Source of the DNA: Streptomyces fragilis
GTDB lineage: Bacteria > Actinomycetota > Actinomycetes > Streptomycetales > Streptomycetaceae
Length of the DNA: 64,000 bases
Assembly (NCBI RefSeq): GCF_003112515.1
Contig: NZ_BEVZ01000006.1
Location: forward strand, 62,001-126,000
Reading direction: 5' to 3'
Shown: in pieces, positions 1-64,000 of the stretch
How positions within the stretch are numbered: position 1 is the stretch's first letter
Layout of the letters: every line of letters begins with the position of its first letter
The notes under the pieces: model-generated
What the model was told of the DNA's origin: nothing
What the model saw: the letters and a program-made list of their open reading frames with translations, nothing else
Databases searched by the model: none
Made by a program: the position numbers and the translations under genes

Positions 1-1
1 G

Positions 2-715
2 TCAGCCGGCCGTGACGGTCAGGTTGTCGGTGCGGAAGTCCAGGCCGCCCGACGACGAGGTGATCTCGTAGCCGAACTGCACGTCGCCGATGGTCTCGTC
101 ACCCATCCAGCGCTTGGTGTCCTTGATCCAGCGGAGGATGGGCAGCATGTCGACCGTTCCGGAGGTGGAGCGGGAGGTGCGCAGGAACGAGAAGACCTGG
201 TTGGAGCCGTTGTCGCCCTTGTGGACGTTCCAGGTGTGGCCGCCGAGGGTGACGGTGCCCTGGAAGCTGCCGAGCGGGCCGACCGGGCCGTACTGGTTGA
301 CCCACAGCATGATCTCGTAGTCGTGGTCGGTGTCCCAGATGTCGTACGAGGTGTTGTAGGCGCCCGCGGACGGCACGCTGACGCTGTAGCTGCTGGTGAG
401 GGTGCGCAGCGAGGAGATGCTGCGGTTCACGACCTTCTTGGAGTTCGGGTAGGACTTGATGCCGCCGGTGTTGGGGTGGTTGGCCCACACTCCCCAGTTG
501 GTGCCGGAGTTGGCCCAGACGCACTGGGCGCCGGCGCCGGAGCCCCAGATGTTGTTGTAGAGGGTGTAGCCGCCCAGGTTGGTGTTGCCCCACTGGTCGC
601 AGGTGTTCCAGACGGCGGCCTGGGCGGGGGCGGTGGCGAGGCCGGCGGTGACGCCCAGGGCGAGGGCGGGGGCCAGCAGGGCCTTGGCGATCGTGCGGAG
701 GGTGCGTGGTGCCAT
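2..715 (-). CDS. Secreted GH12 endo-beta-1,4-glucanase / xyloglucanase
   Basis: Secreted glycoside hydrolase of family 12, which cuts beta-1,4-glucan backbones such as xyloglucan. The 237-residue protein starts with a signal peptide (basic n-region, hydrophobic core, likely cleavage after AQA near residue 33). The compact beta-jelly-roll domain follows. Visible active-site motifs are DYEIMLW (nucleophile Glu134) and GDVQFGYEI (acid/base Glu217). There is no carbohydrate-binding module. The start is an ATG with AAGGA about 7 nt upstream. It is the last gene of the minus-strand sugar operon, 31 bp after the GH95 gene. The xyloglucan assignment is inferred from the galactosidase, fucosidase and glucosidase neighbours; plain cellulase activity is possible. 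Confidence 0.9.
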   Translation of the reverse strand: MAPRTLRTIAKALLAPALALGVTAGLATAPAQAAVWNTCDQWGNTNLGGYTLYNNIWGSGAGAQCVWANSGTNWGVWANHPNTGGIKSYPNSKKVVNRSISSLRTLTSSYSVSVPSAGAYNTSYDIWDTDHDYEIMLWVNQYGPVGPLGSFQGTVTLGGHTWNVHKGDNGSNQVFSFLRTSRSTSGTVDMLPILRWIKDTKRWMGDETIGDVQFGYEITSSSGGLDFRTDNLTVTAG

Positions 716-746
716 GGTGGTCCTTCCATGGGTGGGGGGAACGGGA

Positions 747-2981
747 TCACCGTGTCCTCAGGGTCAGGACGCGGTCCTCGCCGGCGGTCAGGTCGAGGGA
801 CCGGACGCCGGCCGAAGTCCTGAGTTCGATGCGGTGGGTGCGGGTGGGGCGCAGGACGGCGGTGGCGCCCTCGGGGGTCCAGGTCAGGTCGAGGCCGGCG
901 CCGAAGCGGGTGCGGACGCCGCGCAGTGAGCCGCGGGGGTGGGCCGGGGGCGGTGCGGGGAGCAGGACGAGGCGGTCGGGGGTGGACTGGACGAGGGCCT
1001 CGATCAGCACGGCGGGCAGGGTGTGCGCGGCGTCGGCGTTGTAGACGTCGCGGCGGGGGTAGTGCGAGCTCATCAGCGAGGCGTGGAAGTGGTCGCCGTG
1101 CAGCACCTGGGCGAGGGCGTGCCCGACCCGCTCGCCGTCGTGGAGCCGGGCGGCGATCAGGGCGTGGTGGAGGTGGCCGTGGGCGGAGTCGTTCTCGGCG
1201 CCGCGCAGGTGGAGGGCGCGGTGTGCGGCGGCGGCGAGTTCGGGGGTGTCGTGGGGGGTGATCTCCTCGAGCGGCCAGACGCCGTAGAGGTGGCTGAGGT
1301 GGCGGTGCTCGTAGGCGTCCTCCAGGCCGGGCCAGGCCCATTCGGCGAGCGCTCCGTCGGCATTGATCCGGTGCGGCGGGAGGGCCGCGGCCAGGGCGCG
1401 CCAGCGGTCGGCGCTCCCGGGGTGGTAGGCGGCGGCGGTGAGCAGGGCGTGGCGGGCGGCGGAGAGGTCCATGGCGGCGTTGAGGGCACCCCAGCTGCCG
1501 CCGGTGGGGCGGTTCTCGGGTGAGTAGGAGGGGACGACGGCGAGGCGGCCCTCGCTGTCCGTGCGGGTGAGGAAGTCCTCGTAGAAGGTGGCGACCTCGG
1601 CGAGGGCGGCGGCGGTGCGCGCATCGCGTAGGCCGTGTGCCTCGTCGTGGTCGACGAGCGGTTTGAGCAGCCAGTCGGCGCCTGCCGTCCACAGGTGGAG
1701 CGGGTACTCGCGGTCGAAGTGGTAGGCGTGGCCGCGGGATCCGTCGGTGTGGGCGGGGGCGACCACGCCGCGGGTGCCGAAGACGGCCCGGGCGTTGTCA
1801 CGCCAGTCGGGGAGCTGGCGGTGGACCAGTGAGGCCAGCGCCTCGGTGACCTCGGGGAGGGCGGCGGCGGTGGCGGAGGCGGTCTGCAGGTTGAGGTTGG
1901 CGTCGGTGGTGAACGCACCGGACCAGGCGGTGTCCCAGTCCCCGGTCCACAGGCCGGTGAGGCGGGGCGGGTTGAGGCCGCTGGAGGAGAGCAGGTGGTA
2001 GCGGCCGGCGGCGAACAGCCGTTCGGTGAGGGCGGGGCTGTCCGGGCGGGTGAGCAGGGCGGAGCCCGGCAGGGCGCGTTCGGCGGGGTCGGCGGCGAGG
2101 TCGAGGGTGACGCGGTCGTAGGCGGTGCGGTGGTGGGGCAGATGGCGGGCGAGGAGTGCGTCCCAGGAGCCGTCGGCGAGGTGGAGCAGGTGGCGCAGGG
2201 CGCGGCCTTCGGCGAGGGGGTCGCTGTCGCCGGTGTGCCGCCGGATCCGGGTGAGCAGCAGGACGGACCGGGCGTCCTCGACGCGCGCTCCGCGGGGGCC
2301 GCGGGTGATGCCGCCGTCGATGGCGGTGGCGGCGGCGGTGGCGGTGGCGGTGACCAGGGTGACGCCGGTGTAGCCGCGTGCGCTGCCCGGGTAGCGCACG
2401 CGCAGGACGAGCAGGGCGCCGTCCGGGGTGAGGACGGTGTCGTGGCGGACGTCGAGTGCCTCGGGGGCGCCGGGGAGGCGGTGGTCGAGGGTGACGTCGA
2501 GGCCGGCGGCGGGGGCGGTGACGTGCTGGACGAGGACGTCGTCGGCGCGGGAGACGAACAGCCGCGCGGTGCGGCCGGCGCTGCGGGTCGCGGCCACGCC
2601 GGTGCGGAAGTCGAGGGTGCGTCGCAGGTCGCCGAGGTCGCCGGGCGGCAGGCGCAGGCGTATCCGGAAGGCCGGGTGGAAGGGGCGGACCCAGCGCAGC
2701 GGGCGGCCGTCGGTGAGGTCCTCGGCGGCGGTGAGGTCTCCGGCGAGCAGGCGGTCCTGGATCTCGCGGAGGCGGTGGGCGAGGCGGGGAGGGCGCCGGT
2801 CGTGGTCGTCCTGGCCGTCGGGGTCGGGGCGTACCAGGGCGTGATGGGTGACGATCACCTGTTCGTCGTGGGGGTGTCCGAAGGCCATGGCGCCGTGCCG
2901 GCCGTTTCCGGCGAGGTAGGCGTCCTCCCAGCGGGCGGCCGGGACCGGCTCCCAGGTGCCGTGGACGGGGGTCGCGCTCAC
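747..2981 (-). CDS. GH95-type alpha-L-fucosidase (or alpha-L-galactosidase)
   Basis: Predicted 744-residue GH95 family enzyme removing terminal alpha-L-fucose (some members act on L-galactose). The N-terminal beta-sandwich carries the family-typical GNGRHGAMAFG stretch near residue 25. The (alpha/alpha)6 barrel has GLWTGDWDTAWSG followed by TTDANLNLQ, where the two Asn residues match the family's catalytic base pair, and later GGSWGALNAAMDLSAAR. No signal peptide, so it should act on imported oligosaccharides in the cytoplasm. The start is GTG inside a GTGA overlap with the GH42 stop, which implies translational coupling. The same reading frame stays open far upstream, but that part is a shadow of the GH42 gene. 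Confidence 0.85.
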   Translation of the reverse strand: MSATPVHGTWEPVPAARWEDAYLAGNGRHGAMAFGHPHDEQVIVTHHALVRPDPDGQDDHDRRPPRLAHRLREIQDRLLAGDLTAAEDLTDGRPLRWVRPFHPAFRIRLRLPPGDLGDLRRTLDFRTGVAATRSAGRTARLFVSRADDVLVQHVTAPAAGLDVTLDHRLPGAPEALDVRHDTVLTPDGALLVLRVRYPGSARGYTGVTLVTATATAAATAIDGGITRGPRGARVEDARSVLLLTRIRRHTGDSDPLAEGRALRHLLHLADGSWDALLARHLPHHRTAYDRVTLDLAADPAERALPGSALLTRPDSPALTERLFAAGRYHLLSSSGLNPPRLTGLWTGDWDTAWSGAFTTDANLNLQTASATAAALPEVTEALASLVHRQLPDWRDNARAVFGTRGVVAPAHTDGSRGHAYHFDREYPLHLWTAGADWLLKPLVDHDEAHGLRDARTAAALAEVATFYEDFLTRTDSEGRLAVVPSYSPENRPTGGSWGALNAAMDLSAARHALLTAAAYHPGSADRWRALAAALPPHRINADGALAEWAWPGLEDAYEHRHLSHLYGVWPLEEITPHDTPELAAAAHRALHLRGAENDSAHGHLHHALIAARLHDGERVGHALAQVLHGDHFHASLMSSHYPRRDVYNADAAHTLPAVLIEALVQSTPDRLVLLPAPPPAHPRGSLRGVRTRFGAGLDLTWTPEGATAVLRPTRTHRIELRTSAGVRSLDLTAGEDRVLTLRTR

Positions 2982-4966
2982 GGCCGCAGGACCGCCGCGC
3001 CGCGGTGGTCGAGGGTGACCCGGTCGGTGTGGGTGGTGCCCGTCAGGAGGTCGTGGTGGGTGCCGGGAACGTCGACGGTGACCGGTCCGGGGCCGTGGTT
3101 GAGGAGGAAGAGCAGGGTGCCGCGGCGGACCGCCTCGACGTGGTCGGGCAGGCCGTCGAGGGGCGGCCGGACACCGGCGGTGGCCGCCGCCCTGGTCAGC
3201 AGGGCCCGCAGCGGTTCGGGTTCGGGGAGGGTGGAGAGGTACCAGGCGCGTCCCTTGCGCAGGACGGCGGGCAGGCCGTCGAGTTCGCCTCCCTGGTAGG
3301 GCGTGATCTCGTCGGCGGTGCCGTCGGCCTCCAGTTCCTCGGACCACAGGGTGCCGCGGAAGCCGGCGCACCGGACGCTCTCGCCCTCCTCCAGCGGCCA
3401 CCATTCGTGGAGGGTGCGGATGCCGAACAGGTCGCGCAGCCGGGCGTCCATGCCGCCGGGGCGGATCCGGTCGTCCTGGTCGGCGAGTCCGGTCAGGAAG
3501 CCGCAGACCAGGGTGCCGCCCCGGGCGACGTGCGCGAGGAGGTTGTCGACGGCGGCGTCGGTGAGCAGGTGGAGCTGGGGGACGACGATCATCCGGTAGG
3601 CGGTCAGGTCGTGTTCGGGGTGGGCGAAGTCGGTGGTGAGGTGGGCCTGCCACAGTGCGCGGTGCCAGGCGCCGAGGATCCGCGGGTAGTCGGTGAGGCG
3701 GGAGGGGCGGGCTTCCTGGTCGCCGGCCCACCAGGAGTGCCAGTCGTGCAGGACGGCGATGCCGGCGCCGACCCGGCCGCCGTGGGCGTGCGGGGCGATG
3801 CGGGCCAGGTCGGCGCCGAGCTGCCTGATCTCCTGGTGGGCGCGGCCGCGCTCTCCCGCGTGGCCGAGCATGCCGGAGTGGAACTTCTCCGCCCCCTGCC
3901 GCGACTGGCGCCACTGGAAGTAGCAGACGGCGTCGGCGCCGCGGGCCACCGCCTGCAGGCTCCACAGGCGGTTGAGGCCGCGGGGCTTGGGCTGGTTGAC
4001 GACGCGCCAGTTGACCGCGCCGGCCGCCTGTTCCATGAGCATCCACGGGCCGCGGGCCTGGGAGCGCGTCATGTCCTGCACGAGGGCGCCGCTCTGCGCG
4101 CCGAGCGGGTCGCGCGGGTCGGGGTAGAGGTCGACGGAGACGACGTCCTCCTCCTCGGCCCAGCGCCAGGCGTCCTGGCCCTCCCACAGCGGCATGAAGT
4201 TGGTGGTGACCGGCAGGTGGGGGGTGTGGCGGCGGACGATGTCGCGTTCGGCGGTGAAGCACTCGAGGAGCATGTCGGAGGTGAAGCGCCTGAAGTCGAG
4301 CACCTGGGTGGGGTTCTTCAGGTAGTGCGCGCGGCGGGGCGGCAGCACCTGCGCCCAGTCCCCGTAGTGCTGGCTCCAGAAGGCGGTTCCCCATGCCTCG
4401 TTGAGGGCGGCGAGCGAGCCGTAGCGGTGGCGCAGCCAGTCACGGAAGCGTGCGGCGGCCTCGTCGCCCCAGTCGTAGGTGCAGTACTCGTTGTTGATGT
4501 GCCACATGGTGAGGGCGGGGTGGCGGGCGTAGCGGGCCGCCAGGTCCTCGGTGATGGCGGCGGCGTGGTGCCGGTAGGCGGCGCTGGAGTGGGAGAAGTG
4601 CTGGCGGCCGCCCCACCGCTCGACGTGCCCGTCCTCGTCGCGTGGCAGGGTCTCGGGGTGGAGGTGGCCCAGCCAGGGCGGCGGGGAGGCGGTCGGGGTG
4701 GCGAGGACGACGCCGACGCCGCTCGCGTGCAGGAGGTCCATGAGCCGGTCGAGCCAGTCGAAGTCCCGTCTGCCGGGCTCCGGTTCGAGACGGGACCAGG
4801 AGAAGACGCCGACGGTGACGGAGTTGACGCCGGCCGCCCGCATCAGGCGGACGTCCTCGTGCCAGGTCTCCTCCGGCCACTGCTCCGGGTTGTAGTCGCC
4901 GCCGAAGAGGATGCGGCCGCGGGTGACGTCGGCGAGGGTGGGACGGTGCGTGGGGGTCGCGTCCAT
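2978..4966 (-). CDS. GH42 beta-galactosidase
   Basis: Cytoplasmic 662-residue GH42 beta-galactosidase, a normal length for the family. The TIM-barrel domain begins at FGGDYNPEQWP (residue 21). HINNEYC holds the acid/base Glu160 and WMLMEQ the nucleophile Glu312. A trimerisation domain and a small C-terminal beta domain follow. It would remove beta-galactose, for example the galactosyl side chain of xyloglucan once fucose has been taken off by the following GH95 enzyme. ATG start, 105 bp after the upstream permease gene; that gap contains a GT-rich microsatellite. The 4-bp overlap with the GH95 gene indicates one operon. Confidence 0.93.
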   Translation of the reverse strand: MDATPTHRPTLADVTRGRILFGGDYNPEQWPEETWHEDVRLMRAAGVNSVTVGVFSWSRLEPEPGRRDFDWLDRLMDLLHASGVGVVLATPTASPPPWLGHLHPETLPRDEDGHVERWGGRQHFSHSSAAYRHHAAAITEDLAARYARHPALTMWHINNEYCTYDWGDEAAARFRDWLRHRYGSLAALNEAWGTAFWSQHYGDWAQVLPPRRAHYLKNPTQVLDFRRFTSDMLLECFTAERDIVRRHTPHLPVTTNFMPLWEGQDAWRWAEEEDVVSVDLYPDPRDPLGAQSGALVQDMTRSQARGPWMLMEQAAGAVNWRVVNQPKPRGLNRLWSLQAVARGADAVCYFQWRQSRQGAEKFHSGMLGHAGERGRAHQEIRQLGADLARIAPHAHGGRVGAGIAVLHDWHSWWAGDQEARPSRLTDYPRILGAWHRALWQAHLTTDFAHPEHDLTAYRMIVVPQLHLLTDAAVDNLLAHVARGGTLVCGFLTGLADQDDRIRPGGMDARLRDLFGIRTLHEWWPLEEGESVRCAGFRGTLWSEELEADGTADEITPYQGGELDGLPAVLRKGRAWYLSTLPEPEPLRALLTRAAATAGVRPPLDGLPDHVEAVRRGTLLFLLNHGPGPVTVDVPGTHHDLLTGTTHTDRVTLDHRGAAVLRP

Positions 4967-5039
4967 TGCGGTGACCTTGTTCGCGGGGTTGGCGGGCGGG
5001 GTGGTGGGCGGGCGCCGACGGCGGGTGCGCCCGGGGGTG

Positions 5040-5071
5040 GGTGTGGGAGCAGGTGTGGGTGTGGGTGTGGC
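5040..5071. repeat. GTGTGG-type microsatellite between permease and GH42 genes
   Basis: The 105-bp gap between the MalG-like permease and the GH42 gene ends with a low-complexity run of GTGTGG-like units, broken once by an AGCAGG unit, directly after the permease stop codon. In the mRNA (minus strand) it reads as repeated CCACAC. No hairpin or ribosome-binding role is evident. Confidence 0.5.
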
Positions 5072-6043
5072 TCAGCCCTTGACGGCGCCCGTGAGCATGC
5101 CCTCCTTGAAGTGCTTCTGGACGAAGGGCGACAGCACGGCCACGGGCAGCAGCGCCATCACCATCACGGCCATCTGGATGGCCAGCGGTGAGAGTTCGCC
5201 GGTGTTGATCTGGGCGGCCAGGCCCACCGGCCGCTGCTGGCGCTGGACGAGCTGGATCATGACGTTCTGCAGCGGCATCATGTCCTGGTCCGTCAGGTAG
5301 ATGGAGGCGTTGAACCAGGCGCTCCAGTAGCCCACCGCGTAGAAGAGGGCGATGACCGCGATCACGGCCCGGGAGAGCGGCACGACGATGCGGAACAGGA
5401 TGCGCCACTCCCCCGCTCCGTCGATGCGGGCGCTGTCGATCAGTTCCTGGGAGATGTTCATGAAGAACGCCCGCAGGACCAGGATGTTGAAGACGCTGAC
5501 CGCGCTGGGCAGGATGAGCGCCAGGTAGGTGTCGGTGAGTCCGAGGGCCTGCACCAGCAGGTAGGTGGGGATGAGGCCCGCGCCGAAGAACATGGTGGCG
5601 AGCAGCGTCATCAGGATCCAGCGGTGGCCGAGGGAGCCGCTGCGGGAGAGGCCGTAGGCGCAGAGCACCGAGACCGTCATGCTGAAGAGGGTGCCGACCA
5701 GGGTGACGCCGACGCTGACCAGGGTGGCGCGCTGCACCTGCCCTCCGCCGAGCAGTTCCTGGTAGGCGACGAAGGTGATGCTCTTCGGGATCACGACCAG
5801 GCCGCCGGCCTCGTCGATGGTCTGCTTCGTCTGGAGGCTGGTGACGACGACGATCCACAGCGGGAAGAGGATCGACAGGCAGGCCAGACCGAGGGCGAAG
5901 CCCTTGCCCGCCTGTCCGGCCCTGGAGGGCTCCTCCTCCCACGCGGGGCGGAGCGGGGCGGCCCGGCGGCCGGGCCGCGGGCCGTGCGTCGGGGTGCCGT
6001 CGGCCGGCGGGCCGCCGGCGGGTGTGCCGAGGACGGTGGTCAT
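5072..6043 (-). CDS. Carbohydrate ABC transporter permease (MalG/LplC-like)
   Basis: Integral membrane permease of a CUT1-type sugar importer, 323 residues with about six transmembrane helices after a 45-residue hydrophilic, proline-rich N-terminus. The EAA loop is recognisable as LIDSARIDGAGEWRILFRIV, followed by a conserved Pro. It should pair with the adjacent LplB-like permease and the Tat lipoprotein. No ATPase gene is present in the locus. In Streptomyces a shared MsiK-type ATPase usually powers such importers, so this is the likely partner (inference). The ATG start overlaps the previous stop by 4 bp. Confidence 0.92.
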   Translation of the reverse strand: MTTVLGTPAGGPPADGTPTHGPRPGRRAAPLRPAWEEEPSRAGQAGKGFALGLACLSILFPLWIVVVTSLQTKQTIDEAGGLVVIPKSITFVAYQELLGGGQVQRATLVSVGVTLVGTLFSMTVSVLCAYGLSRSGSLGHRWILMTLLATMFFGAGLIPTYLLVQALGLTDTYLALILPSAVSVFNILVLRAFFMNISQELIDSARIDGAGEWRILFRIVVPLSRAVIAVIALFYAVGYWSAWFNASIYLTDQDMMPLQNVMIQLVQRQQRPVGLAAQINTGELSPLAIQMAVMVMALLPVAVLSPFVQKHFKEGMLTGAVKG

Positions 6044-7095
6044 TTGTGGTAGACCCCCTGTTCGCCCATGAGGTGGGCGACCTTGTTGGCGCCGAGCACG
6101 AGGGCCAGGCCGACCAGGCCCTTGATCAGTCCGGCCGCGGCGGCGTAGCCGAAGTCCTGGTTGCGGATGCCGTTCCACCAGACGTACGTGTCGAGGACCT
6201 CCGAGGCCTCGACCCCCACGGCCTGCCGCTGGAGCAGCAGTTGTTCGAAGCCGACGGTGAGGGCGTCGCCCACCCGCAGGACCAGCAGGAGGGCGATCAC
6301 CGGGCGCAGGGCGGGCAGGGTGACGTGCCACATGCGGCGCAGGCGTCCGGCGCCGTCCATGGCGGCGGCCTCGTACAGTTCGCCGGGGACGGCGGACAGC
6401 GCGGCGAGGAAGACGATGATGCCCCAGCCGGCGTCCTTCCAGACGGCCTGCAGGGTCACCAGGTACTTGAAGATCTCCGGGTCGGTCATCAGGTCGAAGC
6501 CCTCGTAGCCGTGCTGGCGGAGGGTCTGCGCGATGATGCCCGCGCCGCCGAAGATCTGCAGGAAGACGGTGACGACGAGGACCCAGGAGAAGAAGTGCGG
6601 GAGGTACATGATCGCCTGGGCGACGGCCCGTACCCGGGGCCTGACCACGCTGTTGATGAGCAGGGCGAGCAGGACGGGGACGGGGAAGAAGAGCACCAGT
6701 TGCAGGAGGAACAGCACGAAGGTGTTCCGCACGGCGTGCCAGAACGCGGAGTCCGCGAAGATCCGCTCGAACTGTTCGAAGCCGATCCAAGGGCTCTCCA
6801 GGACGGCGACGAAGCCGTTCTCGCTGAGGTAGGGGTCGTAGTCCTGGAAGGCGACCACGTTGCCGAGGATCGGCACGTAGTTGAAGACCAGGACCAGCAG
6901 CAGCGCGGGCAGGGTCATCAGGACCAGGGTGCGGTCGCGCCGCCATCGGGTGCGCAGGGTCCTCCCGCTCCTGCGCCCCGGCGTCGTCGCCGGGGCCCGC
7001 TTCGTGGCCAGGCCCGGCTCCGGGCCCGTCTCCGCGGGGGCGGCCCCCGAGTCGGGCCTGTCGGCAGGGCTCCGTGGCACCGTGCTGTGCGACAC
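6040..7095 (-). CDS. Carbohydrate ABC transporter permease (LplB-like)
   Basis: First permease of the sugar importer, 351 residues with six predicted membrane helices starting near residue 55 (LVLMTLPALLLVLVFNYVPI). The EAA loop YEAAAMDGAGRLRRMWHVTLP-like region lies near residue 250. It is closest in style to LplB permeases that work with long lipoprotein binding proteins and polysaccharide lyase or hydrolase operons. The start is GTG, preceded by GAGGAG six bases upstream, 26 bp after the binding-protein gene. Its stop codon lies within the ATG of the next permease (ATGA). Confidence 0.92.
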   Translation of the reverse strand: MSHSTVPRSPADRPDSGAAPAETGPEPGLATKRAPATTPGRRSGRTLRTRWRRDRTLVLMTLPALLLVLVFNYVPILGNVVAFQDYDPYLSENGFVAVLESPWIGFEQFERIFADSAFWHAVRNTFVLFLLQLVLFFPVPVLLALLINSVVRPRVRAVAQAIMYLPHFFSWVLVVTVFLQIFGGAGIIAQTLRQHGYEGFDLMTDPEIFKYLVTLQAVWKDAGWGIIVFLAALSAVPGELYEAAAMDGAGRLRRMWHVTLPALRPVIALLLVLRVGDALTVGFEQLLLQRQAVGVEASEVLDTYVWWNGIRNQDFGYAAAAGLIKGLVGLALVLGANKVAHLMGEQGVYHK

Positions 7096-7121
7096 CGCCT
7101 ACTCCTCGCGTCCGCTCGGGC

Positions 7122-8810
7122 TCACTTGGCGGTGCCGTTGTCGTCGAGCAGCTTGCGGTACCAGTCCCGCAGGCCGTCGCCGCCCCGGGCGCGCCAGTCG
7201 GACACGGCCTGCTGCACGTCGCTGATCTTCTTGCGGCCGCGCACCACGTCGTCCTCGAGCTGCTCGAAGTCGTCGGCGAGGTTGGACCAGCGGTTGGGTT
7301 CGGTGACGGTCAGCCCGAAGAAGGAGGACTTCTTGGTGAAGGCGCCCATGCGCTGCTGCCACTCGACCATGCCGCGGGTGACGTCGGGCAGGTCGGGATA
7401 GGCGATGTAGGGGGCGGGGTTGCCGGTGTAGTCGTAGGCGCCGTTGACCTCGTTGATGCCCTGCGTGGTCTTGACCGGCAGACCGTCCTCGATCGTGTAG
7501 TCGGTCCCCTCAACGCCGTAGGCGGTGAGCATGAACTCCTTCGTGCCGTAGGGCGCGGCACAGAAGTTGCACAGCGCGAGGAAGTCCTTGACCTGCTGCT
7601 CGGTCGCCTTGCGGGAGATGAAGGTGAAGATGTTGGCGGGCTGGACCGCCCAGAGGGTCGGGTCGCCGCCGTCGGCGCCGAAGATGTCGAACGCGGCCAT
7701 CTCGAAGTCGTCGCGCTGGGTGCGCTGTTCGGCGGTCTTGCCCCACCAGTCGGAGATGTTCTGGTTGTAGACCAGCACTTCACCGGCGGTGAAGCGGTTG
7801 CCGGCCTCGCCGCCGGCCTTGCCCTGCACGGCGTCGGGGTGCACCACCTTGGCCGCGTACAGCTTGCGCGTCCACTCCAGGGCTTCGAGGTAGGCGTCCG
7901 TCTCGACGCGGTTGACGAGTTTGCCGTCCTCCAGGTTCCACCACAGGGCCTTGTCGCTGCCGGACAGGACGCCGAAGACGTTGAAGGCCGTCCACTTCAT
8001 GTCGTCACAGGCCCAGCGCTTGGACCTGGCGTCGGTGGCCTCCTTGGCCCAGGACAGGAACTCGTCCGGGCTGGTGGGCGGTGTCCAGCCCTCTTCGTCC
8101 AGCAGGTCCTTGCGGTACAGGGGGGCGATGTCGGTGATGGAGGGGGCGGGCATGGGCACGGCCCGCAGCTGTCCGCCGAAGATGCCCCGCTGCCAGGCCT
8201 CGGTGGGCACGGCGGCGAGGTTGGGGTAGTCCTTGACCTTGTCCCCGGACAGGTAGGGGCCGAGGTCGGCGAACTTGGCGTTGATGGCGCTGGGTATGCG
8301 GCCCATCAGGTTCCAGCCGGGCACGACCACGACGTCGGGGACGGTGTCGGAGGCGAGGACCGCGCCGAGCTTCTGGTCGTAGGTGACGCCGTCCTGGTTC
8401 TGCCAGGTCACCTGTACGCCGACGGCCTCGTTCATCGCCTTGTAGTACGGGTTGTCGCCCTTGGGCGGGGTCCCCCAGAAGGGAGACATGACCTGCAGGG
8501 CGCCCCCGCTGCCCAGCTTGGCCGGGACCGAGGTCTTCAGTTCGGCCGCCGGGATCGCCCGGGTGAAGCCGGACGCCGATCCGTTCTTCGCCGGCAGGTC
8601 GGGCGTGACGACGCTCGACGCCACGAAGGCCGGGAGGAGTTTGCGTGCCTCCTTGCCGGAGGTGGCGCCCTCCTTGCGGTCCTCCTGTTCACCCCCGCAG
8701 GCGGCGAGCAGCGGCATCCCGCCGGCCACCGCGGCGGTGACGACCGCGGTGGAGGCGAGGAAGCTCCTCCGGCTGGGGCCGGCGGAGGTGGGGGCGGCGT
8801 TCGGCGTCAT
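7122..8810 (-). CDS. Tat-exported lipoprotein, sugar-binding protein of ABC importer
   Basis: Extracellular solute-binding protein (LplA-like, 562 residues) anchored to the membrane by lipid. The N-terminus combines a twin-arginine signal (RRSFLAST) with a lipobox LLAAC, so Cys38 would be lipidated. Aromatic residues typical of oligosaccharide binding are abundant in the body. It is the promoter-proximal gene of a six-gene operon that continues with two permeases, GH42, GH95 and GH12 genes. The ATG is preceded by GAAGGG. A -35/-10 pair and a LacI-type palindrome lie upstream, so induction by the imported sugar is likely. Ligand: inferred xyloglucan oligosaccharides. Confidence 0.92.
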   Translation of the reverse strand: MTPNAAPTSAGPSRRSFLASTAVVTAAVAGGMPLLAACGGEQEDRKEGATSGKEARKLLPAFVASSVVTPDLPAKNGSASGFTRAIPAAELKTSVPAKLGSGGALQVMSPFWGTPPKGDNPYYKAMNEAVGVQVTWQNQDGVTYDQKLGAVLASDTVPDVVVVPGWNLMGRIPSAINAKFADLGPYLSGDKVKDYPNLAAVPTEAWQRGIFGGQLRAVPMPAPSITDIAPLYRKDLLDEEGWTPPTSPDEFLSWAKEATDARSKRWACDDMKWTAFNVFGVLSGSDKALWWNLEDGKLVNRVETDAYLEALEWTRKLYAAKVVHPDAVQGKAGGEAGNRFTAGEVLVYNQNISDWWGKTAEQRTQRDDFEMAAFDIFGADGGDPTLWAVQPANIFTFISRKATEQQVKDFLALCNFCAAPYGTKEFMLTAYGVEGTDYTIEDGLPVKTTQGINEVNGAYDYTGNPAPYIAYPDLPDVTRGMVEWQQRMGAFTKKSSFFGLTVTEPNRWSNLADDFEQLEDDVVRGRKKISDVQQAVSDWRARGGDGLRDWYRKLLDDNGTAK

Positions 8811-8940
8811 TGCGTCAACCCTTCGTGGCGCACCAGGACACTCGGCGGTGGCCGGTCGGCTGCGGTGTCTTCGGCGGAGCTGGCTGAACTGGCTGAGCTG
8901 GAACGGTCGTCGACGACGGGGACGCCGGGCGCGGTCCCTG

Positions 8941-8954
8941 TCGAAGCGCTTCGA
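8941..8954. promoter_or_regulatory. LacI-family operator candidate 1
   Basis: Perfect 14-bp palindrome TCGAAGCGCTTCGA, with the central CG and the AAGCGCTT core typical of LacI/GalR-family sites. It sits immediately downstream of the predicted transcription start of the binding-protein operon, a position suited to block elongation or initiation. An identical copy lies in front of the GH3 gene. The repressor gene is not in the window. Confidence 0.75.
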
Positions 8955-9120
8955 TGTGCAGCGAGGTTAGGTGAACACCATGGGGCGCACAAGACTCGTT
9001 TCGAAACTTCCTGGGGGCGGGAACCGGCCGTCCTGCGGGCGCGTGGTGCGGGGCTTGTCCGCGTGGCAGGGGATCGGGAGCGCCGGCCGCCTTGACACTC
9101 CAGGGGGCCGCGGTCGAGCA

Positions 9121-9134
9121 TCGAAGCGCTTCGA
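9121..9134. promoter_or_regulatory. LacI-family operator candidate 2
   Basis: Second exact copy of TCGAAGCGCTTCGA, 38 bp before the GTG start of the GH3 gene and overlapping its probable -10/+1 region. It would let one repressor co-regulate the GH3 enzyme and the divergent import operon. It lies inside an open N-terminal extension of the GH3 frame, which argues that the extension is not translated. Confidence 0.75.
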
Positions 9135-9171
9135 AAGCAGCCCGCCCTTTCCAGCGCCAGGGGGATCACCC

Positions 9172-12018
9172 GTGACCGCAGCGCCGCCGTCCTCGCCTCC
9201 GTTCCGTGATCCTCGGCTGCCGTTCGCCCGACGCGCGCAGGACCTGTGCTCTCGCCTCACCGTGGAGGAGAAGGCGGCATTCCTGCACCAGTTCGTCCCG
9301 GCCGTCGAGCGCCTGGGGGTCGCCGCCTTCCGGACCGGTCAGGAGGCGCTCCACGGCGTCGCGTGGATGGGCCCGGCCACCGTGTTCCCCCAGGCCGTGG
9401 GTCTGGGGGCGACCTGGAACCCGGATCTGGTGCGCCGGGTGGGCGAGGCGGTGTCCCGGGAGCTCAGGGCGATGCGCGCCCGTGACGAGCGGGTGGGGCT
9501 CAACGTGTGGGCGCCGGTGGTCAATCCGCTGCGGCACCCGCTGTGGGGCCGCAACGAGGAGGGGTACTCCGAGGACGCCCGCCTCACCTCGGTCCTCGCC
9601 GCCGCGTACACCCGTGGTCTGCGGGGCGACCACCCGGTGTACTGGCGTTCGGCGCCGGTGCTCAAGCACTGGCTGGCGCACAACAACGAGACGGACCGCG
9701 ACACCGCCTCCAGTTCCGTCCGCCCGCGGGTGCTGCACGAGTTCGACCTGCGCGCCTTCCGCGGGGCGGTGGAGGCGGGCGCGGTCGCCGGGGTGATGCC
9801 CGCGTACAACCTGGTCAACGGCCGCCCGAACCACGTCTCGCCGTACCTGCGGGACCCTTTGCGCACCTGGACCGACCAGGAGCTGCTGGTCTGCTCGGAC
9901 GCGGGGGCGCCGTCGAACCTGGTCGACTCCGAGCACTACTTCGACACCCACGAGCAGGCGCTGGCGGCCTCCCTGCGGGCCGGCGTGGACAGTTTCACCG
10001 ATCACGGCGAGGACAGCGCGACCACGGTGGGCCGCGTCCTGAAGGCCCTGGGCGAAGGGCTGCTGACGGAGGCCGACCTGGACCGCGCCGTGACCCGGCA
10101 GCTGTCGGTGCGGCTGCGGCTGGGCGAGTTCGATCCGGACGGGGGTCCGCACGCGCGGGACCTCGCCTTCGACACGCCGGAACACCGGGCGCTCGCCCAG
10201 GAGGCCGCCGAGCAGTCCGTCGTGCTGCTGAGGAACGAGGGCGTGCTGCCGCTCGCGCCCGGTGCCCGGGTGGCCGTGGTCGGGCTGCTCGCCGACGAGT
10301 GCAAGGTCGACTGGTACAGCGGGGCCCTGATCCGCAGCCGCACACCGCTCGCGGGACTGCGGGAGCGGTTCGGCGCGGAGCGGGTGGAGTTCGCCGAGGG
10401 GGCGGACCGCCTGGTGCTGCGGACCTCGGCGGGCGACTTCCTGCGGGTGCCGGGAGCGGCCGGCGCCTCCGGTCCGGCCCGTGACGCCGAGGGCGCCCTG
10501 GACCCGGCGCTGCTGACGGGCCGTACCGACCTGCCGCCGGTGACGACCGGGGGGACGGGCACCGAGTTCGCCGTCGTCGACTGGGGCGAGGGGGTGCTGA
10601 CGCTGCGGGCGCCCGACGGCCGTCTCCTGTCGGTCGCGGAGGACGGTTACGTCCGTGCGTCGGCCGACCGGCCGGGAGGGTGGGTGGTCCAGGAGACCTT
10701 CCGCCTGGAGCCGCGCGGGGACGGCCATCTGCTGCGGCACCTGGGCACCGGCCGGTGCGTGACGGTCGGCGCCGACGGCGTGCGGGTCGCCGAGGCGGCG
10801 GACGGGGCCGGGGAGGTCTTCCGCACGGTGTGGACCGCGCGGGGCGAGGAGGAGGCGGCCCGGGCCGCGGCCGGCGCGGACGTGGTCGTGGTGGTCGCCG
10901 GGAACGATCCGCACATCAACGGCCGTGAGACGCAGGACCGCCGGACCCTGCGGCTGCCGGGGCACCAGGAGCGGCTGCTGCGCGCCGCGCTCGCCGCGAA
11001 CCCGCGGACGGTGCTGGCGCTGGTGTCCTCCTACCCGTACGCGGTCGACGTCGACCGCGTCCCCGCCGTGCTGTGGAGCGCGCACGGCGGGCAGGCCGCG
11101 GGGACCGCCCTGGCCCGCGTGCTCGCCGGTGACGTCTCCCCCTCGGGGCGGCTTCCGCAGACCTGGTACGCCGACGACGCCGACCTGCCCCCGCTGCTCG
11201 ACTACGACCTGATCGCCTCCCGGCAGACGTACCTGTACTTCGAGGGCGAGCCGTTGTTCCCCTTCGGGCACGGCCTGTCGTACGCCGAGTTCGCCTACCA
11301 GGACCTCTCGGCGCGGGTCGAGGGGGACGCGGTGCGGGTCTCCTTCTCGCTCACCAACGCGGGCGGCGTCGCCGCCGCCGAGGTGGCGCAGCTGTACGTC
11401 CGGGCGGTGTCGCCCTCGGTTCCGCGTCCGCGGCGTGAACTGCTCGCCCATCGGCGCGAGGTGCTGGAGCCGGGGCGGACGGCGGTGGTCTCCTTCGACG
11501 TGCCGTTGCCGGAGCTCGCCTTCTGGGACGTCGCCCTGGACCGGCCGCGTCTCGAGGGGGGCGCCTACGAGTTCCTGGTCGGCGCGTCCGCCGAGGACGT
11601 CCGGCTGCGGGCGACGGTGACGGTGGACGGCGAACCCGCGGCGCCCCGTGCCGTGGTGGAACGCGGCATCGACGCGGCCTCGTTCGACGAGCAGAGCGGC
11701 GTCGAGATCGTCGACCGGACCAAGGTCGAGGGCGACGCGGTCACTCCGCTGGACCGGGACCATGGCGAACTGCTCTACCGCGACTGCGACTTCGGGTCCG
11801 GGGTGGCCGGGGTCGTGGTGGAGGTGTCGGGGACGGGGAGCGTGGAGCTGTCCCTCGGCGACGGCTCCCGGGTGGCCCGGCTCGCCCCGGAGGGTCCCAC
11901 GGCGGGTCCGTACGACTACGCCGTCCTGAGCGCTCCCCTGGCCGCGCACGGCGTGCACGACCTGCGGGTCCGGCTGCGCGGGCCGTTGCGGCTGGCGCGG
12001 ATGGGCTTCACCGGCTGA
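9172..12018 (+). CDS. GH3 beta-glucosidase/beta-xylosidase with inserted beta-trefoil-like domain
   Basis: Predicted 948-residue cytoplasmic GH3 enzyme that would release terminal beta-linked glucose or xylose. The N-terminal barrel has LKHWLAHNNE (Lys165-His166) and the nucleophile Asp243 in VCSDAGAPSN. The alpha/beta sandwich resumes at ADVVVVVAGN (~570). Between them, residues ~410-555 form an extra module with fascin/ricin-like repeats (VLTLRAPDGRLLSV, HLLRHLGTGRCVTV) where other GH3 proteins carry PA14. A fibronectin-III-like domain (~710-800) and a C-terminal ~110-residue beta module follow. Start chosen at GTG with GGGGGA 7 nt upstream; the frame is open 67 codons further up but runs through the operator. 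Confidence 0.9.
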   Translation: MTAAPPSSPPFRDPRLPFARRAQDLCSRLTVEEKAAFLHQFVPAVERLGVAAFRTGQEALHGVAWMGPATVFPQAVGLGATWNPDLVRRVGEAVSRELRAMRARDERVGLNVWAPVVNPLRHPLWGRNEEGYSEDARLTSVLAAAYTRGLRGDHPVYWRSAPVLKHWLAHNNETDRDTASSSVRPRVLHEFDLRAFRGAVEAGAVAGVMPAYNLVNGRPNHVSPYLRDPLRTWTDQELLVCSDAGAPSNLVDSEHYFDTHEQALAASLRAGVDSFTDHGEDSATTVGRVLKALGEGLLTEADLDRAVTRQLSVRLRLGEFDPDGGPHARDLAFDTPEHRALAQEAAEQSVVLLRNEGVLPLAPGARVAVVGLLADECKVDWYSGALIRSRTPLAGLRERFGAERVEFAEGADRLVLRTSAGDFLRVPGAAGASGPARDAEGALDPALLTGRTDLPPVTTGGTGTEFAVVDWGEGVLTLRAPDGRLLSVAEDGYVRASADRPGGWVVQETFRLEPRGDGHLLRHLGTGRCVTVGADGVRVAEAADGAGEVFRTVWTARGEEEAARAAAGADVVVVVAGNDPHINGRETQDRRTLRLPGHQERLLRAALAANPRTVLALVSSYPYAVDVDRVPAVLWSAHGGQAAGTALARVLAGDVSPSGRLPQTWYADDADLPPLLDYDLIASRQTYLYFEGEPLFPFGHGLSYAEFAYQDLSARVEGDAVRVSFSLTNAGGVAAAEVAQLYVRAVSPSVPRPRRELLAHRREVLEPGRTAVVSFDVPLPELAFWDVALDRPRLEGGAYEFLVGASAEDVRLRATVTVDGEPAAPRAVVERGIDAASFDEQSGVEIVDRTKVEGDAVTPLDRDHGELLYRDCDFGSGVAGVVVEVSGTGSVELSLGDGSRVARLAPEGPTAGPYDYAVLSAPLAAHGVHDLRVRLRGPLRLARMGFTG

Positions 12019-12112
12019 GCCACCGGGTCCGTGCGGGTCGGCGTTCCGCACGGGGCGGTGTCCTCGGACGGTGGCGTCGGCCCGCCAGGGGCGGCGCGCG
12101 GTGGTGATCTGC

Positions 12113-12147
12113 CGCGCGGGGCGGCGGCACGCCGTCCGCCCCGCGCG
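12113..12147. terminator. Hairpin between convergent GH3 and MFS genes
   Basis: Perfect 12-bp stem (CGCGCGGGGCGG with CCGCCCCGCGCG) and 11-nt loop in the 132-bp convergent gap. There is no U-tract, as is common for actinobacterial terminators. It could serve both genes. Confidence 0.6.
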
Positions 12148-12150
12148 CGG

Positions 12151-13509
12151 TCACCGCCCCACACGGTCCCGCCTGCGCCGTCCCCGCCTCGGCGCGGGCA
12201 CGGTGTAGTGGGTCTTGGCCCACCGCGGGCCGATGTCGTCGACCCGGCTCTCCATGCCCGGGAGTCTGCCCCTGCGGTGGAGCCGGAGCGCCCCGGCGGC
12301 GGAGAGAAGTCCGACGGCCGCGCAGCACAGCCAGGGCAGCCACTGCTGTCCGGTGCGCTCCCCGACGTCCATCGCCCAGCCGACCGCGCTGGTGCAGCCG
12401 GAGGCGGCGACCCCCGAGATGACGTAGAAGAACCCGAAGTAGGTGCCGATCAGACCGTCGCTCGCGTGCCGCGAGACCAGCTCCAGGGTGGACGGCTGGG
12501 TGGCCATCTGTCCGAGGGCGAGCAGGAAGGCTCCGGCCGCCAGTGGGAGCAGGAACAGCACGACTCCGGTTCCACCGGTGGTGGGGTCGGGCTCGTGGAG
12601 CGCGATCAGGAGCGGGGGGATGAAGGCCAGGCCCATGACGGCCAGGCCCGGTGCGATCCATGCGGCCGGGCCGCCCCTGGCCCGCACCAGCCGCGTCACG
12701 CGCAGCTGGAGGGCGAGGCTGGCCAGCGCCCCGACCATCGGTATCACCGCCGCGGCCGCGGGCGCCCCGGACACGTGCTGCGCCGCGTTCACGAACAGCA
12801 GGTAGACCTGGTTCTCCAGCGCCGTGAGGGCCGTCATGGTGAGGGAGAAGGTCAGGAAGTGCCGGTCGCGCAGGACGTGGAGGCAGCCGCGGAGGATCGA
12901 GCAGCCGCGGCTGCGCCGCTCGGACCGGCCGACGCCGGCGTGGGCGGGCAGCATGAAGAGCTGCAGTGCCGTCATCGCGGCGAGCACGACCGCGGCGGTG
13001 ACCGCCGTCGCCCGGAAGTCGATCACGCACAGCGCGCTGCCCAGCGCCAGCCCGATCAGCCCGCCGGTGGCGGTGAAGACGTTGAGCATGGCGAAGACCT
13101 CGGCCCGGCGGTCGGGCGGGGCTGCCTGCGCTGCGCAGGTCCTCATGGCCGGGTACAGCAGTGCCCCGGCGACGCCGGTGAGGACGGAGGCGGCGAACAC
13201 CGCGCGGACGTCGTCCACGACGGCGAACAGCGCGAAGCCGCCCAGACGCAGGAGACAGCCGATCGGGATGACGCGGTGGCCGCCGATCCGGTCGGAGGCG
13301 GTGCCCCCCAGCACGACCAGACCCTGATGGCTCAGCTGGATGGTGCCCAGGACCGCTCCCACGGTCGCCGCGGACATGCCGAGGCTGCTGCCGAGGTGAC
13401 CGGCGAGGAAGGGGAACAGCAGGAAGGTCCCGATGTCGATGCCGAGTTGGTTCACCATCAGGAACCGGACGGTCGGCGGGAAGCTGCGGACCGTGCGGAA
13501 AGTGTCCAT
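12151..13509 (-). CDS. MFS transporter, drug/metabolite exporter type
   Basis: Major facilitator of 452 residues with about twelve hydrophobic segments. The loop 2-3 signature reads GGTASDRIGGHRVIPIGCLLR (part of the G-x-x-x-D-R-x-G-x-R motif), placing it among proton-driven exporters. The C-terminal tail is short and very basic. An upstream in-frame ATG at 13593 exists, but I prefer 13509 because GAGGAC precedes it by 6 nt and an inverted repeat occupies the longer version. Neighbours do not identify a substrate. Confidence 0.85.
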   Translation of the reverse strand: MDTFRTVRSFPPTVRFLMVNQLGIDIGTFLLFPFLAGHLGSSLGMSAATVGAVLGTIQLSHQGLVVLGGTASDRIGGHRVIPIGCLLRLGGFALFAVVDDVRAVFAASVLTGVAGALLYPAMRTCAAQAAPPDRRAEVFAMLNVFTATGGLIGLALGSALCVIDFRATAVTAAVVLAAMTALQLFMLPAHAGVGRSERRSRGCSILRGCLHVLRDRHFLTFSLTMTALTALENQVYLLFVNAAQHVSGAPAAAAVIPMVGALASLALQLRVTRLVRARGGPAAWIAPGLAVMGLAFIPPLLIALHEPDPTTGGTGVVLFLLPLAAGAFLLALGQMATQPSTLELVSRHASDGLIGTYFGFFYVISGVAASGCTSAVGWAMDVGERTGQQWLPWLCCAAVGLLSAAGALRLHRRGRLPGMESRVDDIGPRWAKTHYTVPAPRRGRRRRDRVGR

Positions 13510-14070
13510 GGGGCGTCCTCGCGCACGGCCCGTCGGACTGGCCCGGTGCGCAGGGAGGTCCGTGCATATGCCATTCACCATAGGGAATGGCATGTGTCGC
13601 TCGACTCGGATTGCGCAGACTTCTACCCCTTTGAGCGACGCGGTTCATATGGCCGCACGATCAGGTGGTCCGACGCTCGTGCGCGGGCTCACAGAAATCA
13701 CCCCGAGTGGTGACAATGTGCGCCCCCACCTCGGCGAATACCCGAACGACACGGTAACCGCCGCGCCTTCCGGCAGGTGGGAGGCTGGGCGGCGGGTGCG
13801 GCGGGAGGGCGCACGAGAGGCACCTCGGGGCATCACGTCACGGTGTGCCACGAGCGGGCGGGTCTGCGGGTGCGAACGTCAGGAGATCTCCTCTGACGGC
13901 GAGGCAGAGGCCCTCCCGGGACCGAGTTGCACGGGGCCGCACCGCGGAGCAGAGTGTTTCTGGGGCACGTGCGCGCGCCGTCGAGCTGCGGCTCCGGTGC
14001 CGCCGCCGTGCGGGGGAGGAACAGGCCGATGGCCGGCCCACCGGATCTTCTCGAAGCGTTGGGAGTCACC
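13510..14070. other. Intergenic region between MFS and secreted protein genes
   Basis: A 561-bp divergent gap. It holds the inverted repeat at 13568-13593 and a relatively AT-rich stretch at about 13595-13720 that should contain the MFS promoter. The short open frames here lack ribosome-binding sites and coding bias that I can support. I found no clear promoter for the plus-strand gene and no RNA gene. Confidence 0.4.
13568..13593. promoter_or_regulatory. Inverted repeat, likely operator of the MFS gene
   Basis: ATGCCATTC, 8-nt spacer, GAATGGCAT: a perfect 9-bp inverted repeat centred about 72 bp upstream of the MFS start, in an AT-rich pocket. The geometry fits a dimeric repressor such as TetR or MarR. 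No such regulator is adjacent. Confidence 0.55.
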
Positions 14071-15255
14071 ATGCCCGGAGCCACCCGGAGGACCCGAGGA
14101 AGGATCCCCCGTCTTGTCGGCGCGTCCTGCCTCGCGGCCTCACTGGCCCTCCCGGCGGGCGTCACCACCGCGGCCGCCGCTCCCCCGGATCCCGGACGGG
14201 CGGCCGTCGGCGTGTCCCAGCCCACCCCTCCCCCGCCCCCGCCCCCTCCCCCGCCGCCCCCGACGCAGGATCAGCAGACTCCGGAGCCGCCGCAGACGCC
14301 ACAGGATCCGGGAACGCCACCGCCGGAGACCGACGCCCCCGAGACCGGTCCCGCGACGGATCCCGGGACGGACGCCGCCACCGAATCGCCGGGGAACCTC
14401 ACGGCGGAGGAGCGGAAGAAGACCGACCAGGCGCTGGACCGGATCGACGACCTGAAGGTGCCCGCAGAAGTCAAGGCCGAGCTGAAGCAGGCCGTGGCCA
14501 AGATCGCCGGGGCCCTCGGAGATCCGGACACCAGCCCCGCCGACGCGAAGGTCTACCGCCAGATCCTCACCGACATCAACGCGGCCCTCGTCCCCATCGC
14601 GGACTCCGGGACGCCCCGGGCGAAGCGCAGCGCCCTGACCGAAGGACTCCGGTCCCTGGACGGGCTGCTGACGGCGGCGACGGACGAGGAGGCGCCGTCG
14701 GCGGAGAGCGACGCCTCCAGGCAGCTGGCGGGCAGTCTCGCCCGCTGTACGGCGCTCATCGGCGCCGGGGACGCCTCCTCGGGCAGGGGGCAGGGCGCCG
14801 ACACGTCCATGCAGCACTACCGCAACGTGGTGGGCGGGGCGACCGACCAGCCGAAGATCGAGGCGTCCCAGGACAGGACCGCGGTGGCGCGCGAGGTGAA
14901 CGCGCAGGCGCGGGCCCTGGCGACGTCCCAGAATCCGCAGGCCACCGACGGGGACCGGGAGGAGGCCGACAAGGAGCTGGACCGGTCGGAGAGGGTGGCC
15001 GAGAACGCCGGGTACCGGCAGGTCCTCGATCAGGTGCGGAAGTACGACGCCTCCGACATGTGCGTTTCCGCCATCGAGGAGCGCACGCGCCAGGCCGGAT
15101 GGTCGACGGGCTCGTTGTGGGGCCTCTCGGAGGACGCCTGCAAGGAGCCGCGGAGCGCCGGCGTCGACGACACCTCGAGCAAGTGGAACCGACTGTTCGT
15201 CTGCGTGGACGACAGGAACTTCTCGTCCTGCCCCGCCTACATCCCGAAGGACTGA
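14071..15255 (+). CDS. Secreted proline-rich protein of unknown function
   Basis: I do not recognise this 394-residue protein. It has a clear Sec signal peptide (basic start, LVGASCLAASLALPAGVTTAAAA), then a run of twelve prolines and a Pro/Thr/Gln/Glu-rich linker to about residue 105. The rest is a charged, mostly helical domain (LTAEERKKTDQALDRIDDLK). Four cysteines in the C-terminal third could form disulfides outside the cell. ATG start with GGGAG six nt upstream; a longer form from 14029 is possible. Only 81 bp separate it from the membrane protein gene downstream, which is on the same strand, so the two may be expressed together. Confidence 0.7.
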   Translation: MPGATRRTRGRIPRLVGASCLAASLALPAGVTTAAAAPPDPGRAAVGVSQPTPPPPPPPPPPPPTQDQQTPEPPQTPQDPGTPPPETDAPETGPATDPGTDAATESPGNLTAEERKKTDQALDRIDDLKVPAEVKAELKQAVAKIAGALGDPDTSPADAKVYRQILTDINAALVPIADSGTPRAKRSALTEGLRSLDGLLTAATDEEAPSAESDASRQLAGSLARCTALIGAGDASSGRGQGADTSMQHYRNVVGGATDQPKIEASQDRTAVAREVNAQARALATSQNPQATDGDREEADKELDRSERVAENAGYRQVLDQVRKYDASDMCVSAIEERTRQAGWSTGSLWGLSEDACKEPRSAGVDDTSSKWNRLFVCVDDRNFSSCPAYIPKD

Positions 15256-15336
15256 GCCGGTCCCCGGACCCGGGTGGCGGACCCCGACGGAGTAGTTCTT
15301 CTTGAGGTCCGCCGTCCCGGGTCCCAGTCTTGTCGT

Positions 15337-16800
15337 ATGGGCATCCAGCCATGGGTGATCGTCGAGGCGCCCGACGCCCGCGGCCTCCGCAAGGTCGTGA
15401 TCAACGGCGAGGTGGTGGGAAGCGCCTGGTCGTTCGACGAGCTGGTGAGGATCCTCGGCCGCCTCGGCCACCCGCCGTCCATGGACATGGACGACCCGGC
15501 CACCGTGCTCTGGCGCGGTGGCGACCGCGCGGCCTGGCCCGATCGCCCGTGGCGCAGGCGTGCCACCGCGGCCGTGATGCTCCTGGGCCTCCTCGCCTCC
15601 GCCGTGCTGCACATGCTGATCGGCTGGCCGGACGCACTGAAGGCGCTGACCTTCGCGCAGAGGATCGTCGGGGCCATCTTCGTCCTGGCGGGCTTGGTCC
15701 AGTGCGTGGCGGCGGCGGCGGTCTTCGACCACTTCGGCCGGCGGCACGCGAGGGCGTCCGGCGCGCTCGTCCTGCTGGGCGCCTTCATCGCCCTCCCCAC
15801 CAGCGCGACGCTCATCTTCATGTGGCTGGAGGAGCGGGAGTACACGCCGTACCTGCTGGTGTTCGTGCCGCTGTCGCTCTGGTCCGTGTGGGCGTTGTTC
15901 CTGCTGGTCCGCGAAAAGGCGTGGAGAGGTGTTCCACAGCCGAAGAAGTTCGCCGCCGGCGTGCTCTTCAGCGGCCTCCTGACGGCGGTCAGCCTCGCCT
16001 ATTCGACGATGTACCAGCCCACCGCGGAACCGATCCGTTTCGTCCTCAAGGCGACGTTCGGCCGGCCGCAGACGGACACCGACTCCGACTACGTCGCCGT
16101 CCCCCTCACGCTGTACGTGAAGAACGACGGGGGCATCCCCGTCTACATCGTCAACGACGACTACACCGTGTGGGGGTCGGCGTTCAGCCGTTCCAAGGAG
16201 GGCGAAGGGCTGCGGAACTGGGCGCAGGACACCAAGTTCCGTTACGTCCCGGAGGCCGAGCGCTACGCCCGGGCCAGCGACAGGGAGGTGCTGCGGACGG
16301 GGCACTTCTACGGGCCCGGCGCCTGGCTCGACGCCGGCGAGGAGTTCTCGTCGCAGAAGGTGGTCAGGCTCCCGAAGGACGCCCCCTACAGCGAGCTGGA
16401 AGCGACCGTGGGGATGAACTACATGCGGAAGGACCGCGGAAGGATCGAGGACCGGTTCGGCTCCCCGGTGTTCTCCTGGGACCGGAACAACAGGCGGTTC
16501 TACTGCCCGCCGGAGAAATGCGGGGAGAACGTCGTCTACCACGGCCGGGTGCTGCACAACAACAATCTGGTGAACGTGACGCGCAGGCCGAGGTACATCA
16601 CGGCGATCTGGAGTCCGCGCCGAGGACCCAGCGTCTTCATCTCGTCGTTCGACTTCACCCGCAGAGGCCTCTACGTCTACGGCGAGAGCATCGACAAGGC
16701 GGAGGTGGCGAGGGAGAAGAACCGGTTCGGCACCGCGATGATCTCCGCCAACGCGAAGCTGCTCACGTCCGGCTTCCTGACCCGCCCGGGTGACGGGTGA
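15337..16800 (+). CDS. Membrane protein of unknown function with extracytoplasmic domain
   Basis: 487 residues, not assigned to a family. The first ~80 residues are cytoplasmic (IVEAPDARGLRKVVINGEVVG). Four hydrophobic helices lie at roughly 85-105, 115-140, 150-170 and 178-195, with a fifth near 210-228 (AAGVLFSGLLTAVSLAYS). The remaining ~255 residues form an exported, Tyr/Arg-rich beta-type domain with two cysteines (CPPEKC). The start at 15337 was chosen by homology-like N-terminus and spacing; the frame is open 21 codons upstream. Follows the secreted proline-rich gene on the same strand. Confidence 0.7.
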   Translation: MGIQPWVIVEAPDARGLRKVVINGEVVGSAWSFDELVRILGRLGHPPSMDMDDPATVLWRGGDRAAWPDRPWRRRATAAVMLLGLLASAVLHMLIGWPDALKALTFAQRIVGAIFVLAGLVQCVAAAAVFDHFGRRHARASGALVLLGAFIALPTSATLIFMWLEEREYTPYLLVFVPLSLWSVWALFLLVREKAWRGVPQPKKFAAGVLFSGLLTAVSLAYSTMYQPTAEPIRFVLKATFGRPQTDTDSDYVAVPLTLYVKNDGGIPVYIVNDDYTVWGSAFSRSKEGEGLRNWAQDTKFRYVPEAERYARASDREVLRTGHFYGPGAWLDAGEEFSSQKVVRLPKDAPYSELEATVGMNYMRKDRGRIEDRFGSPVFSWDRNNRRFYCPPEKCGENVVYHGRVLHNNNLVNVTRRPRYITAIWSPRRGPSVFISSFDFTRRGLYVYGESIDKAEVAREKNRFGTAMISANAKLLTSGFLTRPGDG

Positions 16801-16833
16801 CCCCGTCGGCGGGGCCCCCGTAAGACCCTCCCG

Positions 16834-17805
16834 TCAGACCTTCCCGTCAGGCCCGTCGGGTGTGTTCGCCGTGTGGAGGTGGGGCGGGGCCGGCCAGTCC
16901 CGGGAGAGTCCGAGGCCGACGACGCTGGTGAGCGGCTCGCCCCAGGTGCGGCCCGGCCGGGGGTCGGTGAGGAACCAGCACGCGACGTGGTCGTCCAGGA
17001 CTCCGCGGCTCGAGGGCAGGTAGCAGGTGAACAGCGGCTGCTCGCCGATGCCGAGGCCGTGGAGGGCGGCGACGCGTGGTGCGTCGCCGACGACCAGGCG
17101 GGCCCTGGCCCCGCGGCCCACGGCGACGTCGGCGGCGCCTTCGAAGTAGACGACGGACCTCATCAGCATGCCGCGGAAGGCGCAGTAGTTGACCGCGCCC
17201 GTGCGCAGGGGCAGCGCGGTCGCCGGCGGGCGCTCCACCTCGATGCGGGTGCCCGCGCGGCCGTCGACCTCGTAGGTGCTGGAGACGGTGGAGTCGGTGA
17301 CGGTGAAGTCCAGGTTGGCCTGGTGCTTGGGCATGCCCCAGATGCCCTTCCCGCCCTTGACGGATATCTCGCTGCTGACGGGCAGGTCGAGCACGTACTG
17401 CCCGGTGCCGAAGGCCCGCGGCAACAGCCCCGGCAGCAGTGGCGGCGCCGGGCGGGGGCCGTGGGTGCAGGCCAGGGCGATGGAGTACTCGATGTACCGC
17501 CCGATGTCGGTGCTGCGGTAGTCGATCACCGTGACGACGAGCAGCCCGTGTCCGCCCGGGAGCGTCAACGGATGCAGCTCGCCCCCCGGCAGCAGCCGCG
17601 CCGCCGCGCGGCGGTCGACGGGGAAGGCGGCCATCAGCACCGGTGAGACGTTCGAGTTGACCGGCATCCGGAACGGGATGCCGTCGACCAGGGCGTGCCG
17701 GCCGGCGAGGCGGCGCTGACGCCTCGGGTAGGGGGACGGCAGGGCGTGCATCAGGGGCCGGACGAGGGCCGGGAGCCCGGGGCGAAGGGCCTTGGGGGTG
17801 CTCAT
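16834..17805 (-). CDS. Acetoacetate decarboxylase-fold protein
   Basis: 323-residue protein of the acetoacetate decarboxylase (ADC) superfamily, suggested by the KGGKGIWGMPKH stretch near residue 150 and the double-barrel pattern. True ADC enzymes use a Schiff-base Lys in this area. Many family relatives act instead as aldolase-dehydratases, so no reaction is claimed. No signal peptide. It is the last gene of the four-gene operon and overlaps the alpha/beta hydrolase stop by 4 bp (ATGA). A 34-bp gap to the convergent membrane protein holds a CCCCG/CGGGG hairpin. Confidence 0.75.
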   Translation of the reverse strand: MSTPKALRPGLPALVRPLMHALPSPYPRRQRRLAGRHALVDGIPFRMPVNSNVSPVLMAAFPVDRRAAARLLPGGELHPLTLPGGHGLLVVTVIDYRSTDIGRYIEYSIALACTHGPRPAPPLLPGLLPRAFGTGQYVLDLPVSSEISVKGGKGIWGMPKHQANLDFTVTDSTVSSTYEVDGRAGTRIEVERPPATALPLRTGAVNYCAFRGMLMRSVVYFEGAADVAVGRGARARLVVGDAPRVAALHGLGIGEQPLFTCYLPSSRGVLDDHVACWFLTDPRPGRTWGEPLTSVVGLGLSRDWPAPPHLHTANTPDGPDGKV

Positions 17806-18875
17806 CGGGCCAGCTCCTCGAGGATCAGGGGGAAGGTGTCGCGGGCGGCCCGGCGTCCGAGGAAGACATCGAGGTGCCCGTAGCCCGGCAGGACGTGCAG
17901 GCTGTCGCGGCCGGGGCGGTGACGCCGCAGGAAGTCGTGGGTCCGGCGCTGGCTGTCGGCGAGGAAGCAGCGGTTGTCCTGGCCGGCCAGGAGGACGAAG
18001 CGGGCGTCGGTGCGGGGCGCCTGCCCGGTGAGTGACGGCGGCAGTCCCGGCACCGCTCCGGTCGTCACCAGGTGCCCGGCCCGCACGCACCGGTCCATCT
18101 GGGCGAAGAAGGTCATCGGGACCTCGGCGAACTCGCCGCGGACCCAGTCGTGCGTCGCGTCGTCGAGGTGGGCGTGCGACCACAGGGCGGGCCACCCGCT
18201 GCCGTAGGTGAAGCTGACCATCCGGCACACCCGGTTGCGGCACTCGGGGTGGGTGGCCCGTACGCCCTGGACGAGCAGCCAGGGGACGAGGCCCCGGGGC
18301 CGGTCGCCCCAGGCCGGGGAGATGTACGGCGTCACCCGGCTGATCACCGGCGCGAGGCGGCCGATCTTGAAGGTGGAGAGTCGGGGGATGACGGGGTGCA
18401 GCGAGACCGCGTTGCTGACCACGGTGTCCACCTCGGGCAGCAGTCCCGCGGCGGCGGCCATCGTGAAGGAGGTCGAGCCCTGGCAGTGCACGACGGCCTT
18501 GAGCCGGTCCGCGCCCGTCGCGGCCAGCACGTGCGCCACCGCGGCCGGGTGGTCGTAGGCGGCCGCCTGGTCCAGCGTCCACGGCGTCGGGTCGAGGTCG
18601 ATCGACGCGCGCCAGTTGAGCAGCCACACGTCCCAGCCCTCGTCGATCAGGGCGTCCACCAGGGTACGGGGCGAGGGCGGACGGAAGATCTCCGCCCGTA
18701 CGCCCGCGCCGTGGACCAGCAGGACCGGGCCGCGCGTCGGCGGGTGACGTCCTCGGACGTGGACGAGGGTGAGCGGCCGTCCGTCCAGCGCGGTCAGCGG
18801 TCTCACCTCGGTGACGTGGTGCCGGCGGGTGGTGGGCCGCGCCGGGCGGGCCCGGGACGACGGTGCCGAGGTCAT
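17802..18875 (-). CDS. Alpha/beta hydrolase with PhaC-like Cys nucleophile elbow
   Basis: 357-residue alpha/beta-fold protein. The oxyanion region is LLVHGAGVRAE and the strand-5 elbow reads VVHCQGSTSF. Cys thus replaces the usual Ser, as in the G-x-C-x-G box of polyhydroxyalkanoate synthases. A late Asp (LLAGQDNRCF) and GYGHLDVF give the other triad residues. Its lid region is large. Substrate unknown; an acyl or ester product of the upstream oxidoreductase is a reasonable guess. Translationally coupled on both sides by 4-bp overlaps, so production is tied to the operon. Confidence 0.8.
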   Translation of the reverse strand: MTSAPSSRARPARPTTRRHHVTEVRPLTALDGRPLTLVHVRGRHPPTRGPVLLVHGAGVRAEIFRPPSPRTLVDALIDEGWDVWLLNWRASIDLDPTPWTLDQAAAYDHPAAVAHVLAATGADRLKAVVHCQGSTSFTMAAAAGLLPEVDTVVSNAVSLHPVIPRLSTFKIGRLAPVISRVTPYISPAWGDRPRGLVPWLLVQGVRATHPECRNRVCRMVSFTYGSGWPALWSHAHLDDATHDWVRGEFAEVPMTFFAQMDRCVRAGHLVTTGAVPGLPPSLTGQAPRTDARFVLLAGQDNRCFLADSQRRTHDFLRRHRPGRDSLHVLPGYGHLDVFLGRRAARDTFPLILEELAR

Positions 18876-20740
18876 GGTTTCCTTGCCTCCCTCGCGATCA
18901 CGACCGGCTCCTCGATCAGGCTCACGGACGGCAGCCGTACCGGGACGGGCCGGCCCCCGCCGGCCGGGTCCTTCGTCACCTCCCAGTCGCGGCAGACGCC
19001 GTCGAGGAGGAGGGGGTGGACGGTGAGGGTGCCGTCGGGTGCGATCCGTATCCGCAGGAAGCCCTTGTGGTCGTCGACGGACTGGCCCGACATCTGCCAT
19101 TCGCACACCGTGCCGTGACGTGCCGACAGCAGCCACAGGGCGAACGCCTCGGAGCCCGCGAGGGCGCCGACGACGCCGGCCAGCAGCAGGCAGAGCAGCA
19201 GGACCGTCCAGCCGGGCCAGCCGGGCGGGAACGGCAGGCTCGCGGCGGCCACCAGCGTCAGGAGGGCCACCACCGCCTGCAGGACGACGGCGACGGCCGG
19301 TCTGGGAGGCCGTCCGGGGGCGGCCGTCCGCGGCCCGCCCGCGGGTCCCGGTCGCCGGCGCGCCGGTCGCACCAGCCAGGGCACGGCCGTGACGGCCGCG
19401 ACCACCGCGGCGAAGGCGCCCGCGAAGCGCAGGACGTCCGCCCAGCCCGCCGTGCGGACCGCCTCGACGGGTCCGGTGCCCAGGGACGCACCGAGCAGGA
19501 GGGCGGCGAGCAGGAAGAGCACGATGTGCAGGCCGCCGGTCAGCAGGCCGAAGCCGGGGTTCCGCCGGGTCAGCCAGAACCGCTTCCACGGTTGCGCGAT
19601 GCGCCGGGCCAGGCCGCGGGATTCGCCGCGCGACGGGTGCGTCCGCGGCGCCAGGCAGAAGTCGGCCGGGTCGTCCTTCTCCCGCAGGCGGGCCTCCGGC
19701 GGCGGCAGGCGCAGCCGCTCGGGCAGCCGGTGGGTGGCCGTCAGGTAGGCGCCGCCCAGTCCGCAGGTCAGCATCTGCCGCCGGCTCGCGTCGGGCGGCG
19801 GTTCGCGGGCGTCCGGCGGGTCGGTCGGGAGCAGTTCGGCGTAGCGGGCGTAGTGGTGCCGGTCCCCGGTCAGCCACAGTCTGACCGAGGCGCCGGTCGG
19901 GGTGCGCGCGCCGGTCTCCCGGTCGGTGAGGCGGGTGCGGACGATGTTGCGGTCGAACCAGTGCAGGGCCTCGAAGGCGTCGGGGTCCCCCTCGGCGCAC
20001 TTGACCCAGGCGGGCACGGCGGAGCAGACGATGACGCCGTCGCCCGGTCGCAGCCGGGACGACAGGTGGGTCTCGAAGAAGCGTAGCTGGGGTTCGTCGA
20101 AGTAGGACTCGAACTGGCTGTCCAGGCCGGCCAGCCACCAGCCCTGGGGCAGCTGGACGACGAAGTAGCTGCGGGTCTGGCGGGTGCGCCAGCCGCCGAT
20201 GTCCCGTTGCTGGGCGAAGACCCGCAGGAAGGAGGTGAGACCGTCGTACCAGTCGTGGTTGCCGGGCAGCGCGACCATCAGCGGGCCGGGACCGGTGGGC
20301 AGCGCGGCCCGGTAGGGGCCCGTCGTGCGGTTCTCGTAGGCCTCCGCCGAGGCGACCGGGTAGACCTCGTCGCCGCCGAGCACCAGCAGCGAGCCCCGCG
20401 GCAGACGACTCGGCCCGCCCTGCGGCCGCTGCACGGCGAGGTGGTCCTGGGCGAGGGTCCAGGCGACGGAACTCGTCGCGTCGAAGCCGTCCCCGAGGTC
20501 GGCGGCGTAGTCGAACCAGGTCTCCGTGGCGTCGGGGCTGTCCAGGGGCGCGCGGAGCGGCTTCGCGTCCAGGGCTCCCTGGATCTCCCGCTTGTCCAGG
20601 TAGTCGGCGAACGTGACGCCGAGCACGACCTTGCCGACGGTGCGGGCCAGCTCGCCCGGTTCGAGCCAGCGGACCTGTTCCTGCGGGACGAAGGGCAGCG
20701 CGAGCTCCTTCGCGCGCCGGTGCAGTTCGCGCGTCCTCAT
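18872..20740 (-). CDS. Membrane-anchored metallophosphoesterase-like protein
   Basis: 622 residues. The N-terminal ~370 carry calcineurin-type phosphoesterase motifs GGDEVYP, PGNHDWYDG and LTGDRHHYARY, although the first D-x-H block is not obvious. Four hydrophobic helices follow at about 385-540, then a ~75-residue soluble tail. The order (catalytic domain before the helices, no signal peptide) suggests the active site faces the cytoplasm. Substrate unknown. It overlaps the GMC gene end and the hydrolase start by 4 bp each, so it belongs to this operon rather than acting alone. Confidence 0.8.
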   Translation of the reverse strand: MRTRELHRRAKELALPFVPQEQVRWLEPGELARTVGKVVLGVTFADYLDKREIQGALDAKPLRAPLDSPDATETWFDYAADLGDGFDATSSVAWTLAQDHLAVQRPQGGPSRLPRGSLLVLGGDEVYPVASAEAYENRTTGPYRAALPTGPGPLMVALPGNHDWYDGLTSFLRVFAQQRDIGGWRTRQTRSYFVVQLPQGWWLAGLDSQFESYFDEPQLRFFETHLSSRLRPGDGVIVCSAVPAWVKCAEGDPDAFEALHWFDRNIVRTRLTDRETGARTPTGASVRLWLTGDRHHYARYAELLPTDPPDAREPPPDASRRQMLTCGLGGAYLTATHRLPERLRLPPPEARLREKDDPADFCLAPRTHPSRGESRGLARRIAQPWKRFWLTRRNPGFGLLTGGLHIVLFLLAALLLGASLGTGPVEAVRTAGWADVLRFAGAFAAVVAAVTAVPWLVRPARRRPGPAGGPRTAAPGRPPRPAVAVVLQAVVALLTLVAAASLPFPPGWPGWTVLLLCLLLAGVVGALAGSEAFALWLLSARHGTVCEWQMSGQSVDDHKGFLRIRIAPDGTLTVHPLLLDGVCRDWEVTKDPAGGGRPVPVRLPSVSLIEEPVVIAREARKP

Positions 20741-23200
20741 CGCGGCCCCTCCCGTGCCGGCCCGGGCGCGTAGACGTCCCACAGTTCGCCCAGGAACAGC
20801 TGCCCGAACCGCTGCAGTGCCCGTACGCGGTGCGGGCCGTCGGTCCGGAAGGTGGTCATCTGCTGCGCGAAGTCGTCCGGCCTGATGGTGAGGACGCCCG
20901 CCCCGACGACGGGGGCGCCCTCGTCGTCCTGCCGGGCGACGTGCCCGGCGAGCAGGCGGACGTACAGGGTGGTGGTGTCCTTCCAGACGTCGGCCCCGGG
21001 GTCGTCCCGGATCTCCTTGTGACCGGCCAGCGTCACCGGGTTGCCGCCCGGGTCCCTCAGTTCGAGCCGGTAGAGCATGCGCCGGGCGGACGCGTCGTCG
21101 CCGCGGGTGAAGAGGTTGAAGGACCCGCGCTCGACCGGCAGGCGGCCGCCCAGGGCGTCGCAGTCGACGTGCCCGGTGGCGACGGCGGGGTGCGCCGGGT
21201 CGTCGACGAAGCGCTCGGCGTCCTCGGTGGTGATCGTCAGCCGGAACGCCAGCCGTTGTCCGAGCTGCGTGCCCCGTTCGCGTCCTCGCAGCGGGTCCTG
21301 CTCGTCGAGGGCGGCGTAGCCCTTCATCTCCTCGGTGAAGGACAGCGCGGTGGGCCGCTCCGCGGCCCCGGTCCCGTCGGGCTGCGCGGTCCCGTCGCCG
21401 TCCCGCGGTTCCGCGGGCGGCGGTGGGCGCCCGTCGGCGCGACGGGGCGCCGCGGTCTCCCGGTCCAGGAGGCGGTCGCAGGCACGGTCGGCGAAGGCGG
21501 CGATGGTCAGGGACGGGTTGGCGCCGACCGGGCCGGGCAGCGCCGAGCCGTCCAGGACGTACAGGCCGGGGAAGCCGAAGACCTCGCCGAAGGAGTCGCA
21601 GACTCCCTCGCCGGGGTGCCGGCCCATGGGGGCGCCGCCGAGGGGGTGCACGGTGATCACCCGGTGCGACCACCAGAGCGGGTTGTCACGGAACTCGGCG
21701 CCCAGTTCGGTGCTCAGGTCGCTCATGACGGACCGCAGTCGCTCGAAATAGCGCAGCGACGTGGCGGTGGTCCAGTCGACGTCCAGGTAGCCGTTGCGCA
21801 GGCTCATCCGGCCGTCCGGCACGTCGCGGCCCATGCCGAGCAGCGGCAGGGAGGCGTCGGAGAACTCCGCCGGTCCCAGCAGCGTCGACAGCTGGCGGCC
21901 GATGTTGCTCCGCGGGCTGCGGCCGAGCCGGGCCCGCAGCCGGTGGGCGGCGAAGGCGAGCATGCGGCGGGTGGTGCCCGGCATCTGCGCGGCCTCGGCG
22001 AGCCAGTCGACGAACGCGGGGTAGCCCGCGTCCTCGACATAGAAGCCGCGCCGGGCCGGCCCGGCCGGCTCGGCGCCGTCGCCGGCGGGGCCGTCGTGCT
22101 CGTCGAGCGTGTCGCCGACGCGCACCGCGCTGGTGATCACCGGTCCGGTGCTGCTGCGCAGGCTGCGGGGCGCGCCGTCGGCGTCGGTGGCGTGCAGCAG
22201 CAGGCCGAGCAGGTCTCCGTTGCCGCAGAAGCGGGTGCCCAGGGCCCCGCTGACGCCGGGCAGTGCGGCGCGGTTGCGGAGCAGCAGGTAGGTGGTGCCG
22301 AAGGTGCCGGCCGCGAGGACCAGGCGTCGGCAGGCGATCCGGTGGACGGGGAGGCGGTCGGTCGGCGTCCGCCGGCCCTCGGCCTCCTCCTCGTGCACGA
22401 CGTAGCGCACCTCGTAGCCCTCGTCCGGCAGGGGCGCGAAGCCGCGCACCTCGCAGCGGGTGCGCAGGTCGGCGCCGTGGTGCGCGGCGGCCGACAGGTA
22501 GGTGTGGTCCAGGGTGTTCTTGGAGCCGTAGTTGCAGCCGACGTCGCACTCGCCGCTCAGGCGGCAGGTGCTTCGGGGCATGCCGTGGAGGTTGCCGTGG
22601 TCCGGTTCGTCGATCGGTGGCTCCGGGGACGGGTGGGGCGCCGGGGCGGGGCGCGAAGGAGACGGCGAGCGGGGGCCGCGAGACGGGGAGGCCGGCCTTG
22701 TCCGCGGCCTCGTGCAGCGCGACGGTCTTGGGGGTGTCGTGGTACGGGTAGGGGGTGGCGCCGAGCATCCGCTCGACGCGGTCGTAGTGGGGGTCGAGGT
22801 CCTGCCGCCCGAGCGGCCAGTTCTCGTAGCCGCCTCCCGGCAGCGGTGACTCGTGGACGAACCACCGCTCGTCCTTGCGCAGGAGGACGTTGGCGTAGAT
22901 CAGTGAGCCGCCGCCGAGCCCGCTGGAGACGACCCCTTCGAGACCGCGGAAGGACCACAGGTCGAACAGGCCGTGCAGGCCCTCGCTGGGGTCCCAGAAG
23001 TTGCGGGACATCGCGGCGGGCGAGCGCGCGAAGCTGCCGGGCGGGTACGGCTTGCCCCGCTCCAGCAGCACCACCGACCGTCCGGCCTCGGCCAGGCGGT
23101 GTGCTGCGACGGACCCTCCGAAGCCCGAGCCGACCACCACGGCGTCGGTCGTCTCCGTGGGGGTGGGCGGGCGCTGGGCGGAGCGGTTGTGGCTGGCCAT
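20737..23200 (-). pseudogene. GMC-family oxidoreductase (cholesterol-oxidase-like), frameshifted
   Basis: Flavin-dependent alcohol oxidoreductase split over two frames. The N-terminal part starts at ATG 23200 (GGGAG upstream) with the FAD motif VVVGSGFGGSVAAHRLAEAG and runs to about 22625. The rest lies in another frame, resuming at PPIDEPDHGNLHG, then CRLSGECDVGC, the GMC C-terminal block HPLGGAPMG and VGANPSLTIAAFAD, and a ~230-residue extra domain beginning SFTEEMKGY. The break sits at a short C/G run near 22621-22630; the total length is 3n+1, so one extra base (or two missing) explains it. If repaired the protein is about 820 residues. Could be a true mutation or a sequence error. Confidence 0.8.
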
Positions 23201-23366
23201 CGGATCTCCCGGCCTCCGGCTTCGTCCCCCTGTTCTCCATCGTCGTGCGGCCGGGAGGCGCACGCAACGGCAGCCGAGCCGTCGGCCGGGGGCCGGTTTC
23301 CCGGGTCAACGGGCCGGACACGCACCGTGCTTGGGCGGGTCCGGTGCGGAGCGGCCGCCCGGGGGG

Positions 23367-23436
23367 GCGCAGGCGCGGATCCCTTCCGAACGGGCCGCCG
23401 AGCGCAGGCGCGGATCCCTTCCGAACGGGCCGCCGA
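23367..23436. repeat. Perfect tandem duplication of 35 bp
   Basis: Two exact head-to-tail copies (23367-23401 and 23402-23436), each starting GCGCAGGCGCGGATCC. They lie upstream of the GMC operon promoter region and 14 bp after the end of the phosphodiesterase gene. Each copy contains TTCCGAACGG, a possible half-site. Function unknown. Confidence 0.9.
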
Positions 23437-23449
23437 CGGTGCCCGCCGG

Positions 23450-24193
23450 TCAGACGACGACGCGGTAGTGGGTGGTCAGACGGCCGTCGTCGTCCAGGAG
23501 GTGGTAGGCGATGCCCGGCGGCTGGTCGCGGTCGGCGGGGGCGTCGCCCTCCCACGGGAGGCGGAGGGTCCAGGTGACGGCCGGGCCGACGATCAGCGGG
23601 CGGCCGGCGAAGGTGGAGGCGGCCGCCGTGTGCGCGTGGCCGGTGAGGACGGCGACCACGGCCGGGTGCGCGTCCAGCAGGGCCGCGAGGTCCTGGGGCC
23701 GCTGGAGCCTGCAGGAGTCGGGCAGCGGGTGGTGCAGGTCCACCGGCGGCTGGTGGAAGGCGAGGAGCGCCGGGACGCCCGCGGGCAGGGCGGTGAGCTG
23801 CGCGTCCGCCCACTCGAGGGTCTCGGCGTCCAGGAGGCCCTCGTCACGGCCTGGGACGGTCGCGTCGATCATCAGGACGGCGGCGCCGGCGACGCGGTGG
23901 GCGCGGTTGACGGGGCCGTCGGAGGGCTCCTCGCCGAGCAGGGCCTTGCGGTAGGCCGGGCGGGCGTCGTGGTTGCCGGGGCAGGTGAGGACGGGGAACG
24001 GGACCCGAAGGACGCGGGCGGCCTCCTCGTACTCCGCCTCGGTGCCGTGGTCGGCGATGTCACCGGTGACCAGGAGCGCGTCGACCGGACGGGGCAGTGA
24101 CCGCAGGTGCTCCATCACGCGTTCGGCGCGCCGGGTGGCGCGCTCACTGCCGTCCAGGTGTAGGTCGCTGATCTGTGCGAGCAGCACCGTCAT
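23450..24193 (-). CDS. CpdA-like class III phosphodiesterase / metallophosphoesterase
   Basis: Compact 247-residue calcineurin-fold phosphoesterase with the complete metal site: ISDLHLDGS, VTGDIADHG, CPGNHDARP, AFHQPP and LTGHAHT. This order matches cAMP phosphodiesterases of the CpdA/Rv0805 class, though relatives act on other phosphodiesters. Cytoplasmic, no signal peptide. Start ATG at 24193. Its upstream region contains seven 8-bp tandem repeats and, beyond these, the divergent CGNR regulator. It is separated from the GMC operon by the 35-bp tandem duplication and is probably transcribed separately. Confidence 0.88.
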   Translation of the reverse strand: MTVLLAQISDLHLDGSERATRRAERVMEHLRSLPRPVDALLVTGDIADHGTEAEYEEAARVLRVPFPVLTCPGNHDARPAYRKALLGEEPSDGPVNRAHRVAGAAVLMIDATVPGRDEGLLDAETLEWADAQLTALPAGVPALLAFHQPPVDLHHPLPDSCRLQRPQDLAALLDAHPAVVAVLTGHAHTAAASTFAGRPLIVGPAVTWTLRLPWEGDAPADRDQPPGIAYHLLDDDGRLTTHYRVVV

Positions 24194-24258
24194 CCCTTGC
24201 GCCTCCTTCGGCGGTCCGACCGCCGGTCGCCGGCCGGGGCACCCTGCCCCGGCCCGTC

Positions 24259-24314
24259 GCAATTCCGCAATTCCGCACTTCCGCACATCCGCACATCCGC
24301 ACATCCGCACATCC
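24259..24314. repeat. Seven tandem 8-bp repeats (GCAMWTCC)
   Basis: Seven consecutive octamers: two GCAATTCC, one GCACTTCC, four GCACATCC, between the phosphodiesterase and CGNR genes. The unit count could vary between strains by slippage. No spacers, so not CRISPR. Confidence 0.9.
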
Positions 24315-24343
24315 GCGCCAACGGGCGGGCGGACCAGCGGACT

Positions 24344-24368
24344 AACGGAAAAACTCTCGTTTTCCGTT
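24344..24368. promoter_or_regulatory. Operator-like inverted repeat at CGNR promoter
   Basis: AACGGAAAA, 7-nt spacer, TTTTCCGTT: a perfect 9-bp inverted repeat. It overlaps the expected -35 position of a promoter whose -10 is TAGGGT at 24377-24382. This suggests autoregulation by the downstream CGNR protein or control by another repressor. Confidence 0.65.
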
Positions 24369-24432
24369 GGAGACAGTAGGGTGCACCCGGGGGCGTCGGC
24401 AAGCGGCCGGTGCCACGACGGAGGGAGGCCTG

Positions 24433-25047
24433 ATGGAGCGGCGGTTGGTGCTGGAACTGGCGAGCACGATCCGCCACGACGGGAGCGGCGGCGTGGCGGA
24501 CGATCTCGCCACGGCGGAGGGCGCCACGCAGTGGCTCCGCGCGTGCGCGGACCTGCTCGCCGCGGACCTGACGGACGGTCCGGAAGTGGTGGACGATGCC
24601 TTGCGGGGGGAGATCGTCGGGGTGCGGCGTGCGGTCCGGGCCCTCTTCGCCCGGGCGGTCGCTCCCGGCCCGCCGAGTTCCGCCGACTCCGCGCGCCTGA
24701 TGCCGTTCGACGAGGCGCTGGACCGGCTCAACGCGGCCGCCTCGCGTGCGGCGGTGGTGCCGCGGCTCGAGTGGCCGGCGGCGGGCGCGCCGGCCGTCCG
24801 CACGGTGCCCGCGCAGGACGATCCCGCCGCGCGGCTGGTGGCGGCACTGGCCCGCGACGCGATCGGCTTCCTGGCGGGGCCGCAGCGCGAACTGCTGCGG
24901 GCCTGCGCCGCGCCGCGCTGCGTGCGGTATTTCGTCAAGGGCCACGGCCGGCAGGAGTGGTGCGGCACCTCCTGCGGGAACCGCGCCCGGGCGGCCCGCC
25001 ACTACCGGCGTCACCGCGGGGAGCCGGACGGCCCCGCCCCGTCCTGA
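24433..25047 (+). CDS. CGNR zinc-finger (ABATE domain) transcriptional regulator
   Basis: 204-residue regulator of the DUF1470/ABATE-CGNR family. The N-terminal ligand-sensing region is helical (residues 1-150). The C-terminal treble-clef finger reads CAAPRCVRYF, then WCGTSCGNRARAARHYRRHR, giving four Cys and the name-giving CGNR. ATG with GGGAGG upstream. It faces a UvrA-like ATPase gene with only 31 bp between the stops. CGNR proteins often sit beside the genes they control, so it may respond to a compound handled by that ATPase (inference). Confidence 0.9.
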   Translation: MERRLVLELASTIRHDGSGGVADDLATAEGATQWLRACADLLAADLTDGPEVVDDALRGEIVGVRRAVRALFARAVAPGPPSSADSARLMPFDEALDRLNAAASRAAVVPRLEWPAAGAPAVRTVPAQDDPAARLVAALARDAIGFLAGPQRELLRACAAPRCVRYFVKGHGRQEWCGTSCGNRARAARHYRRHRGEPDGPAPS

Positions 25048-25067
25048 GGCGCGGGCGGGGCCGTCCG
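25025..25067. terminator. Bidirectional terminator between CGNR and UvrA-like genes
   Basis: Perfect 15-bp GC-rich stem (25025-25039 with 25053-25067) and 13-nt loop. The loop contains the TGA of the CGNR gene. Suited to stop transcription from both convergent genes. Confidence 0.7.
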
Positions 25068-25078
25068 GGCGGCGGGGG

Positions 25079-27484
<2,406 letters not shown>

Positions 27485-27750
27485 GACGTCCTCCAACGTG
27501 GCGGGGAAGGGCTGCTCCGGCGGCTGTGCAGGGGCGGTCGGCGTCCGGGTGTCCCGCGAGGTCGCGGACGCCTCGGCCCAAGATCGGCCACGCCGGCAAC
27601 ACTAGACGCCCGCACCGACAACGCGGGGTCTTTCCCCGGCCTGGTCCGGCCTGCCCTGAATCGGCTCCTTCGGGGTATTCGCGTGTTCGGACGACGGGCG
27701 GTGCGCCGCTCGTCGTCATGGACAACGAGCGAGGACGGGAGGTGATCGTC

Positions 27751-28188
27751 GTGTCGACCATGCAGCAACCCCCTGCCGGCGGCGGCCGCAGCGGTGCACA
27801 CGGCGCCGACGAGCCGGTGAGCGAGTTGGTGCAGCGCGCGTCGCAGCAGCTGACGGAGCTGGTACGCGGCGAGATGAAGCTGGCCCAGGCGGAGATGAAG
27901 GAGAAGGGCAGGCGCTACGGCAAGGGCGGCGGACTGTTCGGTGGCGCCGGGCTGGTCGGCTTCCTGATGCTGCAGGCCCTGGTGGCCACCGTGATCGCCG
28001 GACTGGCGGTGGCGCTGCCGGTGTGGGCCGCGGCGCTGATCGTCACCGTGGTGCTGGGCGCGATCGCCGCGGCGATGGCCCTGAGCGGCAGGAAGCAGAT
28101 CAAGGAAGGCGCACCGCCGACGCCCGAGCAGACGGTGCGGAGCGTGAAGGCCGACGTGGCCGAGATCAAGGAGAGCGTGAAGCGATGA
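27751..28188 (+). CDS. Holin-X (phage_holin_3_6) family membrane protein
   Basis: 145-residue small membrane protein with an amphipathic N-terminal helix (VSELVQRASQQLTELVRGEMKLAQ) and two transmembrane helices. The family name derives from phage holins, but in actinobacteria it is a chromosomal protein paired with DUF3618, so no phage is implied. GTG start at 27751 chosen because GGGAGG lies 8 nt upstream; an ATG at 27718 is also in frame. Its stop overlaps the next start (ATGA). Confidence 0.85.
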   Translation: MSTMQQPPAGGGRSGAHGADEPVSELVQRASQQLTELVRGEMKLAQAEMKEKGRRYGKGGGLFGGAGLVGFLMLQALVATVIAGLAVALPVWAAALIVTVVLGAIAAAMALSGRKQIKEGAPPTPEQTVRSVKADVAEIKESVKR

Positions 28189-28631
28189 CCCAGCCGAACG
28201 ACGAGTCCACCACCGCCGGCACCGAGGATCTGCGTGAGCGGGTCGAGGAGACCCGTCAGGAGCTCGGGAAGACGATCGAGGCGCTGGCCGGCAAGGCGGA
28301 CGTCAAGGCCCGCGCCCGGGAGAAGGCCGCCGAGGTCAAGGGGCAGGCCGCCACCGGGTTCGGCAGGTTGCGGGCCAAGGCCGCCCGGACGGCGTCCCGG
28401 GCGCAGGAGCGGATCCCCGCCCCGGTGAAGGAGAAGGCCGCGTCCGCGGCCGGGCAGGTGCGGGCCACGGCGGCGCAGGCCACCGGTGTGCTGCAGGAGA
28501 AGGCGCCCGAGCCGGTGCGGCAGAAGGCGCAGCAGGGAGCCCGGGCGGCGCGGGACCACCGCGCTCTGCTGCTGACGGCGGCCGGTGTGGTCGTCCTGGT
28601 GTGGCTGGCCCGCCGCCGCTCGAAGGGGTGA
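28185..28631 (+). CDS. DUF3618 membrane-anchored protein
   Basis: 148 residues. An N-terminal DUF3618 motif (DLRERVEETRQELGKTIEALAGKAD) is followed by Ala/Lys/Glu-rich amphipathic repeats resembling LEA or apolipoprotein helices, then one C-terminal membrane anchor (LLLTAAGVVVLVWLARRR). Translationally coupled to the holin-X gene. Function not established; the pair probably acts at the inner membrane. Confidence 0.85.
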   Translation: MTQPNDESTTAGTEDLRERVEETRQELGKTIEALAGKADVKARAREKAAEVKGQAATGFGRLRAKAARTASRAQERIPAPVKEKAASAAGQVRATAAQATGVLQEKAPEPVRQKAQQGARAARDHRALLLTAAGVVVLVWLARRRSKG

Positions 28632-28643
28632 GCGGCAGAGGGC

Positions 28644-28685
28644 GTCGGACGCCGGCCGGACCGTGGTCCGGCCGGCGTCCGACGT
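28644..28685. terminator. 20-bp perfect palindrome between convergent genes
   Basis: CGTCGGACGCCGGCCGGACC and its exact complement separated by 2 nt, between the DUF3618 gene and the acyl-CoA synthetase gene. The strongest hairpin in the window; likely a bidirectional terminator without a U-tract. Confidence 0.8.
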
Positions 28686-28784
28686 GTGACGGGGGTGCCG
28701 GCGCGGCTGTGCCCGCCGGCGCCCCCGTGGCCGTTTCGGTCGTCGTCCGGCCCCTCCGGCCCGTGCGGGACCGGCCGCGGGGAC

Positions 28785-30329
28785 TCACTTCTCGACGGTG
28801 AGTTCCCCGCGCAGCCGTTTGCGGTTGATCTTGCCGACGACGGTCTTCGGCAGGCCGTCGCGGAAGAGGATCCTGCGCGGCTTCTTGTACGCCGCGATGC
28901 GGGCGGCCACGTGGTCGGCGAGCTCCTCGCGCAGCGTGTCGTCCGGGGTGACGTCCTGGGCGGGAACGATCACGGCGGTCACCGTCTCGATCCAGCGGGG
29001 GTCGGGGGTGCCGACGACGGCGACCTCGCGGACCGCCGGGTGGCCGAGCAGGGCGTCCTCCACCTCGCGCGGGTACACGTTGAAGCCGCCGCTGACGATC
29101 ATGTCGGAGGTACGGTCCTTCAGGTACAGGAAGCCCTGGTCGTCCAGGACGCCGACGTCGCGGGTGTGCACCCAGCCGTCGCGGAAGGTCTGCGCGGTGA
29201 GGTCCGGCGCGTCGAAGTAGCCCGCGCAGGCGGAGGGTCCGCGGACGACGATCTCGCCCGGCTCCCCCGGGGCGACCGGCCGGCCGTCCTCCCCGAGGAG
29301 CCTCAGTTCGACGTCGACGGCGAGTCGGCCGCAGGCGGCCAGGCGCTCCCCGGTGTGGTCCTCCGGCCGCAGGACGGCGATGCACAGTGGGACCTCGGTC
29401 TGCCCGTAGTACTGCCAGAAGCGCTCCTGCCCCCAGACGCCCATGACGCGCTCGATGACGGGGCGCGGCATCGGGGAGGCCCCGTAGATGACCTGCCGCA
29501 GGGTGGAGACGTCGGTGGTGGCGAAGTCCGGGTGCTCGGACAGCATCTGGATCATGGTCGGGACGAGGTTGATCGCGGTGACCCCGTGACGGGGTATCGC
29601 TTCGAGGAAGGGTCCGGGGGCGAACCCGGGGAGCACGACGGTGCGGCCGCCGCGGAGCCACAGCGGCAGGACGAACACGCCGCCGGCGTGGTTGAGCCCG
29701 GCGGCGTGGAGCATGACGTCGTCGCGGGTGGCCGGGAGCATGTTGAGCAGCACGTTGCGGCAGACGGCGGCGAAGGAAGCCTGGGTGTGCCGGGCCGCCT
29801 TGAGGGTGCCGGTGGTGCCGGAGGTGAAGAGGGTGAGGATCACGTCGTCGGGCCGGGCCGGGACGTCCGGGAGGGTGTCGGGCGCCCGGTCGGCGAGGTC
29901 GAGGAGGGTCGGCGCCGTGACGCCGGGGCCCGGATCGAGGGGAAGGAAGGACACCTCGGGCAGGGCGGCGGCCAGTTCGCGGGCGCGGTCGCCGAGGGCG
30001 GCGGCGTGGACGACGAGTTCGCAGCCGGTGGTGGCGAGCATCGTGACGTGTTCGGCCGCCGACAGGCGGGAGTTGAGGGGGACGCGGTCGATGCCCGCCT
30101 TCACGCAGGCGAAGTCCAGCGGGACGCTGAGCAGGCAGTTGTCGAGCAGGAGGCCCACGCGGTCGCGGTGGCCGGCGCCCTGTCCGGCCAGGGCGTGGGC
30201 GAGCCGGTTGCTGAGGCGGTCGACCTCGTCGTAGGTGAGCTCCTCGTCGCCGAAGACGACGGCGACCCGGTCGGCGTGCTCGCGTGCCCCCCGGATGATC
30301 AGTTCACGTGCGGTGGGACCGGTGCTCAT
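28785..30329 (-). CDS. AMP-dependent acyl-CoA synthetase / ligase
   Basis: 514-residue ANL-superfamily enzyme forming acyl-CoA from a carboxylate, ATP and CoA. A3 motif LFTSGTTGTLKAA (~168), A5 YYGQTE, A7 FRDGWVHTRDVG, A8 RTSDMIVSGGFNVYP, and the A10 lysine in LPKTVVGKINRK are all present, so it should be active. Substrate not predictable from motifs; small or medium acyl acids are likely. ATG with GGAGGAG upstream. Its start lies 26 bp inside the end of the crotonase gene, so both are in one operon. Confidence 0.9.
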   Translation of the reverse strand: MSTGPTARELIIRGAREHADRVAVVFGDEELTYDEVDRLSNRLAHALAGQGAGHRDRVGLLLDNCLLSVPLDFACVKAGIDRVPLNSRLSAAEHVTMLATTGCELVVHAAALGDRARELAAALPEVSFLPLDPGPGVTAPTLLDLADRAPDTLPDVPARPDDVILTLFTSGTTGTLKAARHTQASFAAVCRNVLLNMLPATRDDVMLHAAGLNHAGGVFVLPLWLRGGRTVVLPGFAPGPFLEAIPRHGVTAINLVPTMIQMLSEHPDFATTDVSTLRQVIYGASPMPRPVIERVMGVWGQERFWQYYGQTEVPLCIAVLRPEDHTGERLAACGRLAVDVELRLLGEDGRPVAPGEPGEIVVRGPSACAGYFDAPDLTAQTFRDGWVHTRDVGVLDDQGFLYLKDRTSDMIVSGGFNVYPREVEDALLGHPAVREVAVVGTPDPRWIETVTAVIVPAQDVTPDDTLREELADHVAARIAAYKKPRRILFRDGLPKTVVGKINRKRLRGELTVEK

Positions 30330-31116
30330 GTCGGGTCTCCTCCCCCGGGAAACGGCCGTGCCGGCCGGCGCCGGCGACGAAACGGGCGGCGCCGGTCACG
30401 CCTTCGTGTTCCACGACCGGGGCTCCCGCCGCGCCTTCCGCCCGCAGCGCGTCGGCGAGCGGCAGGTCGAGGCCCGCGTACACGGAGGCCCGGTCGGTCA
30501 GCATGCAGCGGGACGGGAACGCGGCGATGGTCCGGGCGAGTTCACGGGCCACCGCGACGGCTTCGCCCGGCGCGGTCAGACGGTTGGCGAGGCCCATGGC
30601 GTAGGCCTCCTCGGCGGCGACGGGGCGGCCGGTCAGGATCAGGTCGAGGGCGCGGCCGAGGCCGACGATCCGGGGCAGGCGGACGGTGCCGCCGTCGATC
30701 AGGGGCACGCCCCAGCGCCGGCAGAACACCCCCATGACGGCGTCCTGTTCCACCACGCGCAGGTCGGCCAGCAGGGCCAGTTCGAGGCCGCCCGCCACCG
30801 CGTGCCCGGCGACGGCGGCGATCAGCGGCTTGGCCAGGTGCGCCCGGGTGGGGCCCATGGGTCCGGGCGCGGCGCCGTCCGGGGTGAGCAGGTTGCGCCG
30901 GTCGGGGTCGCCCACCGCGGTGAGGTCGGCGCCCGCGCAGAAGGTGCCGCCCGCCCCGGCGAGGACCGCGACCCGGAGCGCGGGGTCCGCCTCGAACGCC
31001 TCGAAGGCGGCGAGGAGCCGCTCGGCCATGGCCCGGTCGACCGCGTTGCGTCGCTCGGGGCGGTCCAGCCAGATGGTCGCCACGGCGCCGTCGGTCTCCG
31101 TGCGCACGTCGGTCAT
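30304..31116 (-). CDS. Crotonase / enoyl-CoA hydratase family protein
   Basis: 270-residue crotonase-fold protein acting on an acyl-CoA thioester. The oxyanion-hole segments are AGAGGTFCAGADL and AGHAVAGGLELALLAD, the latter keeping the first catalytic Glu. At the second Glu position the sequence is MGVFCRRWGVPLIDGG, so the usual PE pair is missing. Hydratase activity is therefore uncertain and isomerase or hydrolase activity remains possible. ATG start with AAGGG upstream. Operon with the acyl-CoA synthetase, which may supply its substrate. Confidence 0.88.
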   Translation of the reverse strand: MTDVRTETDGAVATIWLDRPERRNAVDRAMAERLLAAFEAFEADPALRVAVLAGAGGTFCAGADLTAVGDPDRRNLLTPDGAAPGPMGPTRAHLAKPLIAAVAGHAVAGGLELALLADLRVVEQDAVMGVFCRRWGVPLIDGGTVRLPRIVGLGRALDLILTGRPVAAEEAYAMGLANRLTAPGEAVAVARELARTIAAFPSRCMLTDRASVYAGLDLPLADALRAEGAAGAPVVEHEGVTGAARFVAGAGRHGRFPGEETRHEHRSHRT

Positions 31117-31204
31117 GGCCGCCCTTCGGTCCGCGGGTCGGGCGAACGGAGCAATCCTCGCGCCGTGTGCCGCCCGCGTCCAGAGGGCCCGGGTCACCGG
31201 CAGG

Positions 31205-31831
31205 TCAGACGTGCAGCTCGGGCGGCAGGCCGGGCCGGCGCAGCTCGTCGGGCAGGTGGCGGGTGTCGTTGTACACGAGGAGGGCGGGGGGTCGCTGCGG
31301 GCTGTAACGGATCACGGTCAGGCCCGCGTTGGCGTGGTGGAGGCCGATCCACCGGCCGGGCGGGGCGTCCAGGGCGTGACGGACGAGCCAGCCGACGAGG
31401 AAGTTGTGGGTGACCACGAGGTCGTGGCGCGGGGTGTCCTGGGCCACCGGGCCGGTGAAGCGGTCGACGGCCTCACGGGCGAGCCGCGGTCCGTCCTCGC
31501 GCTCGGCGGCCGGGAAGCCCCGGAGGAAGGTGAGGATGCGGTCGGCCGACGCGGGGTGGAGTTCCTCCCGCGCCGGGACGTGCGGCACGTAGTCGCCGGC
31601 CGGCGGGCAGGCGTGCGCGCTCACGCCGCCTTCCAGGCGTGCCGTGATCAGGGCGGCCGTCCCGGTGGCCCGGGGCAGGGGCCCGTGGTGCACGGCGGCG
31701 AACGGAACACCCCGCAGGCGCTCCCCCGGGAGGGCTGCCTGGCGGCGTCCGCGCTCGGTCAGCGAGGTCTCGTCGGCGGTGGCCTCCGCGTGCCGGACGA
31801 GGTGGAGGAAGCGGTCGGAGGAGGTGGACAC
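31205..31831 (-). CDS. Histidine phosphatase (phosphoglycerate-mutase-like) family protein
   Basis: 208-residue member of histidine phosphatase branch 1. The catalytic phosphohistidine is in FLHLVRHAEA (residues 9-14), and the second His is in LVVTHNFLVGWLV. The usual RHG motif reads RHA. Substrate unknown. GTG start selected because GGGAG is 7 nt upstream; the much longer upstream open frame is low complexity. Divergent from the condensation-domain gene. Confidence 0.85.
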   Translation of the reverse strand: MSTSSDRFLHLVRHAEATADETSLTERGRRQAALPGERLRGVPFAAVHHGPLPRATGTAALITARLEGGVSAHACPPAGDYVPHVPAREELHPASADRILTFLRGFPAAEREDGPRLAREAVDRFTGPVAQDTPRHDLVVTHNFLVGWLVRHALDAPPGRWIGLHHANAGLTVIRYSPQRPPALLVYNDTRHLPDELRRPGLPPELHV

Positions 31832-32129
31832 GTGGTGACTCCCAGGTCGTCGGTTCGGCGGGCACCCACCTCGAACTTCCCTCGTTGGAGCGGCTTTTGA
31901 CGGCGCTGGGGACGGACGCGCCACCGCGGGCCGCGGTTGCGCCCGTGGCCGGACCCGTTTCCTCGCTCTCGGCCGCCTCGTTGGGCATGCGTCGAAGAAG
32001 CCCGGGCGGACGAGGCTTCGGAGGCGGCCGGCGGGGACGAGGGCTCGTGTCCGCCGTCGGGAGCCGGGCCGGTGAACGGGCCGACGCGAGGTTCCGCCTT
32101 CTCCGCCCCCTACGAAGGGAGACGCCCCG

Positions 32130-33527
32130 GTGCGAGTGACCGACATTCAGCGGTGCGACGTGCGCCCCGGACTGCTCGTCGAGTGGACGCTCAGTCCGGA
32201 CACCGTCGCGGCGGCCGCCGGCCTGCCGGAGGACTCCCGGCCGCCCGCTTACGTGCAGGAGTCGCACATCAGGACGGCGCGGTCGGTGCGGGAGGACGGC
32301 CTGTTCGTGCCGACCTGGGTCGGCGCGGCGTTCGACGTCCCCGGCGCGGTCGATCTGGACGCGCTGCAACGGGCGCTGCACGACTGGACCCTGCGGCACG
32401 AGACGCTGCGCAGCGGCTTCCGCTGGGACCAGGGGGTGATGCGGCGGTTCACGCTCGGGGCCGGGGCGGTGCGGCTGCGCCGTGAGGTGGTGGGCGCCTT
32501 CGAGGACGCGCAGCGGCTCGTCACGCACCTGCAGGACCGGTTCGACGTCGCCGCGGACGCCCTGGACTGGCCGAACTTCCTCTACGCGGCGGTGGTCCGG
32601 CCGGACTGCACCAGTGTGTACATGGCCTTCGACCACAGCAACGTGGACGCCTACTCCCTGCACCGGATCCCGGCCGAGGTCCACGAGTTCTACGCGGCGG
32701 CCGTCGAGGGGCGGACGGTGGCGCAGCCTCCGGCGGGCAGCTACGTGGACTTCTGCGAGGCCGAGCGGGCGGACGCGGACCGGGTGGACGACAGCCACGA
32801 GATCGTGGCGCGGTGGCGGGATTTCGTCTCGCGGTGCGACGGGCAGCTGCCCAACTTCCCCGTCGACCTGGGCCTGGACGCCGTGGAGGGCAAGCTGCCG
32901 ACGCAGAAGCTGCTGCAGGACTCGCTGGTCGGGGCCCGGGAGGCGGCCGGGTTCGAGGCGTACTGCCGACCGTTCGGCGGCAGCCTGGTGGGCGTGCTGG
33001 CCGCGACGGCGGTGCTGGTGCGGGAGATCGCGGGCACCTCGGTGTACCGGACGGTGGTGCCGTTCCACACGCGGGCGCAGTCGCGGTGGCAGGACTCCGT
33101 GGGCTGGTACGTGGGCGGGGTGCCGATCGAGGTCGACCTCTCCGACGGGGCCGGGTTCGAGGAGGCGCTGCGGCGGGTGCGTGCGGCGCTGCGGGAGAAC
33201 CGGAGGCTGGCGCGGATGCCGATCGCCCGGGTGCTGCGGCTGCTGGGCGCGGAGTTCCGGCCGCGCTCGCCCGACCTGTACTCGATCGTGTCGTTCGTCG
33301 ACGGCCGCGGGGTGCCGGGCTCGGAGCGGTGGGACGAGCTGCACGCGTACGGGCTGCTGCGGGTGTCGTACGGGGACCAGGTGTGCGTGTGGGTCAGCCG
33401 GGTGCACGAGGGGCTGCAGTTCGCCGCGCGGTATCCGGACACCGGGCCGGCGCTGCGGAGCATGGAGCGGTACCTGGAGGGGCTGCGGGAGACCGTCTCA
33501 CGGGTGGCGCGCGCGGGCGGCGCGTAG
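32130..33527 (+). CDS. Stand-alone condensation-domain protein (NRPS C-domain/acyltransferase fold)
   Basis: 465-residue CoA-dependent-acyltransferase-fold protein resembling a single NRPS condensation domain. The C-domain active-site HHxxxDG appears as MAFDHSNVDAYS: the second His and the Asp remain but Gly is Ala. Other recognisable parts are RHETLRSGF (C2-like) and VGWYVGGVPIEV (C5-like). No adenylation or carrier domain is nearby. It may be a free acyltransferase of the PapA/CoA-acyl type. GTG start with GGGAG upstream. 298 bp of divergent spacer precede it. Confidence 0.8.
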   Translation: MRVTDIQRCDVRPGLLVEWTLSPDTVAAAAGLPEDSRPPAYVQESHIRTARSVREDGLFVPTWVGAAFDVPGAVDLDALQRALHDWTLRHETLRSGFRWDQGVMRRFTLGAGAVRLRREVVGAFEDAQRLVTHLQDRFDVAADALDWPNFLYAAVVRPDCTSVYMAFDHSNVDAYSLHRIPAEVHEFYAAAVEGRTVAQPPAGSYVDFCEAERADADRVDDSHEIVARWRDFVSRCDGQLPNFPVDLGLDAVEGKLPTQKLLQDSLVGAREAAGFEAYCRPFGGSLVGVLAATAVLVREIAGTSVYRTVVPFHTRAQSRWQDSVGWYVGGVPIEVDLSDGAGFEEALRRVRAALRENRRLARMPIARVLRLLGAEFRPRSPDLYSIVSFVDGRGVPGSERWDELHAYGLLRVSYGDQVCVWVSRVHEGLQFAARYPDTGPALRSMERYLEGLRETVSRVARAGGA

Positions 33528-33684
33528 GGCGGGCGGAGCGAGGCCGAGCGGGCGGCCTGTAGGGCGGGCGGCGGGCCGGGCGACCGGGGCCGCGGGCGGT
33601 GCGACGGAGGCCGCGGTGGCGTGGGCGGGGGGGCCGCGGGCGCCGTGGTCGGGGGCCCTGGTGCGCGGCGGGCCGGTCCCCGGA

Positions 33685-33690
33685 TAGGGT
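33685..33690 (+). promoter_or_regulatory. -10 element of the cobN operon promoter
   Basis: TAGGGT ends 3 bp before the predicted P1 stem of the B12 riboswitch, so the transcript would begin at the aptamer. Similar TANNNT elements stand at the other two riboswitches (TACGGT, TAGGCT). Confidence 0.55.
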
Positions 33691-33790
33691 GAGGGCCACT
33701 TCTCGTGGTGCAGGAACCCGGTGCGATTCCGGGGCGGTTCCGCCACTGTGACGTTCCCCGGTTCGGGGACGCAGCCAGACACTGGCCACG
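33691..33790 (+). ncRNA. Cobalamin (B12) riboswitch 1, upstream of cobN
   Basis: The sequence shows the B12 aptamer landmarks: GGTGCGATTCCGG, the core GCCACTGTGA and the B12-box-like GCAGCCAGACACTGG. P1 can form between 33694-33698 (GGCCA) and 33783-33787 (TGGCC). Downstream, CGGGG/CCCCG forms a small hairpin just before the GAGGGAGG ribosome-binding site, so control is probably at translation. High adenosylcobalamin should switch off cobN-cobF-cobQ-cobK. Confidence 0.92.
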
Positions 33791-33840
33791 GGTCGTCCGA
33801 CCGTCGTACGGGGCGAGAACCCCGAGGGAGGATCACGGCC

Positions 33841-36800
33841 TTGACCGTGCCTTTTGCGCTGCTGTCCACGTCCGACACCGATCTGCTCTCCGCGCGGGCC
33901 AGTGGCGCCGCGTACGTGTGGGCCAATCCGTCCCGGGCCTCCGACGAGGAACTCGCCGCCGTGGTCGACGGCGCCGCCCTGGTGGTGGTGCGGCTGCTGG
34001 GGTCTCCGCACGACCTGTGGCCGGGGCTCGCGGCCGTCCGTGAGCGGGGTACGCCGCTGGTGGTGCTGGGCGGCGAGCTCCAGCCGAGCGCCGAGCTGAT
34101 GGAGCACTCGACGGTGCCCGTCGGCGTGGCGGCCGACGCCCACCGGTACCTCGCGGAGGGCGGGCCGGCGAACCTGCGGCGGCTGCACGCGTTCCTCTCG
34201 GACACGGTGCTGCTCACCGGCGAGGGCTTCGAACCGCCGGAGGCGGTGCCGCTGTGGGGGCTCGCCGCCCGCGAGGCGCCGGTGGACGCCTCGCTGCCGA
34301 AGGTGGGGATCCTGTACTACCGGGCCCACGAGGCCGGCGGCAACGCGGCGTTCGCGCACGCCCTGGCCGACGCGGTGGACGCCACCGGCCGCGCGGTGGG
34401 CGTGCCGGTCTTCGCCGGGTCGCTGCGGTCCGCGCCGGACGAGCTGTACGAGGCGCTGGCCGGCTTCGACGCGCTGGTGGTGACGGTGCTGGCGGCCGGC
34501 GGCAGCGTCCCGGCGTCGGCGGGCGCGGGCGGTGACGACGAGGCCTGGGACGTGGAGCGGATGGCCGCCCTGGACGTCCCGGTGCTGCAGGGGCTGTGCC
34601 TGACGAGTTCCCGCGACGAGTGGGAGGCGTCGGAGGACGGCGTCACGCCGCTGGACTCGGCGAGCCAGATCGCCATCCCGGAGTTCGACGGGCGGATCAT
34701 CACCGTGCCGTTCTCCTTCAAGGAGATCGACCGCGACGGCCTGCCGCGCTACGTCGCGGACCCGGAGCGGTGCGCCCGGCTGGCGGGCATCGCGGTCAAC
34801 CACGCCCGGCTACGGCACGTGCCGAACGGGCGGAAGCGCATCGCCGTGGTGCTGTCGGCCTATCCGACCAAGCACTCCCGGATCGGCAACGCGGTCGGCC
34901 TGGACACCCCCCGTTCCGCGGTGCGGCTGCTGCGGCGGCTCCGCGAGGAGGGCTACGACCTGGGCGCGCCGGGAGATCTGCCCGGCCTCGACCTGCCCGA
35001 CGACCAGGAGGCCGGGGACGCGCTGATCCACGCGGTGATCGCCGCCGGCGGCCAGGACGAGGAGTGGCTGACCTCCGGTCAGCTCACCGACGCCCACGTG
35101 CGGATCACCGCCGAGGAGTACGCGGCGTGGACGGCGGACGTGCCGTCCGCGCTGCGGGACGCGATGACCGAGGCCTGGGGTCCGGCTCCGGGCCGGCTGT
35201 TCGTCAACGAGGCCGGGGAGATCGTGCTGGCCGCGCTGCGGGCGGGCAACGTGGTGGTGCTGGTGCAGCCGCCGCGCGGCTTCGGGGAGAACCCGGTGGC
35301 GATCTACCACGACCCGTCGCTGCCGCCGAGCCACCACTACCTGGCCGCCTACCGCTGGCTGGAGAACCGTTTCGGCGCGGACGCCGTCGTCCACCTGGGC
35401 AAGCACGGGTCGCTGGAGTGGCTGCCGGGCAAGAACGCCGCGCTGTCGGCGGCCTGTGCCACCGACGCCGCGCTCGGCGCGATGCCGCTGGTCTACCCGT
35501 TCCTGGTGAACGACCCGGGAGAGGGCGCGCAGGCCAAGCGGCGGGCGCACGCCACCGTCGTCGACCACCTGATCCCGCCGATGGCGCGCGCCGAGTCCTA
35601 CGGCGACATCGCGCGTCTGGAGCAGCTGCTCGACGAGCACGCCAACATCGCGAGCATGGACCCGGCGAAGCTGCCCGCGGTGCGGGGCGAGATCTGGTCG
35701 CTGCTGCGGGCGGCGGAGCTGCACCGCGACCTGGGGCTGGAACAGCGGCCCGACGACGAGGAGTTCGACGACTTCCTGCTCCACGTCGACGGCTGGCTCT
35801 GCGAGATCAAGGACGCGCAGATCCGCGACGGCCTGCACGTGCTGGGCGAGGCCCCGGCCGGTGAGGCCCGGGTCAACCTGGTGCTGGCGATCCTGCGGGC
35901 GGCCCAGGTGTGGGGCGGAGTCGGCGGCGCGGTGCCGGGGCTGCGGGCGGCGCTGGGGCTCAAGGGCGACGACGCCTCGGCCGTGGTCGACGGGGTCGAG
36001 GCGCGGGCCCGGGAGCTGGTGGAGCGGATGGAGGCCGAGGGCTGGGACCCGGCGGCCGCCGCCGCCCTGCACGACGACCCGGAGGTGCGGCGGGTGCTGG
36101 AGTTCGCCGCCGAGCAGGTCGTGCCGCGGCTGGCCCGCACCACCGAGGAGCTGGACCACGTGGTGCACGCCCTCGCGGGCGGATACGTGCCGGCCGGTCC
36201 CTCGGGTTCGCCGTTGCGCGGGCTGGTGAACGTGCTGCCGACCGGACGCAACTTCTACACGGTGGACCCGCGGGCGGTGCCGTCGCGGCTGGCCTGGCAG
36301 ACCGGTCAGGCGATGGCGCGCTCGCTGGTGGAACGGCACCTGGCGGAGACCGGGACCTACCCGGAGTCGGTGGGCCTGTCGGTGTGGGGGACGTCGGCGA
36401 TGCGGACCTCGGGCGACGACGTGGCGGAGGTGCTGGCGCTGCTGGGCGTGCGGCCCGAGTGGGACGAGGCGTCCCGGCGGGTGTCGCGGCTCGAGGTGGT
36501 GTCCCTGGAGGAGCTGGGCCGCCCCCGCATCGACGTCACGGTCCGCATCTCCGGGTTCTTCCGCGACGCCTTCCCGCACGTGGTGGCGATGCTGGACGAC
36601 GCGGTGCGCCTGGTCGCCGCGCTCGACGAGCCGGAGGACCGCAACTACGTGCGGGCGCACGCCCGGGCGGACCTGGCGGTGCACGGTGACGAACGCCGGG
36701 CCACCACCCGCATCTTCGGCTCGAAGCCGGGCTCCTACGGGGCGGGCATCCTGCAGCTCGTGGAGTCGGGCAGCTGGCGCGACGACCGCGACCTCGCCGA

Positions 36801-37431
36801 GGTGTACACGGCGTGGGGCGGCTTCGCCTACGGCCGTGGCCTGGACGGGGTGCCGGCGGCGGACGACATGCGGGCCAACTACCGCCGGATCAAGGTGGCG
36901 GCGAAGAACATCGACAGCGCCGAGCACGACATCGCGGACTCCGACGACTACTTCCAGTACCACGGAGGGATGATCGCCACGGTCCGCGCGCTGACCGGCT
37001 CCGACCCGAAGGCGTACGTGGGCGACTCGACCACGCCGGACGCGGTGCGCACCCGGACGCTGGCCGAGGAGACGGCCCGGGTGTTCCGCGCCCGGGTGGT
37101 CAACCCGCGGTGGATCGCGGCGATGCGCCGCCACGGCTACAAGGGCGCGTTCGAGCTGGCGGCGACGGTCGACTACCTCTTCGGGTTCGACGCGACGGCC
37201 GGCGTGGTGCACGACTGGATGTACGAGAAGCTGGCCGCCGAGTACGTCCTGGACGAGGAAACGCAGGAGTTCCTGCGGCGCTCCAACCCGTGGGCGCTGC
37301 ACGGCATCGTGGAGCGGCTGCACGAGGCGGCGGACCGCGGCCTGTGGGCGGAGCCCGACCCTGAGACCCTGCGGGCGATGGCCGAGGTGTACCTGGAGGT
37401 CGAGGGCGAGCTGGAGGAGCGGTCCGAGTGA
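33841..37431 (+). CDS. cobN: Cobaltochelatase CobN subunit
   Basis: Large ATP-dependent cobaltochelatase subunit that inserts Co2+ into hydrogenobyrinate a,c-diamide, the hallmark of the aerobic pathway. At 1196 residues it has the normal CobN length. Conserved parts include VHLGKHGSLEWLPGKNAALS (~520) and KPGSYGAGILQL in the C-terminal third. The start is taken as TTG at 33841, 9 nt after GAGGGAGG; GTG at 33847 is an alternative. First gene after riboswitch 1; coupled to cobF by GTGA. Its AAA/VWA partner is probably the fused chelatase at 44981-47107. Confidence 0.95.
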   Translation: MTVPFALLSTSDTDLLSARASGAAYVWANPSRASDEELAAVVDGAALVVVRLLGSPHDLWPGLAAVRERGTPLVVLGGELQPSAELMEHSTVPVGVAADAHRYLAEGGPANLRRLHAFLSDTVLLTGEGFEPPEAVPLWGLAAREAPVDASLPKVGILYYRAHEAGGNAAFAHALADAVDATGRAVGVPVFAGSLRSAPDELYEALAGFDALVVTVLAAGGSVPASAGAGGDDEAWDVERMAALDVPVLQGLCLTSSRDEWEASEDGVTPLDSASQIAIPEFDGRIITVPFSFKEIDRDGLPRYVADPERCARLAGIAVNHARLRHVPNGRKRIAVVLSAYPTKHSRIGNAVGLDTPRSAVRLLRRLREEGYDLGAPGDLPGLDLPDDQEAGDALIHAVIAAGGQDEEWLTSGQLTDAHVRITAEEYAAWTADVPSALRDAMTEAWGPAPGRLFVNEAGEIVLAALRAGNVVVLVQPPRGFGENPVAIYHDPSLPPSHHYLAAYRWLENRFGADAVVHLGKHGSLEWLPGKNAALSAACATDAALGAMPLVYPFLVNDPGEGAQAKRRAHATVVDHLIPPMARAESYGDIARLEQLLDEHANIASMDPAKLPAVRGEIWSLLRAAELHRDLGLEQRPDDEEFDDFLLHVDGWLCEIKDAQIRDGLHVLGEAPAGEARVNLVLAILRAAQVWGGVGGAVPGLRAALGLKGDDASAVVDGVEARARELVERMEAEGWDPAAAAALHDDPEVRRVLEFAAEQVVPRLARTTEELDHVVHALAGGYVPAGPSGSPLRGLVNVLPTGRNFYTVDPRAVPSRLAWQTGQAMARSLVERHLAETGTYPESVGLSVWGTSAMRTSGDDVAEVLALLGVRPEWDEASRRVSRLEVVSLEELGRPRIDVTVRISGFFRDAFPHVVAMLDDAVRLVAALDEPEDRNYVRAHARADLAVHGDERRATTRIFGSKPGSYGAGILQLVESGSWRDDRDLAEVYTAWGGFAYGRGLDGVPAADDMRANYRRIKVAAKNIDSAEHDIADSDDYFQYHGGMIATVRALTGSDPKAYVGDSTTPDAVRTRTLAEETARVFRARVVNPRWIAAMRRHGYKGAFELAATVDYLFGFDATAGVVHDWMYEKLAAEYVLDEETQEFLRRSNPWALHGIVERLHEAADRGLWAEPDPETLRAMAEVYLEVEGELEERSE

Positions 37432-38171
37432 GCGGCGCGGTGAGGGTGCGGATCCTCGGCATCGGCATGGGGCCGCGGCACCTGACCGCCGAGGTGGTGG
37501 AGGCCCTGCGGGGCTGCGACTACGCGGTGGCCGCGCGCAAGGCGGACGACGACGGGCTGCTGGAGGCGCGCCGCGTGGTGTGCCAGGCGCACGGCGTGGA
37601 GCTGGTGGAGGTGCCGGACCCGGAGCGGGACCGGCGCGACCCGAAGGACTATCCGGGGGCGGTGGCGGCCTGGCACGAGGCGCGGGTCGCCGCCTACGAG
37701 CGGGTGCTGGCCGCGCGCGGGGGGACGGCGGCGTTCCTGGTGTGGGGCGATCCCTCGCTGTACGACTCCACGGTGCGGATCGTGGAGCGGATCGCCGCAC
37801 GCGGCGTGGTGCCGGTGGAGTGGGACGTGCTGCCCGGGGTGAGCGCCCCGCAGCTGCTGGCGGCGCGCCACCGGATGGTGCTGCACGAGGTGGGGCGGCC
37901 GGTGCACGTGACGACGGCCCGCCGGCTGGCGGCCGCGGTCGCGGAGGGTCAGGACAACATCGTGGTGATGCTGGGGGCGGAACCTCGGTTCGAAGGGCTG
38001 GCGGACTGGTCCGTGTGGTGGGGGGCCAATCTCGGCACGGACGGCGAGGAGCTGGTGGCCGGCCGCGTCGGGGAGGTGCTGCCCGACATCCTGCGCGCGC
38101 GGGAGCGGGCGCGGCGGGCGGCCGGCTGGGTGATGGACGTGTGTCTGCTGAGGAAGGGCGCGGTGGCGTGA
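37428..38171 (+). CDS. cobF: Precorrin-6A synthase (deacetylating) CobF
   Basis: 247-residue SAM-dependent tetrapyrrole methylase that methylates C1 of precorrin-5 with loss of acetate. N-terminal RILGIGMGPRHLT is the SAM-binding start; FLVWGDPSLYDST and VLPGVSAPQLLAARH are the CobF-typical blocks. Only the aerobic route has this enzyme. GTG start inside a GTGA overlap with cobN, and GTGA overlap with cobQ downstream. Confidence 0.93.
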   Translation: MSGAVRVRILGIGMGPRHLTAEVVEALRGCDYAVAARKADDDGLLEARRVVCQAHGVELVEVPDPERDRRDPKDYPGAVAAWHEARVAAYERVLAARGGTAAFLVWGDPSLYDSTVRIVERIAARGVVPVEWDVLPGVSAPQLLAARHRMVLHEVGRPVHVTTARRLAAAVAEGQDNIVVMLGAEPRFEGLADWSVWWGANLGTDGEELVAGRVGEVLPDILRARERARRAAGWVMDVCLLRKGAVA

Positions 38172-39649
38172 GCGGGCTGCTGGTGGCCGGAACCACCTCG
38201 GACGCCGGGAAGAGCGTGGTGACGACGGCGCTGTGCCGGGCGTTCGCCCGCCGGGGGCTGCGGGTGGCGCCGTACAAGGCCCAGAACATGTCGAACAACT
38301 CGATGGTGTGCCGGGGCCGTGACGGGGCGACGGCCGAGATCGGGCGCGCCCAGTGGGTGCAGGCGGTGGCGGCGCGGGCCGTGCCGGAGCCGGCGATGAA
38401 CCCGGTGCTGCTGAAGCCGGGCACCGACCGGCGCAGCCATGTGGTGCTGATGGGGCAGCCGGCCGGGGACGTGTCCTCGTCGAACTGGGAGGAGGGGCGC
38501 CGACATCTGGCGCGGGCGGCGCACGCCGCCTACGACGACCTGGCGGCCCGGTACGACGTGGTGGTGGCCGAGGGCGCGGGCAGCCCCGCCGAGATCAACC
38601 TGCGGGCCGGCGACTACGTGAACATGGGGCTGGCCCGGCACGCCGGGCTGCCGGTGGTGGTGGTCGGCGACATCGACCGGGGCGGGGTCTTCGCCTCGAT
38701 GTACGGCACGGTGGGGCTGCTGGAACCGGCCGACCAGGCGCTGGTGGCCGGGTTCGTCGTCAACAAGTTCCGCGGCGACCCGGGTCTGCTGCGGCCGGGC
38801 CTCGACGACCTGGAACGGCTCACGGGGCGCCGGGTGTTCGGTGTGCTGCCGTGGGATCCGGGGCTGTGGCTGGACTCGGAGGACGCCCTCGACCTGGAGG
38901 GCCGCCGGGCGCGCGGGGACGCGGTGCGGCGGGTGGCCGTGGTGCGGCTGCCGCGGGTCAGCAACTTCACCGACGTGGACGCGCTCGGGCTGGAGCCGGA
39001 CCTGGACGTGGTGTTCGCGTCGGGGCCCGGGGACCTGTCGGACGCGGACCTGGTGATACTGCCGGGGACCCGCTCGACGCTGGCGGACCTGGCGTGGCTG
39101 CGGTCGCGGGGCCTGGACCGGGCGGTGGTGGAACACGCCCGGCGGGGGCGGCCGGTGCTGGGCGTCTGCGGTGGGTTCCAGATGCTGGGGCGGGTCGTCA
39201 CCGACCCGGACGGCGTCGAGGCGCGGCCCGGTGCGTCCGCCGAGGGGCTGGGGCTGCTCGACGTGCGGACGGACTTCTCGGCGGACAAGACGCTGCGGCT
39301 GCCGCAGGGTTCGGCGCTGGGGGCGCCGGCGTCCGGCTACGAGATCCACCACGGGCGGATCACCGTGGGCGACGGCGCGCAGGAGTTCCTGGGCGGGGCC
39401 CGGGCGGGCAACGTGTTCGGGACGATGTGGCACGGCAGCCTGGAGGGCGACGCCTTCCGGTCGGCGTTCCTCGCCGAGACGCTGGGGCTGGCGCCCTCGG
39501 GGGTGCGGTTCGCCGAGGCGCGGGAGGCCCGGATCGAGGGTCTCGCCGACCTGGCGGAGGAGTACCTGGACGTCGACGCGCTGGTCGCCCTGGCACGTGA
39601 CGGTGCTCCGGCCGCGCTCGCGGTGCTGCCGCCCGGAGGTGTGCGGTGA
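38168..39649 (+). CDS. cobQ: Cobyric acid synthase CobQ
   Basis: 493-residue ATP-dependent amidotransferase that amidates the b, d, e and g carboxylates of adenosylcobyrinic acid a,c-diamide. Domains: dethiobiotin-synthetase-like ATPase ([27 protein letters not shown]) and class I glutaminase with nucleophile Cys in [10 protein letters not shown] and His in YEIHHGR. Full family length. GTG start overlapping the cobF stop by 4 bp; likewise overlaps cobK. Confidence 0.96.
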
Positions 39650-40374
39650 GGCTGCTGCTGCTGGGCGGGACCTCGGAGGCGCGGGAGCTGGCCGCGCTGC
39701 TGGTGGACGCCGGGATCGACGTGACGACCTCGCTGGCGGGCCGGGTCGCCCGGCCCCGGCTGCCGGTGGGCGCGGTGCGGATCGGCGGCTTCGGTGGTGT
39801 GCCCGGGCTGCTGGCGGCGCTCGCCGGCTACGACGCGGTGGTCGACGCGACGCATCCCTTCGCCCAGGGCATGAGCGTCAACGCCGAAGCGGCGTGCGGG
39901 AGTTCCGGGACGCCGTTGCTGCGCCTGGAGCGGCCGGAGTGGGAGGCGGACCCGGCCTGGAATTACGTCTCCTCGCACGAGGAGGCCGCGCGGCGCGCCG
40001 CGGACCTGGGGGCGCGGCCCTTCGTGACGGTGGGGCGGCAGGAGCTGCGCCGGTTCGTGCCGGCCCTGGCGCCGCGTGCCGTGCTGGCACGCGTTGTCGA
40101 CGTCCCGGACCTCGAACTGCCGCCCGCGTGGCGGCTGGTGACCAGCCGGGGGCCGTACTCGCTCGACGGGGAGCTGGAGTTGTTCCGCGAGCACGAGGCG
40201 GACGTGCTGGTGACCAAGGACTCGGGGGGCACCTACACCTGGCCCAAGATGGAGGCCGCGCGACTGCTGGGCGTCCCGGTGGTGGTCGTCAGGCGACCGC
40301 CGGGCGCGGCCGGTGTGCCGGTGGTCCACGACGTGGCCGAGGCGTTCGCCTGGGTCCGTGCCGCGGCCGGCTGA
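39646..40374 (+). CDS. cobK: Precorrin-6A reductase CobK
   Basis: 242-residue NADPH-dependent reductase of the CobK/CbiJ family. Visible blocks are [38 protein letters not shown] and [19 protein letters not shown]. Last gene of the riboswitch-1 operon. Its end faces the cupin gene; an imperfect hairpin (40358-40370 with 40397-40410) spans both stop codons. Confidence 0.93.
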
Positions 40375-40410
40375 CCGGCCCCGCCCTCACTCCTCCCCGG
40401 CCGCGGGCAC
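40358..40410. terminator. Hairpin spanning the cobK and cupin stop codons
   Basis: GTGCCGCGGCCGG pairs with CCGGCCGCGGGCAC across the 12-bp convergent gap, with a bulged G. A smaller GGCCGG-CTGA-CCGGCC hairpin lies inside. Probable shared terminator. Confidence 0.55.
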
Positions 40411-40764
40411 CGCGTAGCCGGGGAGCGAGGGCCAGCGGACGGTGAGGACCACCGACTCCTCCTCCGCGACCCAGGAGTGGTCCACGCCCTCACCCCACAC
40501 GACGTAGTCCCCCTGCCGCTCGAGCACGACGCTGCGGTGGGGGAACTCCACCCGGAACCGCCCGCTGACGAGCACCTGCAGCGCGGTGCGCTTCTCGCCG
40601 CGCACCCACTGCGCCCGCCGGTCGCCCCGCGGGTGGACGCCCCACTTGATCTCCACGGCCTCGCTGTGCCGCGGGTCGCCCGCCTCCTTGAAGTGCCCGA
40701 GCAGCCAGCCCCGGTCCAGGGCCGCGTCCTGACCGGCGTTGCCCGTGTACACGCTGTCGTCCAT
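40387..40764 (-). CDS. Small cupin-fold protein
   Basis: 125-residue single-domain protein with a cupin-like beta pattern (GEKRTALQVLVSGRFRVEFP, then GDYVVWGEGVDHSW). Metal ligands are few: one His at HSW and one at FPHRS. Function unknown. ATG start at 40764. It lies between the cob operons but is 128 bp from cobD and does not belong to any known cobalamin step. Confidence 0.7.
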   Translation of the reverse strand: MDDSVYTGNAGQDAALDRGWLLGHFKEAGDPRHSEAVEIKWGVHPRGDRRAQWVRGEKRTALQVLVSGRFRVEFPHRSVVLERQGDYVVWGEGVDHSWVAEEESVVLTVRWPSLPGYAVPAAGEE

Positions 40765-40891
40765 GACTTCGGACACTAACAGCCGCGGCGTCCCGGACCT
40801 GCGGCGCAGGGCCGTGGCATTCCCGGCCGCCGGGTCCGGCAGCCTGACCGGGACCGGGAACCAGACCGGGAAGAGGACCGCGGGCAGCACC

Positions 40892-41941
40892 TCACCGGGA
40901 CCCTGAGGGACGCTGTCGCCGGCGGAGCCCGGGTGCCGGCTGTGCCCGCGCCGCCCGCGTCGCCGCGAACGCGGCCGCGGTGAGGGCCGCGCCGAGGCCG
41001 ACGCGGCGGGCCAGGGTGGTGGCGCGGGGGATGTCGGGTGGGGTGGGGGGCGGACCGTCGCCCATGGTGGGGCGGTGCTCGGTGCCGGAGGCGTAGTGGT
41101 TGGTGCCGCCGAGGGTGACGCCGAGGGCGCCGGCGAAGGATGCCTCGACGACGCCCGCGTTGGGGCTGGGGTGGCCGGCGGCGTCCCGGTGCCAGGCGCG
41201 CAGGGGCCCGGCGGGGCCGGTGGGCGAGGCGGCGGCGGCGAGCAGGCCGGCGAGGCGGGCGCCGGGGAGGTTGAGGAGGTCGTCGAGGCGGGCGGAGGCC
41301 CAGCCGAAGCGTTCGTGGCGCGGGGTGCGGTGGCCGACCATGGCGTCGAGGGTGTTGGCGGCCCGGTAGGCGAGCAGGCCCGGCACACCGGTGAGGGCGC
41401 CCCAGACGAGGGGGGCGACCACCGCGTCCGAGGTGTTCTCGGCGACGGACTCGACGACGGCCCGGGCGACCTGCCCCTCGTCCAGGGTGGTGGTGTCGCG
41501 GCCCACCAGGGAGCGGAGCCGGCGGCGGGCGGCGGGCAGGTCGGGGGCGGCGAGGTGGGCGTGGACCGCGGACGCCTCGCGTTCCAGGGAGCGTCCGCCG
41601 AGGACGGCCCAGGTGGCCGCGGCGGTGACGGCGAGGTGGAGTGCGGGGCGGCGGGCTGCGGCCCGTTCCGCGGTGATGCCGAGGGCCGCGGCGCCGCCGA
41701 CCAGGAGCGCGGTGTAGGCCGCGCCCCGGGCACGGGAGTCGGCGTGCAGCCGCCGTTCGAGGGCCCCGGCGACGGTGCCGAAGCCGGCGACCGGGTGGAA
41801 GCGGCGCGGGTCGCCCAGCAGCCGGTCGGCGGCGTGCCCCAGAAGCAGGCCGGCCGCACGGGTGCCGGCGCGGGACGTGCCCGCGCGGGTGGCGGCACGG
41901 GACGTGCCCGGGCGCGATGTGCTCAGGCGGGAGCGGCGCAT
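40892..41941 (-). CDS. cobD: Adenosylcobinamide-phosphate synthase CobD/CbiB
   Basis: 349-residue integral membrane enzyme attaching aminopropanol (phosphate) to adenosylcobyric acid. Family blocks: LLGHAADRLLGDPRRFHPV, VESVAENTSDAVVAPL, YRAANTLDAMVGHR and PNAGVVEASFAGALGV. The first ~30 residues are an unusual Thr-Ser-Arg-rich repeat encoded by an imperfect DNA duplication (about 41862-41925), and the true start may lie further in. Overlaps the cobB-cobC fusion by 19 bp. Last gene of the riboswitch-2 operon. Confidence 0.9.
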   Translation of the reverse strand: MRRSRLSTSRPGTSRAATRAGTSRAGTRAAGLLLGHAADRLLGDPRRFHPVAGFGTVAGALERRLHADSRARGAAYTALLVGGAAALGITAERAAARRPALHLAVTAAATWAVLGGRSLEREASAVHAHLAAPDLPAARRRLRSLVGRDTTTLDEGQVARAVVESVAENTSDAVVAPLVWGALTGVPGLLAYRAANTLDAMVGHRTPRHERFGWASARLDDLLNLPGARLAGLLAAAASPTGPAGPLRAWHRDAAGHPSPNAGVVEASFAGALGVTLGGTNHYASGTEHRPTMGDGPPPTPPDIPRATTLARRVGLGAALTAAAFAATRAARAQPAPGLRRRQRPSGSR

Positions 41942-44373
41942 GCCCGCACCTCCGCGAGGGCGTCGAGGAAGCGGCGGGTGGTCTCCGGCGGCCGGACCGC
42001 GAGGCGGATCCAGGAGGCGTCCAGGCCGGGGAAGGTGTCGGCGCGCCGGACGGCGATGCCGTGCTCGCGGAGCAGGCCGTGCAGCCCTTCCCCCGGCCGG
42101 GCGAGGACGAAGGGGCCGCTGGAGGGGGTGAACGGCACCCCGGCCGCGGTCAGCCCGTCCTGGAGGAACTCCCGCCAGGCGGCGAGTTGTTCGGCGCGCC
42201 TACGGGCCTCGGGAAGCGCCTCGGGGGCGGTGCAGGCGACGGTGGCGGCGACGGCGGGGGACGACAGCGACCAGGGGGTCTGGGCGCGGGCCAGTTCCCG
42301 CACGACGGCCGGGTCGCCGACCAGGTAGCCGGCCCGTATGCCGGGGATCGACCAGTGCTTGGTCAAGCTGCGGATCACCAGCAGCCCCTCGGCCCGCTCG
42401 TCGGCGAGGGACTCCGGTTCGCCGGGGACGGCGTCCATGAAGGCCTCGTCGACGACGACCAGGCGGCCGCGGCGGCGCAGCGCGCGCAGCGTGGCGGCCG
42501 GGTGGAGGGCGCCGGTGGGGTTGGTGGGGTTGCCGATCACCACCAGGTCGGCGTCCTCGGGGACGGCGGCCGGGTCGAGGGCGAAGCCGTCCTCGGGGCG
42601 GCAGAACACGCCGGTGACGGTGTGTCCGGCCTGTTCGAGGGCGGCGTGCGGCTCGGTGAACTGCGGATGGACGACCACGGGGCGCCGCCAGGGGCGCAGG
42701 CGGGCGACCAGCGTGAACGCCTCGGCCGCGCCCGCGGTGGGCAGCGCCTCCTGCGGCGGCCGGTGGTGGCGGCGGGCGACGGCGCGGCGGGCCGGTTCCG
42801 CGTCGGGGTACGCGGCGGCGTCGGCGATGCTGTCGTGCAGCGCACGGTCGAGCCAGTCGGGGCGCTCGCCCGGGTAGACGTTGACGGCGAGGTCGAGGAG
42901 GCCGCCGCGGGCCTCCAGGTCGCCGTGGTGGCGCAGCGGGTCCCAGGCGGTGGCGCCGTCGGAACGCGGGGCGCCGGACGCACCCGCGTGGTGGACGGCG
43001 TCGGCGAACCGCTGGGCGAGCCGGGGGTGTCCGGCCCAATGGACGTGCAGGTAGGAGGCGTGCAGCGTCGGTGAGGCGAAGCCCTCGGCCCGGCCCTCGA
43101 TCTCCCAGGCGGGGGTGGTGGCGCAGGCGCCGGGGGCGGTGCGGGTGCGGTGGAACTCGTGGCCGGTGACCCGCTCCCCCGCCCGGGTCAGGAGGGTGTC
43201 GCCGGGCGAGGCCGCGTGCGGGTAGCGCAGGGTGAGGCGTCCGGTCATCGCGGCCTGGGCGGGGACGACGCCGGCCATCGGGGTGTCGTCCAGGGTCTCG
43301 GTGAGGTAGAGCAGGCCGGCGCATTCGGCCACGGTGGGCACGCCGTCGCGGACGGCCTGGCGGACGGAGGCCAGCAGGGGCGCGTTGGCGGCGAGTTCGG
43401 CCGCGTACACCTCGGGGAAGCCGCCGCCGAGGTAGAGGCCGCGGGTGCCGGGGGGCAGGGCGGGGTCGGTCAGCGGGTCGAAGGCGACGACCTCGCAGCC
43501 GGCGGCGGCCAGCAGCTCCTCGGTCTCGGTGTAGCGGAAGGTGAAGGCGCGGCCGCCGGCCACGGCGACGACGGGGCGTTCGCCGGCGGGCGGCGCGGTG
43601 ACCTCGTCGGCCGGGTTCCAGGGCACGGCGTCCAGCGGCGGGGCGCTGCGGGCCAGGGCGAGGACGGCGTCGACGTCGACGTCCCGGGCGATCCGCTCGC
43701 CGAGCCTGCGGACGGCGCGGGCGGAGTCCTCGCGTTCGGCTGCGGGGACGAGGCCGAGGTGGCGGGAGGGGGCGCTGATTCCGTCGTCGCGGTGCACGAC
43801 GCCGAGCACGGGCAGCCGCAGGGAGCGGCGTATCTCGGCGACGTTCCGCTCGGAGCCGGCCTTGTTGAGGATGACGCCGACGACCTCGACCGCGGGGTCC
43901 CAGGAGGCCATGCCCTCGACGATCGCCGCGGCCGAGCGGGACATCCGGGACACGTCGACGACCAGGACGACCGGCGTGCGGGTGAGGGCGGCGACGTGGG
44001 CGGAGGAGGCGAAGCCGTCCGTGCCGATCCGTCCGTCGTGCAGGCCCATCACCCCTTCGACCACGGCGACGTCGGCGCCGCGGGCTCCGTGCAGCAGGAG
44101 CGGCGCGACCCGCTCCTCCCCCACCAGGTGGGGGTCGAGGTTGCGGCCGGGGCGGCCGGTGGCGAGGGCGTGGTAGCCGGGGTCGATGTAGTCGGGGCCG
44201 GTCTTGTGGCCGCTGACTGTGTGGCCGGCCTCGCGCAGGGCGGCCATCAGGCCGGTGGCGACGGTGGTCTTGCCCTGGCCGGTCATCGGGGCGGCGATCA
44301 TGACGCGGGGCAGCGGTACGGGCCCCGGGCCGTGCGGGGCCCGCGGGGGTCCCTGCCGGGGGTGGGTCACCAT
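41923..44373 (-). CDS. cobB: Fused cobyrinate a,c-diamide synthase (CobB) and CobC-type aminotransferase
   Basis: 816-residue two-domain protein. Residues 1-~455 are CobB/CbiA: ATPase P-loop APMTGQGKTTVATGL and glutaminase Cys in VAECAGLLYL. Residues ~475-816 are a PLP-dependent class I/II aminotransferase like CobC (threonine-phosphate decarboxylase type, Rv2231c-like), with VIGNPTNPTGAL and Lys in SLTKHWSIPGIRAGY. No stop or frame change separates them; the linker is Ala/Gly/Arg-rich. ATG at 44373 or GTG at 44370, both overlapping the cobO stop. Internal initiation of a separate CobC cannot be excluded. Confidence 0.88.
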   Translation of the reverse strand: MVTHPRQGPPRAPHGPGPVPLPRVMIAAPMTGQGKTTVATGLMAALREAGHTVSGHKTGPDYIDPGYHALATGRPGRNLDPHLVGEERVAPLLLHGARGADVAVVEGVMGLHDGRIGTDGFASSAHVAALTRTPVVLVVDVSRMSRSAAAIVEGMASWDPAVEVVGVILNKAGSERNVAEIRRSLRLPVLGVVHRDDGISAPSRHLGLVPAAEREDSARAVRRLGERIARDVDVDAVLALARSAPPLDAVPWNPADEVTAPPAGERPVVAVAGGRAFTFRYTETEELLAAAGCEVVAFDPLTDPALPPGTRGLYLGGGFPEVYAAELAANAPLLASVRQAVRDGVPTVAECAGLLYLTETLDDTPMAGVVPAQAAMTGRLTLRYPHAASPGDTLLTRAGERVTGHEFHRTRTAPGACATTPAWEIEGRAEGFASPTLHASYLHVHWAGHPRLAQRFADAVHHAGASGAPRSDGATAWDPLRHHGDLEARGGLLDLAVNVYPGERPDWLDRALHDSIADAAAYPDAEPARRAVARRHHRPPQEALPTAGAAEAFTLVARLRPWRRPVVVHPQFTEPHAALEQAGHTVTGVFCRPEDGFALDPAAVPEDADLVVIGNPTNPTGALHPAATLRALRRRGRLVVVDEAFMDAVPGEPESLADERAEGLLVIRSLTKHWSIPGIRAGYLVGDPAVVRELARAQTPWSLSSPAVAATVACTAPEALPEARRRAEQLAAWREFLQDGLTAAGVPFTPSSGPFVLARPGEGLHGLLREHGIAVRRADTFPGLDASWIRLAVRPPETTRRFLDALAEVRACAAPA

Positions 44374-44981
44374 TCGATGCCTCGCTGGCCCTTCTGCCCC
44401 GCGTCCATGGGGTGCTTGACCTTGGTCATCTCGGTGACCAGGTCGGCGGCCTCGAGCAGTTGGGGGGCGGCCCGGCGCCCGGTGATGATCACGTGCTGGC
44501 GGCCGGGGCGCTCGCGCAGGGCGGTGACGACGTCCTCGACGTCGATCCAGCCCCAGGCGAGGGGGTAGGTGAACTCGTCGAGGACCAGCAGGTCGTGGGT
44601 CTGCTCGGCCAGGCGCCGCTTGATCTCCGCCCAGCCCTCGACGGCGGCCGCGGCGTGGTCCTCGCTGTCGCCGTGCTTGCGGGTCCAGGACCAGCCGGAG
44701 CCCATCTTGTGCCACTCGACGGGGCCGCCCTCGCCGGTCTCCTCGTGGAGCCGGCCGAGGCGTTCCAGGACGGTCTGCTCGCCGATGCGCCACTTGGCGG
44801 ACTTCACGAACTGGAAGACCCCTATGTTCCAGCCCTGGTTCCAGCCGCGCAGGGCGAGACCGAAGGCGGCGGTGGACTTGCCCTTGCCGTCGCCGGTGTG
44901 GACGACCAGGAGGGGCTTGTTGCGGCGCTGGCGGGTGGTGAGTCCGTCGTCGGGCACGACGGTCGGCTGTCCCTGGGGCAT
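44367..44981 (-). CDS. cobO: Cob(I)yrinic acid a,c-diamide adenosyltransferase CobO
   Basis: 204-residue CobO/BtuR-type enzyme adenosylating corrinoids with ATP. The P-loop is VVHTGDGKGKSTAAFGL and the family-typical blocks are GVFQFVKSAKWRIGE, LVLDEFTYPLAWGW and IITGRRAAPQLLEAADLVTEM. Start ATG shares one base with the chelatase stop (TGATG). Coupled to the cobB-cobC fusion. Confidence 0.96.
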   Translation of the reverse strand: MPQGQPTVVPDDGLTTRQRRNKPLLVVHTGDGKGKSTAAFGLALRGWNQGWNIGVFQFVKSAKWRIGEQTVLERLGRLHEETGEGGPVEWHKMGSGWSWTRKHGDSEDHAAAAVEGWAEIKRRLAEQTHDLLVLDEFTYPLAWGWIDVEDVVTALRERPGRQHVIITGRRAAPQLLEAADLVTEMTKVKHPMDAGQKGQRGIEW

Positions 44982-47107
44982 CAGGCGGCCCTCTCTCGGA
45001 CGGCGGTGCTCAGCGCGTCGGCGCTGACCTCGCGGACGGGCAGGTGGTCGGCGTGCAGGCGGGCGGCCAGGCCGGCGGCGAGGCCGAGCCGCAGGGGTCC
45101 GGACTCGCTGTCGACCACCACGGTGCTGACGCCGAGTGAGGCGACCTGGTCCGCGGCGTGCAGCGAGCGGGCGACGGCGTCCTTGCCGCCGGTGGCGCGG
45201 CCGTCGGTGACGACGACCAGCAGGGGGCGCAGCCGCGGGTGGCGCCGGCGTTCGCGGGCGACGACGCGGGCGGCCTCCAGCAGCCCTTCGGCGAGGGGGG
45301 TGCGGCCGCCGGCCGGGAGGTCGTCGAGGCGGGCGGCGGCGATGTCCACCGAGTGGGTGGGGGGCAGGGCGAGTCCGGCGCCCTGCCCGCGGAAGGTGAT
45401 CAGGCCGACCTTGTCGCGGCGGCGGTAGGCGTCGAGGAGCAGGGAGAGGACGGCGGTCTTGACCTGGGTCATGCGCTTGCGGGCGGCCATGGACCCGGAG
45501 GCGTCGACGCAGAAGAGGATCAGGTTGGCCTCGCGCCCCTCCCGGACGGCGGTGCGCAGGTCCTCGCCGCGCAGCCGCAGCGGGCCGTCGGCGCGGCCGG
45601 TCCGGGTGCGGGCCGCCGCGGCGCGCACCGTCTCGACCAGGTGCAGGGAGCCGCCGGCGTCCTGGCCGGGCCGGGCGACGCCGACCCGGCGGCCCCGGCT
45701 GCCCAGGGCTCGGCTGCGGCGGCCGTCGGTGCCCTCGCCGGTGCCCCGGACGGTGAGCAGTCGCGGCCGGTAGGGGGCGGTGGCCTTGACGGTGGTGTCC
45801 TGCGCGGCTCCCCGGCCGGGGGGCGCGGCGGGGGTCCGGTCGGCGTCGTGGTCCGGCGCGTCGGCGGGTTCCACGGGCGGAGCCTGGGCGGCCGGGGCGG
45901 CGTCGTCGGGCGCCTGACCACCGGAGGGGCCCTCGGCGCCTCCACCGGTCTCCCCCGGGTCGCGCGGGTCGGGTGCGTTCTCCCCCGGCCCGTCGTCCCC
46001 GGGCCCGTCCTCGCCCCGTCCGTCCGGGCCGTCGTCGGCCGGGGGCTGCGAGGGCGGCGGGTCCGGCGGGAGTTCGTCGTCGCCCAGGATCCGGTCGAGG
46101 AGTTCCTCGTCGAGCCCGGGCGCGTCGAAGGGGTTGCGGCGGCGCCGGTGCGGCAGGGCGAGACGGGCGGCGCGGCGGATGTCGGCGCGGGTCACGGTGG
46201 TCCGGCCGGCCCAGGCCGCGTGAGCCACGGCGGTGCGGGCGGTGACGATGTCGGCGCGCAGTCCGTCCACGTCGAACGCGGCGCATATCTCGGCGATCTT
46301 GGTGAGCGCGGTGTCCGGGAGGAGGACCCGGCCGAGCCGTTCGCGGGCCGCCGCCACGCGGGCCGCCAGGGCCTCCTCGGCGGGGCGGTGGCGGGCCGCG
46401 AAGCCGGCCGGGTCGGCGTCGTAGGCCATCCGCCGGCGCACCACCTCGGCGCGCGGCGCGGGGTCGCGGGGTGCGGCGACCTCGACGGTGAGGCCGAACC
46501 GGTCGAGGAGCTGCGGCCGCAGCTCGCCCTCCTCGGGGTTCATGGTGCCGATGAGCAGGAACCGGGCGGCGTGCTCCACCGAGAACCCGTCGCGTTCGAC
46601 GGTGACCCGCCCGGTGGCGGCGGCGTCCAGCAGCAGGTCGACCAGGTGGTCGGGGAGGAGGTTGACCTCGTCGGCGTACAGGATGCCGCGGTGGGCGCGG
46701 GCCAGCAGGCCCGGCTCGTAGGCCACCTTGCCGTGCGAGAGGGCCTTCTCCAGGTGCAGGGAGCCGAGGACGCGGTCCTCGGTGGCGCCGACGGGGAGTT
46801 CGACGAGCCGCACCGGGCGGCTCTCCACCGCCGCCCCCGCCTCGAAGGGGCCGTCCGGCGAGGCGTCGTCGGGGTCGGCGGGGTCGGTGGAGAAGCGGTC
46901 CTCGGGGTGGACGTCCACGGGCGGCAGCAGGGCGGCCAGCGCGCGGGCGGCGGTCGACTTGGCGGTGCCCTTCTCGCCGCGGACCAGGACGCCGCCGATC
47001 GCGGGCGAGATGCCGGTCAGGACCAGGGAGAGGCCGAGGTCGTCGAGTTCGCCGGCGTCGCAGCCGACGATCGCGGAAAAGGGGTAGTGCGAACGCACCA
47101 ATGGCAT
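44981..47107 (-). CDS. Putative cobaltochelatase AAA+/VWA fusion (ChlI-ChlD type)
   Basis: 708-residue fusion of chelatase motor and VWA subunits. Residues 1-~330: AAA+ ATPase with Walker A GEKGTAKSTAA, Walker B ILYADEVNLL and GTMNPEEGELRPQLLDRFG. Residues ~345-440: acidic Pro/Asp/Gly-rich linker. C-terminal VWA domain has a full MIDAS: VDASGSMAARK, GGRTPLAEGL, TDGRATGGKD. It should power CobN, since no separate CobS/CobT genes are here. ATG with GGGAG 6 nt upstream. First gene behind riboswitch 2. Confidence 0.92.
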   Translation of the reverse strand: MPLVRSHYPFSAIVGCDAGELDDLGLSLVLTGISPAIGGVLVRGEKGTAKSTAARALAALLPPVDVHPEDRFSTDPADPDDASPDGPFEAGAAVESRPVRLVELPVGATEDRVLGSLHLEKALSHGKVAYEPGLLARAHRGILYADEVNLLPDHLVDLLLDAAATGRVTVERDGFSVEHAARFLLIGTMNPEEGELRPQLLDRFGLTVEVAAPRDPAPRAEVVRRRMAYDADPAGFAARHRPAEEALAARVAAARERLGRVLLPDTALTKIAEICAAFDVDGLRADIVTARTAVAHAAWAGRTTVTRADIRRAARLALPHRRRRNPFDAPGLDEELLDRILGDDELPPDPPPSQPPADDGPDGRGEDGPGDDGPGENAPDPRDPGETGGGAEGPSGGQAPDDAAPAAQAPPVEPADAPDHDADRTPAAPPGRGAAQDTTVKATAPYRPRLLTVRGTGEGTDGRRSRALGSRGRRVGVARPGQDAGGSLHLVETVRAAAARTRTGRADGPLRLRGEDLRTAVREGREANLILFCVDASGSMAARKRMTQVKTAVLSLLLDAYRRRDKVGLITFRGQGAGLALPPTHSVDIAAARLDDLPAGGRTPLAEGLLEAARVVARERRRHPRLRPLLVVVTDGRATGGKDAVARSLHAADQVASLGVSTVVVDSESGPLRLGLAAGLAARLHADHLPVREVSADALSTAVRERAA

Positions 47108-47151
47108 GTGAGGCTCCCGCTCGTTTCGCCATCCGTAAAGGGCGGGCGCGA

Positions 47152-47254
47152 GGCCGGTCTTCGGACTTGCCGAGTCCTCGTGAGCGAGGCTCGGTTCACC
47201 GCAGCGGGCCTGTGCCGGAATCTCACCGGGCTTCCCAGATTCTCCCCGCCGGCC
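47152..47254 (-). ncRNA. Cobalamin (B12) riboswitch 2, upstream of the chelatase operon
   Basis: On the minus strand: GGGAAGCCCGGTGAGATTCC, then GCGGTGA and AAGTCCGAAGACCGGCC, the actinobacterial form of the B12 box. P1 pairs 47249-47254 with 47152-47157 (GGCCGG/CCGGCC). A TACGGT -10 (47279-47284) is placed so that transcription starts near the aptamer. It lies 45 bp before the chelatase ATG and should control chelatase-cobO-cobB/C-cobD. Confidence 0.92.
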
Positions 47255-47314
47255 GTCCTCACCGTTTCCGATGGCTGGACCGTAGGGGCACCTCGTGCCG
47301 TTGAAGGACCACGA

Positions 47315-47320
47315 TAGCGT
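47315..47320 (+). promoter_or_regulatory. -10 element of leaderless cobL
   Basis: TAGCGT lies exactly 7 bp before the ATG at 47328, the spacing of leaderless actinobacterial transcripts. No ribosome-binding site precedes this ATG at normal distance. Confidence 0.5.
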
Positions 47321-47327
47321 CACCGGC

Positions 47328-48593
47328 ATGACGATCGGCACGCCCCCTCCCCCCGCCCCCTCGAACACCGCGCCCCCGGCCGCCGTTTCCCGGATCACCG
47401 TCGTCGGCGTGACCGCCGACGGCTGGCCGTCGCTGCCCGAGCGGCTGCGGCGCACGGTGCGGGAGGCGGAGGTGGTGCTGGGCGGGCGGCGGCATCTGGC
47501 GATGCTGCCCGAGGTCGCCGGGCAGCGGCGTGAGGCGTGGCCCTCGCCGCTGCGCGCGGGCCTGCCGCCGCTGCTGGCGTCCCTGGGCGGGGCGCGGGTG
47601 GTGGCGCTGGCCTCGGGCGACCCGCTGGTGTCCGGGATCGGCACGACGCTCGTCGATCTGCTGGGAGTCGCGTCGGTGCGTGTCGAGCCGGCGGTGTCGT
47701 CGGTGGCGTTGGCACGGGCCCGCATGGGCTGGCCGTCGGAGCGGTGCGCGGTGGTGACCCTGGTGGGCCGTGATCCGCGGCTGCTGCTGCGGGAGCTGGC
47801 GCCCGGTCACCGGGTGCTGGTGCTGTCCTCCGACGCCGGGACGCCGGCCGCGGTGGCGGCGCTGCTGGCGGGCGCGGGGTACGGCCGGAGCGTACTGACG
47901 GTGCTCGGTGACCTGGGCGCGGAGCGTGAGTCGCGGTTGTCGGGCACGGCCGACGAGTGGCTGGCCTCGCCGCCCGGCGAGGTGTCGGCCCTGAACGTGC
48001 TGGCGCTGGAGCTGGCGGGGCCGCCGGCTCACGGGCTGGTGGCGGGGCTGCCGGACGACGCGTTCGAGAACGACGGCCAGCTGACCCGGCGTGACCTGCG
48101 GGCCTCGGCGCTGGCGCGGCTGGCGCCCGCGCCGGGGCAGCACCTGTGGGACGTGGGCGCAGGCGCCGGCTCGGTGGGCATCGAGTGGATGCGGGCGCAC
48201 CCGACCTGTGCGACCACCGCCGTGGAGGCGAACACCGAACGCGCCGCCCGCGTCGCCCGCAACGCGGGACGGCTGGGCGTGCCGGGGCTGCGGGTGGTGA
48301 CCGGGCGCGCCCCGGACGCGCTGGCCGAACTGCCGCCGCCGGACGCGGTGTTCATCGGCGGCGGAGCCACCCGGCCGGGCGTCCTGGAGACGTGTCTGGG
48401 CGCGCTGCGGCCGGGCGGCCGGCTGGTGGTGCACGGGGTGACGCTGGAGACGGAGACGCTGCTGGCGGACGCCTACCGCCGCCACGGCGGGGAGTTGACC
48501 CGCCTGGCGGTGGAGACGACGGCGCCCATCGGTTCGTTCACCGGATGGACGCCGGCGCGGACGGTCACCCAGTGGAGCCTGACGGTGGGCTGA
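47328..48593 (+). CDS. cobL: Precorrin-6Y C5,15-methyltransferase (decarboxylating) CobL
   Basis: 421-residue CbiE-CbiT fusion methylating C5 and C15 and decarboxylating the C12 acetate. CbiE part: ITVVGVTADGWPSLPE, VALASGDPLVSGIGTT. CbiT part: class I methyltransferase with LWDVGAGAGSVGIEWMR (~280) and FIGGGATRPGVLE. ATG 47328 chosen over GTG 47295 because of the leaderless -10. It is the only cob gene here not behind a riboswitch. Its end overlaps the convergent cobM end by 29 bp. Confidence 0.94.
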   Translation: MTIGTPPPPAPSNTAPPAAVSRITVVGVTADGWPSLPERLRRTVREAEVVLGGRRHLAMLPEVAGQRREAWPSPLRAGLPPLLASLGGARVVALASGDPLVSGIGTTLVDLLGVASVRVEPAVSSVALARARMGWPSERCAVVTLVGRDPRLLLRELAPGHRVLVLSSDAGTPAAVAALLAGAGYGRSVLTVLGDLGAERESRLSGTADEWLASPPGEVSALNVLALELAGPPAHGLVAGLPDDAFENDGQLTRRDLRASALARLAPAPGQHLWDVGAGAGSVGIEWMRAHPTCATTAVEANTERAARVARNAGRLGVPGLRVVTGRAPDALAELPPPDAVFIGGGATRPGVLETCLGALRPGGRLVVHGVTLETETLLADAYRRHGGELTRLAVETTAPIGSFTGWTPARTVTQWSLTVG

Positions 48594-49332
48594 GACGGGG
48601 GCGGGCCGGGTCGTAGAGGAACGACTCGCCGCCGGGGGCCGGGTCCAGGGCCCGGCCCACCAGGATGACGGCGGCCTGGCGCAGGCCGGCCGCCTCCACC
48701 GCGTCGGCGATGTCCGCGACGGTGCCGCGCAGCACCGACTCCTGCGGCTGGCTGGCCCGGTGGACGACCACGACCGGGCAGTCGGGGCCGTACTCGGGCG
48801 CCAGCTCCTCCATCAGCTCGCGGACGCGGGTGATGGCCAGGTGCAGCACCAGGGTGGCCCGGGTGGCGGCGAACGCGGCCAGCGACTCGGTCGCGGGCAT
48901 GGCCGTCGACCGGGCCCGGGTGCGGGTGAGGACCACCGACTGGGCGAGCAGCGGGACGGTCAGCTCCCGCCCCGCCACGGCCGCCGCGGCGGCGTAGGCG
49001 GGGACGCCGGGGGTGACGTCCCAGGGGACACCGTGGGCGTCCAGGCGTCGGGTCTGCTCGGCGAGGGCCGAGTACAGCGAGGGGTCGCCGGAGGTCAGGC
49101 GCACGACCTGCCGGCCCTGCCGGTGGGCGTCGACCAGGTGCTCGGTGATGCGGTCCAGGTCGAGCCGCTGGGTGTCGACCAGTTCGGCGCCGGGCGCGCA
49201 GTGGTCGAGGACCAGCGGGTCGAGGTAGGTGCCGGGGTAGAGCACCGTGCCGGCCTCGGCGAGCAGCCGCACCGCCCGGACGGTGAGCAGGTCCGCGGCG
49301 CCGGGGCCGGCGCCGACGAAGTGGACGGTCAC
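48565..49332 (-). CDS. cobM: Precorrin-4 C11-methyltransferase CobM
   Basis: 255-residue SAM-dependent methylase. Conserved blocks: VHFVGAGPGAADLLTVRA, VLYPGTYLDP, VRLTSGDPSLYSALAEQ, TPGVPAYAAAAA and VVVVHRASQPQE. GTG start in a GTGA overlap with cobIJ. Last gene of the riboswitch-3 operon; its 3' end runs 29 bp into cobL on the opposite strand. Confidence 0.95.
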   Translation of the reverse strand: MTVHFVGAGPGAADLLTVRAVRLLAEAGTVLYPGTYLDPLVLDHCAPGAELVDTQRLDLDRITEHLVDAHRQGRQVVRLTSGDPSLYSALAEQTRRLDAHGVPWDVTPGVPAYAAAAAVAGRELTVPLLAQSVVLTRTRARSTAMPATESLAAFAATRATLVLHLAITRVRELMEELAPEYGPDCPVVVVHRASQPQESVLRGTVADIADAVEAAGLRQAAVILVGRALDPAPGGESFLYDPARPRLSPPSGSTG

Positions 49333-50912
49333 GGCTTCACCCACCTCGGGGTCCAGACCCGGCCCGACGCCGAGACGCGGGTGCCGGAGGCGCCGACGAT
49401 CAGCAGGCAGCGCATGTCGATGGTGGCGGGGTCGAGGTCTCCGAGCGTGGTGACGGTCAGCGACTCGCCGGGCCGTCCGACGCCCCGGCCGACCACGACG
49501 ACGGTCTCCGGCGGACGGTGTTCCAGCAGGACGCGGCGGGCGGTGGCGATCTGCTCGGTGCGGGAGCGGGAGGCCGGGTTGTAGACGGCCAGCGCCATGT
49601 CGGCCTCGGCGACGGCGCGCAGGCGGCGTTCGACGACGTCCCACGGCTTGAGCCGGTCGGAGAGGCTGACGACCGCGAAGTCGCCGCCGACGGGGGCGCC
49701 GGCCCGTGCGGCGACGGCCTGGACGGCGCTGACGCCGGGCAGCACCCGCACCGGGACGTGCCGCAGGTCCGGGTCCTCGGCGGCCTCGAAGACGGCGGTG
49801 GCCATGCCGAAGACACCGGCGTCCCCGCCCGAGACCACCGCGACGCGCTCGCCCCGCGCGGCCAGTTCCAGGGCCAGGCGGGCGCGTTCGATCTCCACGG
49901 TGTTGCCGGAGGCGTGCCGGGTCAGGCCGGGACGCTGGGGCACCCGGTCGACGTAGGGGCCGTAGCCGACGACGTGGTCGACCTCGGCGAGCGCGGCGGA
50001 CGCCTCGGGGGTCAGCCACGCGTCGGGGCCGGGTCCCAGGCCGACGACCAGCAGCTCGGCCGCCGGGGTCGTGGAGCCGGTGGGTCCCGTGGTGCCCGCG
50101 GCGGCGGATTCCGCCGGGGCCGCGGAGGCCGCGGTCGGCCCGGTGACCGTACGGGCCTCGGCCGGTTCGCCGGGTCTGCGCGAGCGGGCCCCGTTGCGGC
50201 TGTCGCCGGTGACGATGATCAGCGAGAAGTACGGCACGGTGGAGGGGTCCACCTCGGCCACGGGCAGGCGCCGTTCGCCCTCCATCGAGGCCCGTTCGAC
50301 GTAGACCGCGTGGTCGAGCCGGCCGGCCGCCTCCAGCGCGCGGCGCACGGCCGGGAAGGTGCGTCCCAGCTTCATCACGACGGCGGCGTCGGTGTCGGCG
50401 AGCCGGCGCGCCAGCTCCGGTTCGGGCAGGGTGCCCGGGAGCACGGTGAGCACGTCGGTCTGCCGGGAGAGCGGGGCCGCGGCGGCGGCCGCCGCGGCGG
50501 CGAACGCCGGGACGCCGGGCACGATCTGCGTCTCGTACCGCTCCGACAGCCGGTCGTGCATGTACATGTACGACCCGTAGAAGAGGGGGTCGCCCTCGGA
50601 GAGCAGCACGACGTCACGGCCGGCCTCGAGATGGGCGGCGAGCCGGGCGGCGGACTCCTCGTAGAAGTCGGCCAGGGCTCCCGTGTAGCCACCGGGGTGG
50701 TCGGTGGCGCCGGTGGTGACCGGGTAGGTGAGCCGCTCCTCGACCGCGGTGTCCGGGATGAGCGAGGCGGCGATGCGGCGGGCGTTGGACTCCTTGCCGC
50801 GGCCCGCGTGGTAGGCGACCACGTCGGCGGAGGCGATCAGCCGGGCCGCCTTGAGGGTGATCAGTTCGGGGTCGCCGGGGCCGACGCCGACTCCGTGGAA
50901 ACGTCCGGTCAC
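49329..50912 (-). CDS. cobIJ: Fused precorrin-2 C20- and precorrin-3B C17-methyltransferase CobIJ
   Basis: 527-residue bifunctional methylase. Residues 1-~240 are CobI (FHGVGVGPGDPELITLKA, VVLLSEGDPLFYGSYMYMH). An Ala/Thr/Pro-rich linker (~245-295) follows. Residues ~298-527 are CobJ (LLVVGLGPGPDAWLTPEA, VAVVSGGDAGVFGMATAVFE, AVYNPASRSR). The CobI-CobJ fusion is common in actinobacteria. GTG start overlapping cobH by 4 bp, with CTCCTCC complement giving GGAGGAG upstream. Confidence 0.95.
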   Translation of the reverse strand: MTGRFHGVGVGPGDPELITLKAARLIASADVVAYHAGRGKESNARRIAASLIPDTAVEERLTYPVTTGATDHPGGYTGALADFYEESAARLAAHLEAGRDVVLLSEGDPLFYGSYMYMHDRLSERYETQIVPGVPAFAAAAAAAAAPLSRQTDVLTVLPGTLPEPELARRLADTDAAVVMKLGRTFPAVRRALEAAGRLDHAVYVERASMEGERRLPVAEVDPSTVPYFSLIIVTGDSRNGARSRRPGEPAEARTVTGPTAASAAPAESAAAGTTGPTGSTTPAAELLVVGLGPGPDAWLTPEASAALAEVDHVVGYGPYVDRVPQRPGLTRHASGNTVEIERARLALELAARGERVAVVSGGDAGVFGMATAVFEAAEDPDLRHVPVRVLPGVSAVQAVAARAGAPVGGDFAVVSLSDRLKPWDVVERRLRAVAEADMALAVYNPASRSRTEQIATARRVLLEHRPPETVVVVGRGVGRPGESLTVTTLGDLDPATIDMRCLLIVGASGTRVSASGRVWTPRWVKP

Positions 50913-51601
50913 TCCTCCTCCTTGGCGAGTGCGTTGAGGGCCGACGACGTCATGGCGGAGCCGCCGCGGCGGCCGTGGACGGTGACGTACGGGATGTCGA
51001 TGCCGTGGGTGGCGGCGAGTTCGGTGAGGGCCTGCTTGGACTCGGCGGCGCCGATGAAGCCGACCGGGCAGCCCACGATCGCCGCGGGGCGCGGCGCTCC
51101 GTCGACGAGCATCTCCAGCAGGTGGAACAGGGCGGTGGGGGCGTTGCCGACGGCGACCACGGCGCCCTCCATCAGCGGCTCCCAGAGGGAGACGGCCGCG
51201 GCGGTGCGGGTGGTGCCCCAGCGGCGGGCGAGGCCGGGCACCCGCTCGTCGCCGAGCAGGCACAGGACATCGTTGTCGCGCGGGAGCCTGCTGCGGGTGA
51301 CCCCGGTGGCGACCATGGTGACGTCGCAGAGGATGGGCGCGCCCGACCGCAGAGCCGTGCGCGCGGCGGACACCAGTTCGGGGTGGATCACCAGGTCGTC
51401 GGCGAGGTCGACCTGGCCGGCGCCGTGGATCATCCGCACGGCGAGACGTTCCGCCTCGGTGGGGATGTGGTCCAGGCGGGCCTCGCGGCGGATGGTGGCG
51501 AAGGAGTCGACGTAGATGGCCGGGCCGTCGGCGAGGTAGTCGTAGTGCCGGGCGGGCCTGCGGGGCTCGGCGGGGCTCCCGGCCGGGGTGGGGGCGCTCA
51601 T
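50909..51601 (-). CDS. cobH: Precorrin-8X methylmutase CobH
   Basis: 230-residue isomerase moving a methyl from C11 to C12 to give hydrogenobyrinic acid. The catalytic His is in RMIHGAGQVDLADD; other blocks are GAPILCDVTMVATGV, VGNAPTALFHLLEM and VGCPVGFIGAAESK. ATG start inside the cobG end (4-bp overlap). Confidence 0.96.
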   Translation of the reverse strand: MSAPTPAGSPAEPRRPARHYDYLADGPAIYVDSFATIRREARLDHIPTEAERLAVRMIHGAGQVDLADDLVIHPELVSAARTALRSGAPILCDVTMVATGVTRSRLPRDNDVLCLLGDERVPGLARRWGTTRTAAAVSLWEPLMEGAVVAVGNAPTALFHLLEMLVDGAPRPAAIVGCPVGFIGAAESKQALTELAATHGIDIPYVTVHGRRGGSAMTSSALNALAKEEE

Positions 51602-52485
51602 GCGGCCGCTCCCGGGACGATCACGCCGCGCCAGGGGGTGACGGTGAGTGCGGTGGCGCCCGCCGCGTGGGCCTCGTCGACGAGCCGGGCGACGTCGTCG
51701 GAGCCGAGCCCGGAGTCGGGGACGGGCACGTGCCGGCCCCCTTCGGGCAGCGGGCCCGGTGGCAGGGGTGGCTCGGGGCTCGGCAGTCCCGGGTCCGGGG
51801 CTGCCGACCCACCGAGGGGTTCGGGCAGTTCGACGATGTGCCAGGGGGCGGTGGGGCCGATGCCCCGGGCGTCCATGAAGCGCCGGGCGAGCCCGGTCAG
51901 GGCCGGGGCGGCCTCCGGCAGCGGGACGCGGGGGCCCCAGCCGTCGCCGACGCGCAGCTGCGCGGTGCCGGCGTCGAGGGCCACCAGGCCGAGGTCGCAG
52001 GTGCGGGTGAGCAGGTCGCCCCTGCCGTCGTCGAGGACGAACAGGAAGCGTGCGGGCAGGCCGGCCAGGCACGGATCGGCGCACAGCAGCCGGTCGAGTT
52101 CGGCCGCCACCGGGCGCAGGTCGGCGCGCCCGCCCCTGACCCCGGTGCGGGGCGAGACCATGACGTTCCTGACGAGTTCGTGGGTGCGTGAGGGCAGCAG
52201 GCCGGTGGCCTCGACGGCGTCGAGGACGGCGCTGCCGAGGCGGCCCTGGCTGCTGGGCAGGGCCCGTATCTGGAGGTTGGCGCGGCCGGTGACGTGGACG
52301 CGGCCGTCTCCGTGGCGTTCGGCGACGGCGGCGAGGGCGGTGAGGGACTCCGTGGGCAGGCGGCCGCCGATGAGGCGCAGCCGGACCAGGAGACCGTCCT
52401 CGGCCTGCCAGGGGCGCAGCACGCCCGGGCAGCGGTCGCGCCGGGCACGCCGGGCGGACAGGAAGGCGGAATCCATCGGGGACAT
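51598..52485 (-). CDS. cobG: CobG-like precorrin-3B synthase, C-terminally truncated
   Basis: 295 residues of a nitrite/sulfite-reductase-like protein; full CobG proteins are usually about 380-460. The N-terminal ferredoxin-like half (CPGVLRPWQAEDGLLVRLR, GRVHVTGRANLQIRAL, HELVRNVMVSPRTG) and LFVLDDGRGD are present. It ends right after TVTPWRGVIVPG, just where the family continues into the Cys motif binding the 4Fe-4S cluster and siroheme. The three Cys present (RDRCPG, LLCADPC, RTCDL) do not form that motif. ATG with AAGGA upstream. First gene behind riboswitch 3. Confidence 0.85.
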   Translation of the reverse strand: MSPMDSAFLSARRARRDRCPGVLRPWQAEDGLLVRLRLIGGRLPTESLTALAAVAERHGDGRVHVTGRANLQIRALPSSQGRLGSAVLDAVEATGLLPSRTHELVRNVMVSPRTGVRGGRADLRPVAAELDRLLCADPCLAGLPARFLFVLDDGRGDLLTRTCDLGLVALDAGTAQLRVGDGWGPRVPLPEAAPALTGLARRFMDARGIGPTAPWHIVELPEPLGGSAAPDPGLPSPEPPLPPGPLPEGGRHVPVPDSGLGSDDVARLVDEAHAAGATALTVTPWRGVIVPGAAA

Positions 52486-52552
52486 GCGAGTCCTTCGAGG
52501 TCAGGGGCCCGTTCGCGGGGTCCTCGGTCGACCTGGCGGCCCGTCACCGCCA

Positions 52553-52732
52553 GCGCCAGCAGGTCTTCGGACTCGGGTTCCTCCGGTTCGGGCGCCTTCC
52601 CGGAGCGTCGCTCCAGTGGCTGCGCGGCGCCTGTGGCGCCCACGCGTGCCCGACCGTCACCCTCACCGCTGCGCGTCAGTCCCGGACTCTCACCGGGTTC
52701 CCTGACCCCACCTCGTGGAGTTCGACTGGCGC
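52553..52732 (-). ncRNA. Cobalamin (B12) riboswitch 3, upstream of cobG
   Basis: Minus strand: GGTCAGGGAACCCGGTGAGA, then GCAGCGGTGAGGGTGACGG, an extended variable arm, and GAGTCCGAAGACCTGC. P1 pairs GCGCCAG (52726-52732) with CTGGCGC (52553-52559). A TAGGCT -10 (52737-52742) puts transcription start at the aptamer. Larger than the other two aptamers because of the long peripheral stem. Controls cobG-cobH-cobIJ-cobM. Confidence 0.92.
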
Positions 52733-52799
52733 GACGAGCCTACCGTGCCGGGCGGACCGCGTGGGTGGGGGCCTCGATGCGGGGGGTTAAGGTCCGGCC

Positions 52800-53645
52800 A
52801 TGACTTTCTCGATCGTTGCGCGCAGTGCCGACGGAACCTGCTTCGGGGTCGCCGTCGCGTCGAAGTTCCTCGCCGTGGGGGCGGCCGTTCCGGCGGCACG
52901 GGCCGGGGCCGGCGCCGTCGCCACGCAGGCGCTCGCCAACCTCGCCTACCGCCCCGACGGCCTGGGCCTGCTGGCCGAGGGGCGCACCGCCGGGGAGACG
53001 CTGGAGGCACTGCTGGCCGCCGACGAGCGGCGTGAGGACCGGCAGGCCGGGGTGGTCGACCGGGACGGGGGCTCGGTGACCTGGACCGGTCGGGCCTGCA
53101 TGACGTGGGCGGGTGGCGTGTCCGGGCCGAACTACGCGATCCAGGGCAACATCCTGACCGGCCCGGAGGTGGTGCGGGCCATGGAGGAGGCCTGGCTCGC
53201 GTCGGACGAGGAGCTTCCGCTGGCGAGGCGGCTGCACGCCGCGCTGCTGGCGGGCGACCGTGCGGGCGGGGACAGCCGCGGGCGGCAGAGCGCCGCCCTG
53301 CTGGTGGTGTCGCCCGGCGGTGGGTACGGCGGCGGCAGCGACGTGCTGGTGGACCTGCGGGTCGACGACCACGCAGACCCGTCGGCGGAGCTGGGCCGGC
53401 TGCTGGAGCTGCATGACCTCTACTTCGGCCGGCCGGACCCGCGGACGCTGCTGCCGCTCGCCGGCGAGCTGGCCGAGGAGGTGGCGGGGCGGCTGGCCGC
53501 GCTGGGGCACCGCGGTGTGGAGCTGGACGTGGCGCTGTCGGAGTGGGCGGGGATCGCCAACCTCGAGGAGCGGCTGGTGGACGGGGCGATCGACCCGCTG
53601 GTGCTGGAGCAGTTGCGGGCGGCCGGGGGCGACGCGCGCGCGTAG
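52800..53645 (+). CDS. DUF1028 family protein (Ntn-hydrolase-like)
   Basis: 281 residues. The DUF1028 domain (MTFSIVARSADGTCFGVAVASK, ATQALANLAY, GPNYAIQGNIL) occupies residues 1-~215. The fold is related to Ntn hydrolases; the reaction is not established, though some relatives are linked to purine or peptide metabolism. TAAGGT at 52788-52793 lies 6 bp before the ATG with no ribosome-binding site, so a leaderless transcript is likely. Divergent from riboswitch 3. Confidence 0.85.
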   Translation: MTFSIVARSADGTCFGVAVASKFLAVGAAVPAARAGAGAVATQALANLAYRPDGLGLLAEGRTAGETLEALLAADERREDRQAGVVDRDGGSVTWTGRACMTWAGGVSGPNYAIQGNILTGPEVVRAMEEAWLASDEELPLARRLHAALLAGDRAGGDSRGRQSAALLVVSPGGGYGGGSDVLVDLRVDDHADPSAELGRLLELHDLYFGRPDPRTLLPLAGELAEEVAGRLAALGHRGVELDVALSEWAGIANLEERLVDGAIDPLVLEQLRAAGGDARA

Positions 53646-53760
53646 GGCCTGTCCGGCGGATCATGCACGTGGGTCGCGGGGGTGCGCCTCCCTCCGCCGG
53701 GCCACGCGGCGCTCCCCTCCGGTGCGCCGGCCGCGGGTGCCGCCGGCCGCGGGTGCCGTG

Positions 53761-53790
53761 CGCGGCGTGCCCCGGCCGGGGCACGCCGCG
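53761..53790. terminator. 15-bp perfect palindrome between convergent genes
   Basis: CGCGGCGTGCCCCGG followed directly by its complement, in the 155-bp gap between the DUF1028 and hydrolase genes. A 16-bp direct repeat (GCCGGCCGCGGGTGCC) lies just before it. Likely bidirectional terminator. Confidence 0.65.
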
Positions 53791-53800
53791 GTCGCGCGGG

Positions 53801-54568
53801 TCAGCGGGCGTCGAGGAAAGCCGACAGTTCCGTCACGAAGGCGGGGTCGCGGAGGGCCCCGAGGTGGTCGCCCCGCAGCACGCGCAGGGTGGCCCCGGGC
53901 AGGGCGTCGGCGAGCACCTCGGGCCGTGCGGCGAGCGGGTCCTCCCCACCGGCCAGGAGCAGGGTGGGGGCGGTGACGTCGGCCAGGGGTATCGGCCGCT
54001 GGTGGATGGCCCGGGCGTGCGCCGCCAGGGCGAGCCGGTCGCCGCCGACGGCGTCGACGAAGGCGCGGAACGCGGCGGCGGCCGGGTCCTTCACGGTCGC
54101 CGGGTCGTCGACGGTCAGGGCGTCCACCAGGACGTCGCCGCCGATCACGCGGCTGTCCACTCCCCCGAGTTCGACCACGGCGGCTCCCACGCCGCCGATC
54201 ACCAGGCGGCGGACCCGGGTGTCCTGTGCGGCGGTCAGCAGGCTGACCACGGCGCCCATGGAGTAGCCGACGAGGTCGTAGGCGTGCTCCCCGAGGTGGT
54301 CCATCAGCTCGCGCAGGTCCTGGGACATGCGGGCCTCGCCGTAGCGCGCCGGGTCGTGGGGCTTGGCGCTGCGGCCGTGGCCCCGGGCGTCGAGGGCGAG
54401 GACCCGGCGGCCGGCGGCGGTGAGGAACCGCACGACGCCGGGGGCGACCCACTCGATGTCGGAGTCGGCGATGAAGCCGTGGTGCAGGACGATCGGCGGC
54501 AGGTCGGACTCCGCCTCCCAGAGCTGGTAGTGGATCTCGAGGTCGTCGGAGGTCGTGAAGAAGGGCAT
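53801..54568 (-). CDS. Alpha/beta fold hydrolase
   Basis: 255 residues with a complete triad: nucleophile elbow VGYSMGAVVS, acid in LLLAGGEDPL, and His in LRGDHLGAL. The oxyanion segment is VLHHGFIADSDIEW. Resembles the MenH/lactonase/epoxide-hydrolase group; no substrate can be named. ATG start with weak GGAG upstream. Followed upstream by a GNAT gene on the same strand (64 bp gap). Confidence 0.88.
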   Translation of the reverse strand: MPFFTTSDDLEIHYQLWEAESDLPPIVLHHGFIADSDIEWVAPGVVRFLTAAGRRVLALDARGHGRSAKPHDPARYGEARMSQDLRELMDHLGEHAYDLVGYSMGAVVSLLTAAQDTRVRRLVIGGVGAAVVELGGVDSRVIGGDVLVDALTVDDPATVKDPAAAAFRAFVDAVGGDRLALAAHARAIHQRPIPLADVTAPTLLLAGGEDPLAARPEVLADALPGATLRVLRGDHLGALRDPAFVTELSAFLDAR

Positions 54569-54632
54569 GCCGGTGCTCCGTTCCGGTCGGGGGCAGGGGG
54601 TGTCTCGAGCTGTCGCGTGCCGGCCGGGCGGG

Positions 54633-55283
54633 TCAGCCCTCGCGGTGGCGGACGTGGACGTGGCCGGGGCCGGGGAACCGCGGTGGCCAGGGCGGAAGGA
54701 CGCGAGCGAGGGTGTAGCCGCAGCGTTCGGCGACCCGGCAGGAGGCGTGGTTGGACTCCTGGTGGGTGAGTTCCAGGGCGGTCAGCGCGTCGAAGGAGGT
54801 GAACGCCCAGCGGGTGAGCGCCTCGAGGGCGCGCGGGGCGACGCGACGGCCGCGGGCCCGCGCGGCGGTCCAGTAGCCGACCTCGCCGAGCAGGGCGCCG
54901 GGGTGCGGGAGGCGCAGGACCACCTGGCCCGCGAGGGCTCCGGTGTCCGCCAGGTCATCGGGCTCCGTTTGGTCCCCGGCGTCCGCGGGACCTCCGGCCG
55001 CCGCGAGGGCTCCCGCCCCGTCGGCTCCGGTCCCGTCCTCCGGGGCGTTCCGCTCCTCCACGACGGCGAAGGAGAAACGCTCCCCGCGGTCGGCGGCTCG
55101 CTCCTGCGCGTCGATCCACCCGCGGGCCGCGGCCACGTCGTCGAACGGGCCGGTCAGCCAGCGGCGCATGGCCTCGTCCCGGTGGGCGTCGACCAGGGCG
55201 GCGGCGTCCGCCGGATGCCAGGGACGCAGGAGGAGGCCGTGGGCCGGGGCGGGGGAACCAGGGGCGGGGTACGTCGCACGCAT
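54633..55283 (-). CDS. GNAT family N-acetyltransferase
   Basis: 216-residue acetyltransferase of the RimJ/RimL type. LLLRPWHPADAAALV is the beta1 start, GEVGYWTAARARGRRVAPRAL the acetyl-CoA loop (Q/RxxGxG/A form), and LELTHQESNHASCRVAERCGY the family end block. A ~45-residue Ala/Asp/Gly-rich insertion (residues ~80-118) is unusual. ATG start. Confidence 0.88.
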   Translation of the reverse strand: MRATYPAPGSPAPAHGLLLRPWHPADAAALVDAHRDEAMRRWLTGPFDDVAAARGWIDAQERAADRGERFSFAVVEERNAPEDGTGADGAGALAAAGGPADAGDQTEPDDLADTGALAGQVVLRLPHPGALLGEVGYWTAARARGRRVAPRALEALTRWAFTSFDALTALELTHQESNHASCRVAERCGYTLARVLPPWPPRFPGPGHVHVRHREG

Positions 55284-55328
55284 GCCCGAAGCCTCACACG
55301 GCTCCGCGGGCTCCCGCGGCTGTTTCGG

Positions 55329-55853
55329 TCAGTTCGGCCGCTCCGCGGCGGGCCGGTTCTCGAGCAGGGTGCGCAGCCGGTCCCCGGAGCCCTCCTTCGG
55401 CAGGACCGCGAGGCAGGACTGCGCCCGGTCGGTGCCGATCAGCAGGAACAGGTGCTCCGTCTCCAGGTGGCGGGCGATCTCCCCCCAGGCGTACCGCCGC
55501 TGCTCGCCGCCCTCGGTGACGCGCACGCCGTCGGCGTCGAGGCGGACCCGCTGACCCCCGTGCTCCGCGGCCCTGGCGGCGGCCCGGCCGGCCTGCGCCC
55601 TGGGCAGGAAGACCAGGGCGAAGAACAGGTAGGCGACGCCCATCACCAGGGAGAGGACGGTGACCGAACCTCCGCGGACGCCCACCGCCGTCACCGCGAC
55701 GGTCAGCGCGAGGGTGAGGGCGAGCCGGAGGCGGCCCGCCCGGGTGGAGCGCGCGTGGGCGCGGTGCGCCTCACGGAAGTCGCGGGCGGTCGGGGTGCTC
55801 CGGAGGTCGATGCGGTCCGTCCGGGTGTTCTTCTGCCGGCTGTCGGTGGTCAC
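55329..55853 (-). CDS. YcxB-like membrane protein
   Basis: 174 residues. Two closely spaced transmembrane helices (~45-85: LALTLALTVAVTAVGV, VLSLVMGVAYLFFALVFL) are followed by a PH-like/YcxB C-terminal domain (RVRLDADGVRVTEGGEQRRYAWGEI). Function unknown. GTG start. No operon partner is clear. Confidence 0.78.
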   Translation of the reverse strand: MTTDSRQKNTRTDRIDLRSTPTARDFREAHRAHARSTRAGRLRLALTLALTVAVTAVGVRGGSVTVLSLVMGVAYLFFALVFLPRAQAGRAAARAAEHGGQRVRLDADGVRVTEGGEQRRYAWGEIARHLETEHLFLLIGTDRAQSCLAVLPKEGSGDRLRTLLENRPAAERPN

Positions 55854-56067
55854 GTGCGTTCGGCTGCCTGTTCTGTCGTGCGGGGAGCGGCGGCGGGGAT
55901 GCCGCGCCGAGGGACCGGTGGGGGTGAGACATGCCCGCGCGAAGGAACAAAAAGGGGCACTCCCGGTCCAGCCTCTCCTAGTGTGCCCGTGTGAGCGAGT
56001 CCAACCCCCCGCCCGTCGCGCCAGGGCCCTCGCGTCGCCCCGGCCGGCTCTCCGTGCGGCGTGAGCG

Positions 56068-56979
56068 TCAGGCGGCCTCGTCCTCGAGGAGGGCGAGGAG
56101 GGTCGTGCGGGCCAGGTCCGACATGACGGGGTTGGTCTCCCGGTAGTACCAGAGGCAGCCGATGGCCTGGGCGAAGGCCCAGCCCTTGCCCCGGTCCCAG
56201 GCCGCGTCGTCGGCTCCCAGGGCGACCCGGAAGGCCTCGCGGGCGGTGGGGCCGAGGTGGTTCCACGCGGGCTGGAGGTCGAGGGCCGGGTCGGCGACGC
56301 CCGCCTGCCCGACGTCGATCACTCCGGCGAGCCGGTCCCCGTCCACGAGGAGGTTGCCGGGCATGAGGTCGCCGTGCGTCCAGGTGTCGGGCTCGGTGCG
56401 CGGCGTGCCCCGCAGACGTTCCCACAGGCGGGCCAGCGCGTCGGTGTCGATCAACTCCCGGCTCCGGTCGAGCCCTTGGGCGACGTAGGGGTCGTGTGCG
56501 GCGAGGACGCCCCCGCGGCCGCGGCCGCGGAAGGTCCTGCCCTCGGTGTCCAGGGCGCGGACCTCCAGGACGAATCCGGCCAGGTCCTCGGCGAAAGCGG
56601 TGGAGTCCTGGACGCCGGCCGCCGTGGCGGTGGTGCCGGGGATCCAGTGGTAGACGCTCCACGGCAGCGGGTAGTGCGGTCCGGGTGCGCCGAGCGCGGC
56701 GAAGCGCGGGGTGGGGACGCGCGTGGCGCCGGCGATCCGCTGTGCGGCGTCGATCTCCCGCCGGATGTCCCGGAGTGCGGCGTCCGCGTCGTCGCCGAGG
56801 AGCGGGAGCCGGGCGACCAGGTCGTCGCCGATGCGGAACAGCGCGTTCTCGGTGCCGTCCGAGGGGCAGGCGCGGACCGGGAGTTCCTTCCAACGGGGGA
56901 ACTGTTCGGCCACCAGGGCCGCCATCTGCTCCTCCGTCACGAGGAGTTGGCCGGGGTGCATGGGTGAGGAAGTCGGCAT
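56068..56979 (-). CDS. Aminoglycoside phosphotransferase family protein
   Basis: 303-residue APH/choline-kinase-fold protein. The catalytic loop is TWTHGDLMPGNLLVDG and the metal site is GVIDVGQAGVADPALDL. Nucleotide-binding blocks near the N-terminus are degenerate (SDGTENALFRIGDDLVARLP). Could modify an aminoglycoside, macrolide or a cellular metabolite; resistance should not be assumed. ATG at 56979 (second ATG 56961). CAGAAT six bp before the first ATG could be a leaderless -10. Confidence 0.85.
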   Translation of the reverse strand: MPTSSPMHPGQLLVTEEQMAALVAEQFPRWKELPVRACPSDGTENALFRIGDDLVARLPLLGDDADAALRDIRREIDAAQRIAGATRVPTPRFAALGAPGPHYPLPWSVYHWIPGTTATAAGVQDSTAFAEDLAGFVLEVRALDTEGRTFRGRGRGGVLAAHDPYVAQGLDRSRELIDTDALARLWERLRGTPRTEPDTWTHGDLMPGNLLVDGDRLAGVIDVGQAGVADPALDLQPAWNHLGPTAREAFRVALGADDAAWDRGKGWAFAQAIGCLWYYRETNPVMSDLARTTLLALLEDEAA

Positions 56980-57238
56980 GGCCGCATTCTGCCCGCGGGG
57001 GCGTCCGGCGCACCTGCGGATTTCCGGGGCGGCGGACGGCACAGGGGCCGGGCCTGTGCGGCGGGCGGGGTGACTGAGGCCCCGCCCGCCGCGTTGCCGT
57101 GACCATGATCCGGGTTGCCCGGGTCGCGTCCGCCAAACGGACGAGCCCGCGCGGGAGCGACGGGCGGCGGAGCCGTTAGCGGTGCCGCCGCGGGGGTACC
57201 GGTGACCGGTTGGCCGGCCGAAGGCGGGAGACAGCCGC

Positions 57239-57784
57239 ATGGACGAGACGGTGGACCCGGATCGCGCTCCGTGGGGCGGGCGGACACCCTACGACCGGCA
57301 CGGGGTGTGGCCGGAGCGGGTGGACGCGTACCTGGAGGACGGGGTGGACCCCGCCTCGGTGGAACGGTGGGTGCAGACGGCCTCGATCCTCCACTCGGAC
57401 GGGGACGCCATGGACGTCGCGGTCCGCGACGGCCGCCTCGTCGGAGTGCGCGGCCGGGCCGTGGACCGGGTGAACCGCGGCCGGCTGGGCCCCAAGGACC
57501 TCTTCGGCTGGCAGGCCAACGCCTCCGCCGACCGGCTGACCCGGCCGCTGGTGCGCGAGGGCGGGCAACTGGTGGAGTGCGACTGGGACACCGCCCTGGA
57601 GCGGGTGGTGCGCCGCTCCCGTGAGCTGCTGGACGAGCGCGGTCCGGGGTCGATCGGCTTCTACACCTCCGGGCAGCTGTTCCTGGAGGAGTACTACACG
57701 CTCGCCGTCCTCGCCCGGGCGGGGATCGGGACCAACCGCGTTGTGACCTCGCCGGCCGGCACGCTCACGGCGTCGAGATGTTGA
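57239..57784 (+). pseudogene. Truncated molybdopterin oxidoreductase (N-terminal fragment)
   Basis: 181 codons corresponding only to the start of a bis-MGD oxidoreductase such as NasA/FdhF-like enzymes: PYDRHGVWPERVDAY, AVRDGRLVGVRGRAVDRVNRGRLGPKDLFGWQAN, TRPLVREGG, WDTALERVV, GFYTSGQLFLEEYYTLAVLARAGIGTN. After GIGTN, where family members continue with the DGNTRLC-like region, the frame runs into unrelated sequence overlapping the end of the VOC gene and stops. No remaining domains are found nearby. ATG with GGGAG upstream. Best read as a deletion remnant. Confidence 0.8.
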
Positions 57785-58184
57785 CCATCCAGTCGATGCC
57801 GAAGGTGTCGGTGCAGGCGCCGAACTCGTCGCCCCAGGGCTGGCGCTCCATGGGGACGGTCACCGTGCCGTCCTTCGACAGATTCTCCCACCAGCCGCGC
57901 AGGGTGGCGGCGTCGTCCCCGGTGAGGGCGACGGTCACGGCGCTGCCCCGCCGGTACTGGGCCTCCGGGGGGACGTCGGCGCCCATCAGGGTGGGCCCGG
58001 ACTCCGACTCCAGGCTGCCGTGCATGATCTTCTCCCCCTGTTCCGGCGGGAGTTCGGCGCCCATGTCGAGGGAGTCGTAGCGCATCAGTTCCAGCTTGCC
58101 GCCGAAGACGGTGCGGTAGAACTCCATCGCCTCCCGGGCGTTTCCGTCGAAGTTGAGGTACGGGCTGATGTACGCGTTGCTCAC
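57765..58184 (-). CDS. VOC/PhnB-like glyoxalase-fold protein
   Basis: 139 residues of the PhnB/3-demethylubiquinone-methyltransferase-like VOC group: SPYLNFDGNAREAMEFYRTVFGGKLEL at the start and WGDEFGACTDTFGIDWMVNI at the end. Small cytoplasmic protein, function unknown. GTG at 58184 selected because GAGGAGG is 5 nt upstream. Its last 20 bp overlap the truncated oxidoreductase on the other strand, so the rearrangement joined these two ends. Confidence 0.88.
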   Translation of the reverse strand: MSNAYISPYLNFDGNAREAMEFYRTVFGGKLELMRYDSLDMGAELPPEQGEKIMHGSLESESGPTLMGADVPPEAQYRRGSAVTVALTGDDAATLRGWWENLSKDGTVTVPMERQPWGDEFGACTDTFGIDWMVNISTP

Positions 58185-58506
58185 CACGGCCTCCTCGCCC
58201 CCCTGCGCGAAACGGACCGGGCCATCGTGCCCCGCGGCACCCGGGAGGACCGGTCCGGCGCGCGGGGCCGTCCCCCGGGGGAACGCTGCCGTCCGCGAGG
58301 GCTCCTCACCCCGGGACGTCCCCGGGAACGTCCCCGGGGGCGCCTCGTGGTGCGGAGGCTGCGGAACCGACAGCGTCCGGCCGGGGGCGTCCTGCTCCCG
58401 GCGAAGGGGTGCGGTGCCGGAGGCGGTGGTGCGTCCCGGGCCGCGGGCGGCGCGGGAGCGCGGTAGCGTGCGGGAGCCGGACCAGGACGACTCCTTGGAG
58501 GGCAGC
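58185..58506. other. Intergenic region with CCCCGGG repeats
   Basis: 322-bp divergent gap. It contains three CCCCGGG units with 11-12 bp periodicity (58309-58338), including two copies of ACGTCCCCGGG. No gene, clear promoter or RNA recognised. Confidence 0.4.
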
Positions 58507-58971
58507 ATGCGTGATCCCGTACCGCACCCCGCCCTTCGGCGGCTGCGGCCGCTGGTCGGCGTCTGGGACATGTACGCGCGGGGCGCGGACGTCGGACCGG
58601 TGCGCACCGAGTTCGCCTGGCTGGAGGGCGGCGCCTTCCTGGTGCAGCGCGCGCGTCCGGGTCCGGAGACCGTGCTGCCCGAGGACTGGCGGGGGCGGGC
58701 GCCCTTTCCGACGTCCTGCGTGACGGGGTACGACGACACCGCGGACGGGTTCACCGTCCTCTACGCCGACGGGCGGGGCGTGGCCCGGGTCTACCGGGCC
58801 GACCTGGTGGACGGGGTGTGGCGGCAGTGGCGGACCGCGCCCGGCTTCCACCAGCGGTTCGCCGCGGTCGTCGGCCCGGAGGGGGCCTCGCTGACCGGCG
58901 CGTGGGAGTTCTCCGAGGACGGGGCCGCCTGGCGGCACGACTTCGACGTCACGTTCCGCCGGGTCCGCTGA
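58507..58971 (+). CDS. Lipocalin-like/DUF1579-type small protein
   Basis: 154 residues, a single beta-barrel-like domain: LRPLVGVWDMYARG, EFAWLEGGAFLVQRA, SCVTGYDDTADGFTVLYADGRGVARVYR and EFSEDGAAWRHDFDVTFRRV. The pattern (first-strand LxGxW, late RHDFDVT) is that of proteins annotated as DUF1579 or lipocalin-like. Ligand unknown. ATG with GGAGG six nt upstream. 26 bp before the phosphatase gene. Confidence 0.75.
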   Translation: MRDPVPHPALRRLRPLVGVWDMYARGADVGPVRTEFAWLEGGAFLVQRARPGPETVLPEDWRGRAPFPTSCVTGYDDTADGFTVLYADGRGVARVYRADLVDGVWRQWRTAPGFHQRFAAVVGPEGASLTGAWEFSEDGAAWRHDFDVTFRRVR

Positions 58972-58997
58972 CGGCCCGTCCGCCGTAGGCTGGGCGG

Positions 58998-59468
58998 GTG
59001 CACCTGACGTTCGTCTGCAGCGGAAACATCTGCCGGTCCCCCTCCGCCGCCCTGGTGGTCGCGGAGCACCTGCGCCGGGCGGGGCTGGGCGACCGGGTCC
59101 GGGTGACCAGTGCCGGCATCGGCGACTGGCACGTCGGGGAGCCCGTCGACCCGCGTTCCGGCGGCGCGCTCGCCGCCCGCGGTTACCCGACCGGCCACAC
59201 GGCCGCCCAGGTCGGCCCCGAGCATCTGGACGCCGACCTGTTCCTCGCCATGGACCGCACCCACGAGAAGGCTCTGCGCGGCCTGGCCGGGGATCCCTCG
59301 CGGGTACGGCTGCTGCGCTCCTTCGACCCCGCGGCCGTGGCTTCCGGCGACCTGGAGGTCCCGGACCCGTACTACGGAGGGGGCCAGGGGTTCGAGGACG
59401 TCCTGGACATGATCGAGGCCAGTGTCCCCGGCCTGCTCGCCTGGGTCCGCGAGCGCCTGGACGGATGA
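58998..59468 (+). CDS. Low-molecular-weight protein-tyrosine phosphatase
   Basis: 156 residues. The P-loop VCSGNICRSPSA gives C(X)5RS, and the general acid is in EVPDPYYGG, so it should be active. GTG start; TAGGCT (58986-58991) lies 6 bp before it, indicating a leaderless transcript. Overlaps the fructosamine-kinase gene by 4 bp. This pairing is common in actinobacteria, and its substrate could be a phospho-sugar adduct rather than phosphotyrosine (inference). Confidence 0.92.
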   Translation: MHLTFVCSGNICRSPSAALVVAEHLRRAGLGDRVRVTSAGIGDWHVGEPVDPRSGGALAARGYPTGHTAAQVGPEHLDADLFLAMDRTHEKALRGLAGDPSRVRLLRSFDPAAVASGDLEVPDPYYGGGQGFEDVLDMIEASVPGLLAWVRERLDG

Positions 59469-60340
59469 CCGCCCCGGACGGGCCCGCGGAAGGGCCCTCA
59501 GCGGCCGCGGCGCGCCTGACCGGCCGTCGGGCCGGCGGGGTGCGGCGCGCGGCGGGCGGGCCGGCCGAGGTGGAACTGGACGATGGACGCCGGGTGATGG
59601 TCAAGCGCGGCGAGGGAGCCCGGGCGGTGCTCGCCGAGGCCGCCGGTCTGCGCTGGCTCGCCGCGGCGGGGGCGGTCCGGGTGCCGGTGGTGCACGGCTG
59701 GGACGACCGGTGGCTGGTCAGCGACCTGGTCCCCGAGGGCCGCCCGGACCCGGCCGCCGCGTCGCGCCTCGGCCGGGCGCTCGCCGCGCTGCACGCGTCG
59801 GGCGCGGACGCCTTCGGCGCCGCCCCGCCCGGCGGGCCGGTGGAGGCGTACATCGGGGCGGCGCCGATGCGCAACGTGCCCGGCGAGCGGTGGCCGGCCT
59901 GGTACGCGGAGCACCGGGTGCTGCCCTATCTGCGCCGGGCGGTCGACGAGGGCCTGCTCCGGGCGGACGAGGCGGCCGTGGTGGAGCGGGTGTGCGAGCG
60001 GCTGCCCGAGCTGTCCGGGCCTCCGGAGCCGCCCGCCCGGCTGCACGGCGACCTGTGGAACGGCAACGTGCTGTGGGGCGCCGACGGGGAGGCCTGGCTG
60101 ATCGATCCCGCCGCGCACGGCGGGCACCGGGAGACCGACCTCGCCATGCTTCAGCTGTTCGGGTGCCCGCACCTGGACCGGGTGCTGGCCGGCTACGGCG
60201 AGGCCGCTCCGCTCGCCGACGGCTGGCGACGGCGGGTGCCGCTGCACCAGTTGTTCCCGCTGCTGGTGCACACGGTGCTCTTCGGCCGCGGTTACGCCGC
60301 GCAGGCGGTCACGGCCGCGAGGGCGGCGCTGGCGTCCTGA
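59465..60340 (+). CDS. Fructosamine kinase family protein
   Basis: 291-residue kinase of the FN3K/YniA family, which phosphorylates sugar-amine (glycation) adducts. RLHGDLWNGNVLWG is the catalytic loop and AWLIDPAAHGGHRETDLAML the metal-binding block; PAWYAEHRVLPYLRRA is family-typical. ATG overlaps the phosphatase stop (ATGA), so both are made together; a kinase-phosphatase pair for protein deglycation is plausible. Confidence 0.92.
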   Translation: MTAPDGPAEGPSAAAARLTGRRAGGVRRAAGGPAEVELDDGRRVMVKRGEGARAVLAEAAGLRWLAAAGAVRVPVVHGWDDRWLVSDLVPEGRPDPAAASRLGRALAALHASGADAFGAAPPGGPVEAYIGAAPMRNVPGERWPAWYAEHRVLPYLRRAVDEGLLRADEAAVVERVCERLPELSGPPEPPARLHGDLWNGNVLWGADGEAWLIDPAAHGGHRETDLAMLQLFGCPHLDRVLAGYGEAAPLADGWRRRVPLHQLFPLLVHTVLFGRGYAAQAVTAARAALAS

Positions 60341-60357
60341 CCGATCCGGTCAGGACG
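60333..60357. terminator. Hairpin containing both convergent stop codons
   Basis: CGTCCTGACC, 5-nt loop, GGTCAGGACG. The left arm includes the fructosamine-kinase TGA, the right arm the TGA of the polymerase-like gene. The genes are 9 bp apart, so the terminator is built into both coding ends. Confidence 0.65.
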
Positions 60358-61390
60358 CGCGGCGGTAGACCGCGGCGGGGCCGATGACCGCCGGGCCGAA
60401 CCGGTCGCGGATGTCGTCCGCGGCTTCCTCCGCCGCCAGCCGGGCCTCCCGCGCCTCGTCCAGGCTGATCTGCCGGGCGACCTGCTCCGCGTCCAGCAGG
60501 TCCTCCGCCCTGAGTCCGATCCCCGTCAGCCGCCCCCGCTGCAGCCCCGCCGCGTCCATCAGCTGGTAGGCGAGGGCGCGCAGGTCGTCGTCGTGCCCCG
60601 AGGGCTCCGGCAGCCGGCGGGTCTTCTCCCAGGCGCCGCCCGCCGCGAACCGCAGTGTCAGCCGCAGCCCGCGGGCCGCCTGGCCGCGGCGGCGCAGCAG
60701 GAGCCCCAGCCGGACCACCAGGTCGAGCAGGGCCGCCCGGACCTCCGCGCCGTCCAGGGTCTGCCGGGGGAAGGAGTGGCTCACCGTCGCCGAGGCCGGC
60801 AGTGCACGCGGCACCACGGGCCGGGGGTCGATCCCCCGGGCCCGCTCCGAGGCCGCGCGCCCCGCCGTCCCGCCCAGCAGCCGCTGCACGGTGGCGGGCG
60901 GCAGTCCGGCCAGCAGCCCCACCCGGTCCACGCCGTACTCCCGCAGCGCCGACGCCTGACGGCGGCCGACGCCGTGCAGCGCCTCCACCGGCAGGGGCGC
61001 CAGCCACTCGGCGACGCCGTCGGCCTCCACGGCCACCACGCCGCCGGTGGCCGCCTCCTCGCGGGCCGCCTGCCCGGAGGCGGTGGCCGCGACCGCGATC
61101 GTGGGACCGATGCCGATCCGCAGGTCGACGCCCAGCCGGGATATCGAACGGATGCGCAGCACCTCGCCGAGCCGCCGCACCTCCTCGATCCGGCCGGCGT
61201 CCACGCCGTGGCAGCGCAGGGCTCCCCGCAGGTCCACCAGCGCGGCCGAGGGGGGTGACGCCTGCACCACCGGGGACAGGTCTCCCAGCAACTCCAGGAC
61301 CTGCCGGTAGACCGCCTCGGGCAGCCGCTCGGGGCAGCGCACGTGCATCACGCACCCCGTGCCGGTTCCGGTCCCGCCGCTGCTGGTCAT
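60350..61390 (-). CDS. Degenerate Y-family DNA polymerase-like protein (ImuB-like)
   Basis: 346 residues matching the thumb and little-finger parts of Y-family polymerases (LPVEALHGVGRRQASALREYGVDRVGLLAGLPPATVQRLLGG). The N-terminal palm with the DMDAFFAS block is missing, and the SxDE block appears as QASPPSAALVDLRG, so catalysis is very unlikely. This recalls ImuB, a non-catalytic partner in mutagenic repair. ATG 61390 with GAGGTGGGA upstream. An SOS-like box lies 27-40 bp before the start. Confidence 0.75.
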   Translation of the reverse strand: MTSSGGTGTGTGCVMHVRCPERLPEAVYRQVLELLGDLSPVVQASPPSAALVDLRGALRCHGVDAGRIEEVRRLGEVLRIRSISRLGVDLRIGIGPTIAVAATASGQAAREEAATGGVVAVEADGVAEWLAPLPVEALHGVGRRQASALREYGVDRVGLLAGLPPATVQRLLGGTAGRAASERARGIDPRPVVPRALPASATVSHSFPRQTLDGAEVRAALLDLVVRLGLLLRRRGQAARGLRLTLRFAAGGAWEKTRRLPEPSGHDDDLRALAYQLMDAAGLQRGRLTGIGLRAEDLLDAEQVARQISLDEAREARLAAEEAADDIRDRFGPAVIGPAAVYRRAS

Positions 61391-61416
61391 CGTTCCCACC
61401 TCCCCCACCACGTTAT

Positions 61417-61430
61417 CGAACTAGAATTCG
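61417..61430. promoter_or_regulatory. LexA/SOS-box-like site
   Basis: CGAACTAGAATTCG differs by one base from the actinobacterial/Gram-positive LexA pattern CGAAC-N4-GTTCG. It lies just upstream of the Y-family polymerase-like gene, where DNA-damage control would make sense. Confidence 0.5.
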
Positions 61431-61444
61431 AACACGCGAATCCT

Positions 61445-62002
61445 TCACGCCTTCCAGAAGTCGATCTCCTTGCTCTCCACGGTCCCGGCCACGCGCCCCG
61501 GCGCCTTCTGGAAGGACCAATAGAGGTTGGTGTGCGCGACGACCTCGGCAGGCGTGGGCGCGCCCCACCGCGTGAGGTCCACGGTGGTGTGGGCGTCGGA
61601 GACGAGCATCGCGTCGTAACCCCGGGCCAGGGCGCCGTGCAGGGTGGACCGGACGCACATGTCGGTCTGCGCCCCGGTGACGAAGAGCCGCGCCACTCCG
61701 CGTTCCGCCAGCACCGCCTCCAGCCGGGTGGCTTCGAACGCGTCCCCGTACTCCTTCTCCACCACCGGCTCGCCCCCGGCCGGGCGGAGTTCCGGCACGA
61801 TCTGCCAGCCGTCGCCGCCCGCCGGCATCTCCTCGCTCCGGTGCCGCACCCAGACCACCGGCACCCGCTCGGCGCGGGCCTTCTCCACCAGCGCCCCGAT
61901 CACCCCCACCACCGCGTCGCGCTCGTACGCCTCCGCGACCACGGCGTTCTGCACGTCGACGACCAGTAACCCGCTCTTCAGGCGGCCTTCGAGAGTGCTC
62001 AT
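61445..62002 (-). CDS. Isochorismatase family hydrolase
   Basis: 185-residue cysteine hydrolase with Asp in LLVVDVQNAVV, Lys in VVEKEYGDAF and Cys in FVTGAQTDMCVRSTL. This is the full triad of isochorismatase/nicotinamidase-type enzymes. Substrate unknown. ATG at 62002 chosen for GGGGAG 7 nt upstream; the frame opens 8 codons earlier. Confidence 0.9.
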   Translation of the reverse strand: MSTLEGRLKSGLLVVDVQNAVVAEAYERDAVVGVIGALVEKARAERVPVVWVRHRSEEMPAGGDGWQIVPELRPAGGEPVVEKEYGDAFEATRLEAVLAERGVARLFVTGAQTDMCVRSTLHGALARGYDAMLVSDAHTTVDLTRWGAPTPAEVVAHTNLYWSFQKAPGRVAGTVESKEIDFWKA

Positions 62003-62102
62003 GAAGGCTCCCCACCTCGATCCCACGTTCCGACTGTGACCGGGACCACGCTACTGGCCGTCGCCGACAACACCCCGCGCCCAGGGCTCAGGGATCGCGG
62101 AT

Positions 62103-62141
62103 CAGGGCTCAGGGCTCAGGGCTCAGGGCTCAGGGCTCAGG
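62103..62141. repeat. Five tandem CAGGGCT repeats
   Basis: Five exact 7-bp units plus CAGG, ending in and supplying the stop codon of the fumarylacetoacetase gene. One further unit lies about 20 bp away (62082-62088). Slippage-prone, non-coding. Confidence 0.9.
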
Positions 62142-63333
62142 CGGCGGGCAGGATCCGCCCGGTGACCGGACCGAACCCGATCCGCGCCCCGCCCGCGCCC
62201 GGCGCGGTGGCGGTGATGGTGACCTCGTCGCCGTCCTCCAGGAAGGTCCGCACCGTGCCGTCGGGCAGTTCGACGGGCTCCGCCCCGCCCCAGCTCAGCT
62301 CCATCAGCGAGCCCCGCTGGTCCTCGCCGGGGCCGGAGACCGTCCCCGAGGCGTAGAAGTCGCCGGTCCGCAGGGAGGCTCCGTTGACCGTCATGTGGGC
62401 CAGCATCTGGGCGGGCGTCCAGTACATGGCCGCGAACGGCAGGGTGGCGACCAGGTGTCCGTTGAGCCGGACCTCCAGGGTCAGGTCGAGCCCCCAGTCC
62501 TCCTTCTCCACCAGGTAGGGGCGCAGCTCGTGCTCCCGGGCCGGCGGGGCGACCCTGGCCTCCTCCAGCGCCTCCAGCGGGACCACCCAGTGGCCGACGG
62601 AGGTCGCGAACGACTTGCCCAGGAAGGGGCCGAGCGGCACGTACTCCCAGTTCTGGATGTCCCGCGCCGACCAGTCGTTGACCAGCGTGACCCCGAAGAC
62701 GTGCTCGCGGAAGTCGTCCACCGGCACGGGGGTGCCGAGCGCGGACGGCGTGCCGACGACGAAGCCGACCTCCGCCTCGATGTCCAGCCGGACCGACGGG
62801 CCGAAGCCCGGGAGCGCCCCCTCGCCGGAGGGCCGCTGCTGGCCGCTGGGGCGCACCACGGGCGTGCCGGAGGGCACCAGGGTCCCGGCACGGCCGTGGT
62901 AGCCGATCGGCAGGTGCTTCCACTGCGGGGTGAGCGGGTCCGAGCCGGGGCGGAACATCCGGCCGATGTTGGCGGCGTGGTGCTCGGAGGCGTAGAAGTC
63001 GACGTAGTCGGCCGGTTCGAACGGCATGCCCAGCTCGACGGCGTCCAGCCGGTGCAGGTGGGGTTCCACGTCGGGCCGGTGCGCCTCGTCGGTCAGCAGG
63101 CGGACGACCGCGGCGCGCACCTCCTGCCAGCGGGCGCGGCCCTGGGCCATGAAGGGGTTGAGCGAGCCGTGCGCGAAGGTGTCGTCGGCGAGGACGGCGG
63201 CCAGGTCGAGGACGTGTGCGCCGATCGCGACGCCGACCCGCGCCCCGCCCCCGGCGGGGGTGAAGACGCCGTAGGGGAGGTTCTCCAGCGGGAAGGGGGA
63301 GCCGACGGGCACGGTGACCCAGGTGTGGTTCAT
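62137..63333 (-). CDS. fahA: Fumarylacetoacetase
   Basis: 398-residue FAH enzyme, last step of tyrosine/homogentisate breakdown, giving fumarate and acetoacetate. The N-terminal SH3-like domain is followed by the catalytic domain with DYVDFYASEHHAANIGRMFR (catalytic His and metal Asp), LDIEAEVGFVVG, NDWSARDIQNWEY and MTVNGASLRTGD. ATG overlaps the upstream gene stop by 4 bp. The stop codon is formed by the tandem CAGGGCT repeat. Confidence 0.95.
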   Translation of the reverse strand: MNHTWVTVPVGSPFPLENLPYGVFTPAGGGARVGVAIGAHVLDLAAVLADDTFAHGSLNPFMAQGRARWQEVRAAVVRLLTDEAHRPDVEPHLHRLDAVELGMPFEPADYVDFYASEHHAANIGRMFRPGSDPLTPQWKHLPIGYHGRAGTLVPSGTPVVRPSGQQRPSGEGALPGFGPSVRLDIEAEVGFVVGTPSALGTPVPVDDFREHVFGVTLVNDWSARDIQNWEYVPLGPFLGKSFATSVGHWVVPLEALEEARVAPPAREHELRPYLVEKEDWGLDLTLEVRLNGHLVATLPFAAMYWTPAQMLAHMTVNGASLRTGDFYASGTVSGPGEDQRGSLMELSWGGAEPVELPDGTVRTFLEDGDEVTITATAPGAGGARIGFGPVTGRILPAA

Positions 63334-64000
63334 GCGGGGTCCTTCGGGGTGTCGGGCGCGCCGAGCAGCAGGCGCGCCTGGTGGAGGGGGGCGGCGGTGG
63401 AGCAGGAGCCGTAGGAGACCAGCACCCGGCGGACGGCCGCGGCCTCCTCGGCGCCGGTCGCGGCGGCCGCCCGGGCCAGTTGGGCGGGATCGCGGATCTC
63501 CAGGGTCCGGCGCACGGCCGCCTGATCGCCGCCGCTCACCGCGGTCGCGGTGGCGAGCAGGAGGTTGAGGTAGCCGTGGTGGGTGAAGCCCGTCTCCGGC
63601 GAGGTGTGGCGGACGGCCTCGTGGAGACCGGCCGTGGCCTTGAAGGGCGTTCCCGTCCGCACGCAGGCGTGCAGGAAGGCGGCGACCTGGGTGGTGTCCG
63701 GGAACAGTTCGGCGCGCACGCCGCCGCAGCGGAGCTTGGCGCCCAGCGGCCGGACGCCGGAGCGGGCGGCCAGTTCGGCGAGCAGCGGGTGGGGGCGCGC
63801 CTGCGCGGACGGCTCCACGTAGAGGGGGACCTCGGCGGGGACGACGTCGACGGCGGCGAGCAGGGCGTCGAGCGCGGCCGCCTCGCCCTCGCCGTACGCG
63901 GCGAGCGGCGCCTCGACCAGGGCGATCCTCAGCCTGGGGTCGGCCAGGGCCCGGCGGCAGGCCCCGGTCAGGTCCTCGGCGTCCAGGTCGGCGATCAGGC
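63330..64000 (-). CDS. Conserved protein of unknown function upstream of fahA (5' end outside window)
   Basis: C-terminal 222 codons of a longer protein whose start lies beyond position 64000. The visible part begins LIADLDAEDLTGACRRAL and contains VPLYVEPS, LGAKLRCGGVRAELFPD, HACVRTGTPFKATAGLHEAV and THHGYLNLLLA. The pattern suggests an alpha/beta barrel-like protein with conserved Lys and His, but I do not recognise a family. ATGA overlap makes it co-translated with fumarylacetoacetase. Confidence 0.8.
   Translation of the reverse strand, partial: LIADLDAEDLTGACRRALADPRLRIALVEAPLAAYGEGEAAALDALLAAVDVVPAEVPLYVEPSAQARPHPLLAELAARSGVRPLGAKLRCGGVRAELFPDTTQVAAFLHACVRTGTPFKATAGLHEAVRHTSPETGFTHHGYLNLLLATATAVSGGDQAAVRRTLEIRDPAQLARAAAATGAEEAAAVRRVLVSYGSCSTAAPLHQARLLLGAPDTPKDPA

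Follow-up and report, generated by a model that had tools for sequence, protein, structure and literature searches.

Four overlapping genes on one strand of a Streptomyces fragilis contig encode a GMC oxidoreductase (GMC), a membrane phosphoesterase (PE), an alpha/beta-hydrolase (HYD) and an acetoacetate-decarboxylase-family protein (ADC). Do these genes form a pathway of their own, and on what kind of substrate might it act? Judged from sequence comparison, the operon is a genuine module, whose probable task at the inner membrane is oxidation and acyl transfer or hydrolysis of a hydrophobic alcohol.

Layout of the locus

The window, i.e. the whole stretch of 64,000 nucleotides that was analysed, has a G+C content of 74.6% and belongs to a genome of 6.85 Mb in 18 contigs. 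The features of the locus are listed in Table 1.

Table 1. Features of the GMC-PE-HYD-ADC locus (positions in the window)
Feature	Position	Strand	Remarks
GMC oxidoreductase, N-terminal piece (FAD-binding)	22625..23200	-	192 codons of conserved frame
GMC frame-break stretch	22582..22624	-	reading frame differs between its two sides
GMC oxidoreductase, C-terminal piece and linker	21427..22581	-	HPLGG and NP motifs
X domain	20740..21357	-	about 206 residues; predicted antiparallel beta-barrel
GMC/PE overlap	20737..20740	-	4-bp ATGA
PE	18872..20740	-	622 aa; calcineurin-like metallophosphoesterase domain, then membrane helices and small beta domain
PE/HYD overlap	18872..18875	-	4-bp ATGA
HYD	17802..18875	-	357 aa; alpha/beta-hydrolase, acid-lipase type; Cys131/Asn301/His334
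HYD/ADC overlap	17802..17805	-	4-bp ATGA
ADC	16834..17805	-	323 aa; acetoacetate-decarboxylase-family protein; Lys160 in GMPKH

All three junctions are stop/start overlaps, which suggests translational coupling. The initial annotation had read a fixed stoichiometry from these overlaps; this was overstated, since they point to coupling and do not fix stoichiometry. When the junctions of six Streptomyces relatives were checked in frame, ATGA or GTGA overlaps were found at 24 of 30. The PE/HYD overlap is absent in four of the six (L008, L021, L111 and L112), and that between two further genes downstream, TMb and patatin, is absent in L008 and L111, with a gap of about 1.4 kb in the latter.

The overlaps had been thought to run through four genes. 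The three ATGA junctions are indeed there, but GMC (start 23200, stop 20737) is not one open frame: its conserved N-terminal stretch (23200-22625) lies in one frame and the remainder (22581-20737) in another. The starts of the two matched GMC segments are 520 nt apart in the window versus 519 nt in L008, L021 and L111-L114. The break near 22.6 kb is either a mutation or an assembly error. Comparison of six gene pieces with four relatives gave dN/dS values of 0.17-0.52. Therefore, selection acted on these genes up to the recent past, and the loss of GMC, if real, is recent.

The encoded proteins and the X domain

Window proteins matched the Pfam families GMC_oxred_C (E 2.3e-16), Abhydrolase_1 (HYD, E 2.5e-8) and ADC (E 9.9e-18). 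Among proteins of solved structure, cholesterol oxidases come closest to GMC. For GMC from L008, a relative in which the gene is intact, the match to cholesterol oxidase has an E-value of 2.3e-25, and the His and Asn motifs of the two are aligned. These motifs near the C terminus, HPLGG (His) and NP (Asn), which contain the catalytic residues in class I cholesterol oxidase, are also found in the window GMC piece. The region of the isomerase glutamate (Glu361 of the class I enzyme) falls outside the phmmer alignment of L008 GMC with cholesterol oxidase. Thus GMC is like class I cholesterol oxidase (PDB 1coy/1b4v) in its FAD-GMC family and aligned motifs. Unlike that enzyme, it bears the X domain, sits in an overlapping operon and is far under the cut-off of the NCBIfam cholesterol oxidase model NF058674 (81.7 and 107.1 bits, scored on the two broken window pieces, against 850).

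HYD had been described as a PhaC-like Cys hydrolase. The Cys nucleophile was confirmed, but the closer kin of HYD are acid lipases, not PhaC. A profile built from 25 HYD sequences matched gastric lipase 1hlg with an E-value of 3.6e-20 over positions 3-335 of 338, and lysosomal acid lipase and PHA synthases more weakly. In the lipase alignment, the triad residues of the lipase, Ser153, Asp324 and His353, fall on Cys131, Asn301 and His334 of HYD. When 58 HYD sequences, some of them also used to build the profile, were aligned to it, the Cys and the Asn were present in 58 of 58 and the His in 56 of 58, with Tyr in L116 and L117. HYD therefore has its triad at the same places as the gastric and lysosomal acid lipases (PDB 1hlg, 1k8q, 6v7n), yet carries Cys for Ser153 and Asn for Asp324. 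With PhaC it shares the Cys nucleophile and a weak profile match, while PhaC has Asp where HYD has Asn, and the score against the NCBIfam class III PhaC model (21.2 bits) is far under the cut-off of 365.3. We know of no earlier Cys-Asn-His triad on the acid-lipase fold. Because of this triad and of the thioester-reductase partners described below, acyl transfer is favoured over simple hydrolysis, and HYD is more likely to be an acyltransferase or a thiolytic enzyme than a simple esterase.

PE had been called a membrane phosphoesterase, with which its motifs and its relatives agree. Its GD, GNHD and HH metal-binding motifs are invariant in 32 of 32 aligned members, as in calcineurin-like phosphoesterases, and 27 of these 32 match Metallophos (PF00149) at E 0.1 (best 2.5e-5). 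Hydrophobic segments lie within residues 395-538, where the structural model has four long helices; no such segments above threshold were found in the GMC pieces, HYD or ADC. PE differs from calcineurin-like phosphoesterases and from PhoD, the domain that stands in its place in an Ensifer fusion (see below), in that the window protein has no Metallophos match at E 0.1 and carries additional C-terminal membrane helices and a beta domain. The PE profile had no match among PDB sequences. The fold search gave no usable match, with nothing below E 0.9 in Foldseek, absences that exclude nothing. An hhalign comparison of PE with the other phosphoesterase of the window aligned 10 columns.

The acetoacetate-decarboxylase kinship proposed for the fourth protein is borne out by the Pfam match (PF06314, 64.9 bits, above the gathering score of 29.8). 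Its Lys160, the candidate Schiff-base lysine, is invariant in 17 of 17 aligned sequences and is shared with one annotated family member; no enzyme of known mechanism is among the aligned sequences. ADC is thus like the family in its score and in the Lys of GxPK, and unlike it in having His after this lysine and no match of its profile to PDB sequences.

The extra domain noticed in GMC, put at about 230 residues, is real but smaller, about 206 residues at the C terminus. An AlphaFold2 model of this domain (X; pLDDT 91.6, pTM 0.86) consists mostly of antiparallel strands followed by a C-terminal helix, and X is accordingly predicted to be a beta-barrel. The window copy has no Pfam match, and the 41 aligned members gave two weak single-member matches (E 0.023 and 0.036). 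A profile search of PDB sequences yielded no match at E 10. Fold searches likewise returned no significant relative, absences that exclude nothing: with lipocalin/calycin barrels as the candidate fold, the best Foldseek E-value was 0.012 (retinol-binding protein), and the best Z of 8.6 was to various unlike barrels. Since there is no significant fold match, ligand binding by X is a guess.

Conservation of gene order and fusions

Non-conservation of the order in other genomes would count against a pathway. Profile scanning was applied to the best 80 of 541 confirmed PE loci, ranked by PE similarity and not a random sample. The order GMC, X, PE, HYD, ADC was kept in 22 of these 80, so that this objection falls. 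In 21 of the 22, two small membrane proteins (TMa and TMb) and a patatin come next, and X was detected on the patatin in 19 of these 21 seven-gene loci. When the flank genes were grouped by single-linkage clustering, TMa, TMb and patatin-X again came out as the kept neighbours. Other flank clusters were rejected as partners: they occur in few loci, within synteny of a genus as judged by eye, and their genes are unannotated. Therefore, the gene set and order of the four-gene operon stand, but as a shortened form of a seven-gene operon. TMa has a sub-threshold match to Anthrone_oxy.

The remaining arrangements among the best 80 of 541 PE loci were GMC, patatin-X, PE (four loci), GMC-X, PE and a divergent X-HYD (two), and GMC, X, PE with a distant HYD (one). 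In 51 of these 80, PE stands without the other genes in the fetched DNA, and it is not between GMC and HYD in L127, L129 and L130; PE is therefore not a fixed part.

The genome surveys scored five first-look candidates per genome, so that their counts are lower bounds. ADC matched at E 1e-30 in at least 7 of 396 genomes of the phylum, the own genome included. In the other six, GMC is in the cluster in five and HYD in five. L126 and L127 have the seven genes, although in L127 PE precedes GMC and the scan detected no X on its patatin; the contig of L128 lacks GMC and PE but carries HYD, ADC, TMa, TMb and patatin-X; GMC, X-HYD and ADC, without PE, were found in L129 and in L130 (a 4-kb contig); and L131 has a partial GMC and ADC. 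In the genus of G423, one of four genomes searched had ADC, too few as a sample. HYD at 79-100% identity is present in at least 5 of 392 Streptomyces genomes, own included, and weaker matches occur in 56 further ones, three of them short. Of about 53 with a full-length distant match, the HYD context was examined in ten (L096-L100, L115-L118 and L176). HYD lies ahead of GMC-X in L116-L118, and in L115 a 7-kb stretch contains HYD, X, a weak match to patatin, and GMC.

The closer Streptomyces loci L111, L113 and L114 have all seven genes and L112 the first four only. In the own genome, TMa, TMb and patatin do not adjoin ADC; no convincing match to them was found within the window (best E 0.22), and a search of the own genome for a patatin-X homologue was empty, an answer that shows little as the search included no positive genome. 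With the last three genes not adjoining ADC and with GMC split between two frames, this genome may be losing the pathway, provided that the GMC break is not an assembly error. L021 and L112 seemingly end with a TMa stub, which indicates that the last three genes have been lost elsewhere too.

X forms the C-terminal end of GMC, of patatin and of carrier-thioester reductase proteins, or the N-terminal end of HYD; in fusions it separates GMC from HYD, and it also occurs alone. In the 396 phylum genomes, X occurs at E 1e-8 in at least 24 places in 19 genomes. For 21 of the 24 (own included), GMC, HYD, patatin or thioester reductase is in the same ORF or fetched locus, and GMC is present at 19 of these 21, in one case 4 kb away. 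The remaining three are two contig ends and one fragment.

In other phyla, parts of the set are fused. GMC-X-HYD fusions of 1,120-1,169 residues by CDS coordinates, annotated as 'alpha/beta fold hydrolase' or 'GMC oxidoreductase', lie on plasmids of Azospirillum, Leptospira, Rhizobium and Bernardetia, and in Azospirillum PE is 34 bp upstream. An unannotated 1,284-codon ORF of Variovorax has the same order. Ensifer has a single 1,908-residue protein of GMC, HYD and PhoD, in which X was not detected and the HYD part keeps Cys, Asn and His by eye. In Pseudonocardia, GMC, X and HYD are three separate genes with HYD divergent. In Cupriavidus, PE adjoins GMC, and X and HYD are absent from the 19.6 kb fetched. 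No ADC match was found in these loci. The fusions tie alcohol oxidation, acyl chemistry and phosphate release together in several phyla.

That the locus represents an undescribed pathway is thus supported by an order conserved in distant actinobacteria and by parts fused in other phyla. No description of the gene set was found in the open-access literature, which omits most subscription papers. Nor is it, to judge by titles and the openings of abstracts, the subject of PMC12542777, PMC3322136, PMC10531008, PMC5915685, PMC6080401, PMC5371717, PMC6515984 and PMC9866976. The components belong to known superfamilies, and their combination and X appear to be undescribed.

Possible reactions and alternative explanations

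Our preferred explanation, held tentatively, is that the four genes are the front of a conserved operon for a membrane-side multi-enzyme pathway handling a hydrophobic alcohol as its acyl ester or phosphoester. From the observed parts, order, overlaps, fusions and conserved residues we infer an order of reactions, a substrate class and a role for X as follows. The substrate, bound in an acyl ester or phosphoester, would be an alcohol resembling a sterol, a polyprenol or a long-chain compound. PE, with patatin and HYD where present, would free or transfer the phosphate or acyl group, HYD acting by its Cys-Asn-His triad on the acid-lipase fold, and the alcohol so released would be oxidised by the flavin enzyme GMC, giving a ketone or aldehyde. 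The X barrel, whether on GMC, patatin, HYD or thioester reductase, might hold the greasy substrate and hand it between partners, and the keto compound thus formed would be the substrate of ADC, acting through its conserved lysine. What favours a greasy ester or phosphoester is the kinship of HYD with acid lipases and of GMC with cholesterol oxidases, together with the patatin and the PE membrane helices. The earlier suggestion of a hydrophobic substrate at the membrane is therefore plausible, given these solved relatives and the presence of patatin and TMa/TMb in 21 of 22 core-order loci (best 80 of 541). If the substrate is a lipid alcohol, the operon would bring to light a bacterial lipid pathway not known so far. 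The module is testable and brings with it an unassigned domain family, X, and a Cys/Asn version of the acid-lipase triad.

Against the preferred explanation speak the sparse distribution of the operon, the PE loci that have no other gene of the set, and the occurrence of HYD with thioester reductases without GMC. It is possible that GMC, X and HYD make up a new and widespread redox-acyl system, in which the barrel would carry a hydrophobic intermediate from a flavin oxidase or thioester reductase to a Cys-Asn-His transferase, with the phosphatase and patatin as accessory release enzymes.

Alternatively, the set may tailor a biosynthetic product, building a lipid-like secondary metabolite, with X and HYD acting on chains released by reduction or oxidation and HYD being a Cys acyltransferase that forms an ester or amide. 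Carrier-thioester reductase-X proteins adjoin HYD in L097-L100, L176 and L091, the last a Rhodococcus plasmid. In the four of these six loci that were scanned (L091, L098, L099 and L100), the gene upstream encodes KR, dehydratase and condensation domains, i.e. a hybrid polyketide/peptide synthase, with an acyl transferase as well in three of the four. The X-HYD pair beside such synthases could serve to release the chain. Transferases are known among the Cys alpha/beta enzymes, PhaC being one, and the sparse distribution of HYD and ADC and the Anthrone_oxy similarity of TMa also fit tailoring. However, there is no synthase among the seven genes, flank clustering of the unannotated genes gave no further partner kept across genera, and the annotated stretches of Leptospira and Bernardetia have GMC-X-HYD with no synthase genes nearby. 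Tailoring is rather unlikely.

Catabolism by C-C cleavage, comparable to polyvinyl-alcohol breakdown, would have GMC oxidise a beta-hydroxyketone to a diketone, HYD cleave it and ADC decarboxylate the keto acid. The three activities chemically fit this order, and the invariant ADC lysine agrees with it, but no such hydrolase is among the 16 PDB matches of HYD, ADC is unmatched in the Azospirillum, Leptospira, Rhizobium, Bernardetia, Variovorax and Ensifer fusion loci, and the phosphatase and patatin are left unexplained; this route is improbable. Ordinary breakdown of steroids, opened by a reaction like that of cholesterol oxidase, is very improbable: cholesterol oxidases are the best solved relatives of GMC and one of the three best PDB matches of HYD is a cholesteryl-ester hydrolase, but both GMC pieces score far below the cholesterol oxidase cut-off given above. 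Finally, each enzyme family is common alone, as would suit an ordinary operon of unrelated genes, but such a chance neighbourhood is effectively excluded because the gene order is conserved, and the same parts recur in several different fusions.

Thioester reductase-X proteins next to HYD

In six loci of other genomes (L091, L097-L100 and L176), the Cys-type hydrolase HYD is adjoined by carrier-thioester reductase-X proteins, X being the predicted beta-barrel domain. A hybrid polyketide/peptide synthase gene was found upstream of this arrangement in all four loci scanned (L091, L098, L099 and L100). The carrier-thioester reductase-X protein and HYD may possibly act as a chain-release pair.

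Ensifer fusion protein

In Ensifer, a GMC oxidoreductase, a Cys-type hydrolase and a PhoD-like phosphatase are joined in one chain of 1,908 residues (L133:8902-14628).

Surroundings of the operon

The second phosphoesterase, separate from that of the operon, is cAMP-phosphodiesterase-like, with a score under the curated cut-off. The 508-aa ORF, the end of which lies where the membrane-protein gene TMa is found in the seven-gene relatives, had no hit at E 0.01 in either Pfam or NCBIfam. Judged by its motifs, the ABC-ATPase appears to be UvrA-like. Upstream of the GMC start lies a perfect 35-bp tandem duplication, the core pattern of which was matched nowhere else within the 64-kb window. Three cobalamin riboswitches are present in this one window.

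Features around the operon and elsewhere in the window
Feature	Position	Strand	Remark
ORF, 508 aa	15274-16797	+	convergent to operon, end near ADC stop
Tandem duplication	23367-23436		
Calcineurin-like phosphoesterase	23453-24190	-	operon's strand, upstream of it
ABATE/CGNR zinc-finger gene	24367-25044		near ABC-ATPase
ABC-ATPase, 805 aa	25082-27496	-	ABC_tran match
Cobalamin riboswitch	33689-33804	+	
Cobalamin riboswitch	47135-47299	-	
Cobalamin riboswitch	52541-52744	-
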